From NCBI GenBank assembly GCA_009873655.1, contig WAIB01000008.1, positions 21,655 to 85,654 on the forward strand: 64,000 bases of DNA, given 5' to 3'. The translations under genes were made by a program, and so were the position numbers. Shown in pieces: positions 1-64,000 of the stretch. The first letter of the stretch is position 1, and each line of letters opens with the position of its first letter. Source of the stretch: Nitrospinota bacterium. GTDB lineage: Bacteria > Nitrospinota > Nitrospinia > Nitrospinales > VA-1. The notes under the pieces were generated by a model. The model saw nothing but the letters and a program-made list of their open reading frames with translations. It had not been told where the DNA came from and did not search any database.

Positions 1-32
1 AATAAGCTCTGCAAGTCGAAAATACTTACCAT

Positions 33-332
33 TTGGCAAAGCAAAGGAGACCCGGAATGGCAGATAACCGGGATACCTGCAGTAAATGCGGGCAAGAGAG
101 TATACTTAAAGGGGACATCGGCCTCAGAAACAGTAAAACAATGGATCTGGTGGTCGTTGTTCGGCAGGATCACGGAGTTGAAAAAAATGTGCCCCTGCAA
201 CCGCGGGTCTGCGGCAGGTGCGGCTTTGTTGATTTATATGTTAAGGACCCGGTCCACCTGAAAATCTGCGCAGAAGACAAACCCATCAACCCCGACTTCA
301 AACAACGCCCCATCCTCGAAGCTGACTTTTAA
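33..332 (+). CDS. small zinc-ribbon-like hypothetical protein
   Basis: 99 aa ORF with two CxxC pairs (CSKCGQ and CGRCGF). Confidence 0.55.
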   Translation: MAKQRRPGMADNRDTCSKCGQESILKGDIGLRNSKTMDLVVVVRQDHGVEKNVPLQPRVCGRCGFVDLYVKDPVHLKICAEDKPINPDFKQRPILEADF

Positions 333-481
333 AAGCACCCCACCTCTGAAACTTCATCAATATTTTTTTTCAAGGATATTACCCTTGTGCAATGCCCAAT
401 TTTGCGCAAGAATGGAAAAGAAGTCTGGATTTATTCAATTTAAAGTAATTTATAGCCAATTCTTTATATCAATATCTGTTT

Positions 482-1159
482 ATGGCCAGACCTTCTAAAG
501 ATGAAATTCATTTTCTCCTATTAAAGCTCCACTCTCTTACGGGAATAATTCCCATTGGGGCTTTTCTGGTTATTCATTTATCTATTAATTCCCTGAGAAC
601 CGTTGGCGTTTTGCCATACCAGTTGAGCATCGATGTTCTCAACAACCTCCCCTTTCTGATACTGATCGAAATTGGTTTTATCTATATTCCCCTGTTATTT
701 CATTCCCTAATGGGTTTTTATGTGGTTCACATCGGTCAAACCAATGTTTTCCGCTACAAATACAAACGAAACTGGCTTTACACTTTACAGCGATTGACAG
801 GAGCCATTACCTTTGTGTTTCTGATTTACCACATGGGAACGACGGTCGGAGCAAAATTGTGGGAAGGAAAACATCATTTTGAAGCCGCTCCTTTTTTAAT
901 GGACATTCTCAATGGAGAATTCCAGACCTGGCAGGGAATTGTGGTTTATACAATTGGCATTGTTTCCGCCACTTTTCATTTTTCAAACGGACTTTGGGGG
1001 TTTTGCGTTTCATGGGGAATTTTGACAGGAAAAAACGCCCAAAGAAACGGGGCCATCGTTTTCGCGGCCATGGGGCTGGGATTAACTTTTCTTGGACTGG
1101 CAACCATTCTGGAGTTCAATATGAATCCGGTTCCAGTAGAAGCAACCGTATTGAGGTAA
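482..1159 (+). CDS. sdhC: succinate dehydrogenase cytochrome b subunit (single-subunit b558 type)
   Basis: Multi-TM protein with conserved His residues, directly upstream of sdhA/sdhB. Confidence 0.85.
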   Translation: MARPSKDEIHFLLLKLHSLTGIIPIGAFLVIHLSINSLRTVGVLPYQLSIDVLNNLPFLILIEIGFIYIPLLFHSLMGFYVVHIGQTNVFRYKYKRNWLYTLQRLTGAITFVFLIYHMGTTVGAKLWEGKHHFEAAPFLMDILNGEFQTWQGIVVYTIGIVSATFHFSNGLWGFCVSWGILTGKNAQRNGAIVFAAMGLGLTFLGLATILEFNMNPVPVEATVLR

Positions 1160-1163
1160 AGCC

Positions 1164-3104
1164 ATGCTGAATCGCAAGAAAAAAATCGTAATCATTGGAG
1201 GCGGGCTTGCGGGTTTGGCCCTGGCAATGAAGTTCTGCGAAAGAAATGGCGAAGTCACCATTGTGTCCTACCAGGCCTTAAAACGTTCCCACTCGGTTTG
1301 TGCGCAAGGGGGCATCAATGCGGCCATCGATGCAAAAAATGAAGGGGACACTCCGGAAAAACATTTTTACGACACGATCAAGGGAGGTGATTTTTTAGCT
1401 CACCAGCCTCTGGTACGCGACATGTGTTTTCAAGCCCCCGCCATCATTCACCTGATGGATCGCATGGGAGTCGCATTCAACCGCACAGGTGAAGGGCACC
1501 TGGATTTTCGCCGATTTGGCGGAACCCTTTACAACCGCACCGCTTTTGCGGGCGCTACAACGGGACAACAACTGGTTTACGCTCTCGATGAACAGGTTCG
1601 ACGAAATATTCATGATGGTAACGCCACCGCTTTGGAGTGGCACGAATACCTGGGAGCCGTATTGGACTCAGAAGGTATCTGCCGAGGAGCCGTGATCCAT
1701 GACCTGAAAACAGATGAAATTTATACACTGGCAGCAGACGCCGTTGTTCTGGCTACAGGAGGTCCCTGTCAAGTCTATGGTCGTTCTACCAGTTCCGTAG
1801 TCAATACCGGCGCGGCAGCAACGACTGCTTATCTCCAGGGAGCCAAATACGCCAACGGTGAGTTTATTCAAATTCATCCTACCGCCATCCCCGGACAAGA
1901 CAAGCTGAGACTGATGAGCGAATCGGCCCGTGGGGAAGGAGGTCGGGTTTGGGTTCCCAAAAAAACCAATGATAGCCGTGACCCGAAAAAAATCCCCGAA
2001 TCAGACCGGTATTATTTCCTCGAAGAAAAATATCCCCTGTTTAAAAATCTGGTTCCCAGGGATGTAGCAAGTCGTGAAATTTACGACATTGTGTACAATC
2101 AAAACATGGGGGTGAGCGGAGAACCCATGGTCTATCTGGATCTCACCCATAAATCCAGGGAGTTTCTCGACAACCGCCTGGGTGGGATCATGGATATCTA
2201 CACTAAATTTACCGGCGTCGACCCCCGCGAACAACCCATGAAAATTTTTCCCGCAGTCCATTATTCCATGGGAGGACTCTGGACAGATTATGGTCCCGAC
2301 CAGCAGGGGTTGATCGAGCATGGCTCACCCAAAAACCAAATGACTTCCATCAAAGGGTTGTTCGCCGCCGGGGAAGCGGACTACCAGTATCATGGCGCGA
2401 ACAGACTGGGAGCCAATTCGCTGCTGAGCTGTATCTACACAGGTCTCATGATGGCGAGGGGAATCATGAATTACACCGATTCCCTGGAAAAATCAGTGGA
2501 CGACATCCCTTCAACAATTTTCGATGACGCACGGAATCACTGGAAAACCCGGTTTAATGAAATCAGAAAAATGGATGGCAACGAAAATCCCTATCAATTG
2601 CATCAGCAATTGGGTGAAACCATGCTCGCAAACGTCCTTATTGTCAGGGACAACAAATCGCTTGAGAAAGCGACTCACGCCATTGATGATATTGAAGCCC
2701 GGTTTAAAAATGTGAAATGTACCGATAGCAGTGATTGGGCAAACCCTTCGCCAAGTTTCATCAATCAATTGTTCTGCATGATTCATCTTTCCAAAATCAT
2801 TACAAAAGGCGCGCTGATGCGTGACGAATTCCGCGGCAGCCATTACAAGCCGGACTTCGACTTGAATCAGCCCAAAGATTTTGACCCGCATGAATACATT
2901 GATTATCTCGAGCAAAAACAATACGGAGAAATCACGGATAACAAGTTTCCTCCTGGACATCTTGACTACATGAAACGTTTTGAAGAGAACAACAAAAAAT
3001 GGTTAAAGACCACGGTAGCCCAATTCAAAGACAATAAACCGGATATTACTTATGAAGAGGTGAATACCTCATTGATCACGCCCAGGCCGAGAAAATATGA
3101 TTAA
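1164..3104 (+). CDS. sdhA: succinate dehydrogenase/fumarate reductase flavoprotein subunit
   Basis: GGGLAGLALA FAD motif; HSVCAQGGINAA; GEADYQYHGANRLGANSLLSC. Confidence 0.95.
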   Translation: MLNRKKKIVIIGGGLAGLALAMKFCERNGEVTIVSYQALKRSHSVCAQGGINAAIDAKNEGDTPEKHFYDTIKGGDFLAHQPLVRDMCFQAPAIIHLMDRMGVAFNRTGEGHLDFRRFGGTLYNRTAFAGATTGQQLVYALDEQVRRNIHDGNATALEWHEYLGAVLDSEGICRGAVIHDLKTDEIYTLAADAVVLATGGPCQVYGRSTSSVVNTGAAATTAYLQGAKYANGEFIQIHPTAIPGQDKLRLMSESARGEGGRVWVPKKTNDSRDPKKIPESDRYYFLEEKYPLFKNLVPRDVASREIYDIVYNQNMGVSGEPMVYLDLTHKSREFLDNRLGGIMDIYTKFTGVDPREQPMKIFPAVHYSMGGLWTDYGPDQQGLIEHGSPKNQMTSIKGLFAAGEADYQYHGANRLGANSLLSCIYTGLMMARGIMNYTDSLEKSVDDIPSTIFDDARNHWKTRFNEIRKMDGNENPYQLHQQLGETMLANVLIVRDNKSLEKATHAIDDIEARFKNVKCTDSSDWANPSPSFINQLFCMIHLSKIITKGALMRDEFRGSHYKPDFDLNQPKDFDPHEYIDYLEQKQYGEITDNKFPPGHLDYMKRFEENNKKWLKTTVAQFKDNKPDITYEEVNTSLITPRPRKYD

Positions 3105-3135
3105 CCATTTGTAAAAGAAAGCTGTTGGCAAAACC

Positions 3136-3885
3136 ATGACAGATAAAAAAATACCTTTTAAAATCAAGCGTCAGGATAAGCCGGGTTCGCCCTCTTACTG
3201 GCAGACATTTCAGGTTCCATATAAACCTTTCGCAAACATCATTTCCTGCTTGATGGAAATTCAAAGAAACCCGACCACTCAGGGAGGAAAAACAGTTGCC
3301 CCTGTTACCTGGGACAGCAATTGCCTGGAGGAGGTTTGCGGTTCCTGCACCATGCTTATCAATGGAAAGGTTAGACAGGCCTGTACCGCCCTCGTGGATA
3401 ATCTCGAAAAACCCATCACGCTGGAACCCATGTCCAAGTTCCCGGTTGTGCGCGATCTGCAGGTCAACCGAAACCGCATGTTTGAAAACCTTAAAAAGGT
3501 CAAAGCATGGATTGACATCGACGGTTCACACGATATTGGCGAAGGGGCCTTAATGGCCGATTCAGACCGAGCCAAACGCTATGTCATGTCTGAGTGCATG
3601 ACCTGCGGATGTTGTCTCGAAGCCTGCCCGCAATTCACCTTGAATAATTCCTTCATGGGAGCCGCAACTTTCAACCAGGTCCGGCTATTCAATCTTCATC
3701 CCACAGGAAGTATGAACAAGGAAGAACGGCTCGATGCGGTTATGGGAGAAGGAGGAATCACCGATTGCGGAAACGCGCAGGTTTGTGTGGAGGTATGCCC
3801 TAAAAACATACCGCTGACGGAATCTATTGCTGATATCGGCCGACAAACCAGCTGGCAAATGATAAAAAACATCCTCATAAAATAG
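3136..3885 (+). CDS. sdhB: succinate dehydrogenase iron-sulfur subunit
   Basis: 2Fe-2S motif (CLEEVCGSC) and SECMTCGCCLEACP cluster motifs; operon with sdhCA. Confidence 0.95.
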   Translation: MTDKKIPFKIKRQDKPGSPSYWQTFQVPYKPFANIISCLMEIQRNPTTQGGKTVAPVTWDSNCLEEVCGSCTMLINGKVRQACTALVDNLEKPITLEPMSKFPVVRDLQVNRNRMFENLKKVKAWIDIDGSHDIGEGALMADSDRAKRYVMSECMTCGCCLEACPQFTLNNSFMGAATFNQVRLFNLHPTGSMNKEERLDAVMGEGGITDCGNAQVCVEVCPKNIPLTESIADIGRQTSWQMIKNILIK

Positions 3886-3981
3886 TTCCAGGTATTTTTT
3901 ATTTTAAATACAGGTACTATTTGTTATTATTCCTATTCGAAATTTTTTATTCTGTGCACCGCGTTTAAAGGAAAAATATAA

Positions 3982-4863
3982 ATGAAAGTCTCACTAGCCA
4001 GTGCAATGGGTACCTGTTTTGGAGTTCAAGATGCAATCAATCTTGCCATGTCTCCCGAATTCAGCAATGAATTGACCATCGTGGGCCAACTGGTTCACAA
4101 TCCGCAAGTGAGTGAATCCCTGAAGCAAAACGGCGTTTCGCTGGTACCGGGAATAGAAGATATCGATAAAATTCAAACAAAAAAGGTAATGATTACCGCT
4201 CATGGAGCGGCTGAGAAAACAAAAAAGCGCCTCTATGAAGCTGGGTTCACCGTTTATGATGCCAGTTGCCCTTTGGTTATGCGTGTCCACCAAACAATTA
4301 AATCATTGGTGGCAAAAGGTTATTTTCCCGTAGTAATCGGTCAGAAAGACCATGTAGAAGTTAAAGGAATAGTAGGGGATTTAGATGACCACCTGGTCAT
4401 TAACAATGAAACGGATTTCCAAAAAATTAAAAGCTCGGGAAATCGCAGGTTGGGAATCGTTACCCAAACAACCCAGCAAAGGGATAAAGTAGAGGCACTG
4501 GTTGAAAAAATTCGCGGATTGGAATATGTGGATGATGTTGCTTTTGTAAACACCATTTGCCAACCCACACACGACCGGCAGTTGGCCGTTCATGAATTGG
4601 CGGACCAGGTTGATCTTATGATTGTTATTGGGGGTTACAACTCCTCCAACACCAAAAAACTGGTTCACGTTTGTGATGAAAAGGGGATAGAAGCCCACCA
4701 CATTGAATCTTTCGATCAATTGCACAAAGAATGGTTCATTAACAAGCAACATGTAGGAATAACCGCGGGCACAAGCACTCCCGAAAATGTCATCAATGAA
4801 GTGCACACAAAAATCCTTGAAATTGCCAAAGATGTAGAAGGCCAAACTTCCCTCGCCTCTTGA
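3982..4863 (+). CDS. ispH: 4-hydroxy-3-methylbut-2-enyl diphosphate reductase (IspH/LytB family)
   Basis: GTCFGV, AHGA, DASCPLVMRVH, NTICQPTHDRQ, NSSNTKKL, TAGTSTPE motifs at the expected order and spacing. Confidence 0.88.
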   Translation: MKVSLASAMGTCFGVQDAINLAMSPEFSNELTIVGQLVHNPQVSESLKQNGVSLVPGIEDIDKIQTKKVMITAHGAAEKTKKRLYEAGFTVYDASCPLVMRVHQTIKSLVAKGYFPVVIGQKDHVEVKGIVGDLDDHLVINNETDFQKIKSSGNRRLGIVTQTTQQRDKVEALVEKIRGLEYVDDVAFVNTICQPTHDRQLAVHELADQVDLMIVIGGYNSSNTKKLVHVCDEKGIEAHHIESFDQLHKEWFINKQHVGITAGTSTPENVINEVHTKILEIAKDVEGQTSLAS

Positions 4864-4985
4864 ACCCACTTCCGAACAGAACTAAAAATGGCTCCCGCCG
4901 AATTCCGTTACCTGCCCCAATAATCTATTTCCCTTTAACAACGGAACTGCTATAAATACAGAAACGTTACAAGGCTTTTTATAAA

Positions 4986-6089
4986 ATGGACGATTGGGCC
5001 TACTGCCAACAAACACTACCTAAAGTAAGTAGAACCTTTGCCTTGAATATTAAAGTATTACAAGGCGAACTGTACCGCAGCATATTGATTGCCTACCTGT
5101 TTTGCCGAACCGTCGACACCGTGGAAGACGCAACTGAACTGGACCCGAAAGTTAAAATCAGACTGCTATTGGAGTTTTCCCGTTTAATTGAAGACCCGGA
5201 TTATCGACAAAGCCATCTCGAAATCTGGACTAAAGATTGTGCTGTTGTGGATGGAAGCATGAACGATCTGGATCTTCTAAAAAATATCAAACGCGTTTTC
5301 AATATTTTTGATTCGCTAAAAGAAAATCACCAGAAACAAATCATTCCATCGGTCTCAAAAATGGCTAAGGGAATGGCACACTTCCAAAACCGGTTTCAAT
5401 TTGGGGAAATCACCCCGTTGGAAGACGAAAAAGACCTGGAAGAATATTGTTACTTTGTAGCGGGAGTTGTGGGTGAAATGTTATGCAATCTTTTCCTGCA
5501 AAAGCTCACATCACTGTCCCCACAGGCAAAAAACATCATGAAAGAAAATGCCGTCTCATTTGGCCTTGGGTTGCAAATGACCAATATTTCAAAGGATATT
5601 ATGGCTGACCGTGACCGGGGCTGGTCCTACATTCCCAAAAGCCTGATTGTCTCAAATGGACTGACTGTGGACGAATTCCATTCAGGAAAGTCAGTAGAGA
5701 AAAATCTGCAAATACTTGAAATCCTGCTTTGTAAAACAAAAGGGCATTTACAAGACGCGTTAAAATTCACACTCGCCATTCCAAGAACGGAAATATCTTT
5801 GCGACTGTTTTGCATTTGGCCCCTTTGGATGGCAATGAAAACCGTCGCCGCTCTTCACAACAACCCGGCGTTGTTAAAATCGAGTGCACCGGTAAAAATC
5901 TCTCGAAGCCAGGTAAAACGAATTTTATTGTTAACTCCGCTGATTGCGTGGTCAAATTCATTTCTAAAATTTTCTTTCAATAACATCCTCGGGAAAAAAG
6001 ACTTTAAGAAATATCCTGATTTTGACCTTAAAGGCCTGCATCAAAGATTAGGTGAAATTTCCATGGAAAAAATTTCCTCTAACATTTAA
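4986..6089 (+). CDS. squalene/phytoene synthase family protein
   Basis: SRTFALNI, FCRTVDTVEDA Asp-rich motif, TNISKDIMADRDRGWSYIP. Confidence 0.88.
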   Translation: MDDWAYCQQTLPKVSRTFALNIKVLQGELYRSILIAYLFCRTVDTVEDATELDPKVKIRLLLEFSRLIEDPDYRQSHLEIWTKDCAVVDGSMNDLDLLKNIKRVFNIFDSLKENHQKQIIPSVSKMAKGMAHFQNRFQFGEITPLEDEKDLEEYCYFVAGVVGEMLCNLFLQKLTSLSPQAKNIMKENAVSFGLGLQMTNISKDIMADRDRGWSYIPKSLIVSNGLTVDEFHSGKSVEKNLQILEILLCKTKGHLQDALKFTLAIPRTEISLRLFCIWPLWMAMKTVAALHNNPALLKSSAPVKISRSQVKRILLLTPLIAWSNSFLKFSFNNILGKKDFKKYPDFDLKGLHQRLGEISMEKISSNI

Positions 6090-6100
6090 AGTACTTGACC

Positions 6101-6529
6101 ATGGCTGAAAAAGAAAGATTCACTGATAATCAAGATGGCACAATAACCGATTCAAAAACCGGTTTAATGTGGATGAAGGAAGACGCCTGGCAAAAAGAGG
6201 CCAAATGGTATACCTGGGATGAAGCCGCAGAATTGGCAAGTTATTTCAATGATATTAAATTTGCGGAATTTCAGGACTGGCGGCTTCCTACTGAGGAAGA
6301 AATTCAATCCCTATATCATGAGGAGGCTTCCAACCAGGATAAATATGGAAAAGAAATGCATTTACCTGAAGCTTTTCCTTCGGGAGGGCTGGCCACGGTC
6401 TGGCTGAAAGGGGAATCGGGCCATGAAGGAACTCTTTTTGACTTTAAAAATGGGGAATTTAGACCTCTTTATAAAAGTAAAAGCGGTCGAATGACCGTTC
6501 GGCTGGTCCGCGGGGAAATGCTAAAATAA
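6101..6529 (+). CDS. DUF1566 (Lcl C-terminal) domain protein
   Basis: RFTDNQDGTITDSKTGLMW...WRLPTEEEIQSL signature. Confidence 0.75.
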   Translation: MAEKERFTDNQDGTITDSKTGLMWMKEDAWQKEAKWYTWDEAAELASYFNDIKFAEFQDWRLPTEEEIQSLYHEEASNQDKYGKEMHLPEAFPSGGLATVWLKGESGHEGTLFDFKNGEFRPLYKSKSGRMTVRLVRGEMLK

Positions 6530-6602
6530 ACCGGTTCGGTTTAAACAATAGAAACTTTTTACCCTGCTTTTCATCTAATTCCTAATTTTACGGGAGAGAA
6601 GT

Positions 6603-7049
6603 TTGAATAAAAAACGCCTAATTTCAATTGCTGGGGGTCTCTGGTGCATCATTGGTTTCTTTCTTGTTGTCCGTGGAATGAGGTTATATCAACTCGCGGA
6701 AATGGAACAACACGCTACCGTAATCGCGATTACCATCTCCGGAGTCATTGCGGGTTTGATCGGTCTGGTAAAAGGAAAATTTGTTCTGAGCAAAACAGCA
6801 ACTCGTAATAAAAACCGCATCTACAACCTGGATGACCCGGTAAGTATTCAGGATCTTTTTTCCAAACCCCTCTATTTTTTGATCCCCATTATGATGGGTT
6901 TTGGTGTTCTGCTTCGATCTTACAACGAATACCTGGGAGGATATATCGTTGTTGCTGCAATTTATTGCGGGATAGGGATGGCATTGATCGTATCCAGCCG
7001 GGTTTACTGGTTTTCAAAATCCGAAATTCAAGAACCAGAGCAATCTTAG
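6603..7049 (+). CDS. hypothetical membrane protein
   Basis: ORF with several hydrophobic helices; TTG start. Confidence 0.5.
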   Translation: MNKKRLISIAGGLWCIIGFFLVVRGMRLYQLAEMEQHATVIAITISGVIAGLIGLVKGKFVLSKTATRNKNRIYNLDDPVSIQDLFSKPLYFLIPIMMGFGVLLRSYNEYLGGYIVVAAIYCGIGMALIVSSRVYWFSKSEIQEPEQS

Positions 7050-7064
7050 ACAACCAACTCAAAA

Positions 7065-7472
7065 ATGAAGAATTTCTTTCTTACCCTGCATATGATTTCA
7101 ATGTGCCTGGTCATCGGCACTTTGTTCCTTCAATCCCTAACGGTAGTATTCCGATTACGGCTGAAATCCGCCGAAGAAGCGAAGGGGCTTGAGAAAACGC
7201 AGACCCGAATTCACAAGTTCATCTATTATCCAATACTCGGAGTGACCCTGATATCCGGGGTCGTCCTCGCAGTTAAAACCGGAGCATTCTCTGAAGGCAA
7301 ATGGCTTCACGTAAAATTAGGTCTCCTGATGGTTTTGGTTGCTCTGGGAGTACAAAACGGCAGGCAGATTAAAGAAGCCGTTCTTCCAAAAAAATATGCA
7401 ATGATGGTACACATTGCCATCTTCATTGTCGGGGCATACATGATTTATCTCGCCACCATCAAACCTTTTTAA
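7065..7472 (+). CDS. small integral membrane protein (CopD/SirB-like)
   Basis: Four predicted TM helices with conserved H residues. Confidence 0.5.
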   Translation: MKNFFLTLHMISMCLVIGTLFLQSLTVVFRLRLKSAEEAKGLEKTQTRIHKFIYYPILGVTLISGVVLAVKTGAFSEGKWLHVKLGLLMVLVALGVQNGRQIKEAVLPKKYAMMVHIAIFIVGAYMIYLATIKPF

Positions 7473-7604
7473 ATGGACATCCTTTTCACACTTGTTGCCA
7501 GCGTTGTCCTGATCATCGGCTTTCTTGTAGTCTGTCGTTCCGTGGACGAAGAAGAGGATGAAGAGGAACCCGGCAATGGCACGGACAACCCCAACCACCC
7601 TTAA
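7473..7604 (+). CDS. possible 43-aa single-TM small protein with acidic tail
   Basis: Hand-translated MDILFTLVASVVLIIGFLVVCRSVDEEEDEEEPGNGTDNPNHP*; starts directly after the preceding stop and overlaps the next CDS in another frame. Confidence 0.35.
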   Translation: MDILFTLVASVVLIIGFLVVCRSVDEEEDEEEPGNGTDNPNHP

Positions 7605-8178
7605 AACTTTCAAACAACTGGAAAAGCAGGCTGCTGACTGCCGCCTCTGCCCGGCCATGGCAGACCAGCCTGCCATACTGAGTAAAGCCAACGGGAACCT
7701 GCACGCAAATATTGTTTTCGTCGCCGAAGCTCCGGGCCGGTTTGGCGCAGGTCGCACCGGAATCCCTTTTCATGGAGATAAATCAGGGGACAACTTCGAA
7801 ACGCTGCTTGCCCATATTGGATTGACACGCAAAGATGTCTTTATAACCAATGCCGCGCTGTGCAATCCTCTTGAAAACGGAAATAATAGAAGACCTAAAA
7901 CAAGTGAAATTAAAAACTGCCAGCCATTTTTAAAAAAAACCCTCGACCTCATTTGTCCTGAGGTTGTCGTTACCTTGGGTTCCACGGGCCTTCAGGCAAT
8001 CAACTTGATTTTAGGTACCCGGTATCAACTGAAAGACCGAGTTGCCCAACCCCTCACCACCCCCGGTTTTATCCTCTTTCCCCTCTATCACCCAAGCCCA
8101 CGGGTAACCAACTGGATGAGGCCGCTGGCACAGCAAAAAAAAGATTTCAAAAAAATCCCTCGTAGCACCGGCGAATAG
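7576..8178 (+). CDS. uracil-DNA glycosylase family protein (family 4/5-like)
   Basis: CRLCPAM, VAEAPGRFGAGRTGIPFHGDKSG, PLYHPSPR; start could instead be 7558. Confidence 0.8.
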   Translation: MARTTPTTLKTFKQLEKQAADCRLCPAMADQPAILSKANGNLHANIVFVAEAPGRFGAGRTGIPFHGDKSGDNFETLLAHIGLTRKDVFITNAALCNPLENGNNRRPKTSEIKNCQPFLKKTLDLICPEVVVTLGSTGLQAINLILGTRYQLKDRVAQPLTTPGFILFPLYHPSPRVTNWMRPLAQQKKDFKKIPRSTGE

Positions 8179-8341
8179 ACACTCTTCAAGATACCAAAAG
8201 AAACCGCCCCTGGAAGTGGATCCGTTTATCAATGCCAAAAGCATTAAATTTCAAATGTTTCCCTGGTTTACTTCCTTTCCCACAGAGGTTGACAAAGGGA
8301 AAGGGAGATTTTATATGTTTATAAGGAACAGGAGGTGAACC

Positions 8342-8647
8342 ATGTATTTTAACAACAATATTTCAAACTCCTTTTTAACAAGAGGCCATCGAACCCTTAC
8401 CTGGGGAACGGTTCTTTTGGGGACCGTATTATTTCTCCTTGCTCTTTTAATTTTTGCTTATCCCGCATTGATCGCCTACTTCATCGCGGCCGTTATTTTG
8501 TTTGCGGGTTTGTCTGCGCTTGCCATTGGTTGGAAGCTTTGGCGACTGCGAAATGAAATTACCAAGCTTGAAAAAATGGAAGATGACCCTTTCTTCAACA
8601 GGTCACCAGAAACTCATCGCGGTTATTTCACTTATATCCGATGGTAA
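8342..8647 (+). CDS. hypothetical two-TM membrane protein
   Basis: Strong RBS (aggaggtgaacc) before ATG; two hydrophobic helices. Confidence 0.6.
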   Translation: MYFNNNISNSFLTRGHRTLTWGTVLLGTVLFLLALLIFAYPALIAYFIAAVILFAGLSALAIGWKLWRLRNEITKLEKMEDDPFFNRSPETHRGYFTYIRW

Positions 8648-8650
8648 GAA

Positions 8651-9598
8651 ATGAAGTACAACCGGCTTGATGGCATTGAAAAAGACTGGAGTAGAATCAC
8701 CCTGGGTTGCTGGCAGCTTGCGCCCAGCGGCGGATGGGGAGATATTTGCCCTGCCAAGGATGCTGAAAAAGTGGTCCGTACCGCCCTTGACATGGGAATC
8801 ACCGCGTTTGATACCGCAGAAGGATATGGTGACGGAGAATCGGAACGCCGGCTCGGCAAAGCATTGGGGTCACAAAAAGATAACGTAATCATCATTTCCA
8901 AAATCTGGCCTGAACCCGATCTGAAACCCAAAGATTACCAGAAGGCCCTCGACAATTCCCTCAAAGCCCTGGACAGAGATTACGTTGACCTTTACCTGAT
9001 GCATTGGCCGGGAAATTTTTTTAACACTCGCGAAAAAAGCGCCCGGCTTGTGGAGAGCATGCTTTCCCTGAAACAAAGTGGCAAAGCAAAAACCATCGGG
9101 CTTTCAAATTTCAAGGCTCATGACCTGGAACTACTTGGAAACAACATTAAAAATTTCTCACTCAACCAAATTCCCTATAGCTTGCTGGACCGGGGGTATG
9201 AAGGCAAAACCCGGGACCTTTGCAAAGAAAACGGCATGGGGTACATGGCATTTTCGCCTACCGCCCAGGGACTCCTCGCCCGTCCCATGAAAGAGGAAGA
9301 CCTGAAAATGCCCACGCGTAAAATGCACCACCTCTATCAACCTTCTACCTATCCTGCAGCCAAAAAAGTCTGGGAAACCGTCCGCACCATCGCCAACGAG
9401 TTGGAACGCAACCCCGTTGAAGTTGCCGTAGCATGGGTTCTAAAACAGGAAAACATTTTTACCGCCATCGTCGGGTCCCGCCATCCCGGGCAGGTAGAAG
9501 AGTTTGCTCCAGCGGGAGACCTGGAGTTAAGCGAGAATCACCTTTCCCGCTTAAGCGGGTCCAGCGACGCCTTTCCAGCCGTCAAAGCCAGAAACTAG
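8651..9598 (+). CDS. aldo/keto reductase
   Basis: GITAFDTAEGYGDGESERRLGKAL; DLYLMHWPG; IGLSNF. Confidence 0.92.
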   Translation: MKYNRLDGIEKDWSRITLGCWQLAPSGGWGDICPAKDAEKVVRTALDMGITAFDTAEGYGDGESERRLGKALGSQKDNVIIISKIWPEPDLKPKDYQKALDNSLKALDRDYVDLYLMHWPGNFFNTREKSARLVESMLSLKQSGKAKTIGLSNFKAHDLELLGNNIKNFSLNQIPYSLLDRGYEGKTRDLCKENGMGYMAFSPTAQGLLARPMKEEDLKMPTRKMHHLYQPSTYPAAKKVWETVRTIANELERNPVEVAVAWVLKQENIFTAIVGSRHPGQVEEFAPAGDLELSENHLSRLSGSSDAFPAVKARN

Positions 9599-9644
9599 AG
9601 AATTCTTCCTTTCCCTATCCCTCCGAAACCCTTATTATTAAAAA

Positions 9645-9974
9645 ATGGACAATGAAGATAAATGGGAAGAACCTTTTGAGGAAAACGGTCTGACCCTGGG
9701 GCCCGAAGAATCCCTGCAACGCGAAATTGAAAAGTCCAAATCGTTAAAGGTGGATCGGCTGCGGCTCAGAGATGAAATCGAACAACTCAAAGCGCAGAAG
9801 GAAGAACTGAAAGAAAAGAACCGTCAACTTCACCAAAGAATCGAAGAATTGAACAATACCCCTTCTTCCTCAGAGCCCTTTAAAAACAACCTTACCGCCA
9901 ATAAAAATGTATGGGGCCCGTTTATTATTGCCGTTCTGATTCTTTCGATCCTTCTGCTGGTTTTCCGAAATTGA
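9645..9974 (+). CDS. coiled-coil protein with C-terminal TM helix
   Basis: Heptad-rich middle region followed by GPFIIAVLILSILLLVF. Confidence 0.55.
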   Translation: MDNEDKWEEPFEENGLTLGPEESLQREIEKSKSLKVDRLRLRDEIEQLKAQKEELKEKNRQLHQRIEELNNTPSSSEPFKNNLTANKNVWGPFIIAVLILSILLLVFRN

Positions 9975-10305
9975 CGCGAAAAAAGGGAATCTCCCCCGCC
10001 TCATTGGGGCGCCCTGAAATTTTTTTCCTGCCCGGTCGGGACGGAGCCCAATGGATATTTGGATGTTTTTCTGCTAAAATTACCCATAAGTGAAGAAATA
10101 ATTGAATCTTATAGGCCTGTTTCCCCATCCAATCACAATAAGAACCTGCAAACAGGGTCCCTTGGAATCGTCTCGCGCAGGGTCAAAAAAATCAAAAAAA
10201 CTATAAATGTGGGACCGACCTTCTGGCCGGGCTGATTATAACCCATTGTTTTGTATAGGTAAGTCGAACCGGGAATATCAACCATTGTATTGAGAGGAAA
10301 ACCAA

Positions 10306-10770
10306 ATGTGGGTATTTGAATTTTTTCATGTGATCATCGGAATTTTGTGGATAGGGTTGTTATATTTTTTCAACCTGGTTCAAGTCCAATCCATGCCTAA
10401 AATGACCGAGGCAGGTGCCGCAAAACCCTATACACAAATCATTCTACCAAGGGCCTTGTTCTTTTTCCGCCACGCTGCTTTGTGGACCGTCATTACAGGA
10501 ATAGCCTATTACATGGCAGGTCGTGGAACCGTACAAGGCATTCCGAGCGGAGAAATTATGATTGGAATGCTGCTCGGAATCATCATGGCGGGTAACGTCT
10601 GGTTCATCATCTGGCCGAACCAGAAAAAAATCATCGCCGGTGAGCTGGAGGGGGACGCCCTGAATAAAGCCAAAAGAATGGCGTTTCTTGCAAGCCGCAC
10701 CAACGCATGGTTATCCATACCCATGCTGATCGGAATGATCTCCGCAAATCACGGAGGCATCATGTTCTAA
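10306..10770 (+). CDS. integral membrane protein, urate hydroxylase PuuD N-terminal domain-like
   Basis: HVIIGILWIGLLYFFNLVQ start and 4-TM layout with conserved His. Confidence 0.6.
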   Translation: MWVFEFFHVIIGILWIGLLYFFNLVQVQSMPKMTEAGAAKPYTQIILPRALFFFRHAALWTVITGIAYYMAGRGTVQGIPSGEIMIGMLLGIIMAGNVWFIIWPNQKKIIAGELEGDALNKAKRMAFLASRTNAWLSIPMLIGMISANHGGIMF

Positions 10771-10830
10771 CCGGCTAACGCCGGAGGTAATAAGCCAAAG
10801 CGGTTACCTGCAACAAGTAAAAAAGTATTT

Positions 10831-10870
10831 AAAGGGGTTTCACCTATTGTCAAGGGGGTGAAACCCCTTT
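10831..10870. terminator. intrinsic terminator between convergent genes
   Basis: AAAGGGGTTTCACC / GGTGAAACCCCTTT 14-bp stem followed by a T-rich tract. Confidence 0.85.
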
Positions 10871-10906
10871 TTATTTTTCAACTGGTCTTGCAAAGGGATC
10901 AAGGTT

Positions 10907-12127
10907 TTATTCAATCGTCAAAGCTTCCATCGGGTCGAGCTTGGAAGCTTTGATCGCCGGAAACACACCGAAAACAATACCGATCAAGGCACATACCCAG
11001 CTTGCTGTCCAGATCGAATTTTTGTCAAGGAGCAATGTCCAATCCCCCCAATGGGTCAATCCCAATGTCAGTCCGACACCCAGTGCAATGCCTAACCCGC
11101 CTCCTATAATTCCAATGATGAGAGATTCATATAAAAACTGGCGGATGATATCGCGCCGCGTGGCACCCACCGCCCTCCTGATCCCTATCTCTCGGGTTCT
11201 TTCTTTTACCGAGATCAACATCACGGCGAGAATTCCTATTCCTCCTACCAACAGGGATATGGCCGCGACTCCCACAATCAGTTTCGTAAAAAGTTCCGAT
11301 GTTTCGCGTTTCATCTCTTCCAAATCCAGCTGGCTGACCATGGTAAAATCATCTTCCTTTTCATCCTTCAGCTTATGGCTTTCACGAAGAAGTTCACGGA
11401 TTTTTTCTGTTCCAGGCAAAATATTTTCACGGCTGGAGATCTTTACAAATATTCGGCTGACATGAGTTTGATTCACAATGCGGCGCATCAAAGTCGGCAG
11501 GGGAATGAGGATTAAATCATCCTGGTCCAGGCCATTGGTATCTACCCCCTTGGTTTCAAACACACCGATTATTTTGAAAGGAATAAAATGAACTTTAACG
11601 ACCTGCCCCACGGGGTCTTCATCCCCGAACAGGTTTTTAACGGTCGTTTTACCAATCACTGCTACCCGGCTTGCGGTTTTCAGGTCCTTTTCCGTAAACA
11701 TCTCGCCGTCTTCAATTTTGTATCCGCGTATCAAGGGAAAATCGAGGGTGGATCCCGCAATGCTGGTCTCTGAAGTATTGTTATCAAACTTCGCGTTCAT
11801 ACGCCTTTCTTCAAAAGGGGCTACCAGTTCCACCTCATCAATTTCATCCGCTATTCGTTTCGCATCACGGGGTGTAAGAGTAATCACATTTCCCGACAAC
11901 CGCAACCGGCCTCCCCTCCGTTTCATTTCCCCGGCGTTAATGGTAATCATATTTTCACCCATCCCCGCTATCACATCCATAACCTCCTGTTGAGATCCCT
12001 TTCCGGTGGCCACCATGACAATGACCGAAGCGATCCCGATTAAAATTCCCAGCGACGCGAGAAACGTTCGTGTTTTATGGGAAAGGAGCGCCCGGGTGGC
12101 GATCGAAAATGAAGTTAAAAATTTCAT
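10907..12127 (-). CDS. MacB-type ABC transporter permease
   Basis: MacB periplasmic core plus FtsX-like motif REIGIRRAVGATRRDI. Confidence 0.9.
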   Translation of the reverse strand: MKFLTSFSIATRALLSHKTRTFLASLGILIGIASVIVMVATGKGSQQEVMDVIAGMGENMITINAGEMKRRGGRLRLSGNVITLTPRDAKRIADEIDEVELVAPFEERRMNAKFDNNTSETSIAGSTLDFPLIRGYKIEDGEMFTEKDLKTASRVAVIGKTTVKNLFGDEDPVGQVVKVHFIPFKIIGVFETKGVDTNGLDQDDLILIPLPTLMRRIVNQTHVSRIFVKISSRENILPGTEKIRELLRESHKLKDEKEDDFTMVSQLDLEEMKRETSELFTKLIVGVAAISLLVGGIGILAVMLISVKERTREIGIRRAVGATRRDIIRQFLYESLIIGIIGGGLGIALGVGLTLGLTHWGDWTLLLDKNSIWTASWVCALIGIVFGVFPAIKASKLDPMEALTIE

Positions 12128-12135
12128 AATACTAT

Positions 12136-13350
12136 TCAGGAACGAATGGATTCTTCCGGACTCATCAAGGCCGCTTTACGCGCTGGATGGATTCCAAAAA
12201 CCAATCCAATTAATGTACAAAAAACAAATGAAAGCACAAAGGGTTCCCAGGTTACCTGGGTCGGCAAAATATCAAACCGTTTCAGTCCAAATGAAATGCT
12301 CAGTCCCAACCCTATCCCCAAAATACCTCCCAGCAACGAAACGAGAACAGACTCGAATAGAAACTGCAAAGTGATGTCCGATTTCCGTGCGCCAAAGCAA
12401 CGGCGGATCCCAATTTCCCGGACCCGTTCGCGAATGGAAACCAGAAGGATGTTCATGATCACGATTCCACCTACCAGCAGTGAAACGGTCGATATCAAAA
12501 TCAGCATACGGTTCATAGCCTGAGCTGATTCGGTCACCCATTCCATGATTCCTTCGGGTGTGATGAACCGAAAATCATCTTCCGTGAAAATGGAAAGATT
12601 ATGATTCCGCCGTAAAACCTGTCTCACCGCTTCCATGGTTTCGGGAACCTGGGAAGCATCCAAAGTAACAACTTTGATGCTGTGCAGATGAGTCTCACGG
12701 GTCAATCGAGCCATGGATGTGGTCAGGGGAATCAAGGCACGGTCATCAGGATCGTAACCGCTCTCCGTCAATCCCTTTTCCTGAAGCAAGCCAATGACTT
12801 CATAGTAATTATTCTGCAACCGGATCATTTTACCGATGGGATCTTCTGTTTCCTTGAATAATTTCCGTGCAGGTGTCGCACCGAGCACCACTACCTTCTT
12901 TTTTCGATCCAGATCGTTATCAGACAGGAACACTCCATCCACTACATGCCACCCACGCGCCCGCTGCCAGTCGGGAGTGACGCCATAGACCCGGGTACTT
13001 GTAAATTCTTTTTTGTTGATGACCTGCATCCGTTTTCTCTGCCTCGGAACCACGAGTCTGACCGTCGGCAGCGCAAGCAGGTCTTCCGCATCCTGCAGCG
13101 ACATGCTGGTGATGTTTTTAGATCGGGTGAAAAACATTTTTCCCGAACCAGCAATTACCGAGAACGATTCAGGCCCAAACCCAAGATTCGCAATTCTGTT
13201 CAGCACCTTTACCTTAATTCCAAAACCAATCGCCACAATAACCGTGAGGGAGGAAATGCCTATCATGACGCCGATGGTCATGAGCAGGGTGTTCCCACGA
13301 TTGAGTTTCAACCCTCGCAAAGCCTGTCGAAAATTTTTGAAAATTCTCAT
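12136..13350 (-). CDS. MacB-type ABC transporter permease (second paralog)
   Basis: REIGIRRCFGARKSDI; same architecture as the downstream gene. Confidence 0.9.
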   Translation of the reverse strand: MRIFKNFRQALRGLKLNRGNTLLMTIGVMIGISSLTVIVAIGFGIKVKVLNRIANLGFGPESFSVIAGSGKMFFTRSKNITSMSLQDAEDLLALPTVRLVVPRQRKRMQVINKKEFTSTRVYGVTPDWQRARGWHVVDGVFLSDNDLDRKKKVVVLGATPARKLFKETEDPIGKMIRLQNNYYEVIGLLQEKGLTESGYDPDDRALIPLTTSMARLTRETHLHSIKVVTLDASQVPETMEAVRQVLRRNHNLSIFTEDDFRFITPEGIMEWVTESAQAMNRMLILISTVSLLVGGIVIMNILLVSIRERVREIGIRRCFGARKSDITLQFLFESVLVSLLGGILGIGLGLSISFGLKRFDILPTQVTWEPFVLSFVFCTLIGLVFGIHPARKAALMSPEESIRS

Positions 13351-14069
13351 TTTGGATTTTCAGATAAACTTGAGGAACCCGCGGGGGACTGACTCGCCGT
13401 ATCCGAAGCAATCTCTCCATCGCGAATTGAAATGATGCGATCGGCGTGCTCCGCCACATCCGAGTCATGGGTAATCAGCACCACTGTTTTTCCATCCGCC
13501 ACGAGTTTGTCGAAAGTTTTCATTGTTTCGATTCCGTTTCTGGAATCAAGGTTACCCGTAGGCTCGTCAGCAAGAATGATGGGGGGATTGTTTATCAGGG
13601 ACCGGGCAATGGTCACTCTTTGCTGTTCTCCACCGGAAAGTTGGCCCGGTGTATGATGCAGTCGATGTTCCAATCCAACCTTGGCGAGGACTTCTCGTGC
13701 CCGGTCTTTTATGTTGGATGGGGTTTTTCGTGAATACACGAGAGGAAGGACCACATTATCCAAGGCTGTCACTCCCGGCAGCAGGTGAAAAGCCTGGAAC
13801 ACAAAACCGATTTTCTCATTTCGGACCCGTGAAAGTTTCCAGTCGCTCAGCCTTCCCACTTCTTCTCCGTCAAGGAAGTACTCGCCGCTGGTGGGTTGTG
13901 AGAGGCACCCTGCTATCGCCATTAGCGTGCTTTTACCAGCACCGGAAGGCCCAATGATACTTACATAATCTCCTTCGTTGATGCGAAGCGTGATGTTTTT
14001 TAAAACCTGTGTCTCAAAACCAATATTCCGGTAGCTCTTGCAAATGGAATTCATTTCAATGAGACTCAC
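13347..14069 (-). CDS. ABC transporter ATP-binding protein (MacB/LolD type)
   Basis: Walker A GPSGAGKST, LSGGEQQR signature, ILADEPTGNLD. Confidence 0.95.
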   Translation of the reverse strand: MSLIEMNSICKSYRNIGFETQVLKNITLRINEGDYVSIIGPSGAGKSTLMAIAGCLSQPTSGEYFLDGEEVGRLSDWKLSRVRNEKIGFVFQAFHLLPGVTALDNVVLPLVYSRKTPSNIKDRAREVLAKVGLEHRLHHTPGQLSGGEQQRVTIARSLINNPPIILADEPTGNLDSRNGIETMKTFDKLVADGKTVVLITHDSDVAEHADRIISIRDGEIASDTASQSPAGSSSLSENPK

Positions 14070-15361
14070 CGCCGCCTTCTCCTCTTTTTCTCTTTGGATA
14101 TTGGTTTGTTGGGAATCCCGACCTGCTCGCCTTCCTTCAGTCCGGATTTTACCTCGATAACTTTACCATCCCTCCACCCCAACTCAATGGGCCTGTCTAC
14201 CAGTTTACCGTCAACCTCCATAACGGTAAAAGTTTTCTTACCATCTCTTTTGACGGCCGCCTTGGGAATTGTCAAAACATTTTTCCGGGTTCCAGTGGTT
14301 ACAACCACATTCGCGGTCATTTCCGGACGTAACTGGGAAATGTTTTTCCTTTCAATATCAAGGATGACTTCATAATTCACCACATTGTCTTTAATAACCG
14401 CTTTCGGACGGATTTCACGGACCTTTCCCTTAAAAAATTTTTCCGAATACGTATCCACCGTAAACAGGGCTTTCTGCCCCACCTTTATTCTTCCAATATC
14501 CGTTTCATCCACATAAACCGTGACCTCCAGTTTTCTAAGGTCAATCAGGGTTACAAAGGTAGGAGCATTGAGACTGGCCACCACGGTTTCTCCTTCCTGT
14601 GTCGAAACAAAAGCGACAATGCCATCTATGGGAGCGGCGATGGTTGCATAGGATAGCTGAATATCTTCTACCTCAAGGTTGGCACGTGCCCGGTCGACCA
14701 TTGCCTGTGCCAATCGGCTGTCATTTTCCAACTGGCTCTCTTTGAGTTTGATTTCTTCCCGGGCAAGGTTGATTTGCGCTTTTAAAACATCCAGCCGTTC
14801 TTCTGCCTGTTCCACAGCGGTATCCGCTATAAATCCTTTTTTATTAAGCTTGAGGTTTCTCTCCAGCGTTTTCCCCGCGAGTTTGAGTTGCACCTTCAAT
14901 TCTTCGAGCTCGGCCTTGGCTTTATTTATTTCAAGGGGACCTTCAGCAAGAATTTTTTCGAGCTTTGCTTTTTCTGCATCGAGATCCGCCTGGAACCGTG
15001 CGACTCGTGAAATCAAATCTTTGTGTTCGATGATGGCAATGATTTCACCGGCCCGGATGAAATCACCGATCTTTACCAGGAGGTTTTTAACCTGGCCGGA
15101 AATGCGGGCACCGATTTTTACCTCGGCACCCGTCTTGAGGGTGACGGTGCCCGTAGCCAAAACTTTCTGATAGACGTTTTGCCGGGTAACCGGTTTGAAT
15201 TGGAAATCCTTTGCTTTGGGCTTTTCGGGCGCTTTCCCAAAAATCATCGCCTTGATCGTTTTCTCGACCGGGGCGAGCATCCCTTCCTGCCAAAGCCAGT
15301 TAACTCCAGCTGCAAGAATGGCCAACAACAAGAGATTCCGGAGTGTTCCCGAAATCTTCAT
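14066..15361 (-). CDS. HlyD/MacA-type efflux periplasmic adaptor
   Basis: Lipoyl/barrel-sandwich and coiled-coil layout; start moved from 15442 to the Met before KISGTLRNLLLLAIL. Confidence 0.9.
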   Translation of the reverse strand: MKISGTLRNLLLLAILAAGVNWLWQEGMLAPVEKTIKAMIFGKAPEKPKAKDFQFKPVTRQNVYQKVLATGTVTLKTGAEVKIGARISGQVKNLLVKIGDFIRAGEIIAIIEHKDLISRVARFQADLDAEKAKLEKILAEGPLEINKAKAELEELKVQLKLAGKTLERNLKLNKKGFIADTAVEQAEERLDVLKAQINLAREEIKLKESQLENDSRLAQAMVDRARANLEVEDIQLSYATIAAPIDGIVAFVSTQEGETVVASLNAPTFVTLIDLRKLEVTVYVDETDIGRIKVGQKALFTVDTYSEKFFKGKVREIRPKAVIKDNVVNYEVILDIERKNISQLRPEMTANVVVTTGTRKNVLTIPKAAVKRDGKKTFTVMEVDGKLVDRPIELGWRDGKVIEVKSGLKEGEQVGIPNKPISKEKKRRRRR

Positions 15362-15440
15362 AAATAAACTCTTTCCGTTTAAGGTGTAAGGACTGATTTT
15401 ATCACAGGAAAAAAGGAAAAAAACCGCCCCTGAAAACCAC

Positions 15441-15464
15441 AAAAAAGCGTTCCAAACGGAACGC
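15441..15464 (-). terminator. terminator-like hairpin upstream of the efflux operon
   Basis: GCGTTCC-4 nt-GGAACGC stem followed by T6 on the minus strand. Confidence 0.55.
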
Positions 15465-15569
15465 CCAATATCTACGTCAAAAAATGGCTAAGCATGCTAA
15501 ACTAAAGGAATTATCCTACTATGAAAAATCGGCAAAACCACTGATAACTTGAGCTTTAACGTCTCTGAA

Positions 15570-18500
15570 ATGGAAAATAATCGACCCCGGAATTCAAAAA
15601 CGGTCAAAACCTTCCTCAAATGGGGATCAATGGCCGTATTTGCGGGCATTTTGGTCCTGGCGGTTGTTCTGGCAACCATCGATCTGGATGAGGCCAAAAA
15701 CACCCTGATCGAAAAGGTTTCCGCCGAAACCGGAATGAAAATTCAGATAGATTCGATTGGATTTGGGTTTGCGCACGGTTTGGGACTCAAATGCAGCGGC
15801 GTAAAAGTAGCCACCCCCGAAGGGGAAACTTATGCGGTAAACCAATTGCACCTCCTCGCAGAATGGGCCCCGCTCCTTTCGGGTGAATTCAAAATAAACA
15901 GCGCCGCCCTGGATGGCCCCAAACTCACTCTCAAATTGCCGGACAAAACCAAAAAAGAACCTGACAGCGATAAAGAAACCGGAGATTCCAAACCCGGTTC
16001 ACCCAGCCCGGTTCAATCGGCTCAAGAGAAATTAAAAGAATCCCAACTCTCTGTGAAAAATTTTCAAATTTCAGACGGGCAGATAACTTTAATCCATCCC
16101 GGAAAACAAAAACCCCTGCTGGCAAATCTTGACCTGAGCCTGCAGCTCGATGAGGTGAGTTCAAACCAGTTGGATGTGGTGGTGGATTCCCTGAAAATCA
16201 GCACCGGAGGAATTTCTCTGGAAGGAAAAGCAAAAGGCGAAAACCTGAAAGCAAATGAGGGGCAATTGTCCTTCGATCTGGAGACCCACTCCTTTGGTCT
16301 GGACGACCTCAAACCTGTGCTGGCGTTCTTTTCTCAAACAGAAGCTCTGGCAAAAATCAACGAACTTGAAATCAATGACCTGTCCATTTCCGGGAACGCG
16401 CCTCTGGCCGCCCTTAAAAAACCCGAGAACCTGTTACAGCAGTCCAGCGGGCAGCTTGACTTCAATATAAAAAAGGTTTCATTGACAGGCGCCAACCCCT
16501 TGCGAATCGAACCTCTTGAAGGAAAAGGAAAATGGTCTCAAGGTGTTTTCGAGCCGGATATCCAGGGAACAGCTTTGGGAAGCGAATTCGGAGTAAAAGG
16601 AAAACTCACGCCTCAAAAAATCAACACCGACATCCATTGGAAAGAGTTGAACATAAATCAACTGCCCTTACCCAAAGTCGAGAGCTGGAATCCCACAGCC
16701 GGAATTGTTTCAGGGAAATTAAATTTAGAGGGTCCCCTTCCTGAACCGGAAAAACCCTTGCCGGAGAAACTAAAGGGAAAACTGGATTTCCATTTTAAGG
16801 AACTGGTGCTGGCAAACGGGTCGGAAAAAATCTCCCTGCCCAGACTGGAAGGAAGCGGAAACTACAAAGGGAACCAACTCGACTATCAACTGTCAGGTGA
16901 TATTTTTGAAGGAAGCTTCAAATCCAACGGCAAGGTAAAAAATTTTAAAAAGCCCGACCTTGACAGCCAACTGGAGTACTCGAATTTAAATTTGAGCAAA
17001 ATCACCCTGCTCAAACCGGGGATAGGGATTCCCACCCGGGGAAAAGCATCCGGCACTTTAAAACTGCAAGGCCTCATTCCGGAAAATGGAAACCTGGACA
17101 GCTTGAAAATAAAAACCTCCTTTGATGTAGCCAACCTGTCCGTGCCAATGGAACACAACCGGAAAATGTTCCCGTTGGAAATTCCCAGCCTGAAAGGCAC
17201 CGCCGACCTCAATCAAAACAAACTGGCCCATGACATCAACGCCAATATGCTGGGAGGCAGCATCGAGGCCACGGGAGAAATCAACATCGGCAAGAGAAAA
17301 TCCGCGGACACCACCATTAAACTGAAAACCATAGACCTGTCTTCTCTCGACCAGTTCATTCCATCTGCGTCCGGAACTATTTCAGGAAATATCAAACTCA
17401 ATGGACCTTTACCCGAAGGGCGAGGCAAACTGCCTGAAAATCTGAAAATAGATACGGTTTTCGATTTGGAAAATTTAAGGTTGCCGGTAGAAGTCGCAGA
17501 AAAAACCGTCAACGCTGAAATCAGTAAAATAAATGGAACCGCCTCGCTCAACCGAAATAATTTAAACCACAACATCAAGGCGAAACTGTTAGGCGGAAAT
17601 GTTGCCGCCAAAGGAAATGTCTCACTCAATAAAACGGGTGGACCCCGGGCCGTAGATAGCAATATTCAACTGGAACATATCGACCTGGCCTGGGTGCAAA
17701 GGTTGAAAAAAGGCGACTGGATTCCCACCTCCGGAAAACTCACTGGGAACCTGAAATTGAAAGGACCCCTGCCGGAAGAGAAAGACTCTCCCGTAAACCT
17801 TCGGGCCGCGGGAACGATCACCGCCAGTGAACTTGCATTGGGAACAGGTGAAAAAAAGAACGCCATCAAAACAGCAAAACTGACTCTTCAAGACAGTTCG
17901 AAAGAACTCACCCAGGCCCTGGTCGAGCTGGATCAATTTCAAACCGCTGGCTTGCAGTTTGAAAAAATCCAGACCAAGTTCAAGATCAAACCAAAACAGA
18001 TCGACCTCACCGAAGGCCGGGTATTTCCCAAAAACGGACAACTGAAACTCGCGGGAAGTTTCCTGCCCCTGTCAGGTGCCTATCGATTGCGGTTCAAAGG
18101 AGACAAGTTAAAGGTGGAAGATTTTATAAAAAAACTTGCGGGCCCGTTAAAACTGCAGGGAAATCTCAATGGCAAATTACCCGAACAATCAAATGGGTTC
18201 CCGGACATTGCCAGAGGGTTGAACGGAAAAGTAAATATCCGTTTGCACGATGGCACCCTGCCCGAGCTGGAGTCGGTGCAAACCGTCCTCACTATTTTAA
18301 ATCCCACAACCGCCCTCGACACAAAGAAGGCGGGACTGAACTACGATTCCTTAGGAGGAGATTTTAAAATCACCAAAGGACTGGTTTTTACCGACAATTT
18401 TGAAATGAAAAGCCCCCAATTGAACCTTGATGTTGTCGGCGAAGCGGATTTAGGAACCGACACCGTCAACGCGCAAGTCAAGGCCATGCCGTTACAGATG

Positions 18501-18704
18501 CTGGATAAAACCATCAAGGCCATTCCCCTTCTGGGAAAAATTTTGACGGGCGGAAAAAAAGGCGGAGTGATCGAAACCTATTTTAAAGTGGATGGAAAAC
18601 TGAGCGAACCCAAAGTCACCGCCCAGCCACACAAAGGATTGATTGAAAAACCGGGAAATATGTTGAGGGAAATCATCAAAATTCCCGGGAACCTTTCGAA
18701 ATAA
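15570..18704 (+). CDS. AsmA-family protein with internal repeats
   Basis: N-terminal TM, AsmA-like repeats, C-terminal AsmA_2-like region (VNAQVKAMPLQMLDKTIKAIPLLGKILTGGKKGGVIETYFKVDG). Confidence 0.85.
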   Translation: MENNRPRNSKTVKTFLKWGSMAVFAGILVLAVVLATIDLDEAKNTLIEKVSAETGMKIQIDSIGFGFAHGLGLKCSGVKVATPEGETYAVNQLHLLAEWAPLLSGEFKINSAALDGPKLTLKLPDKTKKEPDSDKETGDSKPGSPSPVQSAQEKLKESQLSVKNFQISDGQITLIHPGKQKPLLANLDLSLQLDEVSSNQLDVVVDSLKISTGGISLEGKAKGENLKANEGQLSFDLETHSFGLDDLKPVLAFFSQTEALAKINELEINDLSISGNAPLAALKKPENLLQQSSGQLDFNIKKVSLTGANPLRIEPLEGKGKWSQGVFEPDIQGTALGSEFGVKGKLTPQKINTDIHWKELNINQLPLPKVESWNPTAGIVSGKLNLEGPLPEPEKPLPEKLKGKLDFHFKELVLANGSEKISLPRLEGSGNYKGNQLDYQLSGDIFEGSFKSNGKVKNFKKPDLDSQLEYSNLNLSKITLLKPGIGIPTRGKASGTLKLQGLIPENGNLDSLKIKTSFDVANLSVPMEHNRKMFPLEIPSLKGTADLNQNKLAHDINANMLGGSIEATGEINIGKRKSADTTIKLKTIDLSSLDQFIPSASGTISGNIKLNGPLPEGRGKLPENLKIDTVFDLENLRLPVEVAEKTVNAEISKINGTASLNRNNLNHNIKAKLLGGNVAAKGNVSLNKTGGPRAVDSNIQLEHIDLAWVQRLKKGDWIPTSGKLTGNLKLKGPLPEEKDSPVNLRAAGTITASELALGTGEKKNAIKTAKLTLQDSSKELTQALVELDQFQTAGLQFEKIQTKFKIKPKQIDLTEGRVFPKNGQLKLAGSFLPLSGAYRLRFKGDKLKVEDFIKKLAGPLKLQGNLNGKLPEQSNGFPDIARGLNGKVNIRLHDGTLPELESVQTVLTILNPTTALDTKKAGLNYDSLGGDFKITKGLVFTDNFEMKSPQLNLDVVGEADLGTDTVNAQVKAMPLQMLDKTIKAIPLLGKILTGGKKGGVIETYFKVDGKLSEPKVTAQPHKGLIEKPGNMLREIIKIPGNLSK

Positions 18705-18795
18705 TTTTTCAGAAAAGGTTCATCGTTTTGCCAGGAATCCAGTGTGAACCCGACTGAATTGTGAAAATTCGGGAACTAAAAAAAAGGCGGGTCAA

Positions 18796-19209
18796 ATGCG
18801 AAAAACAGTTTTATGCATCATTGTGCTGGTTTTAATTTCATCTCCCCTCTTCGCGGAAGAGCAGCCCCTCCCATTACCAACGCGGGACGCATTGAACGCG
18901 GAGGCCACCCTTCACCACAACAAAGGCATCGAAAGCTTCAACCAGGCAAATTACAAGGAAGCCTACGGACATTTTCGGAATGTTTTAAAAATCGCCCCTT
19001 CTGCGGAAAGCTATTTTAACGGGGCCTTAAGCCTTCACAAATGGGGGTATCCCAAAGAGGCCGCGAGCTTTTTTTACTACGCGAAAAAATACGCCAAAGG
19101 CAATGCAAAAATCCTCCAGTCGAATCTGACAAACCAGTTACCCAAACAACCCCAACCCCGAAGACGGGCTCCCGTGCCGCAGCCTCCCTTACTGAGTGAA
19201 GGCTCCTAA
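18796..19209 (+). CDS. secreted TPR-like protein
   Basis: Signal peptide and TPR-like AxxHxxKGIESFNQANYKEAYGHFRNVL. Confidence 0.6.
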   Translation: MRKTVLCIIVLVLISSPLFAEEQPLPLPTRDALNAEATLHHNKGIESFNQANYKEAYGHFRNVLKIAPSAESYFNGALSLHKWGYPKEAASFFYYAKKYAKGNAKILQSNLTNQLPKQPQPRRRAPVPQPPLLSEGS

Positions 19210-19307
19210 CTACTGGCCGTAGGGGCAAAAAAACCACTCGGCGTGGGGCCAATAAAAATCTACTAGCCGTAGGGGCAATTAAACCCACTAGCCGGGGGAG
19301 CAAAACT
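19210..19307 (+). repeat. four degenerate ~24-26 nt tandem units (consensus CYACTAGCCGTAGGGGCAAWWAAA)
   Basis: Units start at 19210, 19234, 19260 and 19285; related units on the minus strand at 25557-25608. Confidence 0.8.
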
Positions 19308-19350
19308 TTTCTGCAAAAAAATTAATTTCCCCAACAAAGGATGCTTCACC

Positions 19351-19480
19351 ACCCCTCATCCCAACCTTCTCCCTCCAGGGGAGAAGGAACTTTTTGCTTC
19401 CTCTCCCCTTGAGGTGGACGTGATATTTTTCCAAAAAAACTCCTCTCCCCTCCGAGGGAGAGGATTGAGGTGAGGGGGAT
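19351..19480. repeat. imperfect inverted repeat element (CCCTCA..CCTTCTCCC..GAGAAGG..CCTCTCCCC..GGGAGAGG..TGAGGGG)
   Basis: Internal palindromes; related element at 31054-31133. Confidence 0.75.
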
Positions 19481-19654
19481 TGAATTGAGGGGGACAGCTT
19501 TTAACCGATTCAACTTCCTTCCCGTTACAAGTTCGAGCATTCATCACTTTCTCCTTCTTTTCATAGCAACCCCTCTTCTTTAATTACAGAATAGTGTTGC
19601 GTTCACCGATTGAACTCGCAGACGAAGGCAGATATTGATCGCCGGTAAATTTGT

Positions 19655-20800
19655 TCAGGGAAATTGGGGTTTGAGCGCGGTATCCAGGAATTTTTGACCC
19701 GCCAGTTGGGACTCCCCCGCCATTTGGAGTAAAGCCGCTAACCGTTTGTCGAATTCTTCCATCGTACAGTCATCGCCGGTCAGGGTGATATGCCCCACCT
19801 TGCGTTTGGGTTTTTCTGCCTTGCCATAAAAATGAGGTGTCGCGCCGGGAACCGCCCGGATCTGATTTTCATCGGGCAAACGGCTTATCAAATTCACCAT
19901 CGCCGCGGGATTCTCCGATTGCGAACTGCCTAATGGAAGGCCGCAAACAGCTCTTAGATGATTCTCGAACTGGGAAGTCTGCGCGCCTTCGATCGTCCAG
20001 TGGCCGGTATTGTGAACGCGCGGCGCAAACTCGTTGGCAAACAGTTGGTCTTCCACCTGAAAAAGTTCGAGAGCCAGGACCCCGACGTAATTGAAATCCT
20101 CAAGGATTTTTCTTATCGTCGCGTTGGCCTGATCCTGAACCGGGTCGTTCAAACGGTTTATCGACAGGCGAAGGATGCCCTCCCGATGGTGGTTTTCAGT
20201 GATGGGGTAAAAGAAGGTTTCCCCCTTTTGGTCGCGAACCGCGATGACAGAAACTTCCCGTTGAAAAGCCACCTTGGATTCGACGATGCAGGGACGTTTA
20301 CCCAGTTGTTCCCACGCTTCGGGGAGATCGGTTTCCTTTTTCAGCACGGCCTGGCCTTTGCCGTCGTAACCCTGGGTACGGGTCTTGAGGATGGCGGGCA
20401 GGCCCATGCCTTTCATAACTGCGGTCAATTCTTCCAGGGTGTTAACGGGAGCGAATTCAGCGGTAGGGATGTCCAGCGAGCGAAAACAGTTTTTTTCTGA
20501 TAAACGGTCCCGTGCCACTGCCAAAGCCGATGAAGAAGGATGAAGCGCAACCTGTTGTTCAAGAGACTCCACCACCTGCAACGGAACGTTTTCAAATTCG
20601 TAAGTCACCACGTCGGCCCACTCTGTAAGTTCCTTGTGTGCAACGGGGTCGTCATAGGGAGCGTTGAGATGTTTTCCCAAAGAAGCGGCGCAGGCGTTTT
20701 GGTCGGGACAAAGAAACATGAAGTCCAGCCCGAGAGGCCGGCCCGCCTGGGCCATCATGCGGGCGAGTTGACCGCCGCCGAGTACGCCGATATTTTTCAT
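19655..20800 (-). CDS. purK: 5-(carboxyamino)imidazole ribonucleotide synthase
   Basis: [58 protein letters not shown]. Confidence 0.95.
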
Positions 20801-21303
20801 TCCCCTTCCCGTGGATCAGGGTTTTCCAACACGGTATCGGTTTGGTTCTTGCGAAAGTTTTTCAGCGCGGTTTTGATTTCCGGATATTTGTTGGCGAGGA
20901 TACTTGCCGCCAGCAGGGCCGCGTTGACGGCTCCCGCGCGGCCTATCGCCAAAGTTCCAACAGGGATTCCAGCCGGCATTTGAACGATGGAAAGCAGGGA
21001 GTCCATTCCACTCAGCGCTTTCGATTGCACCGGAACACCCAGTACGGGCAGGGAGGTTTTAGAGGCCATCATGCCCGGCAAATGCGCCGCGCCTCCGGCA
21101 CCCGCAATGATGACTTCGGCTCCATCCTGCTCCGCGCTTTCAGCGAATTGAAATAACTTGTCGGGAGTACGATGGGCCGACACGACTTCCACCGTATGGG
21201 GCACATCCAGTTGCTTCAGGGTTTCCGCCGCATGGCTCATGGTCTCCCAATCCGATTTGGAGCCCATGATGATGCTTACAAGTGATTTGTTTTCGTTTGT
21301 CAT
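20797..21303 (-). CDS. purE: 5-(carboxyamino)imidazole ribonucleotide mutase
   Basis: [33 protein letters not shown]; start moved from 21348 to an internal Met. Confidence 0.94.
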
Positions 21304-21385
21304 GGAAAGGATTTTCTCCTGATTGAAATCCGCAAAATTAAAATTCAAGCGATCTTAAAAAAGATATTATCTCTATTATGAAATT

Positions 21386-22066
21386 TTAAACCGACTTGAC
21401 GGTCAGGTCGGGATGGAGCTGTTCGCGGAGCTGGCCCTGAATGTATTTCAGCGTTCCGCTGGTGGAGGTGGGGCAACTGCCGCAGGCACCCTGGTAATGG
21501 ATGCTGACCTCGTTGCCTTCGATGCCTTTCAGTTCCACACCGCCGCCGTCTTTAGCGAGGTTGGTGCGGATGGATCGGTTGAGCACCATTTCGATGCCCT
21601 GCAGTTTCTTTTCGTCATCCAGCTTCGCGAAATTCACCACGTCGATCTCGCTCAACTGAACTTTTTCTTCGGACTGGTAAACGGTCACCGTATCGTCGAT
21701 GGTTTTCCAGACCCGGTCTTTTAAAGGAACCCAGCTGGTCTTATCGTCTTTCGTCACGGTGACGAAATTTTCCATGACAAACACACTGATGACCCCGGGT
21801 TTTTCAAAAACCGCCGCCGCCATCTTGTCGTCTTTCGCTTCCTCTTTGCTGGCGAACGAAGCGTTGCCGTGATCGAGAATCACCGCGTTGATCACGAACT
21901 GCAAGGCGTTCGGATTCGGCGTCTCGCGGGTGCGAACCACTTTCAAAGCCTTTTTCAGGTTGGCCTTGGCTTTCGGCTTGGGTTTGGATTTCGCCGCCGT
22001 CTTCTCGTTTAATTTTGCCTGTATGGCAAGAACTTCGCTGATCTTCACAATATTCCTAACGCTCAA
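21386..22066 (-). CDS. NifU-like / Nfu-family Fe-S scaffold (Nfu_N + NifU C-terminal domain)
   Basis: RTRETPNPNALQF Nfu_N signature; GACGSCPTSTSGTL CxxC. Confidence 0.88.
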   Translation of the reverse strand: MSVRNIVKISEVLAIQAKLNEKTAAKSKPKPKAKANLKKALKVVRTRETPNPNALQFVINAVILDHGNASFASKEEAKDDKMAAAVFEKPGVISVFVMENFVTVTKDDKTSWVPLKDRVWKTIDDTVTVYQSEEKVQLSEIDVVNFAKLDDEKKLQGIEMVLNRSIRTNLAKDGGGVELKGIEGNEVSIHYQGACGSCPTSTSGTLKYIQGQLREQLHPDLTVKSV

Positions 22067-22244
22067 ATTTTCAAGGAAGCACCTATACTAAACTATTCTC
22101 TCGAAATTTCCAACCGGTACGGCCTTTTAATCCACACGTAATTTTTGCTTAACCCCGAGCGAATGCTTCGACATACCCGTTCCGGGTATGAAGGCAAGGG
22201 TTTAATACCACAAGCTCAGCAGGACAAAATTAGTCGACCTGCGG

Positions 22245-23957
22245 TCATTCCGCCCGGGAAGGGACGGCCGAAACAGCAATAGCCCGCTTGCCTCTCAGGG
22301 CCTGCATGCCCTCGTTACCGACAAACAGGGCCAGCCCGATAAGGACGATCGCGGTCAACCCCAGAAACAAATTGGGCTCAGGCGCGGTGATAAACCGGTA
22401 AGCCTGCCAGCTCAGCGCGCCAATGGTGGTGATGACCATGAAAATCGCGGGATAAAGAACATACTGCGTCGGTTTTTTAACCGCCATCAGCCAGGTCGCC
22501 ACCACGAACAGGGCCACCGCCGCGATCAACTGGTTGGTCGCTCCGAAGATGGGCCATATCTTCTGCCAGCCGTCGGTCGCGCCGATCAGGTACGCGACAA
22601 ACACCACGGTGGTGGTCACCACATATTTATTTTTGAAAGCGGGAACCTTGCCGCCCACCGATTCCTGAACCAGAAACCGGGTGATGCGCACGGCGGTATC
22701 GAGTGTCGTCAATACAAAAGTATTCAAAGCCAGAACCGCGATCATGGACGCGAAAGTAAAACTCAGGAAAGGCAACATCTGGTTGACGATGTTTCCGAAA
22801 CCATTCCCGAAGGCGAGGATCCACCCGCCCGACTTCAGGGTCTCGCGGAAACCGAGTTGCGCCATGTCGATTCCACTGCCCTGCGGCGCCACCCAGTAAA
22901 GTCCTCCCCCTACCAGCAATACGGTGACCACCGCGACCACGCCTTCGGAAAGCATGCCGCCGTAGCTGATCGCCTTTCCCTGCGTTTCCGTTGCCAGTTG
23001 TTTGGAAGTGGTTCCCCCTGCCACAAGCGAGTGGAACCCGGAGACCGCACCGCAAGCCACCAGCACAAACAGCATGGGCCACACCGGCCCCTGCCCTTCC
23101 GACATCGCGCCTCTCCATGCGGGCGTGTTCAATTCGGGACCGACCCATAACAGTCCCATAATTGCCAGCGCCATGGAACCGAACAGGATATAGGTGGAAA
23201 GATAATCACGGGGCTGCAATAAAGTCTGCACAGGTAAAATGGAAGCGACCCCCGCATAAATCATTAAAATGACAAACCAGAAAATCAGGGGGGAGAACCC
23301 CATCACGCCTTCTTCCGGCAAAGGGAGAGGGATTTTGAATCCGATCCATATATTTAAAATGACCGCCAGCACCGCTACTGTTGAGACCATTTGGAGGTTC
23401 ATATTCTTTTTATAAATGCACCAGCCGAGTAGGACGGAAACAGGAATGATCGCGAATGTAGGGAACACCATTTCCGGTTGCGCGATCAACGTTTTAGCCG
23501 CAACCACTCCAAACACGGCAATCACCAGCAGCATCGCCAGTATCAGGAAAATGGCAAACACCGCCTTGGCACGGTAGCCCATGGTGCTTTCCGCAATATC
23601 CGCAATGGAACTGCCGCGGTTGCGGACCGAAACCATCAGGGTCAGGTAGTCATGCACCGCACCGATGAAAACATTACCGAGTAAAATCCAGACCAGGGTG
23701 ATGGCCCAGCCGAAATGGTGCATGGCGATGATGGGTCCGATGACGGGACCGGCGCCGGCTATGGAAGCGAAGTTATGGCCGAATAGAACCAGGGGTTTGC
23801 TGGGGACGTAATCGACACCGTCATTTTGTTCTACCGCCGGTGTGGCTTGTCCCCCATCGGGCTGGATCAGTTCATTGTCCAGCCGCCCGGCATAAAAACG
23901 GTAGCCTGCGAAATAGAAAAACAGACAGGCGAATGTAAGTATGGCAATACTCAGCAT
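22245..23957 (-). CDS. cstA: carbon starvation protein CstA family
   Basis: HNFASIAGAGPVIGPIIA; HDYLTLMVSVRNRGSSIADI; FHSLVAGGTTSKQL. Confidence 0.93.
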   Translation of the reverse strand: MLSIAILTFACLFFYFAGYRFYAGRLDNELIQPDGGQATPAVEQNDGVDYVPSKPLVLFGHNFASIAGAGPVIGPIIAMHHFGWAITLVWILLGNVFIGAVHDYLTLMVSVRNRGSSIADIAESTMGYRAKAVFAIFLILAMLLVIAVFGVVAAKTLIAQPEMVFPTFAIIPVSVLLGWCIYKKNMNLQMVSTVAVLAVILNIWIGFKIPLPLPEEGVMGFSPLIFWFVILMIYAGVASILPVQTLLQPRDYLSTYILFGSMALAIMGLLWVGPELNTPAWRGAMSEGQGPVWPMLFVLVACGAVSGFHSLVAGGTTSKQLATETQGKAISYGGMLSEGVVAVVTVLLVGGGLYWVAPQGSGIDMAQLGFRETLKSGGWILAFGNGFGNIVNQMLPFLSFTFASMIAVLALNTFVLTTLDTAVRITRFLVQESVGGKVPAFKNKYVVTTTVVFVAYLIGATDGWQKIWPIFGATNQLIAAVALFVVATWLMAVKKPTQYVLYPAIFMVITTIGALSWQAYRFITAPEPNLFLGLTAIVLIGLALFVGNEGMQALRGKRAIAVSAVPSRAE

Positions 23958-24044
23958 GGGGGCCTTAAACAGGTTGAATAATATCTTACTATATTATACC
24001 CGCTTGACCGCGGGCTATCAGCGTATTTTTGGGAGAAGTTGGGG

Positions 24045-25340
24045 TCAGGAGTTGAACAACCGCCCGAGTTCGATGGTATCTTCCCGGTCGGGTCCCGTAG
24101 AAACGATGAGGAATGGGGTTTCCAGCAGGTCGCTTAGGTGTTTGACATAGTCTTTGGCTTTTTGGGGCAACTCATCAAAATCCCGGATTCCCGCCGTTTT
24201 CTGCATCCACCCTTCGTGCTCGGTGTAAACCGGTTCGCAACTTTCAAGGACCTTCGGGTCGGCGGGCATATCTGCATAGACTTTTCCTTCAAATTTGTAC
24301 CCGGTGCAAACCTTAATGGTTTTGAATCCATCCAGCACATCTATTTTGGTCAGGATCAACGCTTCAATACCATTAATCTTGATAGCATACCTTGCGACCA
24401 TGGCATCAAACCATCCGCATCTTCTTGGCCGTCCAGTCGTTGCGCCAAACTCATGCCCCACCTTCCCGAGCTGCTCACCATCTTTATCAAACAACTCGGT
24501 TGGAAAAGGCCCTTCGCCCACCCGCGTGGTATAAGCTTTCATCACCCCAAGTACCCGGTCTATTTTTGTGGGTGGAATACCGAGACCCGTACAAGCTCCC
24601 CCTGCAGAAGAATTGGAAGAAGTCACAAAGGGATAAGTTCCGTGATCGACATCCAGCATGGTGCCCTGGGCTCCTTCGCATAGAATTTTTTTATCCCGGG
24701 AGATGAGGTTATTCATCAAAACATGGGTATCATCCAGGTATTTCAAGACCACTTCCCTGAAAACCATCAAATCGGAATACAGGGCATCCAACTCTGAAAG
24801 CTCCTTCCCATAAAGGCTTTTAAGGACAAGGCTTTTTTCTTCATGATTGGCTTCGAGACGGCTTCGAAGAAATTTTTCATCCCTCAAGTCACAGGTCCGG
24901 ATCCCGGTACGGGCAATTTTATCTGCATAAGAAGGCCCAATGCCGCGTCCGGTGGTGCCGATTTTTTGAAATTTCCCGTCGCCTTTTTCACGGCCCTGAT
25001 CGCTCACCCCGTGGTAGGGCATGATGATATTCGCGCGGTCACTGATGACAAGCCTGCCCTCCAGCTCGATGTTGACCTCTTCCAGTTGGCGCATTTCATC
25101 CTGCAATGCCATCGGGTCAACGACAACCCCATTGCCGATCACGCAAAGCTTACCTTTATGAAAAATTCCCGAGGGGATAAGATGGAGAACAAACTCTGTC
25201 TCGCCAAAACAAATGGTGTGCCCTGCGTTGTGGCCTCCCTGATAACGGGCAACCACATCCACATTCTCGGCAAAGAGATCGATGATCTTACCCTTGCCTT
25301 CATCACCCCACTGCATTCCTACGACGACCGCAACCGGCAT
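24045..25340 (-). CDS. purA: adenylosuccinate synthetase
   Basis: GMQWGDEGKGKIIDL; QGGHNAGHT; CEGAQGTMLDVDHGTYPFVTSS. Confidence 0.97.
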   Translation of the reverse strand: MPVAVVVGMQWGDEGKGKIIDLFAENVDVVARYQGGHNAGHTICFGETEFVLHLIPSGIFHKGKLCVIGNGVVVDPMALQDEMRQLEEVNIELEGRLVISDRANIIMPYHGVSDQGREKGDGKFQKIGTTGRGIGPSYADKIARTGIRTCDLRDEKFLRSRLEANHEEKSLVLKSLYGKELSELDALYSDLMVFREVVLKYLDDTHVLMNNLISRDKKILCEGAQGTMLDVDHGTYPFVTSSNSSAGGACTGLGIPPTKIDRVLGVMKAYTTRVGEGPFPTELFDKDGEQLGKVGHEFGATTGRPRRCGWFDAMVARYAIKINGIEALILTKIDVLDGFKTIKVCTGYKFEGKVYADMPADPKVLESCEPVYTEHEGWMQKTAGIRDFDELPQKAKDYVKHLSDLLETPFLIVSTGPDREDTIELGRLFNS

Positions 25341-25556
25341 TAACCCCTCCTGAAAAAATTCAAAAAGCCCAAAAAGTTTGAGGCCAGCCCGGTATTATGC
25401 TTACCCCTCTCCCCCTTGTCAAGTTACCAGGCGCAGGGCCAAAAAGTCACAGCCTCATCTGCAAAAAAATCAATGCGGTATTTCACAAGAAAAGGATTTA
25501 AAAGAAATAATTTTCAAAAGCCCGGGCACATGTGTATCGACATAAAAGCCGTGACC

Positions 25557-25608
25557 TTTTGGCCGTACGCCGAGTGGTTTTTATTGCCCCCACGGCTAGT
25601 GGCTAGTG
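25557..25608 (-). repeat. two units of the ~25-nt repeat family, overlapping the stop codon of the upstream gene
   Basis: Minus strand CACTAGCCACTAGCCGTGGGGGCAATAAAAACCACTCGGCGTACGGCCAAAAGG matches units at 19210-19307. Confidence 0.8.
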
Positions 25609-26010
25609 CTTGAATTTTTTGAGGAAGGATTTAATGGTGTCTATTTTTATCATCGGGCCAATATCGATGCCGGGACAAAATCCGCCCACCAGTTTCCACA
25701 TATTTTTGGAATCCATATTCTCCCGCCAGAAAGGGTAGGCCTGGCACTGCTTGGGTTTCGCCTCGTGAATTCCGCATCCTTTATCCGTTAAAAATTCACA
25801 GGGCGAGCCGTCTTCCCCCACTTCCAGGACCCATTCCCCATCGTCCCGGACCAGAAAGGCCTTCTTGAACTCTGCAGGAGAAATGCCGAGATAATCGGCT
25901 GCGTTCCGTATATCGTTACGGTCGAAATGCACGATTCCGGGTTTGGTGCAGCACTTGAAACAATCGGGCTGGCATTCAAACCGCAGCGGTTCTTTTTCCC
26001 ACCACTTCAT
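25603..26010 (-). CDS. YkgJ-family cysteine cluster protein
   Basis: CQPDCFKCCTKPG ... CEFLTDKGCGIHEAKPKQCQAYPFW. Confidence 0.88.
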   Translation of the reverse strand: MKWWEKEPLRFECQPDCFKCCTKPGIVHFDRNDIRNAADYLGISPAEFKKAFLVRDDGEWVLEVGEDGSPCEFLTDKGCGIHEAKPKQCQAYPFWRENMDSKNMWKLVGGFCPGIDIGPMIKIDTIKSFLKKFKH

Positions 26011-26236
26011 ACGGAGAACCTCCGTTGGTAGATTGCAATATCATTATCTGCGAGCAATAGTATTCTCGGCTCAACAAGCCATGGGGAAATGCCTCCCATG
26101 CTAATGGGCGGATAACCTCCGCCAGCGTGACGCTGGACTCAACTAGAAATTATTTTCCTTCCCGCAACACACTTGTTATCTCGGCCCAGCCAGCTTTTGA
26201 AAATTGCCTCACATGCAAATGTGTAAAGAGAAGAAA

Positions 26237-27391
26237 TTAAAAAATAACCAGATCGTCGCGGTGAATGACCTCTTCGTAAAAGGATTCGCCAATTGATTTT
26301 TTAATAGCGGAAGTTTTCATTCCCTTGATTTGCTGAAGGTCACGGGAATTGTAATTGACGAGACCGCGGCCGATTTCCTTACCTTCTTCATCGAGGATTT
26401 TAACGGCCTTTCCAAATTCGAATTCGCCCTGGATTTTTTTCAGTCCCGCGGGAAGCAGACTTTTACCCCTTTCAACCAGGGCTTTACGCGCGCCTTCGTC
26501 AACAACAAGAACACCTGCCGGCTTAAGCGTATGCGCGATCCAGTGTTTGCGGTCGCGAATCTTTCCCTTGCCTGACCAGAACAAGGTACCGACCTCTTTT
26601 CCGGAAAAAATATTTTCCAGGACTTTTTCATCCAATCCATTCACCACAAGGGTAGGAATACCAAAACTCATGGTCTTTTTCGCGGCGAGGACCTTGGTGT
26701 ACATGCCTCCCACGGTCAGCCTGTTATTACTCTTTCCCGCGGTGCGCTCAATCTCTTCATTCACGCGCCCGACATGGGAAATCAATTCCGCTTTTTCGCC
26801 TTTGATTTTTGAAGAAGGGTCCCGGTTAAACAGTCCTTCCACATCGGAAAGAATGATCAAAAGTTGTGCGTCCACCAGGCAGGCAACCGTTGCGGAAAGA
26901 GTGTCATTGTCACCAATCTTGATCTCTTCGACGGTAACGGAATCGTTCTCATTGATAATGGGAATGACATTCCGCTCCAGAAGAGCTTCAATGGTATGTT
27001 TTGCATTTAAATAACGGCGACGGTTACCGAGGTCGTCGTGACTCAATAAGATTTGCGCCACCTTGATATCTTTTTTCTCAAAGGCCTTTTCATAAGTGTG
27101 CATGAGAAAGCTCTGGCCGATTGCGGCACAGGCCTGCTTTTCCGGAATGGAAAGATCGGCCCGGTTCACCCCCAACCTTTCGCGACCGGCCATAATCGCT
27201 CCCGAGGATACCAGCACCACATCGTAGCCCTTGTCCTGAATCAGTTTGATTTTGCGGGCGTAATGCCTCACCCAGTCTTTGCTCAAACCACATTCCAGGG
27301 AGGATCGGCCTTTATCCCGGTTAGAGATAACACTGCTGCCGATTTTAATCACCACACGCTTTATATTTTTTAATATTTCCTGCCGAATCAT
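26237..27391 (-). CDS. proB: glutamate 5-kinase
   Basis: VVIKIGSSVIS; VSSGAIMAGRERLG; NENDSVTVEEIKIGDNDTLSA; C-terminal PUA domain. Confidence 0.95.
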   Translation of the reverse strand: MIRQEILKNIKRVVIKIGSSVISNRDKGRSSLECGLSKDWVRHYARKIKLIQDKGYDVVLVSSGAIMAGRERLGVNRADLSIPEKQACAAIGQSFLMHTYEKAFEKKDIKVAQILLSHDDLGNRRRYLNAKHTIEALLERNVIPIINENDSVTVEEIKIGDNDTLSATVACLVDAQLLIILSDVEGLFNRDPSSKIKGEKAELISHVGRVNEEIERTAGKSNNRLTVGGMYTKVLAAKKTMSFGIPTLVVNGLDEKVLENIFSGKEVGTLFWSGKGKIRDRKHWIAHTLKPAGVLVVDEGARKALVERGKSLLPAGLKKIQGEFEFGKAVKILDEEGKEIGRGLVNYNSRDLQQIKGMKTSAIKKSIGESFYEEVIHRDDLVIF

Positions 27392-27437
27392 GAAAGTATA
27401 AAAACCATCCGCTTTAAAGATAAAGATTCAATGTAGC

Positions 27438-28295
27438 CTAAATTTTCTGTGAGGTCATGGGAATTTTGAGGGTTTCGGTAATAAATTCATCAAGGGCTTT
27501 ATAATAATCGCGTCCCCCCATGATATAGGTATCATTATGTCCCGCACCTTCGATGGTATAAAAAAATTTAGGATCCGCCGCGGCATCATAAAGTTTTTTT
27601 CCAAGATCGAAGGGAACGATTTCATCCCTGTTGCCGTGAAGAAATAATTTGGGAAGAGTGATATCTGGCACTTTGTTAACAGCATCCAGCTTTGAACGAA
27701 TGGCCCATCCTAATGGAATCAGGGGGGAAATTTTTCTGGACATGTCTGATGCGGAGGTAAAAACCGATTCAAGGATCAACCCGCGCGCGGGTTTGTGGAG
27801 GGCCGTTTCCACGGCGCAAATCCCTCCCAGGGAGCGGCCAAAAAGAAAAAGGGAGTCGACCGAGACGCCTTCTATTTCCAGAATCCGGTTATAGGCCGCC
27901 AGGGAGTCCAAATAAATTCCTTCTTCATCGGGCTCTCCCTCGCTTTTCCCGTAGCCGCGATAATCAAAAATAAAAATATTGAGATTGAGCGGGAGCAATC
28001 GCTGAATATTGTCGAGACGGTGACTCAGGTTTCCCGCATTGCCATGAAACCACAACAGGGTAGCCCTGGCCTGGGGAGAACCAACAAACCAGCCATGAAG
28101 CTTTTTCCCGTCTTTAGACTGGAAATTAATATCCTGGACCTCCAATCCCATCGAGGCCGGATCCCAATAACCCTCCGGAAATTTTGAAGGATGAAAAATA
28201 ATTTTTTTTTCACAACTCACTAACAGCACGGCATAAAGAACCATCAAAACCGCCATGACCCCGAGGGAATGAAAAATCGTCATTACGGCTTTCAC
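27438..28295 (-). CDS. alpha/beta hydrolase (BEM46-like)
   Basis: FHGNAGNLSHR; DYRGYGKSEG; LFGRSLGG. Confidence 0.88.
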   Translation of the reverse strand: MKAVMTIFHSLGVMAVLMVLYAVLLVSCEKKIIFHPSKFPEGYWDPASMGLEVQDINFQSKDGKKLHGWFVGSPQARATLLWFHGNAGNLSHRLDNIQRLLPLNLNIFIFDYRGYGKSEGEPDEEGIYLDSLAAYNRILEIEGVSVDSLFLFGRSLGGICAVETALHKPARGLILESVFTSASDMSRKISPLIPLGWAIRSKLDAVNKVPDITLPKLFLHGNRDEIVPFDLGKKLYDAAADPKFFYTIEGAGHNDTYIMGGRDYYKALDEFITETLKIPMTSQKI

Positions 28296-29593
28296 TTTTC
28301 CGGAGAGGATGTTTTTTTGACTTTTATCTTAAGCCCTTCCACGGCTTCAACACTCACCTCTTCGCCTTCCTTTATTTCTCCTTCGCATTCCGCTTCCCAT
28401 AATTCTCCATGCACCAGAACCCGTCCATGAGGATTCAAAGTCTCCTTCACAAATCCTGTTTCCCCCAGCATGCCCTCCGCTCCACCCTGTTTTTTCAGGC
28501 TCAGGGTTCGAGTCGCAAAAACAATAATCCCGATTGAACAAGCAATTGCAATTCCCATGGTCGGATAAAGAACCGTGCGTGAAATCTGCATCGCGGGGTC
28601 ATCGCTGTCTATCAACATGGTAGACCCTAAAAATATCGAGACCACTCCCGCAAGGGACAAAAGGCCGTAACTCATCACCCCGATTTCAGCAACAAAAAAC
28701 AGGGCCCCGAGTAAAATCAACAGCAAACCTGCATAATCAATGGGAAGGGTCTGCATTGCATAAAGTGCCAGCACCATACTGACGGCACCAATCACCCCCG
28801 GAAAGATCAGTCCCGGATTCGACAACTCAAAATAAAGGCCCACCATCCCGATCATCATAAGCATGTAGGCCACGTTTGGGTTGGAAATGATATCCAGCAT
28901 TTTTTGCCTGGCATTCATTTCGTGATATACGATTTCCAGGTCACCGGTCTTCAATTTCACCGGACCCGACGCCACCCGGACTTCCCGTCCATCAACAGCA
29001 AGCGCAAGGGCTTTAATATCGGCAGCAATGAGATCGATTACATTGAGCCGTTTCGCTTCTTCCGCAGAAATCGAAACACTCTTGACCACTGCCAACTCGG
29101 CCCAGTGGCTGTTGCGTTTTCTCAGTTCGGCAAGGGAACGGATGTAAGCCGCGGCATCATTGACCACTTTTTTTTCCATGGTCTTTGCCTGTTCCCCTTC
29201 GCCGCCCCCTCCCATCAAGTTCACGGGATGCGCTGCGCCTATATTGGTGCCGGGGGCCATCGCCGCAATATGAGAAGCGATGGTGATAAATGTTCCTGCG
29301 GAGGCAGCGCGTGATCCGCTGGGGGAAACATAAGAAGCAACCGGGACATGGGAGCTCTGGATTTTTTTTATGATCTGCCGCATGGAAATATCCAGTCCAC
29401 CCGGAGTATCCATATTGAGAACAACCAGGGCCTGATTATCCTGATTGGCTTGATTGATTTCCTGGGAAACAAATTCCGCGACCGCGGGATTGATGGCACC
29501 CGAAATCTTCACCACCACGATCTGGTTTTCTGCAAAGGCCGGGGAAGCCAGCCAGAAAAACCATAACAAAATGAAGGATTTTTTATTCCACAT
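28292..29593 (-). CDS. NfeD-family membrane-bound serine protease (ClpP-like + NfeD)
   Basis: NMDTPGGLDISM; SGSRAASAGTFI; APGTNIGAAHPV; C-terminal NfeD OB domain. Confidence 0.92.
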   Translation of the reverse strand: MWNKKSFILLWFFWLASPAFAENQIVVVKISGAINPAVAEFVSQEINQANQDNQALVVLNMDTPGGLDISMRQIIKKIQSSHVPVASYVSPSGSRAASAGTFITIASHIAAMAPGTNIGAAHPVNLMGGGGEGEQAKTMEKKVVNDAAAYIRSLAELRKRNSHWAELAVVKSVSISAEEAKRLNVIDLIAADIKALALAVDGREVRVASGPVKLKTGDLEIVYHEMNARQKMLDIISNPNVAYMLMMIGMVGLYFELSNPGLIFPGVIGAVSMVLALYAMQTLPIDYAGLLLILLGALFFVAEIGVMSYGLLSLAGVVSIFLGSTMLIDSDDPAMQISRTVLYPTMGIAIACSIGIIVFATRTLSLKKQGGAEGMLGETGFVKETLNPHGRVLVHGELWEAECEGEIKEGEEVSVEAVEGLKIKVKKTSSPEK

Positions 29594-29722
29594 GACAGAA
29601 AACCTCTAATGAAGTTTTGCTTGTTATTATTGTTTCACAGCGCCGAAAGCAAATCAAAGAGGTTTTACCTGAAAATAAATGTTAAACTGATTTTTGTATT
29701 AATTTAACCGCAGGAAGACTGG

Positions 29723-30169
29723 ATGAGCTACAAAACCATATTCATTGTCGACCCCATTCGCAGTGACCGCATACAAATGGCCAAGTTTCTAAGCGAAGAA
29801 ATCTTCACGATCATGAGCTTCGTTTCGATAAATGACTGTTTCAAGCGTCCCGATCTGATTCATTGTGATCTGATCGTTTTCGTCCCTCGCAAAGATAAAA
29901 GCGAAATCAAACACCTGTTCCATATAAAAAAGAAATACCGGCAGATTCCAATCATCCTTCTTTTAAATAACGATTTTCCCGACATCAACCTTGTAGAATT
30001 GACGGACAACGGTTTCGCCTCTCCCTACAAGGCACCGAACAATGAAAAAGTCAGGGAAATCATGCTGGGACTGCTGGCTCCCGATGGTTTGCCTTCGCGG
30101 ACAGAAGTTCCCCATCCCGTTCCCATTGCAGATGAAGTTCAGGCTGCCTTAACCACGAGACCCGAATGA
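29723..30169 (+). CDS. degenerate receiver-like protein
   Basis: [21 protein letters not shown]-terminus resembles a receiver; phosphoacceptor position not Asp. Confidence 0.55.
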
Positions 30170-31026
30170 GCTCAACACCCAAACTGACTCGACCCATTGC
30201 AGTAGGCCCCTATTCCATAGGCGATCAAAATCCCCTGGCCCTCATTGGCGGGCCTTGTGTGATCGAGTCCGAACAAATTGCAATGGGTATCGCGGAAAAA
30301 CTTAAACGCATTACAACCGATTCAGGGGTTCCATTTATTTTTAAAGCGTCTTACGACAAAGCCAATCGTACTTCCATAAAGTCTTTCCGGGGACCCGGCC
30401 TGGTGAATGGATTAAAAGTTCTGCAAAAAATAAAAACCGAACTGGATCTGCCCGTTTTATCTGACGTCCATAAAGAAGAAGAAGTCGAACCCGCCGCTGA
30501 AGTTCTCGACATCCTGCAAATTCCCGCGTTCCTTTGCCGCCAGACCGACCTGTTGGTTAAAGCGGCAAAAACCGACAAACCCATCAATGTTAAAAAAGGT
30601 CAGTTCCTGGCACCGTGGGATATGAAAAATGTCGTCGTCAAACTTGAAGAAAGCGGCAACAGCAATATTCTTCTCACCGAGCGGGGCGCTACCTTCGGCT
30701 ATAACAATCTGGTGGTGGATATGCGGTCCCTGGTATTGATGCGCGACCACGGCTATCCGGTGGTATTCGATGCAACTCACAGCCTGCAGCAACCCGGTGG
30801 ACAGGGAACTAAAAGCGGCGGACAAAGTGAGATGGTTCCCGATCTCGCCCGCGGTGCGGTTGCGGTGGGTTGCGATGCCCTGTTCATGGAAATCCATCCC
30901 GATCCCAGCCAGGCGCTTTCAGATGGACCCAATATGTTGAAACTCGACCTGGTACCGGATCTTCTGGAACAACTGGTAACACTCGACCAGGTTGTAAAAG
31001 GCAAAACAGCGGTTAAACCAAACTAA
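30166..31026 (+). CDS. kdsA: 3-deoxy-8-phosphooctulonate synthase
   Basis: [48 protein letters not shown]. Confidence 0.96.
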
Positions 31027-31053
31027 AAACAAGTATGGAGAAAATTTATTTTT

Positions 31054-31133
31054 CCCCTCAACCTGACCTTCTCCCGCCAGGGGAGAAGGAAATACATCCC
31101 TCTCCCTTGAGGGGAGAGGGGCTGGGTGAGGGT
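31054..31133. repeat. inverted-repeat element related to 19351-19480
   Basis: CCCCTCAACCTGACCTTCTCCCGCCAGGGGAGAAGG...CCTCTCCCTTGAGGGGAGAGG...GGGTGAGGG. Confidence 0.75.
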
Positions 31134-31160
31134 GATTTCAAAATATTTCCATTCACTGAA

Positions 31161-32108
31161 ATGCTCATTAGAACCGCTATAATTGCCCTGATTACAGGAA
31201 CGCTGTTGCCAATCATGTCCGTTTATGCTCAGGGAACCTGGAAACAACTCCCCGTAACGCCGACTATCCGGACAGAAAACTCAGCCGCACTCCTCGAAGA
31301 AAAAATTTATGTTTTAGGCGGTTTCACACCCAAAGGCATTACCGCACGCGTCGATGTCTGGGACCCGGTACTCAACAATTGGGGTCTGGCAATTCCACTC
31401 CCACAGGGACTCCATCACACAACCGCAACTGTTTTGAACGGAAAGCTTTATATCATCGGTGGATTTGAATCCGGATTCTGGAAACCGGTCAATACCACTT
31501 ACGAGTACGACCCCGATCTGCATAGATGGTCCCATAAAACTCCCATGCCAACAGCCAGGGGAGCGCTTGCGGCGGCCGTGATCGACGGGAAAATACATCT
31601 TGTGGGAGGTGCCCATAGAAAATTATTCAATCTGGTAAACACAAATGCGCATGAAGTTTATGATCCGACAACCGACTCCTGGGAAACGTTGCCACCCCTG
31701 CCCACACCAAGAGATCATCTTACCGTGACCGCGGCGAACGGCAAACTCTTCGCCATCGGTGGACGAGTCGATGTCAATTACAACAATAACCTCGACGTAA
31801 ATGAATCTTACGATCCCAAAACCCGGCAATGGAAGAAACACGCTCCCTTGCCCACGGCCCGCAGCGGCATCACATCCCAATTTTTAAAAGGGTGGATTCA
31901 TGTTATTGGAGGCGAGTCGGGAGAAGGAACGTTTGTTGAAAATGAGGCCTATAACCCTGAAACAGATAAATGGGAAACGTTTCCACCCTTGCCCGGCGGC
32001 CTGCACGGACTGGCGTCCGTTATTTTGAAGGGGAAAATCCATATCCTAAACGGCGGACCCAATCCCGGTGGCGGGGGCAGTAATTCCCACCTCGTTTTTT
32101 CTCCCTAG
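31161..32108 (+). CDS. secreted Kelch-repeat protein
   Basis: Signal peptide MLIRTAIIALITGTLLPIMSVYAQ; repeated Kelch motifs (YVLGGF, YIIGGFE, HLVGGA, AIGGR, HVIGGE); upstream in-frame part of the ORF is the repeat element. Confidence 0.88.
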   Translation: MLIRTAIIALITGTLLPIMSVYAQGTWKQLPVTPTIRTENSAALLEEKIYVLGGFTPKGITARVDVWDPVLNNWGLAIPLPQGLHHTTATVLNGKLYIIGGFESGFWKPVNTTYEYDPDLHRWSHKTPMPTARGALAAAVIDGKIHLVGGAHRKLFNLVNTNAHEVYDPTTDSWETLPPLPTPRDHLTVTAANGKLFAIGGRVDVNYNNNLDVNESYDPKTRQWKKHAPLPTARSGITSQFLKGWIHVIGGESGEGTFVENEAYNPETDKWETFPPLPGGLHGLASVILKGKIHILNGGPNPGGGGSNSHLVFSP

Positions 32109-32273
32109 CGTCAGGGACACTCTAACGAGGGAGGTAATAGGGGAAAACTCGTAATAAGCTTGAAGAAATTTGATTGGGAATTTGGATGGATCAATCGGCT
32201 TCCACGCCTGGTGGGGGGGAGGGCGGCTCCCTCAAGGGGAGCCGGAGAGAAAAAAGCTTGTTAGCCATCGAGG

Positions 32274-32336
32274 TTGGCACGCCACGGATTGGGCCACTTG
32301 GAGGTAACCCCAATCCGTTGGAGGTGGCAGTGCCAG
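32274..32336. repeat. imperfect nested inverted repeat in intergenic region
   Basis: Outer TGGCAC/GTGCCA and inner CGGATTGGG/CCCAATCCG. Confidence 0.6.
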
Positions 32337-32540
32337 TTCGAATCTTCACTTTTAATAAAGCAATCCCCATGCCAAATATTAATTTTTGCTCAAGATTTAG
32401 AGTAACTCCAATTAAATAAAGGCTTAGTAATTTTCCGGCAGGTGAGGCACGCGTCAGAGTTACAGGCAAAAATGACCCTGAACCGTCAATTTCTTCCTCA
32501 TTTTGCCTTGGGAACACCCCCTTTCCAAAATTAAAGGGGA

Positions 32541-33293
32541 TTAATTCGAAACCAATTGAGAAATAAATTCGGTCAAATTTTGGGTGGCGATTTTGGTGTG
32601 GGTTTGGAGGGAAAGGGCCTTTTTAATAGACCCGGGATGTGTCAGGACATACCAACCCGCTTTCAATTTGGATATTTCCCCATCTTTCCCCAGAAAGCTT
32701 GATGAATCGATCAATTCATCATTGACCGCATCGGAAATTCCTCTCACTGAAATAAAAGCAATGCTGTTTTCACGAGCGCACAGAGCAATATCAAAAGTTT
32801 CCATTTCTACTGCCTCCGCTCCAAAACGAATTCCCAGTTCCTTTTTGGCTGTGGGAGTATGGACAACTTGATCGACCGTTAAGAGTCTTCCCGCCTTCAA
32901 TTGTGCGTTACTAGGTGGGGTGATCTTTTCTGCCTGTTCAAGCCATTGGGAATTTCCCGGACCTTCCATTTCAAAAGAGGCGGAATCTCTTTTGGAACAC
33001 AGTATGGTTTTGGCAACAAATAAATCACCCACGTTCATCCCTTCGACCAATGCGCCCGCGTAACCCAGGCTGATGATCATTTCGGGTTGGAATTTTTCAA
33101 TGACCTGACGGGTCGCGTCTTTTGCTCTTTGTCTGCCGATCCCTGTTCGAACCAGGACAATATCTTTACCCTGCCATTTTCCCGGCCAGGCTTCGGATTT
33201 CCCCAGACGAACCCGGTCGGAAATGTTCATGGCCTTTTTAATTCCGGCAATCTCTTCGGCAACGGCTCCCAATATGGCTATGATTTTTTTCAT
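32541..33293 (-). CDS. nucleoside phosphorylase/MTA-SAH nucleosidase family protein
   Basis: LVRTGIGRQRAKDAT; ISLGYAGAL; GAEAVEMETFDIA; ISVRGISDAV. Confidence 0.8.
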   Translation of the reverse strand: MKKIIAILGAVAEEIAGIKKAMNISDRVRLGKSEAWPGKWQGKDIVLVRTGIGRQRAKDATRQVIEKFQPEMIISLGYAGALVEGMNVGDLFVAKTILCSKRDSASFEMEGPGNSQWLEQAEKITPPSNAQLKAGRLLTVDQVVHTPTAKKELGIRFGAEAVEMETFDIALCARENSIAFISVRGISDAVNDELIDSSSFLGKDGEISKLKAGWYVLTHPGSIKKALSLQTHTKIATQNLTEFISQLVSN

Positions 33294-33406
33294 AGCGGCA
33301 AGTATACAACCCTTTCCATACAGATTCCGTACTCATTTTATAACCTGTCTGGTTTGGAGTATGCTAAGGTTCCTCCTTTTTAACAACACGGGGCAATAAA
33401 AAATTA

Positions 33407-34795
33407 ATGGCAAAAAGCAAACTTAACATTCCTGTAAAAAAGGGAGACCGGTTGGAACTGCAGGTAGAAACCCTCGCTTCCAGCGGAGACGGACTCTGTC
33501 GCCACCAAGGCTATGCCTTGTTCATCCCTGGCGGCATTCCCGGAGATCGTATAACAGGAAAAGTTAACAAAATCACTCCTCGTTTCGGAGTGGTCGATAT
33601 CCTCGAACGAACACAATTATCACCGGATAGGGTGGACCCGCCCTGCCCGGTTTTTTTCAAATGTGGCGGCTGCAAATTTCAAGACCTCAGTTATGAAAAA
33701 CAACTCGAATTTAAGGTTCAAGTCGTACGGGACAGTTTGAAACGGATTGGCGGAATCGAATTACCGGAAAAAATAGAAGCCTTCGCGGCGGAACAACAAT
33801 ACCAGTACCGGAACAAGGGCAGCTTCGCCATAACCGGAAAAGCCAGCGATCCGCAAATCGGATTCTATGCCGAAGGCTCCCATATCATAGCCGATTCCCC
33901 TGTTTGCGATATTCTTTTAGAACCCATCAACCAGACCAAGGAATGGCTGCGACATCTTTTAAAGGAAAATCAAATATCACTTTATAACGAGAAACACCAT
34001 CGAGGGCTGGTAAGAGGACTCGTTATCCGCCATTCGGAATCAACCGGTGAAACCCTTGTTGGACTGATTACCAACAAAGGCCGGTTCCCTCGCGGTTTTC
34101 TGGCAGCACTGAAAAACGGGAATGAATTAAAAAAGCTGGGTATTACCGGCATACTTCAAAATATCAACCCGCAAATCACCAACGTGATACTTGGAAAAGA
34201 AAACAAAATTCTCTGGGGAAAAGAAAGGTTCAAGGACAAACTTGCAAATGTGACCTACCACCTTTCTTTAGGGTCCTTTTTTCAAATCCATTCCGGGCAA
34301 ACCATACCCTTGTATAACCTGATCGAAAGCTGGGTGGATGAAGCCAAAAATAAAATTATCATAGATGCCTACAGTGGTTCAGGAGGCATCGCCCTCTGGC
34401 TGGCCGCAAAAGGAAAAAATGTGATCGCCATCGAACAGTTTGAACCTGCCATGCAGGACGCCCGTTTGAGTGCGGAAGATAATGGAATCCGTGATTGCCG
34501 GTTTTTGACCGGGAACGTTGAAGAACACGCACCCCAGGTTGTATCCAAAGAACAGGTTCATACTTTCATAGTCGATCCTCCACGCAAAGGATGCTCCCCC
34601 TCGGTGATCAAGACATTGATGGAATCGAAACCAGAGCAAATCATTTACATATCCTGCAATCCATCCACCCTGGCCCGCGACCTTGAAAGACTGGAAGGTT
34701 ACCAACTGCATGACATAAAGGTGATTGATATGTTTCCGCAAACCCAGCACATTGAAACCGCCGTCCTACTTCGGCCAGTGGCGTCGGCGAGCTAA
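33407..34795 (+). CDS. 23S rRNA (uracil-5-)-methyltransferase RlmD/TrmA family
   Basis: TRAM domain; FKCGGCKFQDLSYEKQLEFK; DAYSGSGGIALWLA; DPPRKG; YISCNPSTLARD. Confidence 0.93.
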   Translation: MAKSKLNIPVKKGDRLELQVETLASSGDGLCRHQGYALFIPGGIPGDRITGKVNKITPRFGVVDILERTQLSPDRVDPPCPVFFKCGGCKFQDLSYEKQLEFKVQVVRDSLKRIGGIELPEKIEAFAAEQQYQYRNKGSFAITGKASDPQIGFYAEGSHIIADSPVCDILLEPINQTKEWLRHLLKENQISLYNEKHHRGLVRGLVIRHSESTGETLVGLITNKGRFPRGFLAALKNGNELKKLGITGILQNINPQITNVILGKENKILWGKERFKDKLANVTYHLSLGSFFQIHSGQTIPLYNLIESWVDEAKNKIIIDAYSGSGGIALWLAAKGKNVIAIEQFEPAMQDARLSAEDNGIRDCRFLTGNVEEHAPQVVSKEQVHTFIVDPPRKGCSPSVIKTLMESKPEQIIYISCNPSTLARDLERLEGYQLHDIKVIDMFPQTQHIETAVLLRPVASAS

Positions 34796-34905
34796 AGATC
34801 AACACTCATTTTGACAAACGACTTTGATTCTCCAAAACACATAAACCCGGTGCTCCTGCCCGGCCTTGGTTGCCTGTCTGGGGTTGATATGATAACCATT
34901 TTAAA

Positions 34906-35319
34906 ATGGATAAGGATCGAAAGATCAAGTTGTTGAAGGAAACTGACCTGCTCAGTTTTTTCGATGAATCTACTTTGAGCCAATTGGTGGATCATTGCAG
35001 AGAGATATCCCTTTCCCCGAATGAGGTGCTGTTCAATGAAGATGATTTGGAAAATGCCATGTATCTCATACTTGAGGGGGAGCTTGATATTTATAAGGGA
35101 CCAAAACAAATCGCTGTTTTGGAAGCGGGGCAATATTTGGGGGAAATGTCGCTGATTGAATCCAAAGCCCGTTCGGCATCGGCAAGAGCACAAAAAGAAA
35201 CGCTCCTTATGGAAATCAACGAGGAACATTTCCATACGTATCTTGCTTCCGAGCCGCAGGCCCTATTATCCATCATGCGCACTCTTTCAAGTCGAGTTCG
35301 TGGGGACTGGATACCATGA
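34906..35319 (+). CDS. cyclic nucleotide-binding domain protein (5' fragment of a broken sensor kinase)
   Basis: cNMP-binding fold LVDHCREISLSPNEVLFNEDDLENAMYLILEGELDIY...LGEMSLIESKARSASARA. Confidence 0.75.
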   Translation: MDKDRKIKLLKETDLLSFFDESTLSQLVDHCREISLSPNEVLFNEDDLENAMYLILEGELDIYKGPKQIAVLEAGQYLGEMSLIESKARSASARAQKETLLMEINEEHFHTYLASEPQALLSIMRTLSSRVRGDWIP

Positions 35320-35417
35320 TGAAGGATATGCGCAAACTGAGCATTTTCACCCATGATATTCGAAATTTTCTGAGTACCCTTGGCCTCGCAGAACTGACCA
35401 TTTAAGATTCTGTCGAA

Positions 35418-36014
35418 ATGTTCGTAGGAACCCAACCGAGCCACAAAAAACGCGAAGGCCTTGAAGATATGCAAAAATGCCAGAACGTGGTTGAAACCGT
35501 CAGAACCAACCTGATGGATCTTCTGGACTCCAGTTTGAACCATATCAAAAAAATCAAAACGGAATATGTAAAGTCCAAAAGAGCGATCCTTCCCGTTATC
35601 GAAGAAACGGTTGAAAGCCTTTCGACGCACAAACAGCTTCAAGACAAAAGTGTAAAGATCAATTCTTCCGGAGATTCATTAGAAGCCGTCTTTTACCCTC
35701 TGGATATTCAGCGCGTTTTACAGAACCTGATCATCAATGCAGGTTACGTTACCGAATCCGGGGGAATCGTAGAGGTCGGGGTCTGCAGGAATAATGGATT
35801 TCTGCAAATCAGCATTACCGATAAAGGGGCCGGTATCCCGGAAGAAATTCAAGACTATCTTTTTAAAGATACCCTGACCACGAAAAAAGATGGCAACGGT
35901 TTTGGCCTCTTATCCTGCAAAGGCATCATCGAAGAAAATCACCAGGGCAAACTCTGGTTCGAAACGGAACAGGGAAAAGGAACCACCTTCCACTTCACCC
36001 TCCCGACCCAGTAA
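35418..36014 (+). CDS. histidine kinase C-terminal fragment (HATPase domain)
   Basis: VLQNLIINAGYV N-box; DKGAGIPEEIQDYLF; NGFGLLSCKGIIEEN; GKGTTFHFTLP. Confidence 0.8.
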   Translation: MFVGTQPSHKKREGLEDMQKCQNVVETVRTNLMDLLDSSLNHIKKIKTEYVKSKRAILPVIEETVESLSTHKQLQDKSVKINSSGDSLEAVFYPLDIQRVLQNLIINAGYVTESGGIVEVGVCRNNGFLQISITDKGAGIPEEIQDYLFKDTLTTKKDGNGFGLLSCKGIIEENHQGKLWFETEQGKGTTFHFTLPTQ

Positions 36015-36075
36015 CCTAGGACGTAAAGAGTCGAAACTTTTTACAGCCAAACTAACATTCAAGCCGCCTGGCCGG

Positions 36076-37467
36076 TTAGAAGCGGGCGTGTTTGGGTGTG
36101 CGGGGGAAAGGGATAACGTCACGGATATTTTCCATACCCGTTACGAATTGCACCAGACGTTCGAATCCCAACCCGAAACCGGAATGAGGTGCTGACCCGA
36201 ATTTCCTGAGATCGAGATACCACCAGTATTCTTCAGGATCAAGATTATTGTCTTTCAGGCGTTTCAACAAAATATCATAATCATCTTCACGCTGACTTCC
36301 CCCTATTATCTCTCCCAGTTTGGGAAGCAGGACATCCATCGCCCGGACGGTTTCGCCGTCTTCATTCAGTTTCATATAAAAAGATTTGATCTTCTCCGGG
36401 TAGTTATAAACAATGATAGGTTTTTTGAACACTTTTTCGCTGAGATAGCGTTCGTGTTCTGCCTGCAACGAACAACCCCATTCGACCGAATAGGTGAATG
36501 TCTCCGTCGATTTTTGCAGGAGATGGATCGCATCGGTGTAAGTCAACCTTTCGAATTCGCTGTCTATTATGTTTTGCAAAGTCTCAAGAATGGTTTTATC
36601 GATACGTTGGTTGAAAAATTCCATATCATTAGGGCAGTTCTCAAGAACATCTGCCAGAAGGTATTTTATAAATTCTTCGGCAAGATCCATATCATCATCC
36701 AGATCATAAAATGCCATTTCCGGTTCTACCATCCAGAATTCGGAAAGGTGGCGACTGGTATTCGAGTTTTCAGCGCGAAAGGTAGGACCAAATGTATAGA
36801 TTTCAGAAAGAGCAAGGGCGTAAATTTCTCCTTCCAGTTGTCCACTCACCGTAAGAGAAGTTTTTTCGCCAAAGAAGTCCTGAGTGTAATCAATATTGCC
36901 TTCCACTTTGGGAGGATTAACAAGGTCCAGGGTGGTGACCTGGAACATTTCTCCGGCACCTTCGCAATCACTGGTAGTTATAATGGGTGAATTCAAATAG
37001 ACAAATCCCCGATCGTTGAAAAAGCGGTGAATGGCATAGGCCAACCTGCTGCGGACCCTCATGACAGAACCAAAGGTGTTTGTTCTCGGGCGAAGATGAG
37101 CGATCTCCCGTAAAAATTCAAAGGAATGGCGTTTTTTCTGCAAAGGATAAGTTTCCACATCCGCGGAACCATATACTTCGATTTCCGCAACCTGTATTTC
37201 CATCTTTTGCCCTTTTCCTTCAGAAGCCACCAGCTGACCGGAAATCGCCACGCAACTTCCCGTGGTGATTTTTTTATCCAACTCCGAAAAATCCTTTAAA
37301 GAATGTTCGATTATGGCCTGTATATTGGCCTGGCAAGAACCATCGTTGATTTCGAGAAAAGAAAACCCTCCTTTGGAATCGCGACGGGTTCGCACCCATC
37401 CTTTCACTAAAACACTTTTCTCTCCTTGAGTCCTGTTCAATAATTCTTTTATTTTAATTCGTTTCAT
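36076..37467 (-). CDS. asnS: asparaginyl-tRNA synthetase
   Basis: [61 protein letters not shown]; start moved from 37509. Confidence 0.95.
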
Positions 37468-37618
37468 CGGGCAAATTCCTTGGGAGTCCGGATTGGGCAA
37501 CCAATCCACTTCTCATTGACAATAAAGGGGATTTCAGATATTTTAGTTTAGAAACATACCGGCGTTTGCATAAATTTTTTTCCTTTGACGGGAAATCCAC
37601 TACCTCATATTTTGTTCC

Positions 37619-37918
37619 GTGTTTATTCTAGGCAACTTACTACAAGCCACAGCCCAAATATTAAATATAATTCTGCAGCTTTATATGTGGATTATTATTA
37701 TTCGCGCGTTATTATCCTGGGTCAATCCTGATCCTTATAATCCCATTGTTCAGTTCTTATACAGTATAACAGAACCTGTCCTGTACCGAATCCGGCAACT
37801 GGTACCAATGACAGGAATCGGGATTGACTTCTCACCTATCATTGTCCTATTGGCCATCGTGTTTTTACAAGGGTTTCTGGTGGAATCTCTCGCGGCCCTG
37901 GGGGCAAGATTACAGTAA
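37619..37918 (+). CDS. YggT family membrane protein
   Basis: IIIRALLSWVNPDPYNPIVQFLYSITEPVL. Confidence 0.9.
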   Translation: MFILGNLLQATAQILNIILQLYMWIIIIRALLSWVNPDPYNPIVQFLYSITEPVLYRIRQLVPMTGIGIDFSPIIVLLAIVFLQGFLVESLAALGARLQ

Positions 37919-37924
37919 CCGGCC

Positions 37925-38506
37925 ATGCGTTTAAGTTATCTTGACATTCTGGAACAATGCTTTCATGACAAATTCCGCGGTTACAACAAACAGGAAGTGG
38001 ACACCTTTCTTCATCTTGTCGCCGATGATTTCAAGTCCATGTCCGAAGAAATCAAAGAAAAAGAAAAAATTATCGCCAGCAAGGACAATGAAATAAAATC
38101 GCTACTGGCCGACCTGGAATCCCGGCTCGTTGAAATGGATACTTTTATCCCACAGGAGGTTGAGGAAGAACTCATAGACCTGCGAAAACAGGTTGAGGAA
38201 AAAGATCGATTCATAAAAGAAATGCAGGAAGCCCAAAAGCATGAGGAAAACGGGGACAATCCTTTCTCCCAGCTCACACCTGAAATGCTCAAAGAGAAAG
38301 CAAAAAGGATTGTCAACGCCGCAAAAAACAAGGCCGAACAGCATCGACAAGACGCTATTAAAGAGCTGGAACAGCTGATGCAGGATATAGAAAAACTAAA
38401 AAAGCAAAAATCAGCCTTGACGGAAAATATTAAATCCACCGCGATTGAACATTTGAGCAAATTTAAAGCGGGAATGCCAAACGGCCGCACAGGAAATGCG
38501 GATTAA
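37925..38506 (+). CDS. DivIVA domain-containing protein
   Basis: MRLSYLDILEQCFHDKFRGYNKQEVDTFL; coiled coil. Confidence 0.88.
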   Translation: MRLSYLDILEQCFHDKFRGYNKQEVDTFLHLVADDFKSMSEEIKEKEKIIASKDNEIKSLLADLESRLVEMDTFIPQEVEEELIDLRKQVEEKDRFIKEMQEAQKHEENGDNPFSQLTPEMLKEKAKRIVNAAKNKAEQHRQDAIKELEQLMQDIEKLKKQKSALTENIKSTAIEHLSKFKAGMPNGRTGNAD

Positions 38507-38795
38507 TTCCTGTGAAAAAGGAATCCGCTTCTCTGCCATAATACAACCCCGGTCATCAAAAAACGAAGTGACAGGGATTTACAACAATGCATTAAAAATT
38601 CGCCTGACATCCCCCCCTGTCGATGGCGCGGCCAACAAAGCCTGCGCGCGTTTTTTATCAAAGTGGCTTGAGGTGAGTTCTTCGGAAATAAATATTGTAA
38701 GGGGACAAAGCAGCAAAAATAAAATTATCGAAGTTACGGGCCTTTCAGACAAGCAGTTCCTCGAAATTTTAAAAACCAAAAACCTTTTAAAATAA
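38496..38795 (+). CDS. DUF167/YggU family protein
   Basis: IQPRSSKNEVTGIYNNALKIRLTSPPVDGAANKACARFLSKWL. Confidence 0.9.
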   Translation: MRINSCEKGIRFSAIIQPRSSKNEVTGIYNNALKIRLTSPPVDGAANKACARFLSKWLEVSSSEINIVRGQSSKNKIIEVTGLSDKQFLEILKTKNLLK

Positions 38796-38804
38796 ATCAC
38801 TCTT

Positions 38805-39844
38805 ATGATCAAAACCATTGAATATGTAGACGGGGTCGTGCGCATGATCGACCAAACACGATTACCTGCGGAAAAAGAATTCGTCGATTGCCGCACCATA
38901 GAAGAAGTAGGTCACGCCATCAAAACAATGGTCATTCGTGGAGCCCCCGCCATTGGAGTTGCTGCTGCGATGGGTGTAAGCCTGGGAGCGGATTCCATTG
39001 AAGCTTCCAGTTATGAAGATTTTTATCGAATACTCGGAGAGAAATGCGATCGGCTTGGACAATCCAGGCCCACGGCGGTAAACCTCGCTTGGGGAATCAA
39101 CCGCATGAAACAGGTTGCACAAAAAAATAAAGCGCTTGCCATTAGCCAAATAAAATCGAAGCTAAAGGAAGAAGCCTTGAACATTTTGACCGAAGACATA
39201 AGCACCAACCAGACGATGGGCCAGCACGGGCAAACCCTGGTTAAAGACGGCAGCGTGATTTTAACCCACTGCAATGCAGGGGCTTTGGCCACTGCAGGGT
39301 TCGGAACCGCATTGGGAGTCGTTCGTGCCGCGGCGAACGCTGGAAAAGATATCAAGGTTCTTGCAAATGAAACCCGTCCTTTTTTACAGGGAGCAAGACT
39401 GACCACATGGGAATTAAAAGAAGACGGCATTCCTGTAAAATTGATAACAGATAATATGTGCGGATTTTTCATGAACAAACAGGAAATCGACCTTGTCGTG
39501 GTGGGGGCGGACCGCATTGCCGCGAATGGGGACGTTGCCAATAAAATCGGAACCTACATGTCGCAGTACTCGCTAAAGAAAATAATATTCCTTTTTATGT
39601 TGCCGCCCCTGTTTCCACTCTTGACCTTTCCCTGGCATCGGGAAAAGAAATTCCCATTGAAGAGCGTTCCTCTGAAGAAGTGACCCGCATCAACCAGAAA
39701 CAAATTTCTCCTGAAGGGGTTGAAGCGGCACATCCTGCTTTTGACATCACACCCAATCATCTGGTCACAGCCATCATCACGGAAAACGGCATTGCGCGCG
39801 CCCCTTTCACAGAAACTCTCAAGGCTCTCGCCAGCAAAAAATGA
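38805..39844 (+). pseudogene. mtnA: S-methyl-5-thioribose-1-phosphate isomerase, frameshifted at about 39555-39560
   Basis: MtnA motifs up to [14 protein letters not shown], then continuation in another frame [44 protein letters not shown]...[30 protein letters not shown]. Confidence 0.88.
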
Positions 39845-40833
39845 AAGCAATGATCCTGGCAGCGGGTTTTGGCACACGCCTCAAACCTCTGACCAACGAC
39901 CTCCCCAAACCCATGTTCCCGGTTCTTAATCACCCTATCCTTGAGCATGCAATAAATTTTCTCAGCTCACAAGGTATCAAGGAAATCGCCATAAACCTTC
40001 ATCACCAGCCTGAAAAGATCATCGACTATTTTGGCGATGGAAAAGATTTCAGGGTAAAACTGCAATATTCCAAAGAAGAAAACATTCTGGGGACTGCGGG
40101 TGGAATAAAAAAGCTGGAACCCTTTTTAAAGGACGAAACTTTTCTGGTAATCAATAGCGATGTTCTGGCAGACGTCAATCTGAATGATGTTTTGAAGTTT
40201 CACAGGGAAAAAAAATCCAAATTGACTTTGGTCGTCAGGCAGGATTCCAATGCAGAAAAGTATGACTCCATCCAACGGGTGGAAGAAGGTCGCATCGTGC
40301 ATTTTCTCGGCCACTCAATTAAAAATTCAGCCCCTACCACCCGGGTTATGTTCACCGGAATTCAAATTATGGAACCCGATATCTTTTCCCGTATTCCGGA
40401 AAATAAATTCTGCGGTACCACTGAAGATGTTTTCCCGGGAATGATTAATGAGGGGCTCCCTGTTTACGGTTATCTTCACAAGGGGTATTGGATAGACATG
40501 GGAACCCGGGAAACCTATATTCAGGCCCAGAAGGACGCAATGGATGGAAAGGTAGTATTAAAAAATTCATCTTCAAGAAATCCTGAAGGACCTCTTGTCG
40601 TACCCCCGGTCCATATCGGTAAAAATTGTGAGATATCGCAAGGAGCGCAGGTCGGACCCTATGCGGTACTTGGAGACGGCTGCCGAATACGCCCGGGAGC
40701 CGTGGTGGAAAATTCAATACTCTGGCCAGGATCCACCATTGGAAATGACTCCACCATTAAAAACTGCATTATCAGCCAGGGTACTTGCGTTGATTCAGGG
40801 AAAAGTTTAGAGAACCTCTCATTTAATTCATAG
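39841..40833 (+). CDS. sugar-phosphate nucleotidyltransferase
   Basis: [35 protein letters not shown]; left-handed beta-helix C-terminus. Confidence 0.92.
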
Positions 40834-40903
40834 TTCCGAAAGGTTTGGGGACAAGTCTCTTTCCGGAAAACAGGGGACGTTATTGAGGGATGAAATGCTG
40901 CCG

Positions 40904-40943
40904 AAAAAACCCTCCCTTCTCTATAGAGAAGGGAGGGTTTTTT
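40904..40943. terminator. bidirectional intrinsic terminator (40-nt perfect palindrome)
   Basis: AAAAAACCCTCCCTTCTCTATAGAGAAGGGAGGGTTTTTT between convergent genes. Confidence 0.92.
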
Positions 40944-41621
40944 TTACAGGAGTTTGTGGTTACTCAAAGTCATTGTGGAAACTGAAACCGCCCCTTCTTC
41001 ACAATTAATGATACGGCGCATTTCAGGGAGATCGGCCTCACCCACACGGGTGTACTCATCGGTATAACTTTCCACATCTTTCAATCCTTTGTTTTCAGGA
41101 TTAAAGTAGAATACAGAGTATTTTCTTGTGAGGAACTTTCCATCCTGATTTTTTCTGCTCTCCTCAATATTGATTGAAAAGGAAAACCGGGGTGTCTGCC
41201 TGTTTATCTGCTGGATTCTACCATCCTTGATTCGATAGAAAGAACTCATACCGTCGCCACCCATGACCAGTTTGCGCCCTAATGGATGGGAACCGTCATC
41301 TCCAAATACCAGTTTGTATTTGCCATCAGACTCTTCAAAAGACCGGGGTCCCCGATGCATCGCAATCGATGCCAGGTTTTCGTTTAAAAAACTTTTTGCC
41401 TTTTCATCCTCTATGGTGGTTTCAATTTCCTTGGGGTTTTTAACGGTCACATTTCCACGTTGTTCTTCCCCGTCAATATTCACGACCACGTCTGCCGAGA
41501 ACCCTCCAAAACCTTCAGGCCACCTTGCGGTATTTGAAAAAACCTCCTGCATCGCCTGCCGCGCTTCGGAGTCATCTTCGAGGGTTGTTTCTACATCTTT
41601 TTCTTTTGTATAGGTTGCCAT
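40944..41621 (-). CDS. hypothetical protein
   Basis: 225 aa ORF with biased codon usage and no recognised family. Confidence 0.6.
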   Translation of the reverse strand: MATYTKEKDVETTLEDDSEARQAMQEVFSNTARWPEGFGGFSADVVVNIDGEEQRGNVTVKNPKEIETTIEDEKAKSFLNENLASIAMHRGPRSFEESDGKYKLVFGDDGSHPLGRKLVMGGDGMSSFYRIKDGRIQQINRQTPRFSFSINIEESRKNQDGKFLTRKYSVFYFNPENKGLKDVESYTDEYTRVGEADLPEMRRIINCEEGAVSVSTMTLSNHKLL

Positions 41622-41645
41622 CCTGGATCTCCTTAAAATAATTAG

Positions 41646-41669
41646 AGCTTGCCGAATTCACGGCAAGCT
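41646..41669. terminator. hairpin between genes, possible terminator
   Basis: AGCTTGCCG-6 nt-CGGCAAGCT. Confidence 0.5.
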
Positions 41670-41712
41670 TTTTAGTAATAGAAAAGTTTTTCACCAATAA
41701 AGCGATTATACC

Positions 41713-42111
41713 TTATTTTACCGCAACGCTGATATCAGGAATCCCCGCTTTTTGCAAAAGGCCCATGACCTCAATGACTTCACCATAAGGAAGAATTTTA
41801 TCCGCGCGGATTACTGCGTTTTGCTTTTTAGTTTTAACATCCAGTTTGCCCAGGAACTGTTCCAGTCCCAATATGGTGGTCTTTTTCCCCGCAAGAAATA
41901 TTTGTTTGTCCTTTGACATCTCAATTTCAAGGGTTTTCGGCTCTTCATCAATAACGGAAGATTTTGACGTGGGCAAGTTGATATCCATATGGCGGCTAAA
42001 GTCCACAAAAACAGTTGACACCATAAAGAAAATGATAAGAAGAAAGACAACATCAATCAATGGAGTCATTTCCATCGCAAAATTGTCTTCCTCTTCTTTT
42101 CTAAATTGCAA
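41713..42111 (-). CDS. ExbD/TolR family biopolymer transport protein
   Basis: MEMTPLIDVVFLLIIFFMVSTVF. Confidence 0.92.
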   Translation of the reverse strand: MQFRKEEEDNFAMEMTPLIDVVFLLIIFFMVSTVFVDFSRHMDINLPTSKSSVIDEEPKTLEIEMSKDKQIFLAGKKTTILGLEQFLGKLDVKTKKQNAVIRADKILPYGEVIEVMGLLQKAGIPDISVAVK

Positions 42112-42144
42112 CGCGTACTCCCCGTTTTGGATTCTTGATTTTTA

Positions 42145-42909
42145 TTACTTAGACGCAGAGGCCGCCTTTTTAGGCTTCCCCGAGCTTTTTTCTTTAACCA
42201 CCCCGTCATAGGAAAGCTCTTCCACCAATTGGATGGCGACTTCTTCCATTTCAAATACGTAACGGTCAATCTTGCCGCGAAAATAATGGTACAAGACCAG
42301 TGCCGGAATTCCTACCAACATTCCCGCAGCTGTTGTGATGAGTGCTTCAGAAATTCCACTGGCAACCAGCCCCGGGTTTCCAGTTCCGCTAAGTGATATC
42401 ACATTAAACGCCTTGATCATTCCAATAACCGTTCCCAGCAATCCCATCATAGGAGTAATATTTGCGACTGCGCCTAAAACGCGGAGATTGGAGTTCATCA
42501 ATGATGCCTCATGTTGTCCGCCAGCTTCAATCGCACGTTCAATTTCATCCAGTTTACCGCCAAACCTCAGCAATCCCATTTTCAATATTCGTGAAAGTGA
42601 ATTATCATAGGAATTACAAAGGCGCAGGGTTTTCTGGATATTTTGCCAGTCCCATTGACTGCGAACATCTCTTAGGAAATCAGAGTTGATTATATTTTTC
42701 CTTCGCAGGTTATAGCCTCTTTCGATGGCAATGCCCAGCATCAGAATAGAACTAAAAAGGATGGGATACATCATCGCCCCTCCTTTTTCAAACAGGGATA
42801 ACAATTGCCAATTCCCCCCCGAAGAAGGATCCGCTGCAAGGGCCACCGAGGGAATCGCTAAAAAAAACCCGCCAATTGAAAGCGAACAAATTTTTTGGGC
42901 GCGAGACAT
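42145..42909 (-). CDS. MotA/TolQ/ExbB proton channel family protein
   Basis: ITPMMGLLGTVIGMIKAF; ISEALITTAAGMLVGIPALVLYHYF. Confidence 0.92.
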   Translation of the reverse strand: MSRAQKICSLSIGGFFLAIPSVALAADPSSGGNWQLLSLFEKGGAMMYPILFSSILMLGIAIERGYNLRRKNIINSDFLRDVRSQWDWQNIQKTLRLCNSYDNSLSRILKMGLLRFGGKLDEIERAIEAGGQHEASLMNSNLRVLGAVANITPMMGLLGTVIGMIKAFNVISLSGTGNPGLVASGISEALITTAAGMLVGIPALVLYHYFRGKIDRYVFEMEEVAIQLVEELSYDGVVKEKSSGKPKKAASASK

Positions 42910-43148
42910 TTATTTTATTTAGAAAATGGACGGCAATTGAATGATTCTTCCCAGGAATGCCATTTTTTTCAATCCACCGTTTGCCAAAAGGAAGCTTGAT
43001 TCAATTCATTCAAAGAATAACTTAACTTTTATAGCACGAAAAATTCTACATTAGCAAGAAACAAGCCCATCTTGAAGAGGATTAAAGTCTTTAAACATAG
43101 GGTTTTTTACTATATATTTGATAATTATCGAAACTGCCAAAAGAAACA

Positions 43149-43913
43149 ATGCCCCGAAAACATTTCAAATTTATCCTAATAATTATTTTACTCTGGGCGT
43201 TATCTATTTGCCTTGGTTGTTCTTCAACTCCTGAAAGAAGGTCGGGTCCTCCATCAAAACTTTTAAGAGAAGCAAAATATTTTTTTAAAGGGGATGATAC
43301 GGAAAAAGCAAAGGAAACGATCCAGGTAATAATGGAGGACTACCCGGACAGTAAGGAGCGAGTAGCTGCATTAATGTTGCTGGGAGATGTGCATTTCAAA
43401 GAAGAAGAATATGAAGAAGCCAAGTTCCAGTACCAGAAATTTACCGAACTTTATCCGGCCCATAAGTTTGTCGACAGAGCCCATTTTTACAAGGCCATGT
43501 CCAACTTCAAACTGGCTGATATGGCATCAAGAGACTTGACCCCCGTCAATTCAGCACTGGAAGACTTTAGAAACTTTATCGATGATTTTCCGGAGAGCAC
43601 CTATAAGGTTCAAGCGCAAAAAAAGGTCCTGCAGTGCCTGGATATTCTGGCTCAGAATATTTTTGAAATTGGAAAGTTTTATTTCCGCACCGGGTCGTAC
43701 CAGTCTGCCATAAACCGGCTAAAAAGTTTGATGGTAGAATATCCTACCCACTCCTACGTTGCGGAGGCAGAGTTTCTATTGGCAGAATCTTATTTCCATG
43801 AACAGAACTACAACAAAGCACGTGACCATTACAAAATTATTTTACGTAATCACCCAAGAACAGAATTTGCCAAACAAGCCCGGTTAAAATTAAGAGAACT
43901 CAGAAAACTATAA
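43149..43913 (+). CDS. bamD: outer membrane assembly lipoprotein BamD
   Basis: Lipobox LGCSS, BamD TPR pattern. Confidence 0.8.
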   Translation: MPRKHFKFILIIILLWALSICLGCSSTPERRSGPPSKLLREAKYFFKGDDTEKAKETIQVIMEDYPDSKERVAALMLLGDVHFKEEEYEEAKFQYQKFTELYPAHKFVDRAHFYKAMSNFKLADMASRDLTPVNSALEDFRNFIDDFPESTYKVQAQKKVLQCLDILAQNIFEIGKFYFRTGSYQSAINRLKSLMVEYPTHSYVAEAEFLLAESYFHEQNYNKARDHYKIILRNHPRTEFAKQARLKLRELRKL

Positions 43914-43918
43914 CCCCC

Positions 43919-44785
43919 ATGGCTAAGAAATCTTCCAAAAAAATCAGTTCTACTGGCAGCAGTTCGCACGATCCTCTCAATCAATACATGAAAGAGATCA
44001 GCAAAATAAAACTCCTTACCAAGGAAGAGGAAATAAAACTTGCAGAAGCCATTAAGGAAGGGGACCCAAAAGCCATTCAAGAGATGGTTCGCAGAAACTT
44101 AAAATACGTTGTCACGGTAGCCAATAAATACAGGGGCTTCGGCATGTCACTTCAAGACCTGATCGAAGAAGGTAATATTGGTTTGATTCAGGCCGCCAAA
44201 CGTTTTGACGTATCCAAAAATGTGAAATTCATCACCTATGCCGTCTGGTGGATCAAACAGGCAATCATGCATTCCCTTGCAGAACAGTCGGGCACTGTCA
44301 AATTACCCGTGAAACAAGCGGGAAAAATTTCCCGGTTCAATAAAAAAAGCCAGCAAATGTGTCAGGATATGGAACGTGAACCCACACAGTCTGAAGTCGC
44401 AAAAAGTCTGGGATACGATGACGACGAAATCAATTCCATCATGCGAGCATACCGAACCCATCTCTCCCTCGACACTCCCTTAAAAAATGATGAACACACT
44501 CCTTATCTGGACCTCCTGGAAAACCAGGACCTTATCCCCTACGATGACCAGATTATGAGGGCTTCGTTGAATGAAAAAGTGGATCAAATGCTGGAAGATC
44601 TTTCCGAACGTGAGGCCACAATTCTTAAGATGCGATTCGGATTTTCAGGCGAAGTCAAAACATTGGAGGATATTGGCCAGGAAATAGGCCTTTCACGTGA
44701 GCGCGTGAGACAAATTGAAAAACGCGCAAAAGAAAGACTGAAATCCAAACTTCAAAGCGAAGCATGGGTCAACGAAGATGAGTGA
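43919..44785 (+). CDS. RNA polymerase sigma-70 family factor (RpoD/RpoS-like)
   Basis: DLIEEGNIGLIQAAKRFD; FITYAVWWIKQAI; LEDIGQEIGLSRERVRQIEKRAKERLK. Confidence 0.93.
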   Translation: MAKKSSKKISSTGSSSHDPLNQYMKEISKIKLLTKEEEIKLAEAIKEGDPKAIQEMVRRNLKYVVTVANKYRGFGMSLQDLIEEGNIGLIQAAKRFDVSKNVKFITYAVWWIKQAIMHSLAEQSGTVKLPVKQAGKISRFNKKSQQMCQDMEREPTQSEVAKSLGYDDDEINSIMRAYRTHLSLDTPLKNDEHTPYLDLLENQDLIPYDDQIMRASLNEKVDQMLEDLSEREATILKMRFGFSGEVKTLEDIGQEIGLSRERVRQIEKRAKERLKSKLQSEAWVNEDE

Positions 44786-44791
44786 ACCGGT

Positions 44792-45382
44792 ATGTTGACA
44801 GAAATCACTGGGCTTTGTCTGATAGCTTATCTTTGCGGTTCGATTCCCTTTGGAGTACTTCTTGCCAAATCACAAAACATAAACATACGTGAACATGGCA
44901 GTGGAAATATCGGCGCTACAAACGTAGCTCGAACCATGGGGAAAAAAGCCGGACTCCTTACCCTGGCAGGAGATGTGCTGAAAGGCTGGGGTATGGTTTT
45001 TCTTGCAAGCCAGTGGTTCGAAAAACCCATACTCATTGCGCTGGCCGGCCTGATCGTTTTTCTCGGCCACCTTTTCTCTATTTTCCTGAAATTTAAGGGA
45101 GGAAAAGGAGTTGCCACCGGGCTCGGAGTGTTCAGTTATGTGATGCCTGTACCCACCTTGCTATCCGCAGGAATTTTCGCCCTAACTCTCAGGGTATCAG
45201 GCTATGTCTCTTTGAGCTCCATTCTTGCAGCGATCACCTTACCCATCTTTGGCATATTCTTCAGAATGCCGTTGCCCTATATTTATCTTGCGGTCATCGT
45301 GGGATTATTTACCCTGCAAAAGCATCACGGCAATATTGAACGGCTCATTAGGGGAGAAGAGGTAAAGTTTTTGAAAAAATAG
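44792..45382 (+). CDS. plsY: acyl-phosphate glycerol-3-phosphate acyltransferase
   Basis: CGSIPFGVLLAK; HGSGNIGATNVARTMGKKAG; FKGGKGVATGLG. Confidence 0.95.
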   Translation: MLTEITGLCLIAYLCGSIPFGVLLAKSQNINIREHGSGNIGATNVARTMGKKAGLLTLAGDVLKGWGMVFLASQWFEKPILIALAGLIVFLGHLFSIFLKFKGGKGVATGLGVFSYVMPVPTLLSAGIFALTLRVSGYVSLSSILAAITLPIFGIFFRMPLPYIYLAVIVGLFTLQKHHGNIERLIRGEEVKFLKK

Positions 45383-45456
45383 GGTTTGACAATCAAAACT
45401 GAAGAAATATAATTGGTTCTTTGGGAACTCCAAACATCCCTGAAAATCTGAATGAG

Positions 45457-45532
<76 letters not shown>

Positions 45533-45558
45533 TTTCCTATCGTTTTTTTCTAAAACAG

Positions 45559-45632
45559 GGCACCGTCGCCAAGTGGTAAGGCCGAGGTCTGCAAAATCTC
45601 TATCGGCGGTTCGAGTCCGCCCGGTGCCTCCA
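45559..45632 (+). tRNA. tRNA-Cys (GCA)
   Basis: GGCACCG acceptor, TCTGCAAAA anticodon loop, GGTTCGAGTCC, encoded CCA. Confidence 0.93.
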
Positions 45633-45808
45633 TTTTTCCTTCAAAAAAACCAGCTACTAAACAAAAACTGGAAAACCCAGCATTAAATTCTTTTAATTCT
45701 TTTTCCCTCCTGTTTTCGGGTTTTCCTGAAACTCCATGCTAAAGGTCTCGCGGTTTCCTGCCGAAACTTTATTTGAAATTGAAATTTTGTTGAAAGGAAT
45801 ATCCATCC

Positions 45809-46333
45809 ATGCTGAGTGAACACGACCGGGAAACCAGTTTAAAATCAGTTTATAGCCCCATAGAAAAATGGCTGAAAAAGATATTCCACATTGACTCTGC
45901 GACAAAAGAAAAATCCGGCGTTGACAGAAGAGATTTTTTCAGACTCTCGCATGATGAAATCCAGCCTTTGGATCTTTGCCTGACCATGCAGGATGAGCAG
46001 GTTTTTTGCACCACCATTGAAGACCTGAGTGCCAGCGGTTTCAGTTGCCGACTGGCCGAATCCGGCACCATTCATTGCGGGGAACCCATGTCCGCCTTGT
46101 TTGTTCTGGCACTGGAAGAGCCTGTCATCATCCGGACCGAGGTTTTTCTGGTCTCCATAGAAGGATCCAAGGACGATAGAATTTTCCGGTTCCGATTTTT
46201 TGATGAGATGAATGATGATGACCGTGAACTGATTCACCGGTACATTGTCCAGAAGCAATTTGAACTGCTTGAAACCAAAAACAGGGAAAACTGGCATGAA
46301 GAAGAAGAGCCAGGTTCTTTAGGTAGAGATTAG
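45809..46333 (+). CDS. PilZ-domain-like protein
   Basis: RRDFFRLSHDE ... DLSASGFSC pattern. Confidence 0.7.
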   Translation: MLSEHDRETSLKSVYSPIEKWLKKIFHIDSATKEKSGVDRRDFFRLSHDEIQPLDLCLTMQDEQVFCTTIEDLSASGFSCRLAESGTIHCGEPMSALFVLALEEPVIIRTEVFLVSIEGSKDDRIFRFRFFDEMNDDDRELIHRYIVQKQFELLETKNRENWHEEEEPGSLGRD

Positions 46334-47269
46334 GGCATCCACGAAGGTTTCCGAATCAAAGGCCTGCAGGTCGTCTGCTTTTTCTCCCACTCCAATAAAA
46401 TGAACCGGCAATTTTAATTCTCCGGACAAATTAAGCAAAACCCCCCCTTTTGCCGTACCATCCAGTTTGGTCATTACAAACCCGTCCAGGTCCAGTGCTT
46501 CGTGAAAAAGTTTTGCCTGTGAAATACTGTTCTGCCCCAACGTGGCATCGAGAACCAATAGAGTTTCATGAGGTGCGCCGGGCAGAACTTTTCCTATCAC
46601 CCGTTTTACTTTTTTAAGTTCTTCCATTAAATTCTGGTTGGTCTGCAATCGTCCTGCGGTATCTATGAGCACCACATCCATGTTTCTTGCCACCGCAGCC
46701 TGGACTGCGTCATAGGCCACAGCCGAAGGATCAGCCCCGCTTTTCTGGCTGATGCAGTTTATTCCCGCACGTTCAGCCCACACTTGCAACTGGTCTATCG
46801 CCGCCGCCCGAAACGTGTCTCCTGCCGCTAACAGCACCTTTTTGCCTTCCTGTTTCCATTTTTGCGCAAGCTTGCCTATGGTAGTGGTTTTACCCGAGCC
46901 ATTTATTCCAACCATTAAAATTACCAGGGGTTTGTTTGCATTGAACTCTATGGGTTTTTTGTTTTGTGAAAGGACTTCTATCATCCTTCCCTTCAGATGT
47001 TTTAATACCTCATCATTTTCCCGAAGACGATTTTGCGCCACATCCTTTTTTAAATCTTCCAGAATGAACTCAGTGGTCTCCATGCCGACATCTGCAATAA
47101 GCAGAGTCTCTTCAAGTTCTTCCAACAGTTCCGGCCCCACTTTGGCCTTTCCCTGGACGATATTTTCTATCCCTCCAGCCAGGCTGGACCGGGTTTTTTG
47201 AAGTCCCGATTTCAGGCGGGCAAAAAATCCGGTTTTGGCCTCTTCCCCTGTTTGCTCCATTTCTTCCAT
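46319..47269 (-). CDS. ftsY: signal recognition particle receptor FtsY
   Basis: [55 protein letters not shown]. Confidence 0.96.
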
Positions 47270-47539
47270 TAAATCCTCTCTTTTTCTTTTTTGTTACCCT
47301 GCATCCCCAAGACTATAACCCGTTTCCAGCGCTGAATTCCATGGAAAATCAATCTGATAGATCGCCCCCTTCACAGGTAAAGTTTTATTTGATTTCGACC
47401 GTTAGGGCATTTAGACTCTTTTTGCTAAAGGGCCCCCTTGTTCCGGTTCCGGAAAAAGAGCTGTTGTAAGTTACTCCGAAAGCAAACCCAGAGCCACAGG
47501 CTTTTCGGTAATCAGCCTGCTCTACAATTAAGGAAAATT

Positions 47540-49327
47540 ATGAAAGTCGCCGTTTGTAATTCCGTTGGAATTGATGCCGATGGCTATGCAATGATTCACT
47601 CACCCAGCCGTTGGACCAATAGCACCAAGGACCACAATATTTTTACCTACTACCCCTGGCAGCTTGCCTATTGTTCGTCCATCCTGAAAAGGGATACCGA
47701 CCATGAGGTCAAATTTTTTGATGGCTGCCTTGAAAAATGGGATCACGATGCCTTTGTTGAAAAGGTTTCAGAATTTGCCCCTGACTATCTGATTATGGAT
47801 TGCGCCACGCGCACCATAGATGCCGATAGCCGGTTTGGGAAAGAAATAAAGCGCCGGTTTGGAACCAAACTTATTTTTTGCGGCCCTCATCCCACGACCT
47901 TTCCGGAAGAAGTCAGCGAATATGCCGATTATGTGGTCCTTCGCGAATACGAAATGGTTGTCCTTGATATTCTGCAGGGAAAAGACCCCAACGACATAAT
48001 GGGTCTCTGGCCAAACACCAATATTCGACCGCCCCTGGACGTCAACAATCTGCCCTTACCTGAAGACGATGACGTGTCTCGACTCGATTACGGGATGCCG
48101 GGTGAACCCTCCAGCGAATACCTGGAAATTCAGGCCTACGCCTCACGGGGTTGCCCATTATCCTGCACCTTCTGCGTTTGCGGGAATATTTCTTATCAAC
48201 GGCCCAATTGGCGCCCCCGAAACCCTGAAAATGTGGTTTACGAACTGCAGACCCTTAGGGAGAAATATCCCCAGCTGGAAGGAATCTTTTTCGATGAGGA
48301 GGTTCATAACGGAAGTAAAAAATATATTCTCGAGCTAACCAAGGCCATCCGCGAAAATGGTCTTGATGACCTGAAATACGATGTCATGTGCGGCCAGTGG
48401 CCTATGGATGAAGAGGTCCTGGATAGCATGAAAAGCGCGGGCTACTACATGGTTAGACTTGGAATTGAAACTGCGGGAGAACATGCAGCAAAAGGCATGG
48501 AACTGCAAAAAAAATTCAATGTTCCAAGACTGAAGCAATTGATGCATCATGGAACCAATATCGGCTTGAAATTTTACGGAACCTTTACCTTTGGCGGCGA
48601 AGGGTCGACCGATGAATGTGACAAAAAAACCCTGGATCTCATTCGCGAATTACTGGACCGTGAACTGTTATGGAGATTTCAATTGTCCATCAGCACACCC
48701 CAGCCGGGAACTCCGTTTTTCAATCGCATGAAAGAGCAGGGACACCTTAAAGATGTGGACTGGAAACATTTTGATGGCGGAAATCATGTCGTGGTCAACC
48801 GTCCTGAATATCCCGCTGAAAAAATAATGGAAAACTTTCGAGAGGCTGAAAAGCTTTATGAGTTGGGCTTCAATCATCGCTATAAAAAAACCGCGCAAGA
48901 CAATTTTAAATCCGTCAAGCTCAAGCAAGACGGTGAAATCCTGTTGTTTCGCAGTTCAAGAATGAAGCAGGTCAATGATGTGGTCAATTCCCTGCATAAC
49001 CAGTTTAAAAAAGATGTGACTGTCCTTGCACAACCTTCTGTTGAAACAGAACTTCGGAAAAACCCGCATGTCAACGAAGTCCTTTTGTATGGTGACAATC
49101 ATTTCAACCAGAAAACTTTTCCAGACAGCATGGTTGGAAAACTGAGAAAAAAATCTTACTCCTTGGGTGTGATTCCCTTCAATAATATTTCCGGAAATGG
49201 TTACTCCGAGATAAAAGCCATTGCAAAACAATCCGGAATTGAAAAACTGGTCGCAGTGAATGTTGAAGGAAAGGTTTTTGACCTTGAAAACCCCGGTGAT
49301 TTTGGGCGGGCCCATATTCCTGGATAA
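47540..49327 (+). CDS. radical SAM/B12-binding-type protein with C-terminal GT9-N-like domain (paralog 1)
   Basis: B12-like N-domain (FCGPHPTTFPEE), CPLSCTFC, GIFFDEEVH, C-terminal GEILLFRSSRM...VTVLAQPS; start moved from 47438 to an ATG with an aaggaaa RBS. Confidence 0.88.
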   Translation: MKVAVCNSVGIDADGYAMIHSPSRWTNSTKDHNIFTYYPWQLAYCSSILKRDTDHEVKFFDGCLEKWDHDAFVEKVSEFAPDYLIMDCATRTIDADSRFGKEIKRRFGTKLIFCGPHPTTFPEEVSEYADYVVLREYEMVVLDILQGKDPNDIMGLWPNTNIRPPLDVNNLPLPEDDDVSRLDYGMPGEPSSEYLEIQAYASRGCPLSCTFCVCGNISYQRPNWRPRNPENVVYELQTLREKYPQLEGIFFDEEVHNGSKKYILELTKAIRENGLDDLKYDVMCGQWPMDEEVLDSMKSAGYYMVRLGIETAGEHAAKGMELQKKFNVPRLKQLMHHGTNIGLKFYGTFTFGGEGSTDECDKKTLDLIRELLDRELLWRFQLSISTPQPGTPFFNRMKEQGHLKDVDWKHFDGGNHVVVNRPEYPAEKIMENFREAEKLYELGFNHRYKKTAQDNFKSVKLKQDGEILLFRSSRMKQVNDVVNSLHNQFKKDVTVLAQPSVETELRKNPHVNEVLLYGDNHFNQKTFPDSMVGKLRKKSYSLGVIPFNNISGNGYSEIKAIAKQSGIEKLVAVNVEGKVFDLENPGDFGRAHIPG

Positions 49328-49330
49328 ATT

Positions 49331-49936
49331 ATGACTGAAGAAAACAGATCCAAAAAGATTCTTGTCATCCGTTCAGCCACCCGAATACTCGGGCAGACGA
49401 TTGTCTCTTTGCGAAAAGAGTTTCCCGGATGCCACATAACCGTTCTGGGGCCCCAGTCCGCAAAAGAGTCGATGGAACAGGACAAGCAAATCGACGAGGT
49501 ATTGACCATTCCTGACCAGCGACGCATGAGTGTCTCCAGTCTCGGCAAGGAAAACATCCGTCGACTGCAGGAAAAGAATTTCGATCTGGCCGTTTCCCTC
49601 TACAACATAGACCACGGCCTGGGCTATTCCAACATCGACAAACTGGCCTGTACCGCCAAGGCTAAATGCGCAAGAGGTTATAATTCCCGAGGAACCTTTG
49701 TAGAAATAAACTCATCTACGGCCAGGAATAAATCCTTTCTTGAAAAAACGACCTACTTCTGGGTCACCGCAAATTACATTGCCACCATCACCTTGTTTTT
49801 CGTCATCACCCTGGCATTGACCGGAGAGTGGTTTTTCAGATTGTTTTTCCGGAAAAAACAGGGTTCCCCCAAAGCAGCCCATTCCGTCCAGGAATCACCC
49901 ACATCTGTTCCCGAGCCGGTAAAGGCACAGGTTTAA
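49331..49936 (+). CDS. stand-alone GT9-N-like domain protein with C-terminal TM helix
   Basis: KKILVIRSATRILGQTIVSLRKEFPGCHITVLGPQS...; IATITLFFVITLAL TM; 3 nt after the upstream stop. Confidence 0.75.
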   Translation: MTEENRSKKILVIRSATRILGQTIVSLRKEFPGCHITVLGPQSAKESMEQDKQIDEVLTIPDQRRMSVSSLGKENIRRLQEKNFDLAVSLYNIDHGLGYSNIDKLACTAKAKCARGYNSRGTFVEINSSTARNKSFLEKTTYFWVTANYIATITLFFVITLALTGEWFFRLFFRKKQGSPKAAHSVQESPTSVPEPVKAQV

Positions 49937-49940
49937 GGAC

Positions 49941-51689
49941 ATGGATATCCTTGTCGCTAATTCGGTAGGGGTGGACCGTGAAGGCTTTCACATGGTTCAT
50001 GTTCCCTCACGTTGGTCGCTGGGAGTAAAAAATTTCACCAATTGCGGGTACTACCCCTGGCAGTTGGCCTATACCTCCTCTCTTTTAAAAAGAGATACCC
50101 CTTACAACATCAAATTTTTGGACGGAGTCCTGAAGGGTTGGGATGTAGAAACTTATCTGCAGCATGCAGGAAAACCCGACTGGCTGGTCATGGAAAGTTC
50201 TACCCGAACGATCAAGGAAGACTTACGTTTTGCAAAATCCCTTAAAGAAAATTTTGGGACCCGGCTCATATTTACCGGTCAGCATCCCATGGCACATCCC
50301 GAAGAGGTTTTAAAAACAGCCGACCATGTCTGTATCGGGGAATATGAATTTGCCGTCCTGCACCTGATCCAGGGAAAAGACCCGACCCAAATTGCCGGAG
50401 TCTACCCCAATGAAAGAGGAAGTTTGATTGATATAAATCAACTGCCTTTTCCAGAGGATGAGGATGTAAGCCGCATCGACTACCACGAACCCAATTGCAG
50501 ATACAAACAGATTCAAATGTACGGATCAAGAGGATGCCCGCGCCGCTGTAATTTTTGCGCGGCCGCCACCCTTTACTATGACGAACTGAATTGGCGGCCT
50601 CGCCATGTCGACAGCATCGTTCAGGAAATCCAAATTCTCCATGAAAAATATCCCGAAATGGAAGGTGTATTTTTTGATGAAGAAGTCCACAATATCAAAA
50701 AGAGTTTCAATATTTCCCTGGCCAGGGCTATCCGGGAAGCCGGCTTGCAGGATTTGAAATATGAGGCCATGTGCGAATACGCATCTCTGGACGAAGAAGC
50801 CATGGAAGAAATGCGCAAAGCGGGATATTACAAAATTCGTTTTGGTATCGAAACAGGAAGCGACCGGGTGGCAGAAAAAATGACTCTTGGGAAAAAGCAT
50901 GACCTGAAAAAGTTAAAAGCCATGGTGGAATTTGGAAAGAGCATTGGAATGCTTTTTTATGGAACCATCAGCGTTGGCGGACTGGGCTCTGATAAAAACG
51001 AAGACCAGAAAACGGTCGACCTGGTCTACGATCTGGCAGCAAAAGGCTGGCTGGATGAAATTCAGGTCTCCATCAACACTCCACAACCTGGAACGGACTT
51101 CTATCATTCATGCGCCCAAGAATCCTTTATACCCCTGTCAAAGGATTGGGATGGTTTTGACGGAAACGGACATGTGGTTGTAAATTATCCCCACTACCCC
51201 GCAGAAGAAATTCAAACCAGTTTCAAAAATGCCCTGAACGCATTTGATCTGGGTAAAGGCAAGGCACAGGCAAGAACCTTTTCAGAAAACACCAATGCTT
51301 CTTCCATTCCGGCCGGATCACGAATTCTCATACTTAGATGCGTAAGAAGCTGGATGATCAGGCTCCTGATCGAAAATCTTTCTCCAAAAAATAAAGCGGA
51401 TGTCCTTGGGCAGGATTCTTCCCTGTACGACCTAAAGGATTTATCAGGGTTGGATAAATTTTATTCTTATGGAAACGGTTTTTTTGCCGTCGAATCGATT
51501 TCTTCTGTATTAACAAAAGAATTAAAAGATAATCATTATGACCTCGTTCTCATTCCCGTAGCCAACAACCACCTTGACGGTTTTCAGAATGTCCTTGAAG
51601 TCGCCCATTTGATCGAACCGGAGAAAATCAGCTACGTCTACCCGGAGGGCTTAATCCAGCCAATTGAGGATTCACCTGTAAGGGTTTAA
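49941..51689 (+). CDS. radical SAM/B12-binding-type protein with C-terminal GT9-N-like domain (paralog 2)
   Basis: CPRRCNFC, FTGQHPMAHPEE, GVFFDEEVH, C-terminal SRILILRCVRSWMIRLLI...ADVLGQDS. Confidence 0.88.
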   Translation: MDILVANSVGVDREGFHMVHVPSRWSLGVKNFTNCGYYPWQLAYTSSLLKRDTPYNIKFLDGVLKGWDVETYLQHAGKPDWLVMESSTRTIKEDLRFAKSLKENFGTRLIFTGQHPMAHPEEVLKTADHVCIGEYEFAVLHLIQGKDPTQIAGVYPNERGSLIDINQLPFPEDEDVSRIDYHEPNCRYKQIQMYGSRGCPRRCNFCAAATLYYDELNWRPRHVDSIVQEIQILHEKYPEMEGVFFDEEVHNIKKSFNISLARAIREAGLQDLKYEAMCEYASLDEEAMEEMRKAGYYKIRFGIETGSDRVAEKMTLGKKHDLKKLKAMVEFGKSIGMLFYGTISVGGLGSDKNEDQKTVDLVYDLAAKGWLDEIQVSINTPQPGTDFYHSCAQESFIPLSKDWDGFDGNGHVVVNYPHYPAEEIQTSFKNALNAFDLGKGKAQARTFSENTNASSIPAGSRILILRCVRSWMIRLLIENLSPKNKADVLGQDSSLYDLKDLSGLDKFYSYGNGFFAVESISSVLTKELKDNHYDLVLIPVANNHLDGFQNVLEVAHLIEPEKISYVYPEGLIQPIEDSPVRV

Positions 51690-52862
51690 TCAGGTACCGG
51701 TAGTTTCCTTTTTAACCGGATTGGGTTTGGGATTGATCATATTTTTTTTGGTAAGAATGTCGATCAGGTTTTTATCCCTGCAGGATGTTGCAATGTCAAT
51801 CAATCCATCACCGTTAAAATCGCCAACAGCCATTCCCTGCGGATGTTGATCGACCGGGTGAAAAATGGGGGGATAAGTGAAAGTACCGTCTCCCTTACCC
51901 AGAGAAACGGATATCAGGTCATCGGTTGAATTGGAAACGGCAATATCCTCTAATCCATCTCCGGTAAAATCAGCGGCAACCACAAATTTGGGGAAATTCC
52001 CCGATGCAAAATCCCTCAGGCTGGAAAAGGTTTTATCCTTGTTATTTATAAGAGTGGTCAGGGCATGAAGGGAATTACTTGAAGTTACAATATCCAGAAA
52101 GCCATCGTTATTGACATCTATATTCACTACCGTGAGAGGCTGTTTGCCGCCTTTAAAAACTTTTGAAGTTTCAAATTCGCCATCGCCTTTCCCCCACAAA
52201 ATCTGAACTCCCGTATTTCCTGATCCTGCGAGCCCGACAGCGACATCTATATTTTTGTCGTGGTTATAATCACCAATAACAATTCCCGTAGGCTGGCCGT
52301 TGACATCTATCGTTACCGGTTCCTTGAAAAACCCGTTTCCTTTCCCAAGAATAATAACCACCTGAAAATAACGCATGGTAACCGCAAGATCCGGATTTCC
52401 ATCGTTATTAAAGTCACCCGAAATCATATTTATGGGAATTTTTCCCGGCTTTAGAATTTGTTTCGCTCTTTTGAAACTTCCCAACCGAGTATTTAAAAAT
52501 ATTTGAATGGTTTGATCGGCATAGTTGAGTTCCGCAATATCTTTATAACCATCTTTATTGAAATCGCCTGAAACCAGACAAATGGGATCCCGACCGGTGT
52601 TGTAAACCAGTTGTTCATTGAATGTTCCATCCCCAATTCCCTTATAAAAGGAAAAAGAATGGCCCCCACTGTTTGCCACTACCAGATCTAAAATATTATC
52701 CCGGTTAAAATCATCGGTGATTAGAAAGGACGGCTCTCGCCCTGTTTCCAGGGTATTGGTCAACGCAAAAATGCGCGGCATTTTTCTTCTGGCTTTTGGA
52801 GGCGGGCAGCCAAACAAAACAAAAACCAGCAGCAGGCTAACTAAGATATGGAATTTCTTCAT
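51690..52862 (-). CDS. FG-GAP/VCBS repeat lipoprotein
   Basis: Lipobox VLFGC; repeated DFNxDGxxDIA motifs. Confidence 0.88.
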   Translation of the reverse strand: MKKFHILVSLLLVFVLFGCPPPKARRKMPRIFALTNTLETGREPSFLITDDFNRDNILDLVVANSGGHSFSFYKGIGDGTFNEQLVYNTGRDPICLVSGDFNKDGYKDIAELNYADQTIQIFLNTRLGSFKRAKQILKPGKIPINMISGDFNNDGNPDLAVTMRYFQVVIILGKGNGFFKEPVTIDVNGQPTGIVIGDYNHDKNIDVAVGLAGSGNTGVQILWGKGDGEFETSKVFKGGKQPLTVVNIDVNNDGFLDIVTSSNSLHALTTLINNKDKTFSSLRDFASGNFPKFVVAADFTGDGLEDIAVSNSTDDLISVSLGKGDGTFTYPPIFHPVDQHPQGMAVGDFNGDGLIDIATSCRDKNLIDILTKKNMINPKPNPVKKETTGT

Positions 52863-52927
52863 AAAGTTCTCAAGTGAAACTGGAGAATACCACAGGAGAA
52901 CATATGAAACAATTCAATAACCTTTCT

Positions 52928-54229
52928 TCAAACGGCCTGCCTTACTTTATCCACGGGCAGGTTGGCTTTTTGTCGGAAAACAAAGTGCTGGATTATGCGG
53001 GCAGCGAAGTGCATTGTCAGAGATGGGGAGGCGGTTTCACAAATAATTCTCTTATAGGAATGATGACCGGAAACACTGTTAAACATAGCTTTCATAAAAG
53101 ACTTGTCTGATGCGGCAATGGCAATCATCTGGCCCATAAACTTGAAGTCCGTAGCAAGGTTGGTCAAAACCCTGACAACACGGCCATAGGGAAGATCCTC
53201 TGTTAAATCCCGGCAATCTGCGTAAAAATTGTCTTTAAAATCAGCTAGAGACACCCCATGACGCATTATGGAACGCGCCGCGAAGATCCCCGTATTGATT
53301 GCAGAGTTGATTCCCTTCCCTTTAAAAGGCCTTATCAGCCCTGCCGCATCCCCTATGGTTACATAGCGATCCCCGAAAAGGTTTCGTGCGGGAGCTATTG
53401 GAAACTTCCCTTTAAAATAGTTCAGCGGTTTCTCCCTTCGCTGGTGAGGAGGAAGAAATCGCTGTACCGGTTCCGATCTTAAAAACTGAAGCATCACTTT
53501 TGATGAAACATTGCGGCCCGCAATGTTAATAGAAATATGATCTGCTTTTGGAGTCACTGCACCAAACTCCAGCCCTGGGTGCGAAAGCAAAAAAGCATGG
53601 ATTGTCGACTCCATCCCCTCTATAAACTCCGGGCCAGGAAACAACCGGGTGATAACCGTGTTCAAAAAATCCGGTTGCCTGTAGATCGTACCTTGCTCAA
53701 AAATCCGGCACGAACCATCATCCAAACCAAAAGCACCCACCACCACTGCGCCCTTGTAATTATCACCCTCACTGTAAACCATTACTTCTTCCGGGTGGAC
53801 TTCTATTCCTGTTACACGGTTATGCACTACCTCGGCTCCCGCCTTTTCCGCTTCTTCCAGCATAAAGGCATCAAACCGGGACCGTTTGACCGAGAGACTT
53901 CTGCCCTTTTCTACCCCTTCCAGGTTGAGACTCAATCGGTCTGAGTGCAGACAATAACCATCTATCTCATTAAGGATTAATTCATCCGGAATAACCAGGT
54001 CGAGTTCGTCTTTGAGAATATTTTCGAGGGGTGGCGACAAAACGCCTATGCATTGATTGTAATGACGGTGTTCAGAAAACTTCTTATGCTCGAAAACCAC
54101 AACATTAACGGGTTTATTCAAGGCTCTGGATTCTTTTAAAAGAGCTATGGCACAACCCGCACCCCCCGGCCCGCCCCCAACGATGCAGATGGTATCGCCT
54201 TCTTTAATCGGTTCGGAATCTTCGCTCAT
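52928..54229 (-). CDS. FAD-dependent oxidoreductase, geranylgeranyl reductase-like
   Basis: CIVGGGPGGAGCAIAL; GDRYVTIGDAAGLIRPFKGKGINSAI. Confidence 0.82.
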   Translation of the reverse strand: MSEDSEPIKEGDTICIVGGGPGGAGCAIALLKESRALNKPVNVVVFEHKKFSEHRHYNQCIGVLSPPLENILKDELDLVIPDELILNEIDGYCLHSDRLSLNLEGVEKGRSLSVKRSRFDAFMLEEAEKAGAEVVHNRVTGIEVHPEEVMVYSEGDNYKGAVVVGAFGLDDGSCRIFEQGTIYRQPDFLNTVITRLFPGPEFIEGMESTIHAFLLSHPGLEFGAVTPKADHISINIAGRNVSSKVMLQFLRSEPVQRFLPPHQRREKPLNYFKGKFPIAPARNLFGDRYVTIGDAAGLIRPFKGKGINSAINTGIFAARSIMRHGVSLADFKDNFYADCRDLTEDLPYGRVVRVLTNLATDFKFMGQMIAIAASDKSFMKAMFNSVSGHHSYKRIICETASPSLTMHFAARIIQHFVFRQKANLPVDKVRQAV

Positions 54230-54237
54230 AAGTTTTC

Positions 54238-55770
54238 CTAATTTGTGGTGGTTTCCAAACTTTGCTTTTTAAAATATTCCAGCATTCCCTTAAATATGTA
54301 GGAATGAAAATTCGAGAGAGCAACCCAGTAAATATTTCCCCAAAAAGGTTTTGGAATAAAATGGGCTCGCAAAGTCAAGCGGGTTGCGTTTTCAGTTTCC
54401 GGGTTGAGCTGAAACTGCAACCAGGACAAACCGGGAGTGATCATTTCAGCTCTCAACAACAACTCCTGGTTGGGCTCCAGCTTCTCCACTCTCCAGAAAT
54501 CCACCGAGTCACCTACCCTTAAATGAGACAAATCTCTTCTTCCTCGATGCAACCCTGCTCCTCCAAGAACTCTATCCATCCATCCACGAATTTTCCAAAG
54601 CAGATTGGCGTGGATCCATCCGTGTTTACCTCCTATCTTGCATATATGGGGAAACACCTTTTCAGGAGGAACGGGGATACAAACATCATGCTCCTCAATT
54701 ATGAATTCAGAAGATTCAAATTCACATAGGGGAAGAAGATCTGCCATTTTCAATGGTCTGCCATCACTCCAATGCGAGAAAACCATCGATTTTTTTTCTT
54801 TTTCCTGAGCCCATTCTACCGAGGTTGTAAAATCAAGCGGTTCAAATGGGAGGATGGAGGCAACATTATTGTCGGTGCAAATCACATCCGTTTTTAAACT
54901 GTTTAGTAATAATGAGGTGATGTTGATAGGAATTGAAATAAAACAATGCAACCAACAGGCATATATTCGGAACATCCATTGAACGGGTATGGGAACCCAG
55001 GAAACATCAATAAAACGCACGTTGCAGTTGAGGATTTTGGAAAACTTAAGAAGCATTTCCTTATATGTCAATATATCTTTGCAACCGATCTGGTAGATAC
55101 TGGTTTCCAATCCAGGGGTTTCCATCACCCCTACCAGATATTTGATCACATCCCGAATAGCAATCGGTTGGCAGCGGGAATTAAATTCCGGCAAAAAGGG
55201 GATGAACCGGTTATTGACAATCAAAGCTTTCATGAGCTCGTAAGAAGCGCTCCCCGTACCCAGAATAATTGCCGCTCGAACACGGATAACCGGAACACTG
55301 CCTTGCGACAGGATCTGCCCCACCTCTATGCGACTCCTTAAATGCGGGGACATTTGTTCGTTTTTTTCTCCAAGGCCACCCAAATAAATTATTCTTTTTA
55401 CATCAAAACGTTCGGCCGCTTCACGAAAGTTTTTAGCCGCTCTTTGGTCTTTTTCAACAAACTCGGTATTTTTTTCACGCATACTGTGAATGAGGTAATA
55501 GGCATAATCCACGCCCTTTAACGCAGCATGAAGCTCTTCTTCATTCAAACAGTCGGCATACGCGACTTCAATATTGGGATGGGACAAAATAGGAGGGGAG
55601 CTTTTATTTCGATACATGCAGCGGACCGTATAGCCGCGGAATAAAAGCTCGGGAATTAGGCGGCGCGCCACATAACCATTTGCGCCTGTAACTAAAACCC
55701 GGGTCCCCTTGGGCCAGGGGTTTGTGGACAAGTCATCGGTATAATGGTAATTGACTTTTTCCGGATCCAT
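54238..55770 (-). CDS. NAD(P)-binding SDR-family protein with DUF2867 C-terminal domain
   Basis: VLVTGANGYVARRLIPEL; YYLIHSM; C-terminal SRPBCC/DUF2867-like WRVEKLEPNQELLLRAEM. Confidence 0.85.
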   Translation of the reverse strand: MDPEKVNYHYTDDLSTNPWPKGTRVLVTGANGYVARRLIPELLFRGYTVRCMYRNKSSPPILSHPNIEVAYADCLNEEELHAALKGVDYAYYLIHSMREKNTEFVEKDQRAAKNFREAAERFDVKRIIYLGGLGEKNEQMSPHLRSRIEVGQILSQGSVPVIRVRAAIILGTGSASYELMKALIVNNRFIPFLPEFNSRCQPIAIRDVIKYLVGVMETPGLETSIYQIGCKDILTYKEMLLKFSKILNCNVRFIDVSWVPIPVQWMFRIYACWLHCFISIPINITSLLLNSLKTDVICTDNNVASILPFEPLDFTTSVEWAQEKEKKSMVFSHWSDGRPLKMADLLPLCEFESSEFIIEEHDVCIPVPPEKVFPHICKIGGKHGWIHANLLWKIRGWMDRVLGGAGLHRGRRDLSHLRVGDSVDFWRVEKLEPNQELLLRAEMITPGLSWLQFQLNPETENATRLTLRAHFIPKPFWGNIYWVALSNFHSYIFKGMLEYFKKQSLETTTN

Positions 55771-56044
55771 GCCTGCAATATATTCCTATATAGGCGAATA
55801 GCAAGTTTTTGCACGAAAAAGAGTCTATTTTTTAACAAGGAACCTCTTAGCACGAAAAGGGGTCCCAACTGGAAAGTTGCTGCAAATCCAAGGCAGGTGC
55901 CAGAACTATCCTTGTTCTCTCTTCTAGCACCCTTTCCTGGTATTCACCCTGGGCATGGCGTCAGGACTGACTCGAGCAGTCCAGGCCGGATCGGCATAGG
56001 AAAACTATTTCTTCCCCTTAGCTTCACCAGCACATCAACCCAGT

Positions 56045-56929
56045 TTAACTTTCCGTATCACTCATTGATCTTCCAAAAACCCCAAGCAAGGGGTTCTCGT
56101 ACCTTTCTTTTTGTTCAACCGGTTGTAATTCCTCCAATTTGTTTTTCTTGGATTCAAAAGTTAACGGAGACTGAGAAAATACATACACCATGCCTACCAT
56201 TAATCCACCGCCTACCATATTGCCTGCCGTGACAAACACCTGATTATGTATGAATCCCGCAACTGAAACCTCTGCGCCATGCGGCAAAAGTAAAGCAAGG
56301 CTCATCAATGACTGGTTTGCGATGCTGTGTTCGTACCCACTTCCAATGAAGGCAAACAGGCACCAGAAAATCATGATCAACTTGGCCGTTTCATCGCCAT
56401 TGCGGTTTGCAATCCAAACGGCAAGGCACACCAGCCAGTTGCATAATATTCCCCTGAAAAAAGCCTCCTTGGCACCCAGCGACATTTTTATCGCCGCGAC
56501 TTTAACAATCAGGGCCTGGGCCTCTGCCGAAAGGCTTCCCCCTTGCACAACCAGCCATGCCAGAAAAATAGAGCCCAGCAGGTTGCCGACGAAGCAAAGG
56601 AAAAATAATTTAACAATCGGTCCCAGCCCCACTCTTTTCTTTAAAGCTCCAACAGCAAAAACCATGTTGTTGCCGGTAAACAATTCAGAGCCTGCAAAGA
56701 TGACCAGGCTCAGAGCTACTCCGAAACTGAGTCCCATGACCAGTTTCATGAAGGGGGCGAACTGGGTTCCTGCCAAAGGGGCAGCGACGGAAAATATCAA
56801 AACGATTCCAAACCCAAGATATGCGCCTGCCAGGGCAGACATCGCCACGTAACCCGGAGGGAAGCTGTTCATGGCCTTTATTTTCTTTTCGGAAGTGTAA
56901 GCCAGCTTGCCAATATCGTTCTCAAACAT
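56045..56929 (-). CDS. formate/nitrite transporter family protein
   Basis: AGAYLGFGIVLIF; FAGSELFTGNNM; GNLLGS; AGFIHNQVFVTAGNMVGGGL; start moved from 56965. Confidence 0.9.
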   Translation of the reverse strand: MFENDIGKLAYTSEKKIKAMNSFPPGYVAMSALAGAYLGFGIVLIFSVAAPLAGTQFAPFMKLVMGLSFGVALSLVIFAGSELFTGNNMVFAVGALKKRVGLGPIVKLFFLCFVGNLLGSIFLAWLVVQGGSLSAEAQALIVKVAAIKMSLGAKEAFFRGILCNWLVCLAVWIANRNGDETAKLIMIFWCLFAFIGSGYEHSIANQSLMSLALLLPHGAEVSVAGFIHNQVFVTAGNMVGGGLMVGMVYVFSQSPLTFESKKNKLEELQPVEQKERYENPLLGVFGRSMSDTES

Positions 56930-56951
56930 GACTTCGTCCTTTCTTTGTTCA

Positions 56952-58538
56952 TCAGGCTTCTGCATTTTTTATTACCGGTTCTTTATCTAATAACTGTGAA
57001 GGCGGGGCCTTCTTCCAATTGCGTTTGTATTTTTTCCCTTTGATGGGATGCATTTTTTCCCGTGTGTGGTAAGGAACCACGAATTCCAGAACTTTTGCCA
57101 GATCATCACAGGGAACATCTTCCATCACTTTGACCGCGAGTTTAGGGTCAATGCCTGTTCGTCCGCCCATATAAACATCCACCGCATCCACAATTTCCTT
57201 ACCCTGCTTGATTTTTTTTCCAAGCAACCCGATATCGGCCACCAGGTGATTTCCACAACCGGCCGGGCACCCCGACCAGTGAGTGGTGATCGGCGCTATG
57301 TCCGGCAGCTTGTCTTCCAGTTCCGCGGCCACCTGTAAAGCCCTGCCCTTGGTTTCAATGGTTGCCAAATGGCAATAATCGATACCCACACAACTCACCA
57401 GTCCGCGCATCACACTGGAGGGATGATAAGTAAATTCTTTGACCAAAGGTTCCTCCAGTAAATCGCCCAGTTTCTGGTCGGGGACATTGGGAATGATCAG
57501 GGAATTTGAGTGTGAGAAACGAATCTCTCCATTTCCATATTTTGTCGCGATTCCCGCTATGCCTTGCAGTTTGTCCGCATGAATTCTTCCCACGGGAACT
57601 TTCAGTCCCACATAGTTCATCGACGCCTGTTTTTGCCGGTAGATACCGATATGTTCCGACTTTTCATTGGCTCTTAAATCCACCCCCGCAGGGATCAAAG
57701 GTTTGCTTATTTTCTCCTGCAAAGCGTTTCGGAATTTTTCTTCTCCCCACTCTTCAATTAGAAACGCCAGTCTGTTTTTACTGCGCACTCCCCGGCTGCC
57801 ATGGTCACGGAATATCAGAATGATCGCGGAGCAAACCCTCACAACATCTTCCGGTAAAATAAAAACATCGAGCGAAGTGGCAATCCGGTATCCTCCCGAA
57901 CCCAGCTTGCCTCCGACTAAAACATTGAACCCATAAACCGAGTTGCCTCCAAGTTCCTGAACAGCGGGGACCAGTGCCAGGTCTTGAGTTTCGGCATGCA
58001 CACAGTCATCGGCACAACCCGTTATGGCAATGTTGAACTTTCTGGGAAGATTTGAGAATTCAGAATTACCGGATATATGTTCGGTTAAAGCCTTGACCTG
58101 CGAATAGGCATCGACCTTTTCTTTTGGACTCAACCCTGCGACCGGGCAACCCATAATATTTCTTACATTGTCCAGTCCCGTCTGAATGGAAGTCAGCCCC
58201 ACCTCTTCCTGAATCGCAAAAATTTCGGGGACATCTTCAATTTTTAAATTGCGCAACTGCACCTGCTGCCTTGTAGTGATATCGATAGTTCCATTTCCGA
58301 AATCTTTTGCCACGGAACATAAAGCTTTTACTTGATGCGAAAAGCAAATCCCGTTGGGAATGCGTACTCGCTGCATGAAAAACCCGGGTTTAGGATTGCG
58401 TAAAAAAAGTCCATACCATTTAAGGCGCTGAATATCGTCTTCGCTGATCGACTCCCAACCCTCTTTCGCAAAACGGGCAATGTCGTCTTTTATTTTTAAT
58501 CCGTCTTTTTCAGATTTTAATACTTCGATTTTGTTCAT
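56952..58538 (-). CDS. nirA: ferredoxin-nitrite reductase (NirA type)
   Basis: TTRQQVQLRNLKIEDVPEI; NIAITGCADDCVHAE; HWSGCPAGCGNHLVADIGLLG siroheme/4Fe-4S motif; start moved from 58574 to an ATG with an aaagga RBS. Confidence 0.92.
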   Translation of the reverse strand: MNKIEVLKSEKDGLKIKDDIARFAKEGWESISEDDIQRLKWYGLFLRNPKPGFFMQRVRIPNGICFSHQVKALCSVAKDFGNGTIDITTRQQVQLRNLKIEDVPEIFAIQEEVGLTSIQTGLDNVRNIMGCPVAGLSPKEKVDAYSQVKALTEHISGNSEFSNLPRKFNIAITGCADDCVHAETQDLALVPAVQELGGNSVYGFNVLVGGKLGSGGYRIATSLDVFILPEDVVRVCSAIILIFRDHGSRGVRSKNRLAFLIEEWGEEKFRNALQEKISKPLIPAGVDLRANEKSEHIGIYRQKQASMNYVGLKVPVGRIHADKLQGIAGIATKYGNGEIRFSHSNSLIIPNVPDQKLGDLLEEPLVKEFTYHPSSVMRGLVSCVGIDYCHLATIETKGRALQVAAELEDKLPDIAPITTHWSGCPAGCGNHLVADIGLLGKKIKQGKEIVDAVDVYMGGRTGIDPKLAVKVMEDVPCDDLAKVLEFVVPYHTREKMHPIKGKKYKRNWKKAPPSQLLDKEPVIKNAEA

Positions 58539-58583
58539 AATTTCCTTTGGTGAATAAAACAGTTGTGTCTTCACTCAAGGGAT

Positions 58584-58600
58584 TACAAGTTACGTGCCAA
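58584..58600 (-). promoter_or_regulatory. candidate sigma-54 -24/-12 promoter
   Basis: Minus strand TTGGCACGTAACTTGTA, GG and GT separated by 10 nt. Confidence 0.6.
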
Positions 58601-58782
58601 TTCCTGCTGAAATTGGATTCAGGCTTATTCAATAGGGAGTTAGACTTAAAATGTGAAAAAACGCAAAAACAACTTTGCTTAAATTTCAAACAATAAATGG
58701 GAGCAATGCTCGAAAATAAGGCTTGATGAAGCAGACCCTGGAGCCAAATTGTTCTGACCCAATCGCTTCCCTCGCTAGAGGG

Positions 58783-60666
58783 TCAGGGAAGTTGCAATAC
58801 GGGGGTATAAGGGGCTTTGTATTCGCGGTGCCACCAGTTGCCGGTTTTTTCCTTGGCTTCGGCATCGGTGAACCAGTAATCGTACACCACGGCCTGGATG
58901 TATTTCGGAGGTTTATCCGGAAAGGGGTTACGGGCTAACAAATCGATAACCGGCTGCGAGCCCTGCAGGAGGCGAATCATTAACTGGATCAACCAGGGGT
59001 TTCTTTCATAATTGCTGAGCGCGGCAAACCACATTTGCCAGTCCAGCCGGGGCTGGTGCGGCGCAACGAAGGCGGGAGCCTCATTTAACTTGTCCGGTTT
59101 CCATTTGAACTCGTACTGTTTCCATTCTTTGCCATCGTGACTCCCTTTTATAAAAATTTCGGGACGCGAAGTGGTCATCACGGCGAACAGGCCATACCGA
59201 TTTACGATATGAAAAGGACGAATCGTTTCAACGGTGGACACATAAACGGACGGATAATTCGCCCGATTAACGAAAAAAGGTAGGGTGTATAAAAGAATAC
59301 TGATTGCCAACACTCCCATTCCCAATCCTTCTACAAAATATTTTTTCCATTCGGGTATGCGGCTTCGGTTTTCTTTTAATGGGCTCCTCCATTTTTCCGG
59401 GATTAATTTCTGAAGTACCGCATCATCAAAAAGTAAAAAACAAAGGGCCAGGGTCAATAGGTTAAAGAAACAATAATTTCCCGTCAGAATAATCAGAAAT
59501 TGAAAACCTATTAATACGGTGCCTGCCAGGTAGCGGATTCGGCCCGGTCCGAAAACCAAAAAAGGCACTCCCAACTGGATGATAAAAACCGCAAGGACCG
59601 AATATTCCTGAAACCATTGGGGTAACTGATGGGCATACCACCCGACCCAGGTCGGCAGCGGTTGTGTTTCATAGTGGTAAAAAAGCGCGGAAAAGTCTTG
59701 CCATGTGGGGTCTCCACTTGCCAGTTTTACCAGGCCGGATGTGAACATGACACGAAATAACAGAAACCGAAACAGCAAAAGCATCCATGGAGAGGGTGAT
59801 GGTTCGGCTTCCCGTTGGGTTCGCCACTTTAGAGGAGCAAAAAAAACAGCCAGGAACCCGGTTTCAAGAAGCAGGGTATCCCACTGATAACCGAGAAACT
59901 GCTGACCCACATTAAAAAGGGAAAGATAAAAAGCCCAAAGCAGGAAAAGGCTGAGCGCTGGGGCAATCCCGACAATCACCAAAATGGATATAACGGACCC
60001 TGCCAGACAGATAAATTTTAAAAATCCATCGCTGGCTCCCAACCAAAACAGGGTCGGCAGTTCCCAGAAAGGTTTTGAGCCGAATTGGGACCCCACTCCC
60101 TGAAGCAAACTTTGCGCGGGAAGGATGCCCTCTTTCCCTATCAGACCTTCAATCTGGCTGCCAAGGGATGCAAATGCAACCAGATAGACTATTCCTAACA
60201 TAATAAGGAAAAAACGCCGTGTCAGGTGCCAGGTAGGAGGTCCAAGAGTTTTACCCCAAATCCATCGAGTGAGGAAGCTGAAAAACGGCCTGTTTTCGGC
60301 AACCTTATGGTATGCCCACTCCGATATTGGAGCAAACCCCGGGACCTTCTCATAAGCCCAAAGCGGTATTTTATGGATTGAGGTAGCCAGGGCCTTATAA
60401 ACCCCCTTGGCCCCTGAATAATAACTCCCATCCGGGTAAATCAGGTATATGGAGGCATCAAATTTCTCAGGGGAAATTTGCGAATATTGTGAGGCCACCT
60501 CCTGGGAGGGCTTGTACAACACCCTATCCTCGGTAATTTGCTGCCATCTGCGTACCCAGAAAGTGCAAAATCCACATGCACCGTCGTACACCATTACCGG
60601 TCTTTGATCGTTTGCGTTCAAGCGGTCCCTCAAAAGGTTTTTCCCATTATACCCTTTAATTTCCAA
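58783..60666 (-). CDS. DUF393 (DCC1-like) + lipase maturation factor-like membrane protein fusion
   Basis: VMVYDGACGFCTFWVRRWQ; multi-TM region; C-terminal QPRLDWQMWFAALSNYERNPWLIQLMIRLLQGS. Confidence 0.85.
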   Translation of the reverse strand: MEIKGYNGKNLLRDRLNANDQRPVMVYDGACGFCTFWVRRWQQITEDRVLYKPSQEVASQYSQISPEKFDASIYLIYPDGSYYSGAKGVYKALATSIHKIPLWAYEKVPGFAPISEWAYHKVAENRPFFSFLTRWIWGKTLGPPTWHLTRRFFLIMLGIVYLVAFASLGSQIEGLIGKEGILPAQSLLQGVGSQFGSKPFWELPTLFWLGASDGFLKFICLAGSVISILVIVGIAPALSLFLLWAFYLSLFNVGQQFLGYQWDTLLLETGFLAVFFAPLKWRTQREAEPSPSPWMLLLFRFLLFRVMFTSGLVKLASGDPTWQDFSALFYHYETQPLPTWVGWYAHQLPQWFQEYSVLAVFIIQLGVPFLVFGPGRIRYLAGTVLIGFQFLIILTGNYCFFNLLTLALCFLLFDDAVLQKLIPEKWRSPLKENRSRIPEWKKYFVEGLGMGVLAISILLYTLPFFVNRANYPSVYVSTVETIRPFHIVNRYGLFAVMTTSRPEIFIKGSHDGKEWKQYEFKWKPDKLNEAPAFVAPHQPRLDWQMWFAALSNYERNPWLIQLMIRLLQGSQPVIDLLARNPFPDKPPKYIQAVVYDYWFTDAEAKEKTGNWWHREYKAPYTPVLQLP

Positions 60667-60853
60667 CTATTTGACGGAAAGTCTCATCCGGTGAAAAGCG
60701 TGTTCTTTCCATCAAAAAAGATTGACGGTTTCGGCGGTTCGGGCTTGCGTTCCGGCCCGACCTGATATAGTTTCTTTAGTTCTATATTTTGATCCGGGGC
60801 CTCAATATATTAACGCCGCTGAGCGTTGCCCCCTACTTTCCAGGAAAGATTAA

Positions 60854-62359
60854 ATGGTAGATTTTACGCGCGAAGAAGTCGAAGCTGCATTGGAAGAATA
60901 TGCCTCCACCCTCATTGATGATGAAGATGAGTTCATAGATGAAGACGAACCGGCTGAACCTGAAACTCAAGAAGGGGAAACGAAAGAAATTTCAGAAGAA
61001 ATAGAAGCTGAAGGAGAAGAGGAACAAGAGGAAGAAGAAGAAAAAGAGGCCGGACCCGGAGAAGTTTTTGAGGGCAAAGATTTATCGGGCCTGGATTTGT
61101 CTGGGATTAATTTTTTGAGCATCAGCCTTAAAAATTCCAACCTGAAAAAAACAAATCTTTCCAATTGCACCCTGTCAAATTCAAATCTGGACCAGGCCGA
61201 TTTGGCTGAAGCGAATTTAAGTAATGCCGAGTTGGAAAATGTGAATTGTCTGGAAGCGAATGTTCAAAATGCCAATTTTGAATCGGCCAACCTTCAGGGA
61301 GCAAAGTTTCTTGGCAGCGATCTTTCGGGTTCCAATCTGGAAAGCGCCAACTTAAGAAAATCCATTTTCCTGGAAGCCAACTTGTCGAAATGCAACTTGA
61401 ACGAAGCCGACCTCAGCAATTCCGATTTTTCCAGGACCAACTTAAACAATTCCAGCATCGTGGAAAGCAACCTAACCCGTGCCCGTTTCAATGGGGCGAA
61501 TATGGAATCTGCGGATTTTACCGATTCCCGTCTTAGCATGTCCGTTTTCTTTGAAGCCAATTTTAAAAATGCGAATATGAACCGTTCCCTGGTAAAGGGA
61601 GCCAAATTGGCGGGCGGAATCTTCGAAAACACCCGCCTGCCCCGGGCAGATATTACGGGAGCGGATTTGACCGATGCTAAATTCCTTAACTCCAATTTAA
61701 GCCGTGCCAAATTAAACGGGGCCATTCTCAGAAGAACAGATTTAAAAGGATCGGACCTGTCTGAAGCCGATTTAAGCATAGCCGATTTAACAGGAGCCAG
61801 CCTGGCTGAAGTCAAACTGATTGGTGCAAACCTGGAAAGAATCAAACTCAATCAGGCAAAAATTTCAGAAGCCAAACTGTGCGGAGCTAAAATGAATAAA
61901 GGCAAGTTTTTTCAAGCAGATCTGACCCAGGCCGACCTGAGCGGGGCCAACATGACAGGTGTGGATCTTACCGAATCCAATCTGGAAGGGAGTGACTTGA
62001 GCCGTGCCAACCTCACGGAAGCGATTTTGCAAAAGGCCAATCTGAAAACGACATTCCTGATTGGCGCGAACCTGCAAAAGGCGGATTTAGAAGAGGTTAA
62101 TCTGGAAGATGCAAAAATTGCAGGAGCAAAAATGCGAAATGCAAACTGTTGCAAGGCAAATATGAAAAATGTGGACCTTCAACGCTCTGATCTGGAACAT
62201 ACCGATTTTACCCAGGCAGATTTAACAGGGGCAAACCTAACCGGTTCGAAACTCGGAGAAGCCGGATTCCAAAATGCTGATTTAACCGGGGCCGACCTGA
62301 GTATGGCAGACACCACAGATACGGATTTTTCAGGTGCGAAAGGATACAAAGTTAAATGA
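60854..62359 (+). CDS. large pentapeptide-repeat protein with acidic N-terminus
   Basis: Long run of A(D/N)LxxA pentapeptides after an E-rich N-terminal ~70 aa. Confidence 0.93.
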   Translation: MVDFTREEVEAALEEYASTLIDDEDEFIDEDEPAEPETQEGETKEISEEIEAEGEEEQEEEEEKEAGPGEVFEGKDLSGLDLSGINFLSISLKNSNLKKTNLSNCTLSNSNLDQADLAEANLSNAELENVNCLEANVQNANFESANLQGAKFLGSDLSGSNLESANLRKSIFLEANLSKCNLNEADLSNSDFSRTNLNNSSIVESNLTRARFNGANMESADFTDSRLSMSVFFEANFKNANMNRSLVKGAKLAGGIFENTRLPRADITGADLTDAKFLNSNLSRAKLNGAILRRTDLKGSDLSEADLSIADLTGASLAEVKLIGANLERIKLNQAKISEAKLCGAKMNKGKFFQADLTQADLSGANMTGVDLTESNLEGSDLSRANLTEAILQKANLKTTFLIGANLQKADLEEVNLEDAKIAGAKMRNANCCKANMKNVDLQRSDLEHTDFTQADLTGANLTGSKLGEAGFQNADLTGADLSMADTTDTDFSGAKGYKVK

Positions 62360-62721
62360 AGAAAGTATTAATTACATTCTCAGTCCTTTTTTTTGCGCTC
62401 ACCATTTCTTTTAATGCGCAGGCCTCTTCTTTAAAAGAAAATATGATTGAGGGTGTCAAGTTCCTGGATACAGTCGAAGAAGTGGATTGGTACAGGGTGG
62501 AAGGGAGAAGCCTGATCATCGGCTGGAAGGGAATTCCCAAGTTTTTTCCCACACCATTCACAATGGCTGCCCGACGGGCAAATATTGCAACAAGCCGGAA
62601 AGTCCGCGTTTGGGCTGTGCGGCATACCCAGAAGAACTGGCATGTGGGAAGCGGAAAATCCTATATCTGCTTTGTAACGGCCATTAATGGCAAGGTCACT
62701 CAAGGCAATTGCGACCGATAA
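62356..62721 (+). CDS. small secreted hypothetical protein
   Basis: Signal peptide MKKVLITFSVLFFALTISFNAQA; ATGA overlap with upstream gene. Confidence 0.65.
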   Translation: MKKVLITFSVLFFALTISFNAQASSLKENMIEGVKFLDTVEEVDWYRVEGRSLIIGWKGIPKFFPTPFTMAARRANIATSRKVRVWAVRHTQKNWHVGSGKSYICFVTAINGKVTQGNCDR

Positions 62722-62780
62722 TTTTTTAAAACCAAATGGGAATTATTACGTCTTAAACAAAAACATACTAATTTCCGCCA

Positions 62781-62966
62781 ATGAACAAGCCATTAAAACC
62801 ATTAAAAGTTTATTCAAGCAAAACCCGTGAAACACAGCCCTTCACTTTTAAACAGGTTTTGCAATTAAGAGATGGTATAGAAATTACAAAAAGCCAGAAC
62901 CGTTTCTCCTCTTCCCAATTGCACTTCATACTGAATAATCTCAATCAAAAAACCTCCCTGAATTAA
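62781..62966 (+). CDS. hypothetical small protein
   Basis: 61 aa ORF in same direction as neighbours. Confidence 0.35.
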   Translation: MNKPLKPLKVYSSKTRETQPFTFKQVLQLRDGIEITKSQNRFSSSQLHFILNNLNQKTSLN

Positions 62967-62981
62967 CTCGCGGCAAAATAA

Positions 62982-63188
62982 ATGGAAAAACTTGAAGCCG
63001 TCCAAAAAGTTTTAAGATTCAGCACCCCTATACGGGAATGGTGCATCAATGAATTTTCCATTCACTTCGATGATTTCGATGAACAGAATGTGGATGATTA
63101 CGATTCAGGGGGGTATGGGGATATTGCTGATGAAATTCTGGAGCGGGGACTTGATGAGCAGATAATTGAAGAAGATGACTTAGATTAA
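62982..63188 (+). CDS. hypothetical small acidic protein
   Basis: 68 aa, very acidic C-terminal half. Confidence 0.45.
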   Translation: MEKLEAVQKVLRFSTPIREWCINEFSIHFDDFDEQNVDDYDSGGYGDIADEILERGLDEQIIEEDDLD

Positions 63189-63354
63189 CCCCTGCCCTAA
63201 ACGCCCCGCATTCCCTTTCCTTTCACTCCTATCTACTTGAAAAAAATGAGTTAAACCCATATCCTGTTTTAATAAATAAACCAAACATGGTTCTTGACCT
63301 AATTGGCAAAGGCCCTTACTTTAGAAGGATGACCAAATTAAAATCAATTAAAGA

Positions 63355-64000
63355 ATGGGCAACGATTTATTAACTAAAAAAATTCTGGTGGTAGACAACT
63401 CCAAGGTTATCACCAAAATCATACAAAATTTTCTCGCTGAATCCGGATTCGAACCAGGAAATATTTTCCGGGCCGAAACAAAAAACCAGGCAATGATGAT
63501 GCTCGGACTGGAAAAATTTGACCTGATTACCTCCGCAATTCATTTAAGCGATTCCAACGGAATAGATTTTTTAAAAGAAGTTAGAAATAATGGTGATGAC
63601 AAACACCGTAACACCCCATTTTTGATCATCAGCGCCGATAGTAAAGAAGACTATTTAGATGACCTCAAAGAATTTTCCGGATGTGCGTTTTTAAGCAAAC
63701 CATTCAATCAAAAGCAAATAAAAGAATGGGTGTACAAGGCTCTTAACTGCCTTGAAGAAACCCCTGAAGAAGAAACCGGCCCCTCAAAAGTTTCGCAGGG
63801 AAAAACCGAAATAGAAGTTCCTGAAAAAATAAAAGAGCTTTTTTCCAAAGGCATTATAGAGGCGATGGAGCAGTATATGGCCGATGCCAGCCCCACGAAA
63901 CTAAAAGAGGATTGGGAACTGAATGGATTCTTCAGTTCCTGGGTAGACCTGATGGACTCAGAAAACAGAGTTCAGCTGAACTTGATTATTAATTTTCCTA
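63355..64000 (+). CDS. receiver-like domain protein with C-terminal extension (partial, runs off window)
   Basis: Hand-translated MGNDLLTKKILVVDNSKVITKIIQNFLAESGFEPG...LIISADSKEDYLDDLKEFSGCAFLSKPFNQKQIKEW. Confidence 0.8.
   Translation, partial: MGNDLLTKKILVVDNSKVITKIIQNFLAESGFEPGNIFRAETKNQAMMMLGLEKFDLITSAIHLSDSNGIDFLKEVRNNGDDKHRNTPFLIISADSKEDYLDDLKEFSGCAFLSKPFNQKQIKEWVYKALNCLEETPEEETGPSKVSQGKTEIEVPEKIKELFSKGIIEAMEQYMADASPTKLKEDWELNGFFSSWVDLMDSENRVQLNLIINFP

Follow-up and report, generated by a model that had tools for sequence, protein, structure and literature searches.

This locus poses the question of why two radical SAM enzymes and a small membrane protein, encoded side by side, should each carry the same fragment of what looks like a glycosyltransferase. 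The window analyzed here is a stretch of 64,000 nucleotides from a Nitrospinota bacterium (assembly GCA_009873655.1, contig WAIB01000008.1, positions 21,655 to 85,654), in which positions 47540 to 51689 are occupied by a plus-strand operon of three genes, P1-P2-P3, with intergenic gaps of 3 and 4 nt, as the initial annotation had it. P1 (47540..49327, + strand) encodes a protein of 595 aa that consists of a B12-binding-like domain and a radical SAM domain (residues ~1-440) followed by a C-terminal domain (~465-585), referred to below as half-GT9; the corresponding A1 profile match (E 2.2e-44) covers 48917..49285 (+ strand; G000:C58:70571-70939), or approximately residues 460-582. The ATG start codon of P1 at 47540 is conserved, and the orthologues are mostly 594-595 aa long. 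P2 (49331..49936, + strand; 201 aa) contains a half-GT9 domain (1-127), a long hydrophobic helix (128-172), and a short tail. P3 (49941..51689, + strand; 582 aa) repeats the architecture of P1, with a B12-binding-like domain, a radical SAM domain, and a C-terminal half-GT9 domain (~452-574), the last matched by the A1 profile (E 3.9e-40) at 51297..51662 (+ strand; approximately residues 453-574; G000:C58:72951-73316). The cassette is bordered on the left by the divergent and conserved ftsY (46319..47269, - strand; cluster c2) and on the right by a convergent gene for an FG-GAP-repeat lipoprotein that abuts P3 (51690..52862, - strand; cluster c3), both of which lie outside the cassette. The conserved neighbors are these two genes and one encoding an SDR, and no glycosyltransferase or glycan gene adjoins the cassette in Nitrospinota.

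The initial annotation had aligned the P1 tail, P2, and the P3 tail by eye as three copies of one domain. In single-sequence BLASTP comparisons, P2 matches the P1 tail (E 2e-6, 29% identity across 103 aa), and its match to P3 is not significant (E 0.27), so the alignment by eye needed profiles. Profile alignments comprising 10, 19, and 20 non-redundant members of the three domain families bore it out, with profile-profile matches of 99.0% between the P1 tail and P2 (p 4e-18), 99.6% between the P1 tail and the P3 tail (p 1.5e-24), and 97.5% between P2 and the P3 tail (p 5e-12). The AlphaFold2 model of P2 (pLDDT 84.7) consists of five strand-helix units followed by the helix at 128-172, and its Rossmann topology is the same as that of the tail in the P3 model (pLDDT 91.2, pTM 0.90), with an identical strand-helix order, which agrees with the common fold that the annotation had expected. 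Taken as sequence families, the P1 tail, the P3 tail, and the soluble part of P2 can be assigned with confidence to one homologous domain, which no Pfam or NCBIfam model names. By hydropathy, a hydrophobic segment is present in 34 of 34 P2 orthologues, consistent with the membrane-anchored partner proposed earlier.

In glycosyltransferases of the GT-B fold, two Rossmann halves face each other, and the domain corresponds to one of them. In hhalign comparisons with an alignment of 12 full GT9 proteins of Nitrospinota, the score was 98.3% for P2 (p 2.5e-14) and 94.9% for the P1 tail; on its own, the P3 tail reached 44.5%, though it matches the P1 tail and P2 at 97-99%. The C-terminal half of GT9 gave profile-profile matches of <=0.3% to the domain profiles, and 20 column-shuffled profiles run as a negative control all remained <=4.2%. 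Searched against all PDB sequences, the domain profile had heptosyltransferase II as its top match (1psw, E 0.0029) and the P2-family profile had the GT9 protein 3tov (E 0.0038), which was also first in a Foldseek search with the P2 model (E 8.3e-5), with 1psw at rank 4. Pfam yielded no GT9 match for any domain member, a null result that is weak evidence against GT9 because the PF01075 matches here start well inside GT9 proteins and omit much of the N-terminal half. Some short "half-GT9" matches in other genomes (L111 and L237) proved to be full GT9 proteins or GT9 proteins truncated where the contig ends; the GD motif gave them away, and they were excluded.

The donor-binding half is absent from all three products: P2 runs into its membrane helix, and in both P1 and P3 the protein ends after the domain. 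A GD motif directly behind the first strand is found in 12/12 local GT9 proteins and, at that place, in none of the half-GT9 sequences. These comparisons firmly identify half-GT9 as the N-terminal, acceptor-binding half of GT9 alone, with the donor half gone, much as the initial annotation had read it. In GT-B enzymes, the acceptor is bound by the N-domain (PMC10937113), and in the GT9 enzyme HepI it is bound by the 60s and 120s loops of the N-domain, residues 1-152 (PMC8124905). A generic Rossmann module, acting as a second cobalamin site or as an NAD or nucleotide-sugar site that supplies or senses the radical SAM cofactor, would account for the fold and for the weaker Foldseek matches of the P2 model to SDR and other Rossmann proteins, but it is quite improbable, since the nucleotide-binding half of GT9 is the other, C-terminal half, and profile matches to the cobalamin-type domain that these proteins also carry are negligible (0.3-16.6%, <=27 columns) beside the 98% obtained for the GT9 N-terminal half; a second cobalamin domain was rejected on this ground. 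It is very hard to credit a split glycosyltransferase, in which a C-terminal half from another locus would join P2 and the tails to make an active GT-B enzyme. GT-B halves that are expressed separately can self-assemble and split GT-B enzymes can be built (PMC10937113), and full GT9 genes exist in the genome, but the GD motif is missing from every half-GT9, no orphan donor half adjoins the cassette, and the three copies are joined to other modules.

The two enzymes that carry the tails are 42% identical. Both Pfam domains of P1 score above their cut-offs (PF02310, 34.0 bits against a cut-off of 32.1; PF04055, 42.1 bits); in P3, PF04055 is above its cut-off (53.3 bits) and PF02310 is under it (23.7 bits). 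The cysteines of the radical SAM CxxxCxxC motif (C199, C203, and C206 in P3 numbering) are invariant in 42 sequences. The top NCBIfam family for both proteins is HpnJ (TIGR03471), with 126.4 bits for P1 and 148.2 bits for P3 against a cut-off of 577.6, and the AprD4 family (NF033070) scores about 47 bits for each against a cut-off of 500. Among solved structures, the closest to the P3 model is that of AprD4 with paromamine, the aminosugar on which it acts (E 9e-20, TM 0.79 of target), and AprD4 is also the best PDB sequence match for P1. P1 and P3 belong to an HpnJ/AprD4-like group of radical SAM enzymes. HpnJ converts BHT-glucosamine to BHT cyclitol ether (PMC12583986). An aminosugar moiety is thus the target of both of the nearest characterized enzymes, HpnJ and AprD4, and P1 and P3 may, by analogy, have such a target as well.

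The likeness to HpnJ would also fit a diverged HpnJ-type system in which P1 and P3 act on a hopanoid glycoside, and squalene-hopene cyclase is present in the genome itself and in 38 of the 41 genomes searched. The scores, however, lie far below the curated HpnJ cut-off, so that true HpnJ identity was rejected, and there are no hpnI/hpnK-like genes among the cassette neighbors. Hopene cyclase is equally present in genomes that lack the cassette (G009, G016, G017, G042, and G048), and Omnitrophota orthologues adjoin GT2 genes in glycan-type clusters. Hopanoid chemistry is possible but not favored, and we regard it as improbable.

P2 orthologues (E < 1e-15) were detected in 35 of 60 related genomes, two of them as contig-edge fragments only. 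The window comes from a genome of the Nitrospinaceae type: those relatives with this operon that bear names are assemblies of Nitrospina and Nitrospinaceae. P1, P2, and P3 are contiguous and in the same order in 27 further Nitrospinota contigs from independent genomes, some of which end inside P3, with identities to the window proteins of 68-94% for P1, 44-73% for P2, and 64-88% for full-length P3. This recurrence shows that the fusions are no assembly artifact, the outcome that the initial annotation had said would refute it. The trio is not strictly obligate, since one genus (L063-L065) has P2 and P3 (33-37% and 61-63% identity) without P1. In five cassette-less genomes from three genera (L250, L251, L252, L254, and L255), ftsY directly adjoins the FG-GAP gene, and these empty sites, together with the trio in 27 contigs, indicate that the cassette is gained or lost as a unit. 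This behavior, read from gene content, is the best evidence that P1, P2, and P3 work together. A contig scan with P2 alone found nothing, having relied on exact peptide patterns of a fast-evolving protein; the relatives were reached with an alignment of the radical SAM proteins.

Tail-less radical SAM relatives of P1 and P3, ~490 aa long, occur in Omnitrophota, CSSED10-310, B38, and others, and since these orthologues have no half-GT9 fusion, the chemistry does not depend on the domain. At 13 of the 29 loci outside Nitrospinota, the gene directly after the orthologue, tail-less or fused, is a GT2 gene that overlaps or abuts it, the GT2 identity being confirmed by Pfam for 3 of the 13. Fused tails are rare beyond Nitrospinota: one fused protein was found in 384 Omnitrophota genomes, and others occur in both genomes examined of the phylum of L153 and L152 and in L151. 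A tree built from the radical SAM part places the fused proteins L162 and L153a with the P1 clade (98/80, 95/88) and the fused protein L152 with the P3 clade (98/94), which L151 and L153b also join at weak support. Locus L153 itself carries one P1-type and one P3-type copy in tandem, and by this arrangement and the tree grouping the P1/P3 split is probably older than Nitrospinota.

The half-GT9 domain also occurs as stand-alone proteins of 165-205 aa, most of which have a hydrophobic C-terminal segment. They lie in glycan and flagellin-glycosylation clusters, alongside flagellin and genes for GT2, GT4, Maf/MptE-like, and NeuB-type proteins, and a further radical SAM gene is often close by; the GT4 and several other cluster neighbors were assigned by eye. 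At three loci (L070, L105, and L107), half-GT9 stands between a GT2 gene and a radical SAM gene, and at L105 it is also alongside NeuB-type genes and flagellin. It adjoins a GT4 gene and a B12-type radical SAM gene at L106 and L109, is flanked by two GT2 genes at L235, and is fused ahead of a GT4 at L071.

These contexts bear on the chief rival explanation, pure assembly, in which the half-GT9 copies bind each other rather than a sugar and recruit P1 and P3 to the membrane-anchored P2. In its favor are a domain common to all three products whose genes come and go together, the loss of the GD motif, the reported self-assembly of separately expressed GT-B halves (PMC10937113), and the pTM of the P3 model, which suggests that its tail is rigidly placed. 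It is less easily reconciled with stand-alone half-GT9 proteins in glycan clusters that have no fused radical SAM protein nearby (e.g., L235 and L107) or with fused enzymes that have no adjacent P2-like gene (L151, L152, and L162), and we consider it possible but on the unlikely side. Docking of the substrate is no less likely than an assembly role alone, given that the domain is the acceptor-binding half of GT9 and that both the enzymes and the domain occur in glycan-biosynthesis clusters elsewhere. The initial annotation had suggested a shared carrier, substrate, or assembly module; this reading is partly supported, in that the assembly role fits the loss of the GD motif and the presence or absence of the genes as a unit, and no support was found for the idea that the domain itself serves the radical SAM enzymes as carrier or substrate.

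The proposal that we put forward, at slightly less than even odds, is a complex tethered to the membrane, in which two radical SAM enzymes that would modify sugars are brought to a glycolipid or lipid-linked glycan by dead acceptor-binding halves. The catalysts would be P1 and P3, acting in succession or at different positions. With the donor-binding half and also the GD motif gone, the half-GT9 domains would no longer transfer sugars; instead, the copies may hold a glycan acceptor, pair with one another, or do both. The membrane helix of P2 would anchor P1 and P3 at the membrane, at their lipid-linked substrate, and the product would be a remodeled sugar-bearing membrane lipid or lipid-linked glycan; the reaction, and the side of the membrane on which it would take place, we infer. 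Weighing against the proposal are the lack of any glycosyltransferase or glycan gene next to the Nitrospinota cassette, the HpnJ and AprD4 scores far under their cut-offs, the genus that has P2 and P3 but no P1, and the tail-less orthologues. More tentative is the specific adaptor role in which the dead GT9 acceptor halves both hold the substrate and assemble the complex, so that the radical SAM pair, docked on the membrane-anchored copy, acts on a lipid-linked glycan.

The cassette is a new domain arrangement built from known superfamilies. In the laboratory, the halves of glycosyltransferases can be separated, but the profile libraries and literature searched contained no family in which nature has fused dead acceptor halves to radical SAM enzymes, and literature searches on Nitrospina and radical SAM, or on radical SAM in polysaccharide clusters, returned nothing relevant. 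If the domain does hold acceptors, radical SAM enzymes would gain a reusable way to find lipid-linked sugars, and the stand-alone half-GT9 family would gain its first functional hypothesis. Nitrospina are important marine nitrite oxidizers, and the proposal, if true, points to an unknown sugar or lipid modification in them.

Among known systems, the GT9 heptosyltransferases (WaaC/WaaF; 1psw, 2h1h, and 3tov) have the N-terminal Rossmann half in common with half-GT9, and the two are collinear over the stretch that runs from the first strand to the "GAK.R.GY" strand. In comparison, half-GT9 has neither the C-terminal, donor-binding half nor the GD motif, has a new motif of the type N-N-x-x-G-x-G-Y in place of the GT9 D-x-x-G-x-x-K-S, and, unlike GT9, is joined to a membrane helix or to a radical SAM enzyme. 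HpnJ (TIGR03471) is the best named family across the whole radical SAM part of P1 and P3, but its model has no half-GT9 tail and the cassette has no adjoining hpnI/hpnK. AprD4 (6fd2), a radical SAM 1,2-diol dehydratase that acts on paromamine, is structurally nearest but has neither a half-GT9 tail nor a membrane-anchored partner. The GT2-coupled radical SAM proteins of ~490 aa belong to the same subfamily and are 45-50% identical to P1 or P3; they lack the half-GT9 tail and are often coupled directly to a GT2 gene.

The two fused radical SAM proteins of the operon, P1 and P3, each carry a C-terminal half-GT9 domain, the N-terminal, acceptor-binding Rossmann half of GT9 glycosyltransferases. 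At the right end of the operon, the stop codons of P3 and the convergent FG-GAP-repeat lipoprotein gene (51690-52862, minus strand) abut with zero spacer (51689/51690), and therefore the two transcripts must each terminate within the other gene. In genome G015, a P1/P3 chimera (L104, 6862-8627) matches P1 DNA at the front and P3 DNA at the back, with one frame change and with P2 and the remainder absent; the equivalent site in Nitrospina sp. LS_NOB is L150. The chimera reflects either a deletion between the paralogues P1 and P3 or an assembly collapse. A genome from another small phylum (L153, 4556-9678) contained fused radical SAM genes in tandem, one P1-like and one P3-like. The first has a frame change near 5750, a DUF2784 membrane protein gene immediately precedes the second, and genes for HisH/HisF-like and GT2 proteins lie upstream.

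Additional half-GT9 fusions lie outside the P1/P3 group. A class-level relative encodes a more distant, 616-amino-acid radical SAM protein with a C-terminal half-GT9 domain (L110, 8257-10107, minus strand). A second, independent partner of the domain is a GT4-type glycosyltransferase, to which it is fused N-terminally together with a hydrophobic segment at L071 (4675-6327, minus strand). Other Nitrospinota families encode stand-alone half-GT9 proteins within clusters for flagellin glycosylation or of the Maf type (L105, L106, L107, L109, and L070); these constitute a protein family without a name.

The second-best Foldseek match of the model of P2, the half-GT9 protein with a membrane helix, was a plant photosynthetic NDH subunit (PDB 9grx chain 1; E value, 1.1e-4), which was also a weak match of the half-GT9 domain profile among PDB sequences (E value, 1.8). 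This plant subunit may carry a GT9-derived domain.
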